NCBI GenBank assembly: GCA_018818405.1
Contig: JAHIRY010000011.1
Coordinates: 1 to 34,656 of the forward strand
Direction: 5' to 3'
Source of the DNA: Patescibacteria group bacterium
GTDB lineage: Bacteria > Patescibacteriota > Patescibacteriia > UBA11705 > JABHMO01
DNA length: 34,656 nucleotides
In this document: piece by piece, positions 1-34,656 of the stretch
Numbering within the stretch: position 1 is the stretch's first letter
Layout: each line of letters starts with the position of its first letter
The notes under the pieces: generated by a model
What the model saw: only the letters and a program-made list of their open reading frames with translations
Databases searched by the model: none
What the model was told of the DNA's origin: nothing
Made by a program: the position numbers and the translations under genes

Positions 1-648
1 ATCGAAGGTAGCTGATGCTATCGTATCAGTCTCAGCATCAGAATCTCCGAGCCAATTCAAGCTTGGAGTATCTCCATTCTTGCAAGCACCGGCTGTTCCG
101 GTACATCCTGAAACCGTTACATTGGCCGCGGTTACTGTTGGAGCTTGGTTATCAAATGCTTCAGCTAAAACACTGGTTGCGCTTGCGGCAGCTACATCAT
201 CAGCATCCGAATAAGTAATATTAACGGTTTGAGTATTAACTCCAACATCAGTTGATCCCGCAACAATTACGCAAGTTACTGCTCCCCAACCTTCTGCAGT
301 ATTTCCCTCCAAGCCATCAGTAACATCCATAGCCACTGCCGCACCGCAACCAAATGCACTGAAATCTACAGTTACGGTCGTTTCATTCGGGTCAACTCCA
401 TCGCCATCGGTATTGGTTATATTGGCGGAAACAGATACAGTATCACCAATATTGGCTATTCCATTTGCATCAGCATCATTTGATAAAGTTAATGTGCCGC
501 TATTAAAAGTGATACTTGCAACACCGGCGCTGACATCTTCAATTTTTGGCAGTGTGTTAAGCACTCCTAAACAAACCGCAACGATCATCAATGCTGCCAA
601 CGACAATGGCAGGAATTTGAAGAAGCTTTTTTTAATTTTTTTTGCCAT
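1..648 (-). CDS. Secreted surface protein, N-terminal part (cut by window edge)
   Basis: An open frame runs from an ATG at 648 to the window edge, 216 codons without a stop. The first 35 or so residues are a signal peptide: a lysine-rich start (MAKKIKKSFFKF) and a hydrophobic core (LAALMIVAVCLGVL). The rest is Thr/Ser/Val/Asp-rich, with short beta-strand-like segments and repeated Asp-rich turns such as NTDGDGVDPNE and YSDADD, as in stacked bacterial Ig-like or cadherin-like surface domains. Paired Cys (residues near AFGCG and VTCV, and again GCTGTAGACK) could form disulfides outside the cell. The leader is about 130 nt from a promoter at 784-811 and has no Shine-Dalgarno sequence. The exact family and the C-terminal anchor lie outside the window. 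Secretion is well supported; an adhesin or S-layer-like role is inference. Confidence 0.8.
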   Translation of the reverse strand, partial: MAKKIKKSFFKFLPLSLAALMIVAVCLGVLNTLPKIEDVSAGVASITFNSGTLTLSNDADANGIANIGDTVSVSANITNTDGDGVDPNETTVTVDFSAFGCGAAVAMDVTDGLEGNTAEGWGAVTCVIVAGSTDVGVNTQTVNITYSDADDVAAASATSVLAEAFDNQAPTVTAANVTVSGCTGTAGACKNGDTPSLNWLGDSDAETDTIASATFD

Positions 649-783
649 AATTTTTTTATTTATTAATTTATATATTTAAAACCGCCTTCATTCTTATAAT
701 GATGAAGCTGGTGTTTTTTTTAATAAAATATTTCGAATTCGTCGAGGAATTCCATTTTTTGTCTCTAATATAAATCCATCTAT

Positions 784-811
784 ATTATAACCCATTACAT
801 TGATTATTCAA
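784..811 (-). promoter_or_regulatory. Sigma70-type promoter of the surface-protein gene
   Basis: On the minus strand the -35 TTGAAT (806-811) and -10 TATAAT (784-789) are 16 bp apart. Transcription would start near 777, leaving a leader of about 130 nt that holds a small hairpin (CTTCAT/ATGAAG, about 686-707). Confidence 0.6.
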
Positions 812-849
812 ATTAGTTTTCCACATACTGCGACGATGTAAATTCCATC

Positions 850-878
850 TTGACTGGCAGAATCATCCATGGTAATGT
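850..878 (+). promoter_or_regulatory. Sigma70-type promoter of the 913/1289 gene pair
   Basis: -35 TTGACT (850-855), 17-bp spacer, -10 TAATGT (873-878). The TTG at 850 could be misread as an alternative start codon of the next gene; the promoter fit and the Shine-Dalgarno sequence before 913 argue against that. Confidence 0.5.
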
Positions 879-912
879 TTACCCGATTGAAATTCATGGA
901 AGGGAGGAACCA

Positions 913-1275
913 ATGAATGCGGAGCAATTCGAAAATGCGGCAGAATCACCGCGAAAAATTGTTCTTTCAAATGTGATAAAAGGCTGTTTCAGATTTTTCA
1001 GAATAATTGTGCTTTCAGCGTTCTTTTGGTTGGGAGGATTTCTGATATTTACAACTGAAACAATCTTACCTGAATTGGATTTTGGTTTTGCGCGATGCGT
1101 GATGGGATATGCGGCAATGGCAACCTGCAGTTGTTGGTTGGTTTATCTGCAAGAGAAAGACTGCGCATCCAGTGGAACGACTCGGGTATTTCTTCTTTAC
1201 TTTTTGACATTGCTAATGATTGGAGTTCTGGTATTCATTATTTTTTTCACTGTCAGACCAACAACATTCACCTGA
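913..1275 (+). CDS. Small membrane protein, unrecognised
   Basis: 120 residues. I do not recognise a family. Three hydrophobic stretches are visible: one around residues 26-50 (FFRIIVLSAFFWLGGFLIF), one around 63-79 (VMGYAAMATCSCWLVYL) and one around 92-114 (VFLLYFLTLLMIGVLVFIIF), so it should be an inner-membrane protein with a short cytoplasmic or external N-terminus (MNAEQFENAAESPRK). The ATG at 913 was chosen because AGGGAGG lies just before it (901-907); the frame stays open upstream to a TTG at 850, which sits in the -35 box. The next gene starts 13 nt after the stop and has its own Shine-Dalgarno sequence, so the two are probably co-transcribed from the promoter at 850-878. Confidence 0.65.
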   Translation: MNAEQFENAAESPRKIVLSNVIKGCFRFFRIIVLSAFFWLGGFLIFTTETILPELDFGFARCVMGYAAMATCSCWLVYLQEKDCASSGTTRVFLLYFLTLLMIGVLVFIIFFTVRPTTFT

Positions 1276-1288
1276 AAAGGAGCGCATC

Positions 1289-1951
1289 ATGCCAAACGAA
1301 CTCATTGTGAGGAAATGGGAATGCAATTTTTGCGGCGCGCAATTTGAAAGAGAGGAAGAGGCTGAACGAGATGAAGTGTCTTGTGAAAAATTGGTTGAAC
1401 GCTGGATTCGATTGAAAAGGTCGGTCGTGATTCTTGAACCAAAATCATTGTGTTCGTCTTTTCCTTTTCGAGAGTTTTTCACTTTTGCCATCGTTGTCAT
1501 TAACAATGTTGTCATGAAAAAATCTCGATTCAGTCCGCGGGGATCCAGAAGGGATTATGAAATAGTTCTTTCTTATTTCCCGTTGATTCAGCTGGAAGCG
1601 GATGAACCTGTTCGCGAGAAGGAATTGAATTTTTTTGGAACAGCGGAATTTCTTTTGGCGAGATTGGATGAATTTGAACGAGGAATGCCGATCCGAGGCT
1701 ATTGTTCCGAAAGAAGTGTTCGCCTTATGACGGAAGAAGAGAGAGATTCAATGGGAACCATTATTCAAAAGTTGCGGGATTCTTTGTTTCTTGCAGAGAC
1801 GAGTCTTGATCTTTCAGTTATGCCCGAAGTAGAGGAATCGCCCGGGGAACCTCACTTGGTGGCGGGCGTGGAAGATCAGCCGTCGGATGAAGAGGCTGTC
1901 GAAGAAATAGCGGACGATTCCGCTGAAGAAAAAAAAGAAGAATGCGGATAG
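1289..1951 (+). CDS. Unrecognised protein with N-terminal Cys finger and acidic tail
   Basis: 220 residues from the ATG at 1289, which has AAAGGAG nine bases upstream; the longer reading from 1220 overlaps the previous gene and lacks a ribosome site. Near the N-terminus WECNFCGAQFEREEEAERDE, followed by a Cys, looks like a small zinc-finger-type unit (C-x2-C ... C), although the position where such fingers often carry His holds Asp. The middle is a mixed segment with a hydrophobic run (FFTFAIVVINNVVM) that might be a buried strand-helix rather than a membrane span. The last 50 residues are very acidic (EEAVEEIADDSAEEKKEE). It shares a transcript with the membrane protein upstream and ends at a clear terminator, 1961-1996. 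Function unknown. Confidence 0.65.
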   Translation: MPNELIVRKWECNFCGAQFEREEEAERDEVSCEKLVERWIRLKRSVVILEPKSLCSSFPFREFFTFAIVVINNVVMKKSRFSPRGSRRDYEIVLSYFPLIQLEADEPVREKELNFFGTAEFLLARLDEFERGMPIRGYCSERSVRLMTEEERDSMGTIIQKLRDSLFLAETSLDLSVMPEVEESPGEPHLVAGVEDQPSDEEAVEEIADDSAEEKKEECG

Positions 1952-1960
1952 CGCAATATC

Positions 1961-1996
1961 GGGGCTGAGATGAAAAAATCTCGCCCTTTTTCTTTT
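1961..1996 (+). terminator. Rho-independent terminator after the 1289 gene
   Basis: Stem GGGC-T-GAGAT / ATCTC-GCCC with loop GAAAAA, followed by TTTTTCTTTT. It abuts the apt promoter and is near-identical to the terminator at 2698-2730. Confidence 0.75.
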
Positions 1997-2000
1997 AAAA

Positions 2001-2029
2001 TTGTAATTCTGCGTTCGATTTGTTATCAT
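2001..2029 (+). promoter_or_regulatory. Promoter of apt
   Basis: -35 TTGTAA (2001-2006), 17-bp spacer, -10 TATCAT (2024-2029). It belongs to a terminator-promoter block that recurs at 2704-2764. Confidence 0.6.
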
Positions 2030-2114
2030 CGTTTCAGTCGGATGAATCATTGTCTTGAATTGAAAGCATCCGCCGCCAATCATTTGGCGCTCACTCAAAA
2101 AGGAGGAACAGGAC

Positions 2115-2639
2115 ATGGAACACTTGAAGCAAAGTATCCGAGAAGTTCCGGATTTCCCAAGGCCGGGAATTCAGTTCTATGACATATCCACTCTCTTCAG
2201 AGAGCCCGCGGCGTTTGCCGAGGTGGTGGATCGTCTCGCTCGGCGGTATCTTGGTATGAACATTGACGCAGTGCTGGGCATCGAGGCTCGCGGATTTGTT
2301 CTTGGAAGCGCGCTGGCGTATCGTCTGAATACGGGGATCATTCTGGCTCGAAAGAAAGGCAAACTGCCGGGACCGACCATTTCTGAAAGTTATTCGCTCG
2401 AATACGGCAATGATGCTATTGAAATCAATGCTGACGCTGTTGCCCCCGGTGATGTGATTATCGTTGTTGACGATTTGCTGGCAACGGGCGGAACCGCGAG
2501 CGCCGCTGTGAAACTCGTCAAAAAATGCGGAGGATTGGTGCCCGAGTGCGCATTTCTGGTTGAACTGCCCGATCTTCATGGGCGAGAGAAAATCAGCGAT
2601 TCCTTGGTGTATTCCATCCTGCAGTACGCGGGAGATTGA
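2115..2639 (+). CDS. apt: Adenine phosphoribosyltransferase
   Basis: Apt converts adenine and PRPP to AMP and pyrophosphate in the cytoplasm (purine salvage). The 174-residue protein has the normal family length. It carries the N-terminal VPDFPRPGIQFYDIS segment (residues 11-25), the GIEARGF loop (55-61) and the PRPP-binding motif VVDDLLATGGTAS (117-129). The start is fixed by AAAGGAGGA at 2099-2105, nine bases before the ATG. This is the only recognised gene in the window with a strong Shine-Dalgarno sequence. It is a single-gene unit: its own promoter at 2001-2029 and a terminator at 2698-2730. For a cell with few biosynthetic genes, base salvage is an expected need. Confidence 0.95.
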   Translation: MEHLKQSIREVPDFPRPGIQFYDISTLFREPAAFAEVVDRLARRYLGMNIDAVLGIEARGFVLGSALAYRLNTGIILARKKGKLPGPTISESYSLEYGNDAIEINADAVAPGDVIIVVDDLLATGGTASAAVKLVKKCGGLVPECAFLVELPDLHGREKISDSLVYSILQYAGD

Positions 2640-2697
2640 GAAGAATCTCGATTGATTGGAACGGCTGACTCAGGGTTCTAAAAAAAAGAATACAATG

Positions 2698-2730
2698 GAG
2701 CGGGATGAAACAATCTCGCTCTTTTTCTTT
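2698..2730 (+). terminator. Rho-independent terminator after apt
   Basis: Stem GAGCG-GGAT / ATCT-CGCTC (one G-T pair), loop GAAACA, then TTTTTCTTTT. The gatC promoter begins six bases later. Confidence 0.75.
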
Positions 2731-2735
2731 TAAAA

Positions 2736-2764
2736 TTGTCATTCCGTATTTTGTTTGTTATAAT
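2736..2764 (+). promoter_or_regulatory. Promoter of gatCA, placing the start next to the gatC ATG
   Basis: -35 TTGTCA (2736-2741), 17-bp spacer, perfect -10 TATAAT (2759-2764). A start 7 nt downstream would fall at about 2771, only four bases before the gatC ATG, so the message would be essentially leaderless. Confidence 0.75.
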
Positions 2765-2774
2765 ATTTCAAAAT

Positions 2775-3062
2775 ATGCCAATATCAAAGAAACACATCGA
2801 GCACCTTGCGGAACTCGCCAGATTAGATATTACCGAAGAGGAAAAAGAGAAATACGCGGAACAGATCTCTTCGATTTTGGAATACTTTGAACAATTGAAT
2901 GAAATGGATACGATGAATGTTGAACCGTTGGCTCAGGTCAATGAGAGTTTCAATTCACTTCGTTCGGATGAAGTTTTACTTCCTTTTTCCGCTGAAAAAA
3001 CATTGGCCGCAGCTCCGCAATCGGAGAAGAATCAAATAAAAGTAAATGCGGTTTTCGAATAA
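2775..3062 (+). CDS. gatC: Asp-tRNA(Asn)/Glu-tRNA(Gln) amidotransferase subunit C
   Basis: GatC is the small subunit of the GatCAB amidotransferase, which turns mischarged Glu-tRNA(Gln) (and Asp-tRNA(Asn)) into the correct aminoacyl-tRNA; it wraps GatA and GatB together. The 95-residue protein has the family pattern: MPISKKHIEHLAELARLDI at the N-terminus, a regular helical segment (EEEKEKYAEQISSILEYFEQL) and the C-terminal 'V.PL' and 'R.DEV' elements (NVEPLAQ, LRSDEV). The ATG at 2775 was chosen over an upstream frame extension because the extension would lie inside the promoter. gatA follows after two bases. gatB is not in the window and must lie elsewhere if the complex is functional. Confidence 0.93.
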   Translation: MPISKKHIEHLAELARLDITEEEKEKYAEQISSILEYFEQLNEMDTMNVEPLAQVNESFNSLRSDEVLLPFSAEKTLAAAPQSEKNQIKVNAVFE

Positions 3063-3064
3063 TT

Positions 3065-4507
3065 ATGAAAATAAATGAATTTACAATAACACAAGCGCAT
3101 CGCGGACTTGTGGACAAAGAATTTTCCTGCGAGGAATTGACGCGCGCCTGTTTTGAGAGGATAATTGAATCAGATGAAACGATAAACGCTTTTGTTGATT
3201 TGAATGAGGATGCGGCGTATGAATCAGCTCGAGAAATTGACGAAAAAATAAAACAAGGCGAGAAAATCGGATTTTTGGAAGGAATTCCTTTTGCGTTAAA
3301 GGACAATATTTTGGTTGAAGGATTGCGAGCGACCGCCGGATCGAAAATGCTGTCGGATTATGTCGCGCCTTTTTCCGCAACAGTTGCCGCCAGATTGAAA
3401 GATTTGGGATCCGTTCTTGTCGGGAAAACAAATATGGATGAATTTGCCATGGGCTCTTCCGGCGAAACTTCATATTTCGGAGCAACGAAAAATCCGATTG
3501 ATTTAACGAAAGTGACCGGCGGATCTTCCAGCGGCAGCGCGGCTGCCATCGCGAACAATGATGTGATTTACGCGCTGGGTTCAGATACGGGCGGTTCTGT
3601 CCGACAGCCTGCGTCATTCTGCGGAGTTGTGGGATTCAAGCCTTCTTACGGCCGAATTTCTCGCCACGGACTCATGGCAATGGCCTCGAGCTTTGATCAG
3701 ATCGGCACAATTACAAAGTCTGTCAGAGACGCTGCGCTGGTTTTCGAATCGATTGCCGGCAAAGATGATTTTGACGCGACCTGCCTGGATAAAAAAGCGG
3801 AAGTGATGCCGACTCTGGATCAGGAAATCAAAGGATTGAAAATCGGCGTGCCAAAAGAATTTTTCATAGAAGGAATGGACAAAGAAGTGGCGGCCGCAAT
3901 TTCCGCTGAAATAAAAAAGTTGAGCGAGCTGGGCGCGGAAATAATTGAAATCAGTTTGCCAAAAACAAAATACGCGTTAGCGGTTTATTATATATTAATG
4001 ACAGCCGAAGTTTCCTCGAATATGGCGCGCTACGACGGCGTGCGCTACGGATTCCGAGCAAAATCGGACAATTTGTCTGAAATGTATTTGAAGAGCAGGG
4101 GGATGGGATTCGGCGATGAAGTGAGACGCAGAATAATGCTCGGCACTTATGTTCTTTCTTCCGGATATTATGATGCATATTACAAAAAAGCACAGCAAGC
4201 GCGCCGGCTGATAAAACAAGATTTTGACAATGCTTTTGAAAAAGTCGATTGCCTTGTGACTCCGACCACTCCGACAAAAGCGTTTTCCTTGGGAGAAAAA
4301 TTCGATGATCCCATGAAAATGTATTTGGCTGATATTTTCACTGTTTCCGCCAGCGTCGCCGGTCTGCCCGCGATTTGCCTTCCCTGTGGAAATGACAAGA
4401 AATCGCCTGTCGGATTGCAACTGTTAAGCAAGAATTTCAATGAAGCTGTTGTCCTGCAAGTCGCCAATAATTTGGAAGAAAAAAATCGCGCGCAAGAATT
4501 GCGATAA
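3065..4507 (+). CDS. gatA: Asp-tRNA(Asn)/Glu-tRNA(Gln) amidotransferase subunit A
   Basis: GatA is the amidase that frees ammonia from glutamine or asparagine and sends it to GatB. The 480 residues match the family length. The Ser-cisSer-Lys triad of the amidase-signature family is intact: Lys79 in FALKDNI, the cis-Ser in TGGSSSGSAAA (about Ser154) and the nucleophile Ser178 in GSDTGGSVRQPASFCG. The start two bases after the gatC stop shows tight coupling, and no Shine-Dalgarno sequence is visible. It is likely transcribed from the promoter at 2736-2764. The presence of gatCA implies that this organism makes Gln-tRNA and/or Asn-tRNA by the indirect route. Confidence 0.97.
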   Translation: MKINEFTITQAHRGLVDKEFSCEELTRACFERIIESDETINAFVDLNEDAAYESAREIDEKIKQGEKIGFLEGIPFALKDNILVEGLRATAGSKMLSDYVAPFSATVAARLKDLGSVLVGKTNMDEFAMGSSGETSYFGATKNPIDLTKVTGGSSSGSAAAIANNDVIYALGSDTGGSVRQPASFCGVVGFKPSYGRISRHGLMAMASSFDQIGTITKSVRDAALVFESIAGKDDFDATCLDKKAEVMPTLDQEIKGLKIGVPKEFFIEGMDKEVAAAISAEIKKLSELGAEIIEISLPKTKYALAVYYILMTAEVSSNMARYDGVRYGFRAKSDNLSEMYLKSRGMGFGDEVRRRIMLGTYVLSSGYYDAYYKKAQQARRLIKQDFDNAFEKVDCLVTPTTPTKAFSLGEKFDDPMKMYLADIFTVSASVAGLPAICLPCGNDKKSPVGLQLLSKNFNEAVVLQVANNLEEKNRAQELR

Positions 4508-4531
4508 TTAAAAGTTTGGCTGATTTTGCGT

Positions 4532-4975
4532 ATGTTTATTTCCTGGGAATTTACAATTACGGATATTTTTTGGATGATCGGCATTTTCTTGGCAATAATT
4601 CTTTTCGTTATTGTTCGCCGAGGATTGAAAAATTTGTCAGCCAGTGACGGACTTGATAGAAAATTCATCAGAGAAGAATGGAAAAAAATAGAAGAATTGC
4701 CTGAATACGGCAAAGAAATGAATTACAAGCTGGCGGTAATCGAAGCGGACAAACTGCTGGACTTTGCTCTCAAAGAAATGTATTTCCCGGGAGAAACAAT
4801 GGCCGACAGATTGAAAATCGCTTCTTGCAAATTTCCAAAATTAAGAGAAGTCTGGTGGGCGCACAAAGTGAGAAATCATGTTGTTCATGACAGCCGCTAT
4901 CATCTGAAGCACGGTGAAACGAGAAAAGTGCTGACTCTGTTCAAGCGCGCGTTAAAAGAGTTGACTGCGTTGTAA
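4532..4975 (+). CDS. Membrane-anchored HEPN-like protein
   Basis: 147 residues. An N-terminal membrane helix (about 9-29, FWMIGIFLAIILFVIVRR at its end) is followed by a soluble helical domain. The second half has the look of a HEPN/DUF4145-type four-helix domain: EADKLLDFALKE (71-82), GETMADRL (87-94), and the loop WWAHKVRNHVVHD (108-120), which contains R114-x4-H119, the HEPN signature. HEPN proteins are often ribonucleases or RNA/nucleotide-binding partners; in many, the R-x4-6-H pair is catalytic. The frame could also start from a TTG at 4526, but the ATG at 4532 is preferred. It lies 24 nt after gatA and may be read from the same message. Family placement rests on my reading of the motif; function is inference. 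Confidence 0.7.
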   Translation: MFISWEFTITDIFWMIGIFLAIILFVIVRRGLKNLSASDGLDRKFIREEWKKIEELPEYGKEMNYKLAVIEADKLLDFALKEMYFPGETMADRLKIASCKFPKLREVWWAHKVRNHVVHDSRYHLKHGETRKVLTLFKRALKELTAL

Positions 4976-5024
4976 AAAAAAATTAAAAATAAAAACAGTC
5001 GGGGAAAAAAGTAAAAAAATAAAA

Positions 5025-5600
5025 ATGAAAATCAAAAAAATACTATTTGCGATTATATTGTTTTTAATATCTTGTAATTTTGTTTTTGCCGAGGAGGACA
5101 ATGTCAATATTATCGTGCCTTTGCAAGACGCGTTTATCCGCTATCATCAGATCGGCTCGCAAGCTTATGAATTTTATGTCGTCACAAATCTGCCGCCCGA
5201 GCGTATTCTCCGTTATGATTGGTTTGTTGACAACAAGGAAAATTATCGAGCGGAAAAATTGAATTATTTTTTCACAAAAGGCGAACATAATGTGCGGGTA
5301 AAGGTGGAGGATGAATACGGCAATGTCCGATACGACAAAGTGAAATTGACAATTGATTTTTGGTCTTTGCAGAATAATTGGCTTCTTTGGATTTTGTATT
5401 TGCTGTTATGCTGCGTGCTCATTTATTATTGGATGGCAAAATTGATATATCTTTTCAATCGCAGTCGGGTGAACAGGGAAGTCCGATATTTTCTCAGCGC
5501 AATGGAGGAGCATGGCTGGCTGGAAAGAGCGCTCGAAGAAATGAACAGAAAAAATAACGAATCATTTAAAAAAAATCCAAATAAAAATTATCATATTTAA
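5025..5600 (+). CDS. Membrane protein with extracytoplasmic Ig-like domain
   Basis: 191 residues, not recognised. A signal sequence opens the protein (MKIKKILFAIILFLISCNF, cleavage probably after VFA at 22). Residues 25-112 form a beta-rich domain with a PKD/Ig-like pattern: YEFYVVTNLPPERILRYDW, then GEHNVRVKVEDEYGNVRYDK, the last being typical of a PKD strand pair. A membrane helix follows (about 118-140, WLLWILYLLLCCVLIYYW) and then a basic cytoplasmic tail of 50 residues ending in an Asn/Lys-rich stretch. The topology is therefore an outside domain plus an inside tail. No Shine-Dalgarno sequence. The 3' end runs into the repeat region at 5611. Confidence 0.75.
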   Translation: MKIKKILFAIILFLISCNFVFAEEDNVNIIVPLQDAFIRYHQIGSQAYEFYVVTNLPPERILRYDWFVDNKENYRAEKLNYFFTKGEHNVRVKVEDEYGNVRYDKVKLTIDFWSLQNNWLLWILYLLLCCVLIYYWMAKLIYLFNRSRVNREVRYFLSAMEEHGWLERALEEMNRKNNESFKKNPNKNYHI

Positions 5601-5610
5601 CAAAGATTAA

Positions 5611-5751
5611 GGCAGGGAACAATCAGCAAGGAGCAAGGAACACTATTGAAATCTTAAATCACCGCAGTGTGCGGGACAATCTCGAAATTCCAAATAACAA
5701 ATACTAAAATTATAATTCGTCCCGCTGTGAGACGGGACCCCGCACGCTGCG
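5611..5751 (+). repeat. Dispersed intergenic repeat cluster (copy 1, reverse orientation)
   Basis: This gap contains three modules that recur elsewhere in the window in the opposite orientation. 5611-5650 matches 9789-9825 (shared core, reverse complement: GTGTTCCTTGCTCCTTGCTG). 5661-5700 resembles 9640-9660 and 9760-9775 (TTGTCCCGCACAC; TTGTTATTTGGAATTTCGA). 5714-5751 carries two palindromes, GTCCCG-N8-CGGGAC and CCGCA-GCG-TGCGG, found again four times in full or in part at 21363-21640. No coding potential is seen. Confidence 0.75.
5688..5716 (+). promoter_or_regulatory. Possible queH promoter inside the repeat cluster
   Basis: Perfect -10 TATAAT (5711-5716) with a weak -35 TTCCAA (5688-5693) at 17 bp. 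If used, the queH leader (about 60 nt) would begin with the palindromic repeat hairpins at 5719-5751. Confidence 0.35.
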
Positions 5752-5781
5752 TTGGCAGCAACAATTCCAAACTCACATTCT

Positions 5782-6312
5782 ATGAAAGTTTTATTGCATG
5801 ATTGCTGTGCGCCGTGCGGAGCGCATGTGGCGGAAGAATTGAAAAAAGACGGCTATGATGTCACCGTTTATTTTTATAATCCGAATATTTTTCCGGCGGA
5901 AGAATATCAGTTGCGTTTGAATGAAATGAAACGATATTGCGAAAAAAATAAAATCCCGCTGATTGTCGGCAATTACAATCACGATGAATGGCTTTCCGCT
6001 GTCGCCGGTTTTGAGAATGAAAAAGAAGGCGGCGCGCGCTGTGAAAAATGTTTTATGCACCGGCTGGGAGAAACCGCGCAAAAAGCAATGGAAGAGGGAT
6101 TTGAATATTTTGCAACGACATTGTCGGTCAGTCCGCACAAGCCGGTTGAAGTTATCAACAGAATAGGAAATGAACTCGGCGAATTTTACAATGTAAAATT
6201 CATTGATACTGTCTGGCGAAAAAACGAAGGCTACAAAAAAGCGTGCGAACTCAGCCGAAAAAATGATTTTCATCGCCAGAATTATTGCGGCTGCGAATTC
6301 AGCGTAAACTGA
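5782..6312 (+). CDS. queH: Epoxyqueuosine reductase, QueH type
   Basis: QueH reduces epoxyqueuosine in tRNA to queuosine, the last step of making this wobble-position (G34) modification; it is the non-cobalamin alternative to QueG. The 176-residue protein has the family's metal-binding cysteines: CC at 8-9 and Cys12 (LLHDCCAPCGAH), Cys87/Cys90 (ARCEKCFMHRL) and a CGC pair near the C-terminus (QNYCGCEFS, 169-171). The central TTLSVSPHK is also typical. The ATG at 5782 was chosen because the family begins with a 'MKVLLHDCCAPC'-like segment; the upstream TTG at 5752 lies in the repeat. No other queuosine gene is in the window. It ends at a bidirectional terminator, 6334-6364. Confidence 0.93.
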   Translation: MKVLLHDCCAPCGAHVAEELKKDGYDVTVYFYNPNIFPAEEYQLRLNEMKRYCEKNKIPLIVGNYNHDEWLSAVAGFENEKEGGARCEKCFMHRLGETAQKAMEEGFEYFATTLSVSPHKPVEVINRIGNELGEFYNVKFIDTVWRKNEGYKKACELSRKNDFHRQNYCGCEFSVN

Positions 6313-6333
6313 AATTCATTTAAAAAAAATTAA

Positions 6334-6364
6334 CCTCGGGCAAAGAGTTGCCCGAGGATTTTTG
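6334..6364. terminator. Bidirectional terminator between queH and the 6711 gene
   Basis: Perfect 10-bp stem CCTCGGGCAA / TTGCCCGAGG with loop AGAG. ATTTTTG follows on the plus side and an A-run precedes it (6322-6329), so it can serve both convergent genes. Confidence 0.85.
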
Positions 6365-6366
6365 TT

Positions 6367-6711
6367 TCAAGCGTTTTTTTCCATTCTTCCGGATCGCAGA
6401 ATCTTGCAATCCGTGATGACCGGAAGCATTTCGCCATTAACCCTCTGCGATTCGCAGTTTCTGACGAAAATCGGAAAAACCGGATTTTCTCCTTGCTTCG
6501 CGAAAAGCAATTTCCGCGAAAACATGGTTGCCGGCACAGCATGTTTTTTCCCGTAGTTGTCCACAAACAGAATATTCAGGCGGATTCTGAAGAAATCTCC
6601 GAATTTTTTCTGATTCAGCACCAGCCCGAGAAAGTTCATTATTTTCAATCGAGCGGCCGAATCATTTGTTGTTTTCGTATAGAGATTTTTCCACCAATTC
6701 CGATTTGACAT
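6367..6711 (-). CDS. Unrecognised small basic protein
   Basis: 114 residues from the ATG at 6711, chosen because AGGAGGAGG lies upstream on the minus strand; the frame extends to 6741 but that would include the ribosome site. No family recognised. The protein is basic, begins SNRNWWKNLYTKTTNDSAARL, and the middle looks like beta strands (DFFRIRLNILFVDNYGKKHAVPATMF, residues about 39-64, then PVFPIFVRN). There is no signal peptide or membrane helix, so it is likely cytoplasmic. It is a single-gene unit with its own strong promoter (6749-6777), almost identical in the -35 region to that of the 14227 gene, and it converges on queH with a shared terminator. Confidence 0.6.
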   Translation of the reverse strand: MSNRNWWKNLYTKTTNDSAARLKIMNFLGLVLNQKKFGDFFRIRLNILFVDNYGKKHAVPATMFSRKLLFAKQGENPVFPIFVRNCESQRVNGEMLPVITDCKILRSGRMEKNA

Positions 6712-6748
6712 CAGCGCCTCCTCCTGTTGATTTTTCAACACAATTCAC

Positions 6749-6777
6749 AGCATAGCGGAAATTCGCTTTTTCGTCAA
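6749..6777 (-). promoter_or_regulatory. Promoter of the 6711 gene
   Basis: Minus strand: -35 TTGACG (6772-6777), 17-bp spacer, -10 TATGCT (6749-6754). The 15-base string TTGACGAAAAAGCGA is shared exactly with the promoter at 14255-14283. Confidence 0.65.
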
Positions 6778-6824
6778 GCTGGCAATCTTGAATTCGACTT
6801 CAAATTGCAAAATATTCATCGGAT

Positions 6825-6853
6825 TTGGGCGCTAAATATAAATGTGTTAAAAT
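6825..6853 (+). promoter_or_regulatory. Probable promoter of the UvrD-like helicase
   Basis: -10 TAAAAT (6848-6853) with a partial -35 TTGGGC (6825-6830) at 17 bp. Transcription would start near 6860, leaving only a few bases before the ATG. Confidence 0.45.
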
Positions 6854-6865
6854 AGCAAATGATTT

Positions 6866-8833
6866 ATGATGATAGATTACAAAAATCAATTGAACGGAGA
6901 TCAGTATGAAGTCGCGGTCCACGGCGACGGACCGTGTTTGGTTTTGGCCGGCGCAGGCAGCGGCAAGACGCGGACGCTGGTTTTTCGCGTTGCTTATTTG
7001 ATTGAAAACGGAATTGCTCCGGAAAATATTTTGCTTGTCACTTTTACGAACAAAGCTTCTCGGGAAATGTTGGAACGCGTGGAAAAATTATTGGGATTCA
7101 AACCCGAATATTTGTGGGGAGGAACATTTCATCATATCGGCAATCTTATTCTGAGAAAATACGCCAATAAAATCGGTTATGAAAGAAATTTCAATATTTT
7201 GGACGAAGATGACAGCGTTTCACTGGTGAAATCAGCCATGGAATCTCTCGGACTGAATGTGAAAGGACAAAATTTTCCAAAAGCGCGAATCGTCAAATCG
7301 ATTATCGGTTTTTCCCGCAATACCAATCAGCCTGTACGCGATGTTGCTGAAGAAATTTACGGTTATCCTGATTTTATCGCCGAGAAAATGGACGAAATCA
7401 GCGGAGCTTATGAAGAAAAAAAGAAAAAGTCCAATGCAATGGATTTTGATGATCTGCTCGTCAATTGGCTGAAACTCTTGCTGGATTTTCCGGAAATAAA
7501 AGAAAAATATTCCAATCAATTCAAATACATTTTGGTGGATGAATATCAGGATACGAATTTCATTCAGGCGGAAATTATCCGAAATCTTTCATCTGTTCAC
7601 AACAATGTCTTGGTCGTGGGCGATGATTCGCAGAGTATTTATTCGTTTCGCGCCGCTGATGTGAAAAATATTTTGAATTTTCCAAAATTATTCAACAATA
7701 CGAAAATTTTCAAAATTGAAAAAAATTATCGCAGTACGCCGCAGATTTTGGATCTGGCGAACAGCAGTATCAGAAACAATGTCAATCAATTTGAAAAAAG
7801 CCTGATGGCTGATCGGGATGACGGATATTTGCCGGCCTTGATTCCGGCGCGCGATGAGCATGAACAAGCGTCTCTCGTCACCAGAAAAATCATGGGATTT
7901 TATCGGGCGGGAAAAAATTACGAAGACATGGCGGTTCTCTATCGCTCGTCATATCATTCCGCGGAAATCCAGCTCCAGCTCAGCAAGATGAATATTCCTT
8001 ATGTTGTGCGCGGGGGAATGCGATATTTCGAGCAGTCTCATATCAAAGATGTCATTTCATATTTGAAAGTTTTATCGAATTTTTCCGATGAAATTGCTTG
8101 GAAAAGAATTATGCTGATGTTCGAAGGAATCGGCGAGAAAAAGGCGGAAAAAATTTGGCAAGAAATTCAGCTGGCGAGCGATTTGCCGCAATTGATTGAG
8201 CGGAAAATAAAACTGACGGGCAAAGCGTCCGACAGTTGGGAAAAAATAATGAGAATTTTCAGCCGGCTGAACAAAATCGACAAAAACCAGCGGGGATTTA
8301 TCGCCGAATCAATTGACGCTGTTCTGGAATCGGGCTATGAAGCTTATCTTAAAAATGTTTATGAAAATTATCGAGATCGAATGGATGATTTGCAGCAGTT
8401 GATCAATTTTGTCGCGATTTACAATGATCTGGACAAATTGCTGACTGATGTAATGCTCAGTGAAAATTTTGCCGGAGAAAATGAAAACAATCGGCGCGCG
8501 CTCGTGCTTTCCACCATTCATCAGGCAAAAGGATTGGAATGGCCGATCGTTTTCGTTGTCGGATTGAGAGACGGACAATTTCCGCATCACAAATCAATGG
8601 AAAAAGCGCATGAGCTGGAGGAAGAGCGCCGTTTGTTTTATGTCGCGGTCACGCGCGCGAAAGATGAATTGAATCTGCTTTATCCCATTCGTTCGTTCAG
8701 CTACAAATACGGAGAACAATATTCAAAGCCGTCCACTTTCATCCGAGAAATTGACGCGGGAAAATATATGGTGGAAAAAGGCAGGAATTTTCGCGAGGAA
8801 GATGATGAAAATTTCGTGATTGAATATGATTAG
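6866..8833 (+). CDS. uvrD: UvrD/PcrA-type SF1 DNA helicase
   Basis: A 3'-5' superfamily-1A helicase that unwinds DNA in repair and removes proteins from DNA. All main motifs are present: Q-motif (LNGDQYEV, 9-16), Walker A AGAGSGKT (28-35), motif II VDEYQDTN, motif III VVGDDSQSIYSFRAAD, motif IV KIEKNYRST, motif V STIHQAKGLEWPIVFVVGL and motif VI EERRLFYVAVTRAKDE. At 655 residues it is a little shorter than E. coli UvrD (720), and the C-terminal extension after motif VI is short. Either ATG (6866 or 6869) could be the start; there is no Shine-Dalgarno sequence. Members of the group carry several such paralogues, so the symbol is used in the family sense. It ends at the terminator 8835-8865. 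Confidence 0.93.
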   Translation: MMIDYKNQLNGDQYEVAVHGDGPCLVLAGAGSGKTRTLVFRVAYLIENGIAPENILLVTFTNKASREMLERVEKLLGFKPEYLWGGTFHHIGNLILRKYANKIGYERNFNILDEDDSVSLVKSAMESLGLNVKGQNFPKARIVKSIIGFSRNTNQPVRDVAEEIYGYPDFIAEKMDEISGAYEEKKKKSNAMDFDDLLVNWLKLLLDFPEIKEKYSNQFKYILVDEYQDTNFIQAEIIRNLSSVHNNVLVVGDDSQSIYSFRAADVKNILNFPKLFNNTKIFKIEKNYRSTPQILDLANSSIRNNVNQFEKSLMADRDDGYLPALIPARDEHEQASLVTRKIMGFYRAGKNYEDMAVLYRSSYHSAEIQLQLSKMNIPYVVRGGMRYFEQSHIKDVISYLKVLSNFSDEIAWKRIMLMFEGIGEKKAEKIWQEIQLASDLPQLIERKIKLTGKASDSWEKIMRIFSRLNKIDKNQRGFIAESIDAVLESGYEAYLKNVYENYRDRMDDLQQLINFVAIYNDLDKLLTDVMLSENFAGENENNRRALVLSTIHQAKGLEWPIVFVVGLRDGQFPHHKSMEKAHELEEERRLFYVAVTRAKDELNLLYPIRSFSYKYGEQYSKPSTFIREIDAGKYMVEKGRNFREEDDENFVIEYD

Positions 8834-8834
8834 C

Positions 8835-8865
8835 AAAACCGGCTTCCAATGGATGGCCGGTTTTT
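8835..8865 (+). terminator. Terminator after the UvrD-like gene
   Basis: Perfect stem AAAACCGGC / GCCGGTTTT with a 12-nt loop, running into TTTTT. Confidence 0.8.
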
Positions 8866-8938
8866 CGATTGCTCTGGCGGAAGAACAACAAATTTGTTAA
8901 TATTAATGATGTAATTACTTCAACCGTTGCAATGTATT

Positions 8939-9550
8939 ATGAAAAATTTTATCGCCATAGCGGGAAACATCGGAGTCGGCAAATCGACTTTAACGAAAAA
9001 AATGGCTCAGCATTTCGGCTGGAAATCTTTTATGGAACCCTTCGCCGACAATCCTTATCTGGAAGATTTTTACAAGGACATGAACCAGTGGGCGTTTCAT
9101 TCGCAAATGTATTTTCTCGGCAAACGGCTGAAGCATCATTACAAATTGGTGAATGAAAAAGATTCGGTTATTCAGGATCGAAGTTTGTATGAGAATGCGG
9201 AAGTTTTCGCCAAGAATTTGTATCAAAGCGGTTTTATTTCAAAACGCGACTGGGATGTTTACATGGAAATATACAAAACCTGCGTAAAGATAATGCCGGC
9301 GCCTGATTTGATTATTTATCTGAAAGCGTCAGTTGAAAAAATCCTTCAGCGCATTCAGATGCGGGGCAGGGATTTTGAAAAGGAAATGGAGCCGAAATAT
9401 ATTTCCGATTTGAATGATTTGTACGATGACTGGGCGGGCAATTTTCGCGAGACGCAGGTGATCACAATCAGTTATGATGATTTGGATTTGAAAAATAACA
9501 ACATTGATTTTGAATCTTTTCTGGATGAAGTGAAACATTATTTGAATTAG
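8939..9550 (+). CDS. Deoxynucleoside kinase (dGK/dCK/dAK family)
   Basis: Phosphorylates deoxynucleosides at the 5' position, the first step of deoxynucleotide salvage. The 203-residue protein shows the P-loop GNIGVGKS (9-16), the substrate region MEPFADNPYLEDFYKD, the DRS motif (VIQDRSLYENAEVF) and an Arg-rich lid (RIQMRGRDFEKE). The start was set at 8939 because family members begin with a short strand right before the P-loop; an earlier ATG at 8927 adds only MQCI. No Shine-Dalgarno sequence. The base specificity cannot be read from the sequence. Together with apt it points to dependence on scavenged nucleosides and bases. Confidence 0.9.
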   Translation: MKNFIAIAGNIGVGKSTLTKKMAQHFGWKSFMEPFADNPYLEDFYKDMNQWAFHSQMYFLGKRLKHHYKLVNEKDSVIQDRSLYENAEVFAKNLYQSGFISKRDWDVYMEIYKTCVKIMPAPDLIIYLKASVEKILQRIQMRGRDFEKEMEPKYISDLNDLYDDWAGNFRETQVITISYDDLDLKNNNIDFESFLDEVKHYLN

Positions 9551-9597
9551 TTTCGAGGTTATGAATTATGATTAATGAATTTTTATTATTACCGATG

Positions 9598-9637
9598 AAT
9601 CACCGCCCGCATAATGCGAGGGCGGTGATTTAATTTT
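9598..9637 (+). terminator. Probable terminator after the deoxynucleoside kinase
   Basis: Strong 11-bp stem AATCACCGCCC / GGGCGGTGATT with an inner GCAT-A-ATGC palindrome, followed by TTAATTTT. The T-run is interrupted, so it may instead be another copy of the palindromic repeat family. Confidence 0.55.
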
Positions 9638-9639
9638 CG

Positions 9640-9870
9640 AATTTGTCCCGCACACGGCAGTGATTTAGTATTTCTTTTTAATAAAATGCAGGCGCAATAT
9701 TTTGCGCCTCTACGAAATTTTCGGACGCTATCCCTTGTTTCTTTCGCAATTAGGATTTGTTATTTGGAATTTCGAATTTAGAAATTAGGATTTCAACAGT
9801 GTTCCTTGCTCCTTGCTGATTGTTACATGCTACATGCTACATGTTCCATGTTATGCGCTCCCTGCTATCT
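9640..9870 (+). repeat. Dispersed intergenic repeat cluster (copy 2)
   Basis: No gene is seen here. The stretch holds, in order: a TTGTCCCGCACAC module (9643-9655), a palindrome AGGCGCAA-TATT-TTGCGCCT followed by CTACGAAA (9690-9709), TTGTTATTTGGAATTTCGA (about 9758-9776), the GTGTTCCTTGCTCCTTGCTG module (9799-9818) and TACATGC/ACATGTT tandem heptamers (9823-9855). Most parts recur at 5611-5751 (inverted) and 21540-21780. Confidence 0.75.
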
Positions 9871-9877
9871 AAAAAAG

Positions 9878-9886
9878 TTATCCACA
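9878..9886 (+). promoter_or_regulatory. Consensus DnaA box
   Basis: TTATCCACA, a perfect match to the DnaA box consensus, nine bases before the -35 of the long RNA promoter. A single 9-mer can occur by chance; its position is the reason for listing it. Confidence 0.4.
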
Positions 9887-9894
9887 GCCAGCGC

Positions 9895-9923
9895 TTGACG
9901 GTTTTAAATAGGATGTATATAAT
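9895..9923 (+). promoter_or_regulatory. Strong promoter of the long structured RNA
   Basis: -35 TTGACG (9895-9900), 17-bp spacer, perfect -10 TATAAT (9918-9923). This is one of the best promoter matches in the window. Transcription would start near 9930. Confidence 0.85.
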
Positions 9924-9929
9924 ACGTTT

Positions 9930-10583
9930 ACCTTCGCAGGAAGATCATTACAAGTTGAGCGGAAAAAAAACGAGCAGTCCTAAAATAACTGCCATCGAAT
10001 TTTTCGCACTCAGTTGCTGTTCACTTTAACTCGCATCTCGGAGCAATCCTTGATAACGGTTAGGTGATTTCCTTCGCGAGAAAACGGTATTTGTCGGGCT
10101 TGACCCGACTCTGACCGGATTCTTTCGAGGAATTCCCGTTCGGCCTGATCATGAGATTTTCTGGCAGATTAGCCGCAAGGCTTCTTTGCTAGCAACCTAG
10201 CGGAATATAACCATTTGCCTCGGCATTGGTTCATCCGCGAAGTTCGCAATCTCGAGGGATTAAATTCCCAGATCAATTGATGAGACATCGCAAAAGCAGA
10301 GATTGTCTTGGTAGGTTTAACCCCTTGTGGGCGACAATCTATCTTTAGAACGGCTTGCCGTTCAAGACTGCCTTTCCCTAGAGGAATGTTTAAAAGCGCC
10401 CAGGAGAAATCCAAAGCACTTCGAACAATTCTCAACCGGATCGGTTATATCTCACGCTAACGCGTCTCTCATCATCCAGCCAACTGGACAACAATTGAAA
10501 TCAACAAGGCATGGTCTCGCGGTTGCTAACACAACTGCAGTCTGCCGGGTAGGGGGTATTCGCTTTGCGAGTGCCCCTTTTTT
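9930..10583 (+). ncRNA. Long structured non-coding RNA of unknown class (about 650 nt)
   Basis: Bounded by the promoter at 9895-9923 and a terminator at 10553-10590, with no credible reading frame between. Perfect local hairpins: GTCGGG/CCCGAC (10093-10109), GCTAG/CTAGC (10188-10201), AGATTGTC/GACAATCT (10300-10307 with 10333-10340), GAACGGC/GCCGTTC (10348-10363) and TCCAG/CTGGA (10475-10488). A long-range 8-bp helix with one G-U pair could join 10161-10168 to 10541-10548. It lacks tmRNA hallmarks (T-arm, CCA end, tag frame), the RNase P core (GAAAGUC, ACAGAAA), an SRP tetraloop region, a group II domain V and a group I P-Q-R-S core, as far as I can read. It sits between a deoxynucleoside kinase and the membrane protein/Clp-like operon. 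It may be a member of, or resemble, the large ornate bacterial RNAs, but I cannot assign it. Confidence 0.7.
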
Positions 10584-10590
10584 CTTTTCT
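10553..10590 (+). terminator. Terminator of the long structured RNA
   Basis: 11-bp stem GGGGTATTCGC / GCGAGTGCCCC (two G-T pairs), loop TTT, followed by TTTTTTCTTTTC. Confidence 0.85.
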
Positions 10591-10599
10591 TTATTTTGT

Positions 10600-10628
10600 T
10601 TGGCGGCGCGTTGAATTTGTGTTATAAT
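10600..10628 (+). promoter_or_regulatory. Promoter of the 10656-Clp operon
   Basis: -35 TTGGCG (10600-10605), 17-bp spacer, -10 TATAAT (10623-10628). It begins about 10 nt after the RNA terminator. The leader is about 21 nt, without a Shine-Dalgarno sequence. Confidence 0.65.
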
Positions 10629-10655
10629 AAATTTGATTTTTATTTTTGAAAAATT

Positions 10656-11045
10656 ATGTACAGAGAAAATATTGCCGCGAAATCAGTGCGATTTATTTTC
10701 GTGGAAATAATAGGAGATTTTTTTTATTTTCCTTTTTGGTGGTACACCGGAGGCGTGAAAAAATCATTGGCGCGAATGAGTGATACGGTGTCTCAGGGCA
10801 ATCAAGAATTCGGTGTTACTATTTGGATCAAAAGTTTATTCAAACCGATGTACGGCCAGTATGATTGGCAAGGCAGAATTATCAGTTTTTTCATGCGTTT
10901 GTTTCAGATTGTCGTTCGTTCAATGCTTTTGCTTTTTTGGACGGTTTTTTCGGTTTTAGTGTTTTTTATTTGGATTTTTCTCCCGCTGTTTATTATTTTG
11001 CAAATATTATTCAACTTCGGACTTTTTGAAATCAATATTTTATAA
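10656..11045 (+). CDS. Small membrane protein upstream of the Clp-like ATPase
   Basis: 129 residues. The N-terminal 90 residues form an amphipathic, aromatic-rich region (FVEIIGDFFYFPFWWYTGGVKK, residues about 15-36, then a helix SLARMSDTVSQGNQEFG), followed by a hydrophobic stretch of about 35 residues (RSMLLLFWTVFSVLVFFIW, then LPLFIILQILFNF) that can make one long or two short membrane helices. I know no named family, but the fixed order before a membrane-anchored Clp ATPase, with a 6-nt gap, suggests that the two work together at the membrane. Expressed from the promoter at 10600-10628. Confidence 0.75.
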   Translation: MYRENIAAKSVRFIFVEIIGDFFYFPFWWYTGGVKKSLARMSDTVSQGNQEFGVTIWIKSLFKPMYGQYDWQGRIISFFMRLFQIVVRSMLLLFWTVFSVLVFFIWIFLPLFIILQILFNFGLFEINIL

Positions 11046-11051
11046 GCATAT

Positions 11052-13811
11052 ATGGCTGACGCAACAAAATTAAATTTCATTGTTTGTTCCGAATGCAAAG
11101 GAATGGGTTCGATCGACGGAAAAGCCTGCGCGAATTGTCAGGGAATCGGCACTGCTTTGTATTTCAATGATCATATTCTGTATTGGGGGCAATATTATGA
11201 CGCGGCCAGCATCAATTATGAAAAAGCGACAAGAAAAATTAAAATCATTTTCAATATCGCATTGGCATTGCTGGGTTTGTCGGGAATCATTCTCATGGCC
11301 TACCTTGGATATCTGGATAATTTCAAAAGTTTTTTCTCTATAAAATATTGGCTGACCCCCAGCCCGGAAAAATTGTATTTTTGGTTTACTTTGATTGTTG
11401 ATTTGTATTTGTATTATCGGCTGGAACAGGAATCATCTTCTCAATATTCCGTAATGAAAAAGATTTTTCAAAAGACGCAAGCCAGCATTGATCTTGGTTT
11501 GGACTGGCCGTCAATCTGGAAATTGAAAAAAGAAAATTTCATTGATGTTTCATTCGCATTTTCCGAACAAGCGAAAAAAGCGACTCAATCAGCCTGGGAA
11601 TTGGCGCGCCATTTCGAGCATCCGGATGTTTTGCGCATTCATTTGTTCGGCATTGCCTCGCAATTCGACAAATCAGCGATAATCCTGGGACGGCTGGGGA
11701 TAAATTTCGAACAGTTCAAACAAAAAATAAGCCGTTATCTTTCAAAAAACATTATTACCCGAAGCCAAAATCCGCTGCTGTCCGTGGAAATCCAGAAAAC
11801 TTTTCTTTTGGCTTATGTCAAATCGTATGAGGCGAACGGAAAAAAAGTGGATCTGCCGGAAATTATGCTTGCCATCGCGTCTCCGGAAGTTATTGGCGTG
11901 AAAAAGAAAGATGATATTGAAGAGATATTGATTGATTTTGATTTGAATTATCAGAAAATAATAAATGTTGTCGCCTGGATTCGGATTCAGGCGCAATTGA
12001 GAGAAAAATTGGAACGGTTTCGATTGCTCGCCCGCTACAAACCGAAATCAGGACTTGATCGCGCGATGACAGCGGTTTCGACTCCTTTGCTCGATCAATT
12101 CAGCGATGATTTGACTTTGAAAGCGAAATACGGACATTTGTTTCCCTGCATTGACCGGGAACAAGAATTCGAACAGCTTTTTCGAATTATGGAAGGCAGC
12201 CGGCAAGGTGTTTTGCTGGTCGGACAGCAGGGCGTCGGACGCACGGCCATTATAGAAGGTTTGGCTGAGCGAATGGTGACAGAGGAAGTGCCGGAATTGC
12301 TGCAAGACAAAAGATTGGTCAGCCTTGATTTGTCGCGAATGCTCGCCGGCGCGGACGCGGCAATGGCTGAAGAAAGATTTTTGCAAATTACCGATGAAAT
12401 AATTCGTTCGCAAAATATCGTTTTGGTTGTGGAAAATTTGCACGCAGTGAGCGGAATTACCAGCGGCTCAGAAGGCAGTCTTGATTTGTCCGAAGTTTTC
12501 GCTCAGATTTTATCGCGTCATTTGTTTCATTGCATTGCCACGACAAATCCTGCGGAATATTCGAAATTCATTGAAGGAAAAAGTTTGGGTGCTGAATTTC
12601 AATTGATCAAAGTGGAAGAGCTTGATTTGAATAATGCCATTTGCGTTCTGGAGGCGAAGAGCGGGCCGATCGAATATCAGAACAAAGTTTATTTTTCTTA
12701 TGATGCGATTGAAAAGGCGGCTGTGCTTTCTTCCCGATATATTCACGACAGATATTTGCCGGAAAAAGCGATTGAAATTTTGGAGCAGACAGCCATAAAA
12801 GTCAGCAATGAAAAAGGAAAAAATACTGTGGTGAACGCGGATGATATTGCCTCGGTTATCGCGTCAATGACAAAAATTCCCGTTGCCAAAGTGACGGAAA
12901 AGGAAAGCCGCAAATTGCTTGACTTGGAAGAAAAAATTCATGAACGAATGATCGGTCAGGATGAAGCGGTGAATATTGTGGCAGCCAGTTTGCGCCGCGC
13001 TCGCGCCGAATTGCGCGAAGGCAAGCGTCCGATTTCCAGTTTGCTTTTTCTCGGACCGACCGGCGTGGGAAAAACCGAACTTGCGAAAACAGTGGCTGAA
13101 GTTTATTTTTCCGGAGAAAACAGCATGTTCAGATTTGACATGTCCGAATATCAGGATGTTGCGTCCATTGATCGCCTGATCGGTAGAGGTTCTCAGCCGG
13201 GATTATTGACCGAGCAAGTCAGGAAAAATCCGTTTTCCCTGATTCTCTTCGATGAAGTGGAAAAAGCCGAGCCGAACATTTTGAATTTATTTTTGCAAAT
13301 GATGGATGACGGCAGATTGACCGATTCTCAGGGCAGGACGATTGATTTTACGAATACCATCATTATAATGACATCAAATGCCGGCGCGCAATTCATCCAA
13401 GATGAAATAAACAAAGGAACTGTTGTCGACAAAATAAAAAATTCATTGCTCAATGAAGAATTGAAAAAATATTTCCGGCCGGAATTTTTGAATCGGTTTG
13501 ACGGAATCGTGGTTTTCAAACCGCTGACAATGACCGAAGTGATTGAAATCGCTCGTTTGATGGTCGGGAAAATCAGCCGGCGATTGCAAGAAAAGGGAAT
13601 TGAATTTCATGTGGCGGACGAAGCGATCGCCGAATTGGCTGAATTGGGATTTGATCCGAAGTTCGGCGCGCGCCCGCTTCGCCGCGTAATTCAGGAAAGA
13701 GTGGATGATGTTCTGGCAAATCATTTATTGCGGGGCGAGCTGGATCGGCGAGATAAAGTGACATTGGAACTTGGCGGAGAATTGAAAATAGAAAAAGCGG
13801 AACAAATTTAA
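11052..13811 (+). CDS. Membrane-anchored Clp/Hsp100-like AAA+ ATPase with degenerate first ring
   Basis: 919 residues. The N-terminus has a DnaJ-like zinc motif, CSECKGMGS and CANCQGIGT (12-34), then two membrane helices (about 64-86 and 107-122), then a helical Clp-N-like region (about 165-330, including HPDVLRIHLFGIASQ). Two AAA+ modules follow. D1 has a Walker A of GQQGVGRT (391-398), Arg replacing the essential Lys, and a Walker B ending VVEN (459-462) instead of DE, so it probably does not hydrolyse ATP. D2 is intact: GPTGVGKT (668-675), LILFDE (730-735), SNAGA sensor and FGARPLRR sensor 2. The loop after SNAGA is short and I see no IGF/VGF tripeptide, so docking to ClpP is doubtful. It is likely a membrane-tethered unfoldase; the substrate is unknown. 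Confidence 0.88.
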   Translation: MADATKLNFIVCSECKGMGSIDGKACANCQGIGTALYFNDHILYWGQYYDAASINYEKATRKIKIIFNIALALLGLSGIILMAYLGYLDNFKSFFSIKYWLTPSPEKLYFWFTLIVDLYLYYRLEQESSSQYSVMKKIFQKTQASIDLGLDWPSIWKLKKENFIDVSFAFSEQAKKATQSAWELARHFEHPDVLRIHLFGIASQFDKSAIILGRLGINFEQFKQKISRYLSKNIITRSQNPLLSVEIQKTFLLAYVKSYEANGKKVDLPEIMLAIASPEVIGVKKKDDIEEILIDFDLNYQKIINVVAWIRIQAQLREKLERFRLLARYKPKSGLDRAMTAVSTPLLDQFSDDLTLKAKYGHLFPCIDREQEFEQLFRIMEGSRQGVLLVGQQGVGRTAIIEGLAERMVTEEVPELLQDKRLVSLDLSRMLAGADAAMAEERFLQITDEIIRSQNIVLVVENLHAVSGITSGSEGSLDLSEVFAQILSRHLFHCIATTNPAEYSKFIEGKSLGAEFQLIKVEELDLNNAICVLEAKSGPIEYQNKVYFSYDAIEKAAVLSSRYIHDRYLPEKAIEILEQTAIKVSNEKGKNTVVNADDIASVIASMTKIPVAKVTEKESRKLLDLEEKIHERMIGQDEAVNIVAASLRRARAELREGKRPISSLLFLGPTGVGKTELAKTVAEVYFSGENSMFRFDMSEYQDVASIDRLIGRGSQPGLLTEQVRKNPFSLILFDEVEKAEPNILNLFLQMMDDGRLTDSQGRTIDFTNTIIIMTSNAGAQFIQDEINKGTVVDKIKNSLLNEELKKYFRPEFLNRFDGIVVFKPLTMTEVIEIARLMVGKISRRLQEKGIEFHVADEAIAELAELGFDPKFGARPLRRVIQERVDDVLANHLLRGELDRRDKVTLELGGELKIEKAEQI

Positions 13812-13823
13812 TGAAAAGAAAAA

Positions 13824-13849
13824 GGCTTCGCTCATGGGCGAAGTCTTTC
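13824..13849. terminator. Bidirectional terminator between the Clp-like and 14227 genes
   Basis: 8-bp stem GGCTTCGC / GCGAAGTC (one G-T pair), with TCTTTCTT on the plus side and, on the minus side, CTTTTTCTTTTC. Confidence 0.75.
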
Positions 13850-14227
13850 TTATTGCGTGGAAATCAATTTGTGCTGAACAATGTTCGACAGTTCAAGCAA
13901 TCCCTGCCAGATTGATAGCAAGTCATCCGATTTCGGCGAATCTTTCAAAAATTCATCAATCAAAGAATTCAATTTTTTTTCAAATTCCGTGCATGTGATT
14001 TTTGTTCCGAAAGAGAAACCGTTCGTTTGCCAAGTTCCGAGAAGCGATCCTGTCGGTGTAACCGTTCTTTTCATTTCGTCTTTCGGCCAATATTTGTTTG
14101 CTCTGATTCGGCTCACGCCGCTGATGAGGCATCTCAAAGCAAAGTTCATCTCCGGCGCAGTTCGTTTTTTGTTGAGAAATGAACTGAGCAGACTTTCCAG
14201 CTCTTTTTTCATTTTCAATGCTGTCAT
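13850..14227 (-). CDS. Unrecognised small cytoplasmic protein
   Basis: 125 residues from the ATG at 14227, preceded on the minus strand by GGAGGGGG; the frame is open to 14266 but that part covers the ribosome site and -10 box. No family recognised. Sequence features: a Lys/Leu-rich N-terminal helix (MKKELESLLSSFLNKKR), an 'EMNFALRCLISGVSRIRANKYW' type helix in the middle (about 27-48, split here by the family-unknown part), a short beta segment (GSLLGTWQTNGFSFGTK) and a C-terminal helix (FEKKLNSLIDEFLKDS). It has its own promoter, 14255-14283. Transcribed toward the Clp-like gene, with a shared terminator. Confidence 0.6.
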   Translation of the reverse strand: MTALKMKKELESLLSSFLNKKRTAPEMNFALRCLISGVSRIRANKYWPKDEMKRTVTPTGSLLGTWQTNGFSFGTKITCTEFEKKLNSLIDEFLKDSPKSDDLLSIWQGLLELSNIVQHKLISTQ

Positions 14228-14254
14228 GATTTTCCCCCTCCTTAGACTGAAGCA

Positions 14255-14283
14255 ATTATATTGCAAACTCGCTTTTTCGTCAA
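14255..14283 (-). promoter_or_regulatory. Promoter of the 14227 gene
   Basis: Minus strand: -35 TTGACG (14278-14283), 17-bp spacer, -10 TATAAT (14255-14260). It shares TTGACGAAAAAGCGA with the promoter at 6749-6777. Confidence 0.75.
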
Positions 14284-14291
14284 TCCGACGC

Positions 14292-14320
14292 TTGTTTTTC
14301 CGCGAAAATTAAGCTAATAT
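14292..14320 (+). promoter_or_regulatory. Promoter of the WecA/MraY-like gene
   Basis: -35 TTGTTT (14292-14297), 17-bp spacer, -10 TAATAT (14315-14320). The leader is about 25 nt, without a Shine-Dalgarno sequence. Confidence 0.55.
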
Positions 14321-14351
14321 ATAGAAAACTTCAAAAATTTCAATTTAATTT

Positions 14352-15476
14352 ATGAATGCTTACGATTTTATTTTCGCACTCGCGATTTCTTTTTTTTCCG
14401 GCTTGATTTTCACTGCCGCGATCATGTGGATTGCCAGAAAGTTCAATGTTTTGGACATTCCGAATTCGGAAAGAAAAATTCACAAAAAACCGGTTCCTCT
14501 CTGGGGCGGAATAGCCGTATTTTTGGCTTTTAATTTTGTTGTTTTGCTTTATACTTTTTTTTCCAATGATCTGACCGGCGACACGGTGATATTGAAAAAT
14601 ATTCTGGGAATTTGTCTCGGAACATTATTTCTGTCAATCGGCGGAGCGCTGGATGATAAATATAATTTGAAACCGCGCCGGCAGATCATCTGGCCGATTT
14701 TGGCGGTCGGGAGCATTATTGTTTGCGGAATAGGAATTGATTGGATTACAAATCCTTTTGGCGACGGTGTGCTTCATCTGAACAAATTCGTGACAATTTT
14801 ATTTTGGTTTCATGGTTTTCCTTACAAATTAACTTTGCTGGCCGACATTTTCACTCTGTTGTGGCTCATGTCAATGATGTACACGACAAAATTGCTGGAC
14901 GGATTGGACGGATTGGTTTCCGGAATTACGATCATCGGCGCGATATTCATTTTTCTCACCGCGTTGAACAAGGGCGACATTATTCAATATGACATTGCTC
15001 TTTTGGCAATGATAATCGGCGGAATATTTTTCGGATTTTTGGTTTTCAATTTCAATCCCGCCAATATTTTTCTGGGAGAAGGCGGCAGTACGATGGCCGG
15101 ATTTCTCCTCGGAAGTTTGTCTATTCTGAGCGGCAGCAAAGTCGGCATCACTCTCATGTTATTAAGTATTCCGGCTCTCGACATGATATGGACAATTATT
15201 CGTAGAATATCCGAAGGTCATTCTCCCTTTTCCTCGGCTGATCGAAAGCATTTGCATCATCGTCTGCTGGACGCGGGATTTTCCGTAAAACAAGCGGTTT
15301 TATTTTTATATTCCATTACCGTTGTCTTTGGAATTATCGCTTATTCTCTGCAGGACATGGGAATGAGCGCGCTGTCCGCCGGATTTATCGCTGTAATTAC
15401 ATTTATGTTAATTTTAGCTTATATATATAAGATGCGAAGAGAGAAGGAAAAAGCCTTGACTTTGCGGAAAAATTAA
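14352..15476 (+). CDS. WecA/TagO-type undecaprenyl-phosphate sugar-1-phosphate transferase
   Basis: An integral membrane enzyme of the MraY/WecA superfamily, which moves a sugar-1-phosphate (usually GlcNAc-1-P) from a UDP-sugar to the lipid carrier undecaprenyl phosphate, starting cell-surface glycan synthesis. The 374 residues carry about ten membrane helices and the family motifs: RKIHKKPVPLWGG (substrate loop), GGALDDKYNLKPRRQ (the DD pair), TTKLLDGLDGLVSG, FNPANIFLGEGGSTMAGF and the late cytoplasmic loop ADRKHLHHRLLDAG, whose HLHH corresponds to the HIHH of WecA. This last motif and the lack of MraY-specific neighbours favour WecA/TagO over MraY. The gene's 3' end overlaps the promoter of rplU. 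Confidence 0.88.
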   Translation: MNAYDFIFALAISFFSGLIFTAAIMWIARKFNVLDIPNSERKIHKKPVPLWGGIAVFLAFNFVVLLYTFFSNDLTGDTVILKNILGICLGTLFLSIGGALDDKYNLKPRRQIIWPILAVGSIIVCGIGIDWITNPFGDGVLHLNKFVTILFWFHGFPYKLTLLADIFTLLWLMSMMYTTKLLDGLDGLVSGITIIGAIFIFLTALNKGDIIQYDIALLAMIIGGIFFGFLVFNFNPANIFLGEGGSTMAGFLLGSLSILSGSKVGITLMLLSIPALDMIWTIIRRISEGHSPFSSADRKHLHHRLLDAGFSVKQAVLFLYSITVVFGIIAYSLQDMGMSALSAGFIAVITFMLILAYIYKMRREKEKALTLRKN

Positions 15477-15484
15477 TGTATTAT
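15456..15484 (+). promoter_or_regulatory. Promoter of rplU
   Basis: -35 TTGACT (15456-15461), 17-bp spacer, -10 TATTAT (15479-15484), starting inside the last codons of the upstream transferase gene. Confidence 0.65.
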
Positions 15485-15490
15485 ATCCAC

Positions 15491-15583
15491 AGCTAAATTC
15501 AAAGCGAAAATCGTTCGCTGAATTTGAAATTATTGATAAATATCAGAGGAAACTCATAAAATTTTGATTTTAACCACCATCGT
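15491..15583 (+). promoter_or_regulatory. rplU leader with hairpin, possible autoregulatory site
   Basis: The predicted 93-nt leader is the longest before a core gene in this window. It contains a bulged hairpin, AAATTC (15495-15500) plus AGCGA (15503-15507) pairing with TCGCT (15515-15519) plus GAATTT (15520-15525). Ribosomal protein genes often bind their own leader; here this is inference. Confidence 0.4.
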
Positions 15584-15964
15584 ATGACAATCGCAGTAAT
15601 AAAAACCGGAGGAAAACAATACAAAGTCAATGAAGGAAAAGAATTGAAAATAGAAAAAATCGACGGAGCAAAAGGCGACAAAGTGAATTTCGAAACCTTG
15701 CTCATTAGCGACGAAGAGGGGAATGATCTTCAGCTCGGCGCTCCCATTCTGGAAAATAAAACCGTTGAAGCGGAAGTTGTGGAGCAGGCGAGAGCGAGAA
15801 AAATCGATGTGATAAAATTCAAAGCAAAAGTCAGATACCGCAGAAAAGCCGGACACAGACAGGAATATACAAAAGTAAAAATCACTTCCATCGGCGGATC
15901 CGCGCCAACCGTTAAAAAAGAATCAGTGAAAAAAACTGAAGCGAAAGTTGTAGAAAAAAATTAA
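15584..15964 (+). CDS. rplU: 50S ribosomal protein L21
   Basis: L21 binds 23S rRNA in the large subunit. The 126-residue protein opens with the family signature AVIKTGGKQYKV, continues with EKIDGAKGDKVNFETLLI and GAPILENKTVEAEVVEQARARKI, and has the RNA-binding FKAKVRYRRKAGHRQEYTKV segment near residues 80-99. The C-terminal 20 residues are a Lys-rich tail beyond the usual about 103. The common partner rpmA (L27) does not follow; a terminator (15976-16003) closes the gene, so rplU is a single-gene unit here. No Shine-Dalgarno sequence lies at the usual distance. Confidence 0.95.
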   Translation: MTIAVIKTGGKQYKVNEGKELKIEKIDGAKGDKVNFETLLISDEEGNDLQLGAPILENKTVEAEVVEQARARKIDVIKFKAKVRYRRKAGHRQEYTKVKITSIGGSAPTVKKESVKKTEAKVVEKN

Positions 15965-15975
15965 TCTTCATCAAA

Positions 15976-16003
15976 AAAGAACTTGCGAAATGCAAGTTCT
16001 TTT
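15976..16003. terminator. Bidirectional terminator between rplU and recR
   Basis: 11-bp perfect stem AAAGAACTTGC / GCAAGTTCTTT, loop GAAAT, with TTTTGTTT after it and an A-run before it. Confidence 0.85.
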
Positions 16004-16030
16004 GTTTCGAAATATTCAGTCTTTTCTTCG

Positions 16031-16633
16031 CTACAACTCCGTCCGCCCTTTCAACGCCCGGCTCAGCGTCGCCTCATCAGCGTATTCAATATCGCTTCCC
16101 ATTGGCAATCCGCGCGCGAGGAGCGTCACTTTCAGGTTGAACGGCTGTAATGTTTTTCGTAAATACAAAATCGTTCCTTCTCCCTGAATATCCGGATTTA
16201 TGGCGAGAATTATTTCTTCAATATTATTTTTTTCGATTCTTTCTTCCAGCTGCCGTATTTTCAATTTCTCCGGAACAATTCCTTCGATCGGATCCAGTTT
16301 TCCGCCGAGAATGTGGTAGAGGCCGTTGAATTCGCGCGTGCTTTCCAGCATATTCAAATCATGAATTTTTTCAACCACGCAAATTTGATTTTTGTTTCTT
16401 TTCGGATCGCGGCAAATGGAGCAAAGTCCGTTTCCCTCGGAAAAATTGAAACAATCAGGACAGAGCGAAGTGTTTGCTTGCAAGTTGAAAATGTTTTGAG
16501 AAAAATTCTGCAATTCCTGCTTCGGCTGTTTCAGTAAATAAAAAACAAAACGCTCAGCGGTTTTTCGGCCGATTCCGGGGAGCCGCGTGAAAGATTCTAT
16601 CAGCTTTTCGATCGGACTCGGATAGTATGGCAT
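16031..16633 (-). CDS. recR: Recombination mediator protein RecR
   Basis: RecR works with RecO to load RecA on gaps in DNA. The 200-residue protein has the standard layout: a helix-hairpin-helix (FTRLPGIGRKTAERFVFYLL, 15-34), a C4 zinc finger (Cys58, Cys61, Cys71, Cys74), a Toprim domain (about 82-175, with INPDIQGEGTILYLRKTL) and the C-terminal GLPMGSDIEYADEATLSRAL. Together with ybaB and dnaB it forms a minus-strand cluster; the 40-nt gap to ybaB carries no terminator. The usual neighbour of ybaB-recR is dnaX, which is replaced here by dnaB. Confidence 0.96.
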   Translation of the reverse strand: MPYYPSPIEKLIESFTRLPGIGRKTAERFVFYLLKQPKQELQNFSQNIFNLQANTSLCPDCFNFSEGNGLCSICRDPKRNKNQICVVEKIHDLNMLESTREFNGLYHILGGKLDPIEGIVPEKLKIRQLEERIEKNNIEEIILAINPDIQGEGTILYLRKTLQPFNLKVTLLARGLPMGSDIEYADEATLSRALKGRTEL

Positions 16634-16673
16634 CTGAATTGTTTTGTTATTTTATTTGAAGTAAAACCTCGGA

Positions 16674-16943
16674 TTACATTCCCAGCAATCCGCCGAGATC
16701 GCCGCGCATTTTTGTGGCGATTTCCCTCTGCGCCTTGTTGATAATATTGTTGAAAGCGTCGCGCAGACATTTTTCCAGATTTTCCTTGTCCGCCAGCATC
16801 TCATCGGGAATTTCTATTTTTTGCACTTCCTGTTTTCCATTGATCGTGATGCTGATTCCTCGGAATTCATCTTCCACGACAATGTCTTTCAATTTATTTT
16901 GCAGATCTCTCGCTTGTTTTAACATTTTTAATTGGTCGAACAT
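16674..16943 (-). CDS. ybaB: YbaB/EbfC family nucleoid-associated protein
   Basis: A small DNA-binding protein that forms tweezer-like dimers and coats the nucleoid. The 89 residues (the family is about 100) start FDQLKMLKQARDLQNKLKDI, followed by the conserved GISITINGKQEVQKIEIPDEML and the C-terminal helix ending MRGDLGGLLGM. It starts 9 nt after the dnaB stop, so the pair is co-transcribed, and precedes recR as in most bacteria. It has no Shine-Dalgarno sequence. Confidence 0.92.
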   Translation of the reverse strand: MFDQLKMLKQARDLQNKLKDIVVEDEFRGISITINGKQEVQKIEIPDEMLADKENLEKCLRDAFNNIINKAQREIATKMRGDLGGLLGM

Positions 16944-16952
16944 AATATTTTT

Positions 16953-18320
16953 TTATTCATTAAATTTTGTTTCCAAATTTCGAAAGCAAGCTTTGGTTTC
17001 ATCAAAATACAATTTGACCACGCCGGTCGCGCCGTTTCTGTGCTTTGCGATGTGGATTTCAGCCAGATGTCTTTCCTGCGCTGTTAATTCTTCTTCGCGG
17101 TAATTGCGGTCAGCTTTTTTTCTGTAAATGAACATCACAATGTCCGCGTCCTGCTCGATTGATCCTGATTCTCTCAAATGAGAAAGTTTAGGAATTGCCG
17201 GTTTGCTCATTTCCACGGCGCGCGACAGCTGGGACAGAGCCAATACCGGAATATCCAGTTCGCGGGCGATTCCTTTCAGAGCTCTGGTCATTTCGGAAAC
17301 AGCTTGCGTTCGATTTTCAGCATTGGCTCGCGCTTCCATCAGCTGGAGATAATCAATAACAATTAATCCGAGTCCGTGCTCCGTTTTCAGCCGGCGCGCT
17401 TTTGTTCTGAGTTCCATGATATTCAAAGAAGCTGAATCATCAATGAAAATCGGCGCTTCGGACAACAATCCCATCGCATGGCCGATGCGTGAAAAATCAT
17501 CATCATCTTCATTTTCCGATAGATGTCCGCTGCGCAATTTCCAGAGATCAACATTTGATTCAGCGCAGAGCAGGCGATCCACCAATTGTTCTTTTGACAT
17601 TTCCAGACTGAAAATTCCGACCGGAACTTTCGCTTTGATCGCCGTCTGCCGAATGATGTCCAGCGCGAAAGAAGTTTTTCCCACTGATGGACGGGCGGCG
17701 ATAATCACCAAGTCTGACTTGTGCAGCCCTCCCAGCAAATTGTCCATGTCAGTAAATCCGGTGGGAACGCCTCTGAATTTATCCGAGGATTTGCTCAATT
17801 CATCAATGCGGTCGAATGTTTCGCCCAAAATGCTGTGAATGGGAACAAAAGTTTTCTTCAGAAATTCCTGCGAAACGGCGAATAATTTTTGTTCCGCTTC
17901 ATCCAGCAATTTATCTATTTCATCTTCTTCTTGGTATGAGAGCGCGCTTATTTCCGAAGCCGCGTTTTGCAATCTGCGCAAAGTGGCTTTCTTCTTGATA
18001 ATGTTCGCGTATTGGAAAACATGACTGGCAGTCGGCACTGAATTTGACAGAACAGCCAGATAACTTCGGCCGCCGACTTTTTCGATGAATCCTCGTTCTT
18101 CGAGCAGATTGGACAGAGTCAGCAGATCCACCGGCTCCTGTCGGGAATAAAGGCTTTGCATGCTTTCATAAATATGCCGATGCGCTTCCTTGTAAAAATC
18201 TTCCGGTTTGGTAATATCGGCTATTTTGTCAAAAGCGTTTTTGTCGATCAAAAGAGCTCCGAGCAATGATTGCTCAGCCTCGATATTTTGCGGGGGAATG
18301 CGATTGAATTCTTCAGCCAT
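16953..18320 (-). CDS. dnaB: Replicative DNA helicase DnaB
   Basis: The hexameric 5'-3' helicase of the replication fork. The 455 residues have the DnaB N-terminal domain (NIEAEQSLLGALLIDKNAF, 12-30), the linker with a primase-interacting helical pair, and the RecA-like C-domain: Walker A ARPSVGKTS (209-217), FSLEMSKEQLVDRLLC, LIVIDYLQLM (Walker B) and LSQLSRAVE (the Arg-containing H4 motif). The arginine-finger region HRNGATGVVKLYF lies near the end. It is the first gene of a dnaB-ybaB-recR unit read from the promoter at 18352-18380, with a leader of about 25 nt lacking a Shine-Dalgarno sequence. No intein or insertion is seen. Confidence 0.97.
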   Translation of the reverse strand: MAEEFNRIPPQNIEAEQSLLGALLIDKNAFDKIADITKPEDFYKEAHRHIYESMQSLYSRQEPVDLLTLSNLLEERGFIEKVGGRSYLAVLSNSVPTASHVFQYANIIKKKATLRRLQNAASEISALSYQEEDEIDKLLDEAEQKLFAVSQEFLKKTFVPIHSILGETFDRIDELSKSSDKFRGVPTGFTDMDNLLGGLHKSDLVIIAARPSVGKTSFALDIIRQTAIKAKVPVGIFSLEMSKEQLVDRLLCAESNVDLWKLRSGHLSENEDDDDFSRIGHAMGLLSEAPIFIDDSASLNIMELRTKARRLKTEHGLGLIVIDYLQLMEARANAENRTQAVSEMTRALKGIARELDIPVLALSQLSRAVEMSKPAIPKLSHLRESGSIEQDADIVMFIYRKKADRNYREEELTAQERHLAEIHIAKHRNGATGVVKLYFDETKACFRNLETKFNE

Positions 18321-18351
18321 ATTGATACTTTACATTGAAGTTTACTCATCC

Positions 18352-18380
18352 ATTTTATTACATTTCAGCTCTTGCCACAA
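18352..18380 (-). promoter_or_regulatory. Promoter of dnaB-ybaB-recR
   Basis: Minus strand: -35 TTGTGG (18375-18380), 17-bp spacer, -10 TAAAAT (18352-18357). An imperfect DnaA-box-like TTATCAACT lies just upstream. Confidence 0.5.
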
Positions 18381-18431
18381 GTTGATAACAAGTTAATAAA
18401 GTGTGTGTTTTTCCATGGAAATAAAGTGTGC

Positions 18432-18460
18432 TTGACAGTTTTTTTATTTAATGTTAGATT
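18432..18460 (+). promoter_or_regulatory. Promoter of the small structured RNA
   Basis: Perfect -35 TTGACA (18432-18437), 17-bp spacer, -10 TAGATT (18455-18460). Start expected near 18466. Confidence 0.75.
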
Positions 18461-18465
18461 ACCAT

Positions 18466-18622
18466 AGTCAGGGGAGGGTGGGATTTCAAAATTCCTGCCA
18501 TTTGCTGAAAGAGTTCTTCGAAAGTTGAACAATAAAGGCTAGCACCGGAATTAACCCTCGAAGAAACGATTGACGCAAATCACCTGACACCCCCCGCCGC
18601 TCACGGCAGGGGGATTTTTTTT
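18466..18622 (+). ncRNA. Small structured non-coding RNA, 6S-like architecture
   Basis: About 155 nt between a consensus -35 promoter and a strong terminator, with no open frame of note. The ends pair: GTCAGG (18467-18472) with CCTGAC (18583-18588), then GATTT with AAATC. After a large internal loop, TTCTTCGA (18514-18521) pairs with TCGAAGAA (18558-18565), and the helix can continue with GTTGA/TTAAC. A closing stem, a central bubble and a long apical hairpin in about 160 nt is the plan of 6S RNA, which binds RNA polymerase. The SRP RNA signature (GGAAGCAGC-type loop) is absent. The 6S assignment is structural inference only; that an RNA is made here is better supported. Confidence 0.65.
18590..18622 (+). 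terminator. Terminator of the small structured RNA
   Basis: Stem CCCCC-GCCG / CGGC-A-GGGGG with a short loop, followed by ATTTTTTTT. Confidence 0.9.
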
Positions 18623-18628
18623 ATTTTA

Positions 18629-18661
18629 AAAATGAGAAAGCAGTCATTGTTCTCTCATTTT
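18629..18661 (-). terminator. Probable terminator of the glyA-folD-HD operon
   Basis: 9-bp stem AAAATGAGA / TCTCATTTT with a 15-nt loop; on the minus strand it runs into TTTTTAAAATAAAA. Confidence 0.55.
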
Positions 18662-18694
18662 AATTATTGATCCGCGCTAATCAAGAATTCAAGT

Positions 18695-19222
18695 TTATTC
18701 GGACAAGTTTGAAAATCGATTTTGCCAAACTTTCAGCTCATCAAATATTTTGTCATCAAAAGAATCCGGCTTATATTCTAAAATCGCATTGGCGTTTCTC
18801 ATGCAATATTTCAGTTGATCTGTGTTGTTTTCGCTGGAATAAAATTTGAAGCTGTCAATGATATCGGCGATTTTGACAATAAGCGCATTTTGTCCGTTGC
18901 TCGTGCAACGCATTATCAGCTCGTTCGTGCTTTCGTTTTTATCTGTGATCGAAGCATCTTTCGTGCTTGCCAGCACCAGCTGGAGAACGGTTTCTCCGAA
19001 TTCTTTGCTCAAAGTTTCCTCGCTGATTTCGCTGAATTCAAGCGCGTCATGCAGAAGTCCGGCCAGAACAATGTCCGGCGAATAGTTTTTTTCATATAGA
19101 AATACGCCGACTCTGATATCATGAAACAAAACCGGTTTTCTCGTTGTTTCATCGGAAACCGGCAGATGCTCGGCCAGCAAACGAACGGCTTTTTCAAATT
19201 CGATATTTAAATTCTTTGTCAT
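18695..19222 (-). CDS. HD-domain hydrolase, SpoT/MESH1-like
   Basis: 175 residues, built mostly of one HD domain. Metal ligands are visible as His34 (LFHDIRVGVFL), His58-Asp59 (LAGLLHDALEF) and Asp120 (VKIADIIDS). The surroundings, LLHDALE...LSKEFGETVLQLVLASTKDAS, follow the pattern of the (p)ppGpp hydrolase domain of RelA/SpoT proteins and of small stand-alone alarmone hydrolases. No synthetase domain is attached. A role in clearing ppGpp or a related nucleotide is an inference from this pattern; other nucleotide targets are possible. It lies 25 nt downstream of folD and is probably the last gene of glyA-folD-HD. Confidence 0.8.
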   Translation of the reverse strand: MTKNLNIEFEKAVRLLAEHLPVSDETTRKPVLFHDIRVGVFLYEKNYSPDIVLAGLLHDALEFSEISEETLSKEFGETVLQLVLASTKDASITDKNESTNELIMRCTSNGQNALIVKIADIIDSFKFYSSENNTDQLKYCMRNANAILEYKPDSFDDKIFDELKVWQNRFSNLSE

Positions 19223-19247
19223 AAATTTGTTATGGAAAATTATTTTT

Positions 19248-20072
19248 CTAATGCGAAAGCTTCAATAAATTTTTCAAAAGCATGGCAACTGTCATCGGTC
19301 CGACTCCGCCCGGCACCGGCGTGATGAATTTCACTTTCGGCAATACATCTTCAAAATCAACATCTCCGCAAACATCATCTCCGATTTTGTTTATCCCCAC
19401 ATCGATTATGATTGCGTCTTGCTTTATCATTTCACTGGTGATGAATTGCATTCTTCCGATGGAAACAATCAGAATGTCAGCTTCCGATACTTTTTCCGGA
19501 TAATTTTCTTCCTTCAATGTGACAATATTGATTTCATTCGTTTCATCGAAAAAACAATGAAACGGAGTTCCGAAAATTTTGTGATTGCAGAGAATTGTAA
19601 TTTTTTTATTTTTTATTTCTTCTTCCGTTGATTTTATCAATTCGACAATTCCCAGGATGAGCGGAGAAACCACGGACAAATCGCATTTTTGAATATTCTC
19701 CAATGTTTTCGGATGAAATCCGTCAACATCTTTTGCCGGATCAATGGCGCTGATTATTTTTTCCGTGTCAAATTCCTTCGGCAGGGGAAGCTGAACCAAA
19801 ATTCCGTTTGTTTCCGGATCAGCATTCAAAAATTCAATCACTGAAACAACTTCTTCGGTCGAATTCGTTCGGTTGAAAAAATATTGATGAAAATCAATGC
19901 CGCAATCTTCGCAAGCTTGCTTTTTTATCTTGACATAAAGATGAGAACTCGGATCATCGCCGATCAGAATGACAGCCAGACCGATTTTATTGTTTTCCTT
20001 TTTGACTTCATCTCTGATGCTTCGAATGATTTTCTGGCTCAGTAATTTTCCGTTTATGATTTTATTTTCCAT
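19248..20072 (-). CDS. folD: FolD: methylene-THF dehydrogenase/cyclohydrolase, with altered motifs
   Basis: FolD interconverts 5,10-methylene-, methenyl- and 10-formyl-tetrahydrofolate. The 274 residues keep the catalytic YVKIK motif (Tyr46-Lys50), GILVQLPLP (90-98), DVDGFHP (115-121) and TPVPGGVGPMT (251-261). Two usually conserved stretches are changed: the PCTP-x-G segment reads VSPLILG (135-141) and the NADP-binding GRS-x2-VG-x-P reads CNHKIFGTP (162-170). The substrate side thus looks normal while the nucleotide side has diverged, so cofactor use may differ or dehydrogenase activity may be reduced. It begins 4 nt after the glyA stop; glyA supplies the methylene-THF that FolD uses. Confidence 0.9.
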   Translation of the reverse strand: MENKIINGKLLSQKIIRSIRDEVKKENNKIGLAVILIGDDPSSHLYVKIKKQACEDCGIDFHQYFFNRTNSTEEVVSVIEFLNADPETNGILVQLPLPKEFDTEKIISAIDPAKDVDGFHPKTLENIQKCDLSVVSPLILGIVELIKSTEEEIKNKKITILCNHKIFGTPFHCFFDETNEINIVTLKEENYPEKVSEADILIVSIGRMQFITSEMIKQDAIIIDVGINKIGDDVCGDVDFEDVLPKVKFITPVPGGVGPMTVAMLLKNLLKLSH

Positions 20073-20076
20073 AAAT

Positions 20077-21330
20077 TTATTTTGCGCTCAATTCCGGATA
20101 CAGAGGAAATTTCCGCGTTAATTCCAAAACTTCATTTTTAATTTCCGCGAGAGCTGTTTCATCAGCCTTGTTTTCCAGCGTTCGCGAGATTAAATCTCCG
20201 ACAATTTCAAAATCAGATTCCTTGAATCCGCGCGTTGTCATTGCCGGAGTTCCCAGCCGAATGCCGGACGGATCCATGGGTTTGCGCGGATCATCGGGAA
20301 TCATGTTTTTGTTGCAGGTGATATTCACTTTGTCGAGCAGTTCTTGCGCTTCTTTTCCGGAAATGTTTTTGTTTGAGAGATCAATCAGCAGCAGATGATT
20401 TTCCGTCTGGCCAAACATGATTTTGAAATCAAGTTCTTTTAATGTTTTTTCCAGCGCTTTCGCGTTCAGCAAGATTTGTTTCGCGTATTCTCTGAATTCC
20501 GGCTGGATCGCTTCTTTGAAAGCGACCGCTTTTGCCGCGATATTATGTTCGTGCGGTCCGCCTTGAAATCCGGGAAAAACGGCTTTGTCGATTTGCTTGG
20601 CGAATTTTTCCTTGCACATTATCATTCCGCCGCGCGGTCCGCGCAGAGTTTTGTGCGTCGTTGTCGTGACGACATCAAATAGGGGCACCGGATTTTTCAT
20701 CGCTCCGCCGGCAATCAATCCGGCAATGTGCGCGATGTCAGCCATTGTCATTGCTTTGACTTCATCAGCGATTTGTTTTATTTTTTCATAATCAATTTCG
20801 CGCGAATAAGCGGAATAACCGACGAGAATCAGTTTCGGTTTGTTTTCAATCGCCATTTGCCGCAGATTTTCATAATCAATCAGTCCGGTTTCTTTGTTTG
20901 TTTTGTAGCGAATGAAATTGAAAATTTTTGACATGTATGTGACGGGCGAGCCGTGAGTCAAATGTCCGCCGTGCGACAAATCCATTCCGAGAATCGTGTC
21001 GCCCGGTTCGAGCAGAGCGAAATAAGCGGCAATATTCGCCGGCGCGCCGGAAAGCGGCTGAACATTGACATGTTCCGCGCCAAAAAGTTCTTTCGCTCGT
21101 TCTCTCGCCAAATTTTCAATCACATCCACATTTTCCGTCCCGCCATAATAGCGGGAGCCCGGATAACCTTCCGCATATTTGTTTGTCAGAACACTGCCGA
21201 GCGATTCCAGCACAGCCGGGGAAACAAAATTTTCCGACGGAATCAATTCAATGACATTTCGCTGTCTTTCCAATTCCAGAATAATGGCATCAGCGATTTT
21301 AGGATCTTGGTTTTTGAGAATGTTTAGCAT
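20077..21330 (-). CDS. glyA: Serine hydroxymethyltransferase
   Basis: GlyA is a PLP enzyme that converts serine and tetrahydrofolate to glycine and 5,10-methylene-THF. The 417 residues match the family. It contains [11 protein letters not shown] (30-40), the [13 protein letters not shown] loop (52-64), the [10 protein letters not shown] segment, the PLP-binding [14 protein letters not shown] with Lys227, and a C-terminal [13 protein letters not shown]. The start at 21330 gives the normal N-terminus ([11 protein letters not shown]). It is the first gene of glyA-folD-HD. No clear promoter is seen; the upstream stretch is made of the repeat array at 21363-21660 and short ATTCGTAA copies. Confidence 0.97.
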
Positions 21331-21362
21331 AGGTTACGAATTTACGAATGGTTACGAATTTA

Positions 21363-21660
21363 CCACCGCAGCGTGCGGGGTTCCGCTCGCAGCGGGACGA
21401 ATATTACGAATGTTACGAATTCACCACCGCAGCGTGCGGGGTCCCGTCTCACAGCGGGACGAATCATCGCGAATTCTCCACCGCAGCGTGCGGGGTCCCG
21501 TCTCACAGCGGGACGAATTATAATTACGCAATTAGGAATTTATAATTTGTTACATGCTACATGTTATGTGCCACATGATTAGTGCTCCTTGCGGTGGGTT
21601 GCTACGAATTTACCACCGCAGCGTGCGGGGCAGGCGAATTATAATTACGCAATTAAGGAT
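21363..21660 (+). repeat. Tandem array of palindromic REP-like repeats
   Basis: Three full units and one shortened unit of about 40 nt start at 21363, 21424, 21478 and 21613. Each opens with CCACCGCAGCGTGCGGGG and, in full units, continues with GTCCCG-N8-CGGGAC and GAAT. Two palindromes per unit: CCGCA-GCG-TGCGG and GTCCCG/CGGGAC (the first unit varies in this part). They are spaced irregularly (61, 54 and 135 nt) and separated by TACGAAT or TAATTACGCAATTA stretches. An inverted copy lies at 5714-5751. Not a CRISPR. No gene is seen in the interval. Confidence 0.85.
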
Positions 21661-21680
21661 TTCGCATTTTTCACCGGATT

Positions 21681-21780
21681 AGGCGGGTGCAACCCGCCTC
21701 TACAAAAATTGTTACACACTACCTGTGCTATATGAATGGTGTTCCTTGCTCCCTGCCAAGTGCTCCTTGCTCCTTGCCAC
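21681..21780 (+). repeat. Further dispersed repeat modules
   Basis: A palindrome AGGCGGGT-GCA-ACCCGCCT followed by CTACAAAA (21681-21707) parallels the one at 9690-9709. At 21738-21779 two copies of a TGCTCCTTGC/GTTCCTTGCTCC module match those at 9799-9818 and, inverted, 5620-5645. The module touches the stop codon of the next gene. Confidence 0.7.
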
Positions 21781-21781
21781 C

Positions 21782-23398
21782 TCACTCAACCGTCACCGCC
21801 ACTTCATTACTGTAAACTCCGCAAGCTGAACCCTCGTTTTGGCAAATTCTGAAATAATATGTTTTTCCGCTTTGCAAATTTCCCCAGGTGTCAGCCGAAT
21901 CATTGGCTGATGTTAATAAATGATGGGAATTGCCGGGAAAGATGACATTGCTGTTTTCGCTGTAGATTGATTTGAAACCTTTTGTTGCGTTCAGATTATT
22001 TGTTTTCCATCGGAGATTGACTTGCCCCGGTGAAGTGGAATCGCCGCTGAGTTCGATCGTTCCGCTTGTTTGTTCTTCGCCGGCTGATTGCGCATCGATT
22101 GTTATTTCAAAGTTTCCGCTGTACGCCAGACATTGTTCATCTTCTGAAAAAGCGCAAATGCGGAAATAATATTTTCCATCTTTTAAATTATCCCAAGTAT
22201 CTTGAAAATTATCTTTGTTGACAGTGTGAAAATACGCGCCCGGAAAAATCGGATTTGCATCGGCTGACATCAATGTTTTGAAGTTCTGAATGTTTGACGA
22301 GTCTTCCATTTTCCAAGTTAATTTCACTCCATTGTTTACCCGTTCTCCTGAAAGCGCAATTCGGGCTTCCGCGGTTTTTGAAGTGATGACAAATGTTTTT
22401 TGGTTTTTGTTTTTTCCTTTTGTGACAGTTATTTTAATTTTGTTTTCTCCCTCAGCCAGATTTATTTCCGTTTCAAATGCTCCGTTTTTATTGTCAATTT
22501 CCTTGCCGTCGCGAAAAATTTCCGCTTCCGGATCGGTTGTTCCTTTGATTGTTATTTTGCTTTTGTCGGTTTCAAATTCCGATTCCGCCGGTTCGGTAAT
22601 GCTGATGGGAACCGCTTTTTCGAAAATTCCCACCAGAAAATTATTTTCTTTGTCTTTTTCCAGATTCCATGAATACCAATCGTTCGCCAGCAAATCGTCA
22701 GTGGAAATGTCATCGGTTTTTATCATTTCTTCCAGCTGAGATGTCGGCGAAATTTTCGCGCCCGTGCCCGCTTCAATTGTTCGAATATTTAAAATGTTTT
22801 CATTTTCAATTATTTTTACTTTCACGCGATTTTCCGTGACCGCCAGATCAATATTGTTTCCCGCTGAAGTTGTGTTGAACGCGGTTCCGATCGCGGAAAT
22901 CTCAATTTTCCCTTTTGTGACTTTGTAAGTCGCCGTTGATTTGTCGCTCACTCGGTGAAAAGCTGTTCCGCTTTTTTGTTCCATTGCGATATTGGCCATG
23001 CCGAGTTCGTCGAATTTCATTTCCGTATTTTCCGACAAGCGAACAATGCTTTTGTCCGGCAATTCAATGGTCGCTTTCGTTTTTTCCCCGGTTTTGACCG
23101 AAGCCGCCGCATCGATCTGATCGTCCAGAGTTGCGTCTCGCCATTCCTGTCCGTCCTGCATCAGCTGAATTTCTCCGTCAATGTAAGTGATTTTCGCGGT
23201 TTTGACCGGAACGGTTTCCTGATCAGTGAATTTTTGCGTTGTCAATGTCGGCTCTTCCGCCCGCTGGATGGACCAATATATGAATCCGAATCCGGCGAGG
23301 AATAATACAATCAGCAGATAAAACCCTTTTGTTTTGTGAAACGGTTTTTTGTAATAGTTTTTTGAACTCTTTGAATATGAATGATATCTTCCAACCAT
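21782..23398 (-). CDS. Membrane-anchored FecR-domain protein with Ig/Fn3-like repeats
   Basis: 538 residues. A basic cytoplasmic N-terminus (1-24) precedes one membrane helix (25-44, ending FGFIYWSI), so the rest is outside. Residues about 66-240 form a FecR domain: AKITYIDGEIQLMQDGQEWRDA opening, TKATIELPDKSIVRLSENTEM, and AIGTAFNTT, the usual end of the core. Next come a bacterial Ig-like domain (about 262-340, ITEPAESEFETDKSKITIKG and AEGENKIKITVTKG) and two Fn3-like repeats, each with an 'F-S-x-N-P/V-IFPG ... DTW-NL-GK-YYFRIC' core. FecR domains often sense signals for ECF sigma factors, but in such long secreted proteins the domain is probably a structural/binding module. No anti-sigma N-domain is seen. 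Surface role likely; ligand unknown. Confidence 0.82.
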   Translation of the reverse strand: MVGRYHSYSKSSKNYYKKPFHKTKGFYLLIVLFLAGFGFIYWSIQRAEEPTLTTQKFTDQETVPVKTAKITYIDGEIQLMQDGQEWRDATLDDQIDAAASVKTGEKTKATIELPDKSIVRLSENTEMKFDELGMANIAMEQKSGTAFHRVSDKSTATYKVTKGKIEISAIGTAFNTTSAGNNIDLAVTENRVKVKIIENENILNIRTIEAGTGAKISPTSQLEEMIKTDDISTDDLLANDWYSWNLEKDKENNFLVGIFEKAVPISITEPAESEFETDKSKITIKGTTDPEAEIFRDGKEIDNKNGAFETEINLAEGENKIKITVTKGKNKNQKTFVITSKTAEARIALSGERVNNGVKLTWKMEDSSNIQNFKTLMSADANPIFPGAYFHTVNKDNFQDTWDNLKDGKYYFRICAFSEDEQCLAYSGNFEITIDAQSAGEEQTSGTIELSGDSTSPGQVNLRWKTNNLNATKGFKSIYSENSNVIFPGNSHHLLTSANDSADTWGNLQSGKTYYFRICQNEGSACGVYSNEVAVTVE

Positions 23399-23416
23399 AT
23401 TATATAATGTAAATCA

Positions 23417-23447
23417 AAATAGCTGTGAATTATCTTTCAGCTATTTC
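23417..23447 (-). terminator. Hairpin after elp3, possible weak terminator
   Basis: 9-bp stem AAATAGCTG / CAGCTATTT, loop 12 nt, followed on the minus strand by TGATTT. The T-run is short. Confidence 0.4.
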
Positions 23448-23481
23448 TAATTTTATAGTATATGAAGAATTTTGCCAATGT

Positions 23482-25050
23482 TTACAACTTTTTTGTCATG
23501 TAGGTTCCTTCTTGTCCATATCCGAGTTTTTTGTAATATCCGCGGACGCCGACTCCTGAGATAACCGCCATTTTTTCAAATCCGGCGGCGCGCGCCAGCT
23601 CTTCCGCTTTTTCCGTCAGTTTCGTGCCAAATCCCGAATGTTGAATTCCGGTTTGTTTTCCCGCAAGCGGAACCAATTTTCCGTAAGTGTGAATTTCTCG
23701 AATCATGGCGCAGCCGTTTATTTCCGGAATGAAATTTTGTTCATTTTTTTCCGGCAATCGCAATCGCAAAAAAGCGTAAAGCTTTCGTTTGTCCGGCGAA
23801 GCGTATTGCAGGAAATATTCGGTTGCCGAGTTCGCTTTGAATTTTTCAATGAATAATTTCGCTTGTTTCAAATCTTTGATATCTTCTCTGGCTTCTCGAC
23901 AGCGGATGCATTGGCACGGCGTTTTCATTTCAATCAATTTTTTTTGCAATGATTCTCGCAGGTTTGTGATTTTGTTTCCGGCTGAAATGCTTTCCTGCGG
24001 AATGTCGCGAATCAATCGGATTATTCTAACGCGATCCGGTGTTGCGAGTTTCATTTTTAGCAATAAATTGAAAAGTTGTTTTTCCGAATACGGTTTGTAT
24101 TTTCCCGATTTCCAAGATTTGTAAATCGCTGTTCCTTTTGTCACCACGGTCGGATATATTTTTATGAAATCCGGCTGGAAATTTTCATCGCTGAACATTT
24201 GCTTGAACAATTTCAAATCCTTGGCCGGCGTTGAACCGGGAAGTCCGGGCATGATGTGATAACAAATTTTAAATCCCGCCTGCCGGAAAAGTTTTGTCGC
24301 GGAAATTATTTCTTTTACGCCGTGTCCGCGTTTATTCAATTCCAAAATTTTGTCATCAATCGCTTGCACGCCGAGCTCGACTTTTGTCGCTCCTAGTTTT
24401 CGCCAATATTGAATTTCTTTTTCATCGCAAAAATCCGGCCGGGTTTCCAGCGTCAGCGCGACGATTCTGTGTTTCGCTTTTTCATTCAGTTCATGCGCGC
24501 AGGAAATGTTTTTGGAAGTTTTCCCATTGCAAGCGTCAAAACATCGTTTGATAAACCATGATTGATATTGTCGAGGAAAATAAGACCAAGTTCCGCCCAT
24601 GACAATCAATTCTATTTTGTCGGTCGCGTGTCCGTTCGCTTCGAGCGCTTTGATTCTCGCGGAAACTTGCTTGAACGGATCAAACTTCAACATGATGGCG
24701 CGCATGACAGCCGGTTCATTGGAAAGATAGCTTTTCGGCATTTGTTTTTCAGTCGGACAAAAAGCGCATTTTCCAGGGCAGGGGAATGGCTTGGTGAGAA
24801 CCGCGACCGGCGCGACTCCGGACATTGTGCGGATTTTTCTTTTTTGCAGCATTTTTTCCATTTCAATATTCGGCGCGATTTGTTTAAGTTTAATCATTTT
24901 TCGATACAAACCCAAAAGTTCGGCATTGGTCGGCATGCCGGATTTTTGCGCATTGCAAAAAGCGCGCTTTTTCTTGTTCAGCTGATCAGCGGTTTTTATT
25001 TTCAAATCAATCAACTGTGCGATAAGTTGTTCGCAATTTTCCGTATTCAT
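23482..25050 (-). CDS. elp3: Elp3-type tRNA wobble-uridine modification enzyme
   Basis: Elp3 is the catalytic subunit of Elongator: a radical-SAM domain joined to a GNAT acetyltransferase that makes cm5U at tRNA U34 using acetyl-CoA. 522 residues from the ATG at 25050 (a TTG at 25101 is less likely). The radical-SAM cluster cysteines are in PCPGKCAFCPTEK, followed by the Elp3-typical SYLSNEPAVMRA, KIELIVMGGTWS, ALTLETRPDFC and KVELGVQ. The middle has TPCQCIRCREAR, the zinc-like Cys cluster. The C-terminal GNAT part has QHSGFGTKLTEKAEELAR and ends GYGQEGTYMTKKL. Stand-alone Elp3 is known in archaea and a few bacteria. Promoter at 25073-25101. A Trm9-like methyltransferase lies 3.4 kb away. Confidence 0.93.
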   Translation of the reverse strand: MNTENCEQLIAQLIDLKIKTADQLNKKKRAFCNAQKSGMPTNAELLGLYRKMIKLKQIAPNIEMEKMLQKRKIRTMSGVAPVAVLTKPFPCPGKCAFCPTEKQMPKSYLSNEPAVMRAIMLKFDPFKQVSARIKALEANGHATDKIELIVMGGTWSYFPRQYQSWFIKRCFDACNGKTSKNISCAHELNEKAKHRIVALTLETRPDFCDEKEIQYWRKLGATKVELGVQAIDDKILELNKRGHGVKEIISATKLFRQAGFKICYHIMPGLPGSTPAKDLKLFKQMFSDENFQPDFIKIYPTVVTKGTAIYKSWKSGKYKPYSEKQLFNLLLKMKLATPDRVRIIRLIRDIPQESISAGNKITNLRESLQKKLIEMKTPCQCIRCREAREDIKDLKQAKLFIEKFKANSATEYFLQYASPDKRKLYAFLRLRLPEKNEQNFIPEINGCAMIREIHTYGKLVPLAGKQTGIQHSGFGTKLTEKAEELARAAGFEKMAVISGVGVRGYYKKLGYGQEGTYMTKKL

Positions 25051-25072
25051 AAGTAAATTTAGCTGTCTTTGA

Positions 25073-25101
25073 ATTATAACCGAATGCGCGGCGAAAAACA
25101 A
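25073..25101 (-). promoter_or_regulatory. Promoter of elp3
   Basis: Minus strand: -35 TTGTTT (25096-25101), 17-bp spacer, perfect -10 TATAAT (25073-25078); short leader of about 16 nt. Confidence 0.6.
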
Positions 25102-25117
25102 GGCGGTAAAAGAACGC

Positions 25118-25146
25118 TTGACAATCCGATTATTTTCCGTTAAAAA
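25118..25146 (+). promoter_or_regulatory. Promoter of the 25195 gene
   Basis: -35 TTGACA (25118-25123), 17-bp spacer, -10 TAAAAA (25141-25146). Divergent from the elp3 promoter, 16 bp apart. Confidence 0.65.
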
Positions 25147-25194
25147 TAAGTTTCACCCGCGAGCAGAGCAACAGGCGTTGCGAGGAGGGTTGAA

Positions 25195-25650
25195 ATGTCA
25201 GATGGACTTAAAATTTTTTCATCGTTGACTATTTGTAGAATAACCATTGCGGCAAATCCGTCATTTGTCGCCTATGGCCAATATCTCACAACAATACCGT
25301 ATATCGGTCATGAATTTACTGAGTTTTTTTGCGGGAGGCAGTTTGTTGGTAAATCAATCTGTCCGATGGAATGTTTTCTTCAGGTAATTGATGAGTACTC
25401 CCAAAAAGTAGTAACTCCATATGAGGGGCATTATGAGCTATCCGTGATTCGCGACATCGTTCTCAATGATAGTAAAACTTCAGTCCGGATTTTGTTGAAT
25501 AGATTGCCGACTGACAATCAGAAAGTTTTTTGCATTTTGGACGATCTTGTAGCGCAGGCGACTGAGATGGCTGATGATCCGACAATCGCTCTTGCGAATG
25601 TGCGAGAAATTCATAGTTGGATCTCGAGAAATCGAGATCAAAAGAAGTAA
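25195..25650 (+). CDS. Unrecognised protein
   Basis: 151 residues. The ATG at 25195 has a full AGGAGGG (25183-25189) six bases before it. No family recognised. There is no signal peptide. The protein is mixed alpha/beta, with Cys at ICRIT, FFCGR, SICPMECF and VFCIL that do not form an obvious zinc site. The second half (DNQKVFCILDDLVAQATEM, then IHSWISRNRDQKK) looks helical. It is a single-gene unit with its own promoter and a terminator at 25675-25695. The 3' end contains a GATCTCG/CGAGATC hairpin. Function unknown. Confidence 0.6.
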   Translation: MSDGLKIFSSLTICRITIAANPSFVAYGQYLTTIPYIGHEFTEFFCGRQFVGKSICPMECFLQVIDEYSQKVVTPYEGHYELSVIRDIVLNDSKTSVRILLNRLPTDNQKVFCILDDLVAQATEMADDPTIALANVREIHSWISRNRDQKK

Positions 25651-25674
25651 ACCCACTATCAAATAAGCTCCGAC

Positions 25675-25695
25675 GCAATGCGTCCGGAGCTTTTT
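25675..25695 (+). terminator. Terminator after the 25195 gene
   Basis: Stem AGCTCCG-ACGC / GCGT-C-CGGAGCT with loop AAT, then TTTTT. Confidence 0.8.
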
Positions 25696-25751
25696 CGTCC
25701 GACTCAGTGATATCGCGCAAAGTCGCATTTAATTTAGAATACCACGAAACC

Positions 25752-25780
25752 TTGATATTTTCATTATAATTTGGTAATTT
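25752..25780 (+). promoter_or_regulatory. Promoter of the 25916 gene
   Basis: -35 TTGATA (25752-25757), 17-bp spacer, -10 TAATTT (25775-25780). It gives a leader of about 128 nt. Confidence 0.5.
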
Positions 25781-25915
25781 AACGCAAGTGTTCGCACATT
25801 ACAATCCAGCCTCCTCGAGAGGCACTGTAAATGCTGAAGCGCTGCTCCGGCGCCAAGCACTGTGACCGGCGGATGAATGTTCGCCAAAGAAAACCGTGAG
25901 AAGGAGATCGCAGAC

Positions 25916-27211
25916 ATGGAAAACCTCTATTATAAAAGCAGCGGCGGCAGAGCGCAAACTTGCAAAGTCGTAGTTTCCGGCAATGGACATGTTGTTGCCA
26001 AGAATTACGATCCGAAGACTTTGCGCGAAGGCGATATCGGAATCACGATGCGCCTCGATGGCAGCGAAAATTTGGAGCAGATGAGCGCGGCTCAAAAAGA
26101 AATCTCTCTCACCGCCTCGCATGCAATGGCTCGAGATGTTTTCGCATCTTTGGGCGAAGCTCCTGATGACACGATTTTCAAGCCCGGCACTTGCTGGGAG
26201 TTTTGCAGTGACAATAGTTCTGCTGAATACGGTTCGGTTATTCGCGCGACAAAAGAAGGAATTCAATTCCTGATTTGGGATTTCGAACGAGGAAGGTTCA
26301 TCGAAGCATTTCGATCCTGGAAATACGACTATAACGAAATTCCCGACTGTGTCGGACAGATTGAATTTGTTAAATTTCTTTTGCCATTTGCAGAACGAGA
26401 TGAAGGGTTTGAAAAACTAATCGATTTTTTGCCGCCATCTGAGGATGAATATCTTATTGATTGGGCCAGTAAATTGGAATCTTCGAATTATAGTTGCTAT
26501 TCAACGAGCTGGAGGCTGGTTCTTTCTCATGTGAAGGACAGCGCTCTCATCGAAAGGCTTGCATTTGATTCGGAACGTTTTGATTGGATTGCGCGAACCA
26601 GATTGATCACTCGGGTGGCTGATGAAGATAAAATCTATGCGTATCTTCGCAGTCTAGTGGATGCAAAACCGGAAAATGTTTTTACTTTGCTAAAGATAAG
26701 CTCTGAAAATCTCACGAATGAAGATTACATCGAAGAATTTGTAGCCAAGGATTTGCCGTTGTTGCAGGATGATTCGCTAGAAATGAAAGCAAATTTCCAC
26801 TTTGGTGATTGGTCAGATTTATGCAGTTATTTGGTATCAAAGATTCATTCGCAGGAAAAGTTGAAAAAACTTTTTTCGATCAATGAACTTAACATTCATC
26901 TGAAAGAAGCTATTTTGAAAAAGATCAATGATTTGGAGCTTTCCTGGAGCATGGTTTTTCTGGGGGATTCAGAAATGGCCGTGATTGCATTGCGGCACGT
27001 GCGTGAGCTGGATAATAATAATCCCGATATATTCTCACGCCGGATCGTGAGGGCGGTGCTGGACAAAAAAATGTTGATGAAAAACAGAAAATTTCTTGTC
27101 AGCTGGCTATTGATGACAGAAGCATCTGCGCTTCTGAAATTGCCCAAGAAATTCAAACTGCCGGCAACTATTTATAAGAAGCTGTCTGCATCGGGCATCA
27201 TAGAAGACTGA
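25916..27211 (+). CDS. Unrecognised 431-residue protein
   Basis: The ATG at 25916 follows AAGGAG (25901-25906); an upstream ATG at 25877 adds 13 residues but lacks a ribosome site. No family recognised. The N-terminal about 135 residues are beta-rich with a Gly/Ser turn (YYKSSGGRAQTCKVVVSGNG) and contain EGDIGITMRLDG and FLIWDFERGRFIEAF. The remainder (about 150-431) is helical, with repeated 'short helix-turn-helix' units such as ALIERLAFDSERFDWIART, VFTLLKISSENLTNEDYIEE and AVIALRHVRELDNNN, which may be an alpha-solenoid; this is only an impression. No signal peptide or membrane segment. The leader has a GCCTC/GAGGC hairpin (25809-25823). Ends at the terminator 27232-27259. Confidence 0.65.
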   Translation: MENLYYKSSGGRAQTCKVVVSGNGHVVAKNYDPKTLREGDIGITMRLDGSENLEQMSAAQKEISLTASHAMARDVFASLGEAPDDTIFKPGTCWEFCSDNSSAEYGSVIRATKEGIQFLIWDFERGRFIEAFRSWKYDYNEIPDCVGQIEFVKFLLPFAERDEGFEKLIDFLPPSEDEYLIDWASKLESSNYSCYSTSWRLVLSHVKDSALIERLAFDSERFDWIARTRLITRVADEDKIYAYLRSLVDAKPENVFTLLKISSENLTNEDYIEEFVAKDLPLLQDDSLEMKANFHFGDWSDLCSYLVSKIHSQEKLKKLFSINELNIHLKEAILKKINDLELSWSMVFLGDSEMAVIALRHVRELDNNNPDIFSRRIVRAVLDKKMLMKNRKFLVSWLLMTEASALLKLPKKFKLPATIYKKLSASGIIED

Positions 27212-27231
27212 TTTTAGGAAGTTGAAATTTC

Positions 27232-27259
27232 GCGCGTTGCCAAGCAACGCGCTTTTTTT
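27232..27259 (+). terminator. Terminator after the 25916 gene
   Basis: Perfect 9-bp stem GCGCGTTGC / GCAACGCGC, loop CAA, then TTTTTTT. Confidence 0.9.
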
Positions 27260-27303
27260 ATTATTAAATTTAGATAATTAGACATGACAAAAATCAAATG
27301 AAA

Positions 27304-27336
27304 TAAAAGAGACGCGTTTATACGCGGCTCTTTTGT
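27304..27336. terminator. Terminator of the secreted repeat protein gene (bidirectional)
   Basis: Stem AAAAGAG-ACGCG / CGCG-GCTCTTTT, loop TTTATA, flanked by an A-run before and TTTTGTTTTT after; it serves the minus-strand gene ending at 27349. Confidence 0.75.
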
Positions 27337-27348
27337 TTTTCCAAATTT

Positions 27349-28428
27349 TTAATCAGCAATTATTTGCATATCATCCAAGACTTGATCCAGAATTTTCACT
27401 GACGCGTCAATGTCCGATTCATTGGGAATAATCATTTTTAGGTGAATGAATTTTCTCGTATTCACCATTATATCCACAATATATTCCGCTCCTTTGTCAA
27501 AATTGATGTCATCAACTTTTGTATTGATTTGATAATTAAAAATTTGTTTTTGCGCCGGCTTCACGCCGACTATCAAACTTTGATTTTTCAGTTTTTCCGT
27601 ATCTTTCTTGCTGGCAATATTCAGATCTCCCAGAGTGGAATCTTTTGACGGCTGAAGAACGAAAATTTCCAGAATCGCGGAAGCGTCCGGAGCGGTCAGT
27701 GTCGAGTCATCAATTATTGAAAAACCGCGATATGTTTTATTTTTATATTCTCCGGTTTTTTTCGTCCAGTTGTTCGGATATTTCACAGAATAATGTTCAG
27801 CCGCTGTCATTGATTCTTTGATATAATTCGTGGAAATTTTTGCGAGATTGGCATTTGTAATGCCCACTCCCAGTTTTCTCATGACACTGAATGCGTCAGA
27901 CGCTCGGCCGAGAAAATATCGTTTGCTGTCGCCCGGATTCACATACCAGGCTTCGCCGTGCTTTTGCACTTGGAGCAGAATTTTCCCGGACAATCTGGCT
28001 GTCAGCGCGTTATTCCTCGGCAAATCTCCGGCGCCCAGCGGATTGCTCCATTTTTCTATTTCCGCTTTGTCGGAAAAATCATCATTATCAGAATCGGCAT
28101 TGTCGATTTTCGTTCCCAGTGAAATTTCTTCAATGTCCGACAAACCGTCCTGATCGGAATCATAAGAATCGCTTGCCAGAACTCCGACCGGAATCAGCGC
28201 CAGATCAGCATTGGTAATTCCCAGCCCGAGCGTCCTCATAATATTGTAAGCGTCATCCGGCTTTCCCAGATAATACCGTTCATCATTGTCCGGATTGATA
28301 TACCATGCTTCTCCATGGCTTTCCACTTGCAGATAAATTCTGCCCGAATGAATGCTCCGCGCGCTTGCCAAACTCGGCAAAAATGCGATAATAAGAGCGA
28401 TTGATGCGATTGACAGTTTTTTGTTCAT
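27349..28428 (-). CDS. Secreted protein with two 'HGEAWY' repeats and Ca-binding Asp repeats
   Basis: 359 residues. The signal peptide (1-23, MNKKLSIASIALIIAFLPSL then ASA) is followed by two copies of a 52-residue domain at 28-79 and 147-198. Both follow the pattern SG+I.LQV..HGEAWY.NP....RY.LG...DA...MR.LG.GITNA.LA.I. Between them are two Asp-rich loops, DSDQDGLSDIEE and DSDNDDFSDKAE, of the thrombospondin-type-3/calcium-binding kind. The C-terminal about 150 residues (SVKYPNNWTKK to the end) resemble a PsbP-like lipoprotein domain. The repeat is one I associate with Patescibacteria exported proteins; its ligand is unknown. No Shine-Dalgarno sequence. Promoter at 28465-28493. Confidence 0.85.
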   Translation of the reverse strand: MNKKLSIASIALIIAFLPSLASARSIHSGRIYLQVESHGEAWYINPDNDERYYLGKPDDAYNIMRTLGLGITNADLALIPVGVLASDSYDSDQDGLSDIEEISLGTKIDNADSDNDDFSDKAEIEKWSNPLGAGDLPRNNALTARLSGKILLQVQKHGEAWYVNPGDSKRYFLGRASDAFSVMRKLGVGITNANLAKISTNYIKESMTAAEHYSVKYPNNWTKKTGEYKNKTYRGFSIIDDSTLTAPDASAILEIFVLQPSKDSTLGDLNIASKKDTEKLKNQSLIVGVKPAQKQIFNYQINTKVDDINFDKGAEYIVDIMVNTRKFIHLKMIIPNESDIDASVKILDQVLDDMQIIAD

Positions 28429-28464
28429 AGGTTTTTTAAAAGCAAGTTAAGTTTATCCCGCTTA

Positions 28465-28493
28465 ATTATATAACAAATGCCGCAATCTTCCAA
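28465..28493 (-). promoter_or_regulatory. Promoter of the secreted repeat protein gene
   Basis: Minus strand: -35 TTGGAA (28488-28493), 17-bp spacer, -10 TATAAT (28465-28470). The same AT block reads TATAAC (28469-28474) on the plus strand and may act for the divergent methyltransferase. Confidence 0.55.
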
Positions 28494-28506
28494 AAATCCA
28501 ATAACA

Positions 28507-29199
28507 ATGAACAAACAAAGCTACGACAAAATCGCGGCGGAATTTTCCGGCACGCGCGGTTTGGTTTGGCAAGACATTGAATATTTGTTTCGGTTTGTAA
28601 ATGAAAATGACAAAATTTTGGACGCGGGCTGCGGCAACGGACGTTTGCTTGGGAATAAAAAATTGAAAATAAAAAAAGAAAATTATTTCGGCATTGATTT
28701 CAGTGAAAATTTAATTGCAGAGGCGCAAAGAAAATTCCCCGGCTACAAATTCGCAATGGTTGATATATTGAATCTTTCCGATAAAGTGAATGAACGATTT
28801 GATGTTGTTTTTATGATTTCATCGCTCAATCATTTTCCGAAAGAAAAACACTCGGCTGTAATTAAAAGCGTAAAAAAAGTTTTAGCTCCGGGTGGAAAAA
28901 TATTTCTGGTCAATTGGAATTTGTGGAATATTTTGCGAAAAAAATCAGTCTGGCGAAAATCCGGAAAAATCAAATTGCCGGATTTTAAAAAATTCAAAGA
29001 TGTGATGACAATGTGGCAGAGCGGGCAAAAGCAAGTTCCATTATATTATTACGCTTTTACAAAGGGAGAAATCAGCCGGCTCCTGCGCGCGAACGGTTTT
29101 CGGATCGTGGAAAATTTTTACAGCAAAAAAGGAGAGAAAACCAATCTTTTTTTCGCTGACAATATTGTGACAAGAGCAGTTCTTGTTGACAAAAAATAA
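28507..29199 (+). CDS. SAM methyltransferase, Trm9/ALKBH8-like
   Basis: A class I methyltransferase of 230 residues. Motif I is LDAGCGNGRL (38-47), followed by FGIDFSENLI, and by FDVVFMISSLNHFPKEKHSA and VLAPGGKIFLVNW. The order of features matches Trm9/ALKBH8: an opening YDKIAAEFSGTRGLVWQDIE, a 'HF' motif after the beta-4 strand, the APGG loop, and a late YYYAFTKGEISRLLRANGF. Trm9 methylates the cm5U side chain at tRNA wobble U34, the product of Elp3, and elp3 is nearby. The upstream ATG at 28477 (adding 10 residues) lies over the likely transcription start, so 28507 is preferred. The tRNA role is inference from family resemblance. Confidence 0.8.
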   Translation: MNKQSYDKIAAEFSGTRGLVWQDIEYLFRFVNENDKILDAGCGNGRLLGNKKLKIKKENYFGIDFSENLIAEAQRKFPGYKFAMVDILNLSDKVNERFDVVFMISSLNHFPKEKHSAVIKSVKKVLAPGGKIFLVNWNLWNILRKKSVWRKSGKIKLPDFKKFKDVMTMWQSGQKQVPLYYYAFTKGEISRLLRANGFRIVENFYSKKGEKTNLFFADNIVTRAVLVDKK

Positions 29200-29213
29200 A
29201 AAAGTGTTAGTAT
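29186..29213 (+). promoter_or_regulatory. Promoter of the 29262 gene
   Basis: -35 TTGACA (29186-29191), 16-bp spacer, -10 TAGTAT (29208-29213), beginning inside the last codons of the methyltransferase. Confidence 0.65.
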
Positions 29214-29261
29214 TTACTTTTGGGAGAGATTGACTCAACTTTGCAATACAAGGAGTGAAAA

Positions 29262-29594
29262 GTGAGCGCAAAAATCACGATTGCGGGCGGTGAAACGTTT
29301 TTTCTGCTGATCGATGGCGTTTTCGCCGAGCTCTTGCGCTTGGCAGCGAATAATCCGCGGATTTTGCTGACGCTGGTTGATTGCGCCACCGTCGGATTGC
29401 CTGTCCCAAAGAGCGAAGTTTCATTTCTGCTGGATGAAAAAAACAATTACCATTTGCTTGACAGCAACGGCCGAATTGCGACCGCGATCCAGCCGATTAT
29501 TGTTTCGTCAGTCCGAATTGAATCTGGAAAAATTTGGCTGACTCATCCGGTGACAAAAGTAAAAACAGAAGGCCGTTGCCTGACCGGGCTGTGA
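29262..29594 (+). CDS. Unrecognised small protein (GTG start)
   Basis: 110 residues from a GTG at 29262, set by AAGGAG at 29250-29255 six bases upstream. No family recognised. The protein is compact and beta-rich: KITIAGGETFFLLIDG at the start, VSFLLDEKNNYHLLDSNG in the middle and PIIVSSVRIESGKIWLTHP near the end, with one helix (FAELLRLAANNPRILLTLVD). No signal peptide or membrane helix. It is a single-gene unit between its own promoter and a terminator (29601-29627), just upstream of the murC promoter. Confidence 0.6.
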   Translation: MSAKITIAGGETFFLLIDGVFAELLRLAANNPRILLTLVDCATVGLPVPKSEVSFLLDEKNNYHLLDSNGRIATAIQPIIVSSVRIESGKIWLTHPVTKVKTEGRCLTGL

Positions 29595-29600
29595 AAAGTT

Positions 29601-29627
29601 CCCTCCGATTCAACAATCGGGGGTTTT
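29601..29627 (+). terminator. Terminator after the 29262 gene
   Basis: Stem CCTCCGATT / AATCGGGGG (G-T pair), loop CAAC, then TTTT. Followed within four bases by the murC promoter. Confidence 0.8.
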
Positions 29628-29630
29628 AAT

Positions 29631-29659
29631 TTGAAAAATAACATGAATTTAGGTAAAAT
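29631..29659 (+). promoter_or_regulatory. murC promoter, giving a leaderless start
   Basis: -35 TTGAAA (29631-29636), 17-bp spacer, -10 TAAAAT (29654-29659). Seven bases on is the A of the murC ATG at 29666, so the mRNA would begin with its start codon. Confidence 0.7.
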
Positions 29660-29665
29660 GGAAAT

Positions 29666-31045
29666 ATGAATTTGGATAATATCAAAAAAGTCTATTTCTC
29701 GGGAATCGGCGGTATTGGCGTTTCCGCTCTGGCGCGATTTTTTCGCAGTAAAAAAATCGAAGTTTTTGGTTCTGATTTGGCTCATTCGGAGATTACATCA
29801 GCGCTGGAAAATACGGGCATGAAAATTTTTTATTCGCAGGTCCCGGAAAATATTGATGATTCGATCGATCTTGTTGTTTTTTCGTCCGCTGTTCCGGCTG
29901 ACAATCCGGAATTGGTTCGAGCCAGAGAATTGAACATTCCTCAAAAAAGTTATTTTGAAATTCTCGGCGATATCAGCCGCGATTTTGAAACAATTACGAT
30001 TTCCGGAACAAACGGAAAATCAACCACCACCGCCATGATCGCGTCCATCCTGATTGACGCGGAAAAAGATCCGACCGTGATTGTCGGTTCGACTTTTTCC
30101 CGATTGGACAACAATTTTCGCGCGGGCGATTCCAATCTTTTTGTCGTGGAAGGATGTGAATATCGCGGACACATGCTCCTGCTTCATCCGAAGACGATTA
30201 TTCTGACAAATATCGAGGAAGATCATTTGGATTTTTACAAAGACATCAATCATATTGTTCAGACATTTCAGCAATATATAAATTCTTTGAAAGACGCTGA
30301 CAATTTGTTGGTTTACAACAATGATGATGTGAATATCAGAAAATTAACTTTGCCTGATTGCAAAAAAATCAGTTTCGGACTGATCAACGGCGCTGATGTG
30401 TGGGCGAATAATATTCGAAAAATTCATTGCAAGCAGATTTTCAATGTTTATTATGAAGAGCAGGATCTCGGAGAATTCGAACTTTCGGTTCCGGGAAATT
30501 TCAATATTTACAACGCGCTTTCCGCCATCGCCTGCTCGCTCGGCATGAATATTCCGATCGGACGGATCAAAGACAGCTTGCGCGAGTACACAGGAATCTG
30601 GCGCAGATTTGAAATAGTGAAAAATGATGAAATCGCGATTATTTCCGATTACGCGCATCATCCGACAGCTGTTCAGGCGACGATCGAAGCGGCCAAGGAA
30701 TTTTTTCCGGGCAGAAGGTTGGTGGTGATTTTCCAGCCGCATCAGCACGATCGCACGAAAAAACTTTTTGATGATTTTATTGAAAATTTTTCATTGCCGG
30801 ATGTTGTGATCATGCCGGAAATTTTCGAAGTGCGCGGCCGTGAAGAATTGAACACTGATATTTCATCAAAAGATTTGGTCGAAGCGATAAAAAAAGCCAA
30901 TCCGGAAAAGCAGATTTTCTACGCGAAAGATTTGTCCGCGGCGGTGGAAAAAGCGAACAGTCTGATAATTGAAAAAGATGTTGTCTTGGTAATGGGCGCG
31001 GGCGATGTTTACAAAATTTGTCCTGATATAAATTTGAAAAAATAA
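29666..31045 (+). CDS. murC: UDP-N-acetylmuramate--L-alanine ligase
   Basis: MurC adds L-alanine to UDP-MurNAc with ATP, the first step of the peptidoglycan peptide stem. The 459 residues match the family. Visible are the N-terminal UDP-binding VYFSGIGGIGVSALA (9-23), VFSSAVPADNPEL, the ATP loop SGTNGKST (113-120), TNIEEDHLDFY, YNALSAIA, GIWRRFE and the DYAHHPTAV Mg-binding motif. GQPHQ-type FQPHQHDR lies in the C-domain. It starts a murC-small ORF-murB unit, and presence of both genes implies that the cell makes its own wall peptide precursors. No Shine-Dalgarno sequence; probably leaderless (promoter at 29631-29659). Confidence 0.97.
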   Translation: MNLDNIKKVYFSGIGGIGVSALARFFRSKKIEVFGSDLAHSEITSALENTGMKIFYSQVPENIDDSIDLVVFSSAVPADNPELVRARELNIPQKSYFEILGDISRDFETITISGTNGKSTTTAMIASILIDAEKDPTVIVGSTFSRLDNNFRAGDSNLFVVEGCEYRGHMLLLHPKTIILTNIEEDHLDFYKDINHIVQTFQQYINSLKDADNLLVYNNDDVNIRKLTLPDCKKISFGLINGADVWANNIRKIHCKQIFNVYYEEQDLGEFELSVPGNFNIYNALSAIACSLGMNIPIGRIKDSLREYTGIWRRFEIVKNDEIAIISDYAHHPTAVQATIEAAKEFFPGRRLVVIFQPHQHDRTKKLFDDFIENFSLPDVVIMPEIFEVRGREELNTDISSKDLVEAIKKANPEKQIFYAKDLSAAVEKANSLIIEKDVVLVMGAGDVYKICPDINLKK

Positions 31046-31046
31046 T

Positions 31047-31226
31047 ATGACCGAGGAGGAATTGAAATTCATCAGAAAAAAATCCCGATTGCAAAGTCAA
31101 AAAAAACGGCGCTGGAGCAAAACCAGCGGTTCTCTCGCCGGCCAAGCGAGAAAGACTGACATTGCAAAGGGATTTGCCCGGAGAAAAACGAAAAAAATCA
31201 GCGTGAAAACCGCGGGCGCCGATTAA
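31047..31226 (+). CDS. Small basic protein between murC and murB
   Basis: 59 residues, starting one base after the murC stop and ending 26 nt before murB. The sequence is MTEEELKFIRKKSRLQSQKK to begin with, then a Lys/Arg/Ser-rich middle (RRWSKTSGSLAGQARKTD) and a basic end (KGFARRKTKKISVKTAGAD). It has no hydrophobic segment. The composition (about a third Lys/Arg) suggests binding to nucleic acid or to an acidic partner. I do not recognise it. The tight position inside a wall-synthesis operon argues that it is a real gene; the internal GAGGAGG at 31053-31059 lies within its own codons and is not a ribosome site for murB. Confidence 0.6.
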   Translation: MTEEELKFIRKKSRLQSQKKRRWSKTSGSLAGQARKTDIAKGFARRKTKKISVKTAGAD

Positions 31227-31252
31227 ATTGATAAAAGTTATTTCAAAAAATT

Positions 31253-32200
31253 ATGCTCGAAGAATCTCTTTCAAAAAACGGAATTCAGGTTTTGAAAAAT
31301 GAACCGATGAAAAATCACACGACTTTTAAAATTGGCGGACCGGCCAAATTTTTTGTTGCAGTGAATAATAAACAGGATTTGTTCAAATGTCTGACCGCGG
31401 TTCGGGAAGAGAACATTCCGTATTTCATTCTCGGCTGGGGCAGTAATGTTTTGGTTTCAGACAAAGGATTGGATGGTTTGGTGATAAAATTGATTGACGG
31501 CGATCTGGAATTTTCCGGAAATTCGGTCAGCGCTTTTGCCGGGCACATCCTCGGAAATCTGGTGCGCTCAGCATTGAAAAAAAATCTCGGCGGATTGGAA
31601 TTCGCCGCCAATATTCCAGGCACGATCGGAGGCGCTGTCCGCGGAAATGCCGGCGCCTACGGCCGGAGCGTTGGTGATTTTGTTCATGAAGTGGAAGTGT
31701 TGGAAGTTTCACCTTCAGCGATAAATCTGAAAAAACTTTCACGAGAAGATTGCGATTTTTCCTATCGCGAGAGCATTTTCAAAAAAAACAACAACTGGGT
31801 GGTGAGCGAAGTTATTTTAAAATTGGAGCCAGCCGGCGGAGAATCGCAAGCGCTCGCGGAAATTCAAAAAGAAGCGGAATCGCGCAACGCTCGCCAGCCG
31901 CTGAAATTTCCCAGCGCAGGTTCAACTTTTAAAAATGTCATTTACACCGCTGACTTGGAAAAATACAAAGATTGGGCGGTAAAAGGAAAAATTCCGGCAG
32001 CGAAATTTATCGAAGAAGCGGGATTGAAGGGAATGAAAATCGGCGGCGCAATGGTTTCCGATGTTCACGCGAATTTCATTGTCAATAGCGACAATGCCTC
32101 GGCTGATGACATCGTTCAGCTGATCAGCTTGGTAAAAACAAAAGTGCGCGACGAATTCAATGTTCAACTGCAAGAAGAAATACAATATTTGGGATTCTAA
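31253..32200 (+). CDS. murB: UDP-N-acetylenolpyruvoylglucosamine reductase
   Basis: MurB is a flavoenzyme that uses NADPH to reduce UDP-enolpyruvyl-GlcNAc to UDP-MurNAc, the substrate of MurC. The 315 residues fit the type II (shorter) family. FAD-binding elements are TTFKIGGPAKFF (24-35), LGWGSNVLVSD and AANIPGTIGGAVRGNAGAYG; the catalytic Ser is in PSAGSTFKN; the C-terminal SDVHANFIVN is also conserved. It is the last gene of murC-small ORF-murB. No Shine-Dalgarno sequence and no clear terminator, though a CTCAAT/ATTGAG hairpin follows at 32226-32254. Confidence 0.96.
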   Translation: MLEESLSKNGIQVLKNEPMKNHTTFKIGGPAKFFVAVNNKQDLFKCLTAVREENIPYFILGWGSNVLVSDKGLDGLVIKLIDGDLEFSGNSVSAFAGHILGNLVRSALKKNLGGLEFAANIPGTIGGAVRGNAGAYGRSVGDFVHEVEVLEVSPSAINLKKLSREDCDFSYRESIFKKNNNWVVSEVILKLEPAGGESQALAEIQKEAESRNARQPLKFPSAGSTFKNVIYTADLEKYKDWAVKGKIPAAKFIEEAGLKGMKIGGAMVSDVHANFIVNSDNASADDIVQLISLVKTKVRDEFNVQLQEEIQYLGF

Positions 32201-32277
32201 AAAAAAATAAAACACCTGCGGCGCTCTCAATCTAAATTTCAAATCTAAATTGAGTTTGTTCCGTCGGTTTCAACCGT

Positions 32278-32586
32278 ATGAAAGTCAACATCAAGGCAAC
32301 GAATATGGAATTGGACGCGCGCATTCGCGGACATGTGGAAAACAAGCTCGGCGGTCTGGATAAATATTTCAATAACATTCAGCAAGTGGATGTGGAGGTC
32401 GGACTGATTACAAAGGGTCAGCAAAAAGGCAGAATATTTTTTTGCGAAGTCAATGTGAGCGTTCCGAAAAAGTTGTTGCGTTTTCGCCGGGAATTCAATG
32501 ATTTGATTACAGCGATCAATGAATCGAAAAAAGGAATTCAGCAAGTGCTGAAAGATTACAAGGAAATGTTAAAAGAAAATAATTAA
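32278..32586 (+). CDS. Ribosome hibernation factor (HPF/RaiA family)
   Basis: Binds the 30S decoding region and silences idle ribosomes under stress. The 102 residues match the short HPF/YfiA form: MKVNIKATNMELDARIRGHV (1-20), ENKLGGLDKYFNNIQQVDVEV, GQQKGRIFFCEVNVSVPKK and a helix FNDLITAINESKKGIQQVLKDYKE. The long form's extra C-terminal dimerisation domain is missing. It stands alone, with murB upstream and the MFS-like gene 16 nt downstream. Whether it is closer to HPF or YfiA cannot be decided by eye. Confidence 0.9.
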   Translation: MKVNIKATNMELDARIRGHVENKLGGLDKYFNNIQQVDVEVGLITKGQQKGRIFFCEVNVSVPKKLLRFRREFNDLITAINESKKGIQQVLKDYKEMLKENN

Positions 32587-32602
32587 ATACAAATAAAAAT
32601 TT

Positions 32603-33217
32603 ATGTACTACCGCGGAATTTTGCGCGCGATCGGGAATTTTAAAATTAACATTGTAATTAAAATTCTGATTGTTTCCGATTTCCTGGTCTGGTCTTCTTA
32701 CAATTTGTTGGCTCCGGTTTTTGCCATTTTCATTACTGACAAGATTCAGGATGCGGGCATTGAAACCGTGGGAATTGCCGCGGCTTTGTATTTCTTTTCA
32801 AAGTCAGTCGCTGAAATTCCGGTTGGTATTTATATTGACAAGAAAAAAGGAGAAAAAGACGATTTGTACACCGCGATCATAGGCACTATTTTTTGCGCCG
32901 TCGGTTATTTTTTGTATATTTTTGTTTCGCAAATCTGGCAATTGTACGCTCTGCAAATTTTCATCGGCATCACGAACGCGCTCGCTTTTCCCGGCTGGTA
33001 TTCCATTTTCACCCGACATGTTGACGAGAACAAATCAGGTTTTGAATGGAGTCTTTACGATGTTCTCATGGGTCTGGGAATAGCCGGCTCAGCCGCGCTC
33101 GGCGGCTTTCTCGCGGAAAAATTCGGCTTCAATCTGCTGTTTGAATTGGTGGCGATCTTCACTTTTATCGGAGCGATTTTGCTGTTTTTGATTCGGAAGA
33201 AAGTTTATCGGAGTTAG
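32603..33217 (+). CDS. Half-size MFS-like membrane protein
   Basis: 204 residues with six membrane helices (about 18-42, 53-70, 90-110, 112-130, 152-170 and 177-198). The pattern, including IYIDKKKGEKDD between helices 2 and 3 and a Gly-rich helix 5 (MGLGIAGSAALGGFLAEKFG), is that of one half of a major facilitator transporter; typical members have 12 helices and about 400 residues. It may work as a dimer, or the second half may have been lost. The last eight codons (IRKKVYRS plus stop) lie in a 28-nt repeat (33190-33217) also found at the end of the next gene, so the C-terminus may have been reshaped by recombination. Confidence 0.75.
   Translation: MYYRGILRAIGNFKINIVIKILIVSDFLVWSSYNLLAPVFAIFITDKIQDAGIETVGIAAALYFFSKSVAEIPVGIYIDKKKGEKDDLYTAIIGTIFCAVGYFLYIFVSQIWQLYALQIFIGITNALAFPGWYSIFTRHVDENKSGFEWSLYDVLMGLGIAGSAALGGFLAEKFGFNLLFELVAIFTFIGAILLFLIRKKVYRS
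33190..33217 (+). repeat. 28-bp direct repeat, copy 1
   Basis: Covers the last codons and stop of the MFS-like gene, GATTCGGAAGAA-N4-TTAT-N2-GAGTTAG. It matches 33764-33791 at 26 of 28 positions. Confidence 0.85.
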
Positions 33218-33299
33218 AGTGATTTTTTTTTCGCGGAGTTTGGCTGTTGAAGGACAGGGCAAAGAAAGAGAAATTAAGTTTTTGGAAATAATGGGGAGT

Positions 33300-33791
33300 A
33301 TGACAAAAAAACAATCAACAGATAAAGTGATTGCAATTTTCGAAGGAAATCAAATCCGCCGTCTTTGGGATGAGAAAAAGGAATCTTGGTATTTCGCAGT
33401 GGTTGATGTTATCGCCGCTCTTACAAACAGCGATAATCCGCCGGTTTACTGGCGAGTGCTGAAAAAACGTCTTATTGATGAAGGTTCCAATGAAACCGTT
33501 ACAAAATGTAACGCTTTGAAAATGTTAGCCATGGACGGAAAAATGCGTTTTACGGATGCGGCTGACACGGAAACTATGCTCCGCCTTATTCAATCCATTC
33601 CGTCGCCAAACGCCGAACCTTTCAAGTTATGGCTGGCTCGCGTGGGTTATGAACGGTTGGAAGAAACCGCCGATCCTGAGCTGTCGATAGATCGCGCTCT
33701 CAAAACCTATTTGCGAAAAGGATATAGTCAAGGATGGATAAATCAGCGGTTGAAAACCAATGAGATTCGGAAGAAGGTTTATAGGAGTTAG
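33300..33791 (+). CDS. Bro-N domain protein, C-terminally truncated
   Basis: 163 residues from the ATG at 33300 (an ATG at 33291 and a GTG at 33219 are also in frame). The start IAIFEGNQIRRLWDEKKESW and then YFAVVDVIAALTNSDNPPVYW are the Bro-N domain found in phage antirepressors and in DinD-like proteins, which bind DNA. Family members continue after the WINQRLK-x2-EIRK helix with an ELTDEW segment and about 80-120 residues more; here it stops eight codons later with IRKKVYRS, the same ending as the gene before it. The last 28 nt are a repeat copy. I infer a truncation by recombination. Function probably impaired or altered. Confidence 0.8.
   Translation: MTKKQSTDKVIAIFEGNQIRRLWDEKKESWYFAVVDVIAALTNSDNPPVYWRVLKKRLIDEGSNETVTKCNALKMLAMDGKMRFTDAADTETMLRLIQSIPSPNAEPFKLWLARVGYERLEETADPELSIDRALKTYLRKGYSQGWINQRLKTNEIRKKVYRS
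33764..33791 (+). repeat. 28-bp direct repeat, copy 2
   Basis: End of the Bro-N gene; differs from copy 1 at two positions. The two copies bracket a 574-nt unit. Confidence 0.85.
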
Positions 33792-33889
33792 GGAAATTTC
33801 TTTTTACGGTTAACGTCAGAAGATTTTCCATAATGAATAAATTTTATTTGGTTGGAAAATTGAATTACAATATCATTATGAAAAAATAG

Positions 33890-33895
33890 TATAAT
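33890..33895 (+). promoter_or_regulatory. -10 box of the DNA methyltransferase, leaderless placement
   Basis: TATAAT at 33890-33895; the A of the ATG is seven bases on (33902). The -35 is poor (TTACAA at 33865-33870, 19-bp spacer). Confidence 0.5.
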
Positions 33896-33901
33896 ATAAG
33901 T

Positions 33902-34656
33902 ATGAAATTTATAGATTTATTTGCAGGTATAGGCGGCTTTCATCTGGGACTTCACTGTGCGGGCGGAGAGTGTGTTTTTGTTTCTGAATGGGATGGCAAA
34001 GCAAGAATAACATACGAAGAAAATTTTAAAACATTTTCACCGGATATTTTTAAATCAGGAATGTTTTCAAATGAAGTTAACTTGTTCGAAGGAGATATAA
34101 CAAAAGTCAATGAAAAGGATATTCCCGGTTTTGATATTCTTTGCGCTGGATTTCCATGCCAGCCTTTTTCAATCGCCGGATACCGAAAGGGATTTTCCGA
34201 TGACGGGAGAGGCAATTTATTTTTTGAAATTGTAAGAATATTGAAATACAAAAAACCGGCGGTTTTTTTGCTGGAAAATGTAAAAAATCTTAAGACGCAT
34301 GATAATGGGCGGACAATAGAAATAATATACAGTGAATTGCAATCACTCGGATATCATGTTGCCGATAGAGTATTGAATACAATGGAATACGGCAATATTC
34401 CGCAAAATAGGGAGCGGATTTATATTGTCGGATTTTTGGATCAGGGCTTATTTAACAATTTTTCTTTTCCCGATAAAATTCCGCTTACAAAAAGAATTTG
34501 CGACTGCTTGGAAAAAAATGTCGATGAAAAATATTACTACAACGGAAAATCTCTTTTTTCGAAATTAAAAAAGGAGGTGATTAAACAAAATACCATATAT
34601 CAATGGCGCAGGCAATATGTCAGGGAAAACAAAAATAAAGTTTGTCCCACCTTGAC
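33902..34656 (+). CDS. DNA cytosine-5 methyltransferase, N-terminal part (cut by window edge)
   Basis: Transfers a methyl group from SAM to carbon 5 of cytosine in a specific DNA site. The frame runs 251 codons to the window end without a stop. Motif I is FIDLFAGIGGFHLGL (3-17), the catalytic Cys is in motif IV GFPCQPFS, motif VI is LLENVKNL, and motif VIII is QNRERIYIVGF. The segment after it (about 195-251) is the start of the target-recognition region. The partner endonuclease, if any, would lie beyond the edge. Compared with neighbours the sequence is richer in A and T, and it follows a Bro-N fragment, so it may belong to acquired DNA. No Shine-Dalgarno sequence. Confidence 0.93.
   Translation, partial: MKFIDLFAGIGGFHLGLHCAGGECVFVSEWDGKARITYEENFKTFSPDIFKSGMFSNEVNLFEGDITKVNEKDIPGFDILCAGFPCQPFSIAGYRKGFSDDGRGNLFFEIVRILKYKKPAVFLLENVKNLKTHDNGRTIEIIYSELQSLGYHVADRVLNTMEYGNIPQNRERIYIVGFLDQGLFNNFSFPDKIPLTKRICDCLEKNVDEKYYYNGKSLFSKLKKEVIKQNTIYQWRRQYVRENKNKVCPTL

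Follow-up and report, generated by a model that had tools for sequence, protein, structure and literature searches.

Transcription unit and promoter context

The window (the whole stretch of DNA that was analysed, 34.7 kb) belongs to a Falkowbacteria-like Patescibacteria genome, designated G000. The neighbouring genes encode UvrD, a deoxynucleoside kinase (dNK), a small membrane protein, a Clp ATPase, and a family 4 glycosyltransferase. Positions 9878–10590, flanked by the kinase gene and the membrane protein/ClpC operon, form a stand-alone transcription unit made up of a box, a promoter, a body of ~620 nt, and a strong terminator. The elements of this unit, and the promoter that follows it, are:

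9878–9887, + strand: DnaA-box-like sequence TTATCCACAG, 5' of the promoter; each of the four homologous units has it in the equivalent position
9895–9923, + strand: sigma-70 type promoter TTGACG-17-TATAAT, which matches 11 of 12 consensus positions and is the best site in the region
9928–10585, + strand: predicted large structured non-coding RNA (body 9928–10550 plus terminator), the 5' end being placed from the promoter
10551–10579, + strand: intrinsic terminator, a 13-bp stem followed by a T-run
10600–10628, + strand: extended −10 promoter of the membrane protein/ClpC operon (TTGGCG-17-TATAAT with TG), separate from the unit and downstream of it

The predicted RNA is ~620 nt in size (the body is 623 nt), or ~650 nt when the terminator is included. 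A preliminary description of this DNA had proposed both a near-consensus promoter and a strong terminator, and both are borne out. The box at 9878 and the helix that closes the RNA end to end (see below) are additions to that account. The stretch that separates the kinase gene from the RNA (9571–9860) contains near-repeats ACATGCTACATGCTACATG as well as hairpins, such as AGGCGCAATATTTTGCGCCT at 9690–9709, and looks like intergenic repeat debris.

The placement of a DnaA-box-like sequence, TTATCCACA, 5–20 nt before sigma-70 promoters is found at many loci of the class (L014–L016, L030, L031, L033, L034, L039, L040, L189, L190, L192, L193, and L195). The corresponding pattern, a box close 5' of a sigma-70 promoter, is matched in 70 of 381 genomes of the class, versus 0 for a reversed control pattern. 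Among the matches examined, the genes behind these promoters, with names read from translated starts, include 16S and 23S rRNA, lexA, ftsZ, mraZ, rpsM, rpoB, and glnA. The pattern was also applied to the 381 genomes to locate non-syntenic members of the RNA family, and the matches examined were rejected, being the genes just named and other protein genes. A literature search on Patescibacteria and the DnaA box found no paper. Since promoters of the kind that precedes the RNA serve rRNA, ribosomal protein, rpoB, ftsZ, and lexA genes elsewhere in the class, we infer from sequence context that expression of the RNA would be abundant, strong, and linked to growth.

The presence of the box also brings up the reading that this locus is a DNA element, for example a DnaA-titration or replication control site, as the single exact occurrence of AGTTATCCACAG in the whole G000 genome is at the RNA unit. 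This is very improbable, as there is one box only, positioned just 5' of the −35 element as at many ordinary promoters of the class, and such an element would leave the folded, terminated body unexplained.

Two further observations were made on box-promoters. At lexA promoters (e.g. L014, L016, L030, and L039) the box is accompanied by a GTTCGnnnnnTGTTCG-like repeat between the −35 and −10 elements, a likely SOS operator of this class. Additionally, genome G007 contains two similar units of ~60 nt on contigs C12 and C46 (L178 and L220), each with a box-promoter and a hairpin terminator (AAAAAGGCUUUNGGC...), that are perhaps sRNAs.

Coding potential and known RNA families

Two ORFs lie inside the RNA unit, one of 88 aa on the − strand and one of 95 aa on the + strand, the latter with a GTG start and extending through the terminator. 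Neither has a match in a Pfam search. No reading frame is conserved across the homologous units described below, because these units share almost no sequence. The earlier statement that the unit holds no credible reading frame is therefore upheld, and Rfam scans likewise agree with the proposal that it is none of the known RNAs listed in the preliminary description. The window has zero matches to Rfam 15 at gathering scores, and lowering the threshold to E up to 10 for positions 9600–10700 yields chance-level matches only (E 0.32 or worse). Models of OLE, ROOL, and GOLLD match nothing in the window, in 9600–10700 (E up to 10), or at the homologous loci (E up to 5).

It could be argued that the unit is a housekeeping RNA (tmRNA, RNase P RNA, SRP RNA, or 6S RNA) that has diverged past recognition, and the failure of the SRP RNA and 6S models to match anything in these genomes fits such a proposal. 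The genes for tmRNA and RNase P RNA are, however, located elsewhere in the G000 genome, where covariance models identify them on contig C14 (135.5 bits) and contig C12 (101 bits), respectively, and neither is found at the RNA unit. Large-type SRP RNA and the M (RNA-binding) domain of Ffh are both absent from the eight genomes searched (G000–G006 and G008), while the Ffh search was positive in 14/14 controls. Small-type SRP RNA and 6S RNA models find no match in the five genomes of the family. Because the Ffh RNA-binding domain is missing too (8/8 genomes), no SRP RNA is to be expected, and the unit was rejected as an SRP RNA or its replacement. SRP appears to have been lost in these genomes, in agreement with the loss previously reported in Parcubacteria (PMC4508563). 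Furthermore, the SRP domain IV motif occurs in none of the four RNAs, nor in the searched genomes of the order, and a length of 620–1150 nt is too large for 6S RNA. A diverged housekeeping RNA is very improbable.

Homologous units and a shared architecture

Of the other four genera in the family, three (G001, G003, and G004) have a long unit without large frames in the same gap, usually with the deoxynucleoside kinase on one side and the membrane protein/ClpC operon on the other; the location of the RNA is thus conserved in 4/5 genera. In all three, TTATCCACAG and a sigma-70 type promoter come first, and an intrinsic terminator closes the unit. Body lengths are 623 nt in G000, 1154 nt in G001, 632 nt in G003, and 970 nt in G004. 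The longest exact words shared are the box, of 15–16 nt at most, and otherwise short pieces, and sequence conservation among the homologues is nearly nil beyond the promoter and the first ~30 nt. A DNA similarity search of the RNA against 93 relatives returned the RNA itself and one 24-nt promoter-like match in another genome, which was rejected as the locus is unrelated.

The syntenic gap of the remaining genus (G002) contains no large RNA unit. On contig C32 of this genome (L074), the gap holds a structured unit of ~130 nt that has a promoter, a terminator, no box, and a closing stem GGUCAUGAGC...GCUCAUGACC; this RNA is not counted as a member of the family. Among 80 public loci around the membrane protein, a box-promoter lies close upstream only in G003 and G004. 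A relaxed pattern applied to six related genomes gave candidates that were coding or unrelated, as were long gaps at the corresponding locus elsewhere in the order (L084, L110, L151, L156, L201, and L221). No unit with matching anatomy was recognised in G005, of which nearly the whole genome was scanned by folding. A hairpin-rich stretch of ~1.1 kb in G005, on the minus strand of contig C3 at ~519.8–521.0 kb (L248/L249), has a promoter and a terminator, lies near the RNase P RNA gene, matches no Rfam family at gathering scores, and is possibly a second large RNA.

The position of the RNA directly 5' of the membrane protein/ClpC operon in 4/4 genomes is what would be seen if it were a cis-acting 5' leader (a riboswitch or attenuator) of this operon. 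The strong terminator and then the operon's own promoter at 10600–10628 intervene, and this separate promoter indicates that the RNA is not the leader. The operon also occurs across the order without the RNA (e.g. G005–G009). A leader function is accordingly given very little weight.

Despite the near absence of shared sequence, the RNAs are predicted to share an architecture. The unconstrained minimum free energy (MFE) folds of the G000, G003, and G004 RNAs have one topology, in which a closing helix (P1) leads to a three-way junction with a long arm (P2) and a hairpin (P3). P1 links the 5' end to the bases immediately before the terminator through 9–10 pairs, P2 encloses 576, 579, or 904 nt (G000, G003, and G004, respectively), and P3, next to P1, is a hairpin of 20–24 nt. 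The corresponding elements of the G000 RNA, together with a conserved 5' motif and two local hairpins, are:

9929–9940, + strand: 5' strand of P1, pairing with 10541–10551 (probabilities 0.8–0.98, except 0.36 for the innermost pair)
9942–9958, + strand: 5' strand of the long arm P2, pairing with 10501–10517; a counterpart pairing is possible in the other three RNAs
9945–9955, + strand: conserved 5' motif UCAUUACAAGU, present as the same 11-mer with equal offset in G001, and as UUACAAG in G004
10093–10109, + strand: local hairpin GUCGGGCUUGACCCGAC, of a kind whose count is not above chance
10348–10363, + strand: local hairpin GAACGGCUUGCCGUUC, with a perfect stem
10501–10517, + strand: 3' strand of P2, pairing with 9942–9958
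10519–10538, + strand: P3 hairpin GCGGUUG-CUAACA-CAACUGC, between P2 and P1; each of the four RNAs has a hairpin of 20–26 nt in this position
10541–10551, + strand: 3' strand of P1, the end-closing helix

Dinucleotide-shuffled bodies reach this topology in 2/250 cases for G000, 1/250 for G003, and 1/150 for G004 (4/650 in total); as the topology criterion was set after the folds were seen, these fractions are not clean probabilities, and if G004 is taken as the seed the other two agreements are still about 0.008 and 0.004. The MFE fold of the G001 RNA (−293 kcal/mol) contains P1 and lacks P2. Enforcing a 13-pair P2, which was found by eye, costs 3.4 kcal/mol over the MFE, and a P3 of 26 nt then forms unforced.

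The sequences of P1, P2, and P3 differ among the RNAs while pairing is retained. The 5' strands of P1 are all different (UACCU-UC-GCAGG in G000, UUACCAUC in G001, UGCGUUCGC in G003, and UUGCAGUCGC in G004), and each is complementary to its own 3' end, with pair probabilities mostly 0.7–1.0 in 4/4 RNAs. P1 by itself is a modest signal, as it arises in about 0.01–0.07 of shuffles per RNA. In the predicted folds, strands that differ and remain complementary amount to compensatory change at the level of the whole helix. Compensatory changes, which the preliminary description had named as a check on its proposal, are thus present as whole helices in four divergent sequences; the comparison comprises four members of one family that are too divergent to align, which precludes a column-wise covariation statistic. 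A long-range helix suggested earlier between 10161–10168 and 10541–10548 did not hold up: the two segments are complementary, but the predicted pair probability is 0.0 because 10541–10551 pairs with the 5' end at 9929–9940 in P1.

Additional evidence comes from hairpin loops and from repeated modules. Counting GNRA and UNCG loops closed by stems of 4 or more pairs gives 17 on the sense strand, 4 on the antisense strand, and about 3.6 in shuffles, and the density of such hairpins on the sense strand is 5.0 per kb versus 1.5 in adjoining coding DNA. A hairpin module of 125 nt is present twice in the G004 RNA, which folds more strongly than any other member (z −16), and the two copies agree at 85/125 positions without gaps. 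The consensus fold of the two copies (alifold) has an energy of −28.5, compared with −9.8 ± 3.0 for column shuffles. None of its 27 consensus pairs is lost; 11 show changes, 2 of these on both sides. Duplication of this module probably accounts for part of the size difference between members.

Folding energy and local hairpins are less informative. Compared with dinucleotide shuffles, the G000 region has MFE z-scores of −6.9 and −7.7, or about −6.2 if shuffling is restricted to the body, and z-scores for the four units in G000, G001, G003, and G004 are −7.7, −4.7, −5.5, and −16.3. The antisense strand of G000 folds with z = −7.6, so energy alone cannot identify the RNA strand, and other intergenic gaps of the order (those of a related genome) often reach z-scores below −8, so folding energies alone are insufficient for the case. 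The five perfect hairpins reported earlier are present, with stems of at least 5 bp at 10093, 10188, 10348, 10434, and 10475, but their number is not significant, as shuffles give 3.3 ± 1.6 such hairpins (p = 0.25 for five).

These last results are what would be expected if the unit were a non-functional spacer, that is, leftover intergenic DNA flanked by an active promoter and a terminator, with inverted repeats whose strong folding is due to chance. Strongly folded gaps in a related genome, a hairpin count not above chance, and the near absence of sequence conservation except in the promoter and the first ~30 nt all fit such a spacer. In contrast, four genera retain the arrangement of box, promoter, and terminator at one locus, with a body kept over 620 nt, the three-way topology recurs in independent folds, stable tetraloops are biased to the sense strand, and paired changes occur in the G004 module. 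A spacer is thus unlikely, and the unit is very probably a structured RNA gene on the evidence of its sequence and predicted folds. As in structured non-coding RNA genes generally, it has its own promoter and terminator and a structure predicted to be kept across homologues, here in just four of them.

Comparison with known large RNAs and biological significance

The ends of tmRNA and RNase P RNA, which are stable bacterial RNAs, are likewise joined in helices. Unlike the window RNA, the G000 copies of both sit elsewhere in the genome. Few large structured RNAs without an assigned function are known from bacteria (OLE, ROOL, and GOLLD). OLE RNA, an Rfam family of Bacillota, is similar in being about 600 nt long, independent, and heavily structured, with a function that is not settled, and it is bound by proteins and associated with the membrane (PMC12265935). 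OLE has long stretches of conserved sequence (PMC9723947), whereas the window RNA family keeps almost none, and the operon downstream of the window RNA also exists without it. ROOL is comparable in size (about 600–660 nt) and is also large, ornate, patchy across lineages, and of unknown function, and its abundance can equal that of 16S rRNA (PMC12286853, PMC5643018). ROOL is encoded by phages or prophages near tRNA islands (PMC12286853), whereas the window RNA is chromosomal and has no match to ROOL. GOLLD, often above 800 nt, varies strongly in size (PMC12286853), as does the window RNA family (623–1154 nt). The phage or prophage setting near tRNA islands that is typical of ROOL and GOLLD was not found at the window RNA, and the 34.7-kb window contains no tRNA. 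Three large bacterial RNAs were recently shown to form ordered RNA-only assemblies (PMC12286853).

The preferred reading, with a probability of roughly 0.7, is that this unit is the gene for an independent RNA of ~620 nt that is not translated and belongs to a fast-evolving, lineage-specific family of large structured RNAs, possibly with an architectural role as an RNP scaffold. The absence of a known-family match and of a conserved frame, together with the compensatory changes in the modelled helices, supports the earlier proposal of an undescribed large structured RNA; the five hairpins and the long-range helix cited for that proposal do not contribute to this support. Selection would keep global shape, location, and transcription signals, and not a catalytic core or an antisense or pairing seed. 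As selection would act on overall shape, an architectural mode appears the likeliest, in which the RNA would scaffold a ribonucleoprotein or assemble by itself into an RNA-only particle, as for OLE, ROOL, and GOLLD (PMC12286853, PMC12265935). From the conservation of shape, a scaffold mode of action is put forward tentatively, given that the unit is a structured RNA gene.

No report of a large structured RNA from Patescibacteria was found in the open literature searched. Near-total sequence turnover means that sequence-seeded RNA discovery would miss such genes, as only synteny and folding exposed this RNA. More speculatively, the family may represent a new class of RNA in which architecture and place are conserved and sequence is almost free, which lengthens by module duplication, and which is expressed together with the translation machinery and builds an RNA or RNP particle in the ultra-small Patescibacteria. 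The genomes of Patescibacteria are small and strongly reduced, with SRP apparently lost, and a retained RNA of 620–1150 nt must pay for itself.
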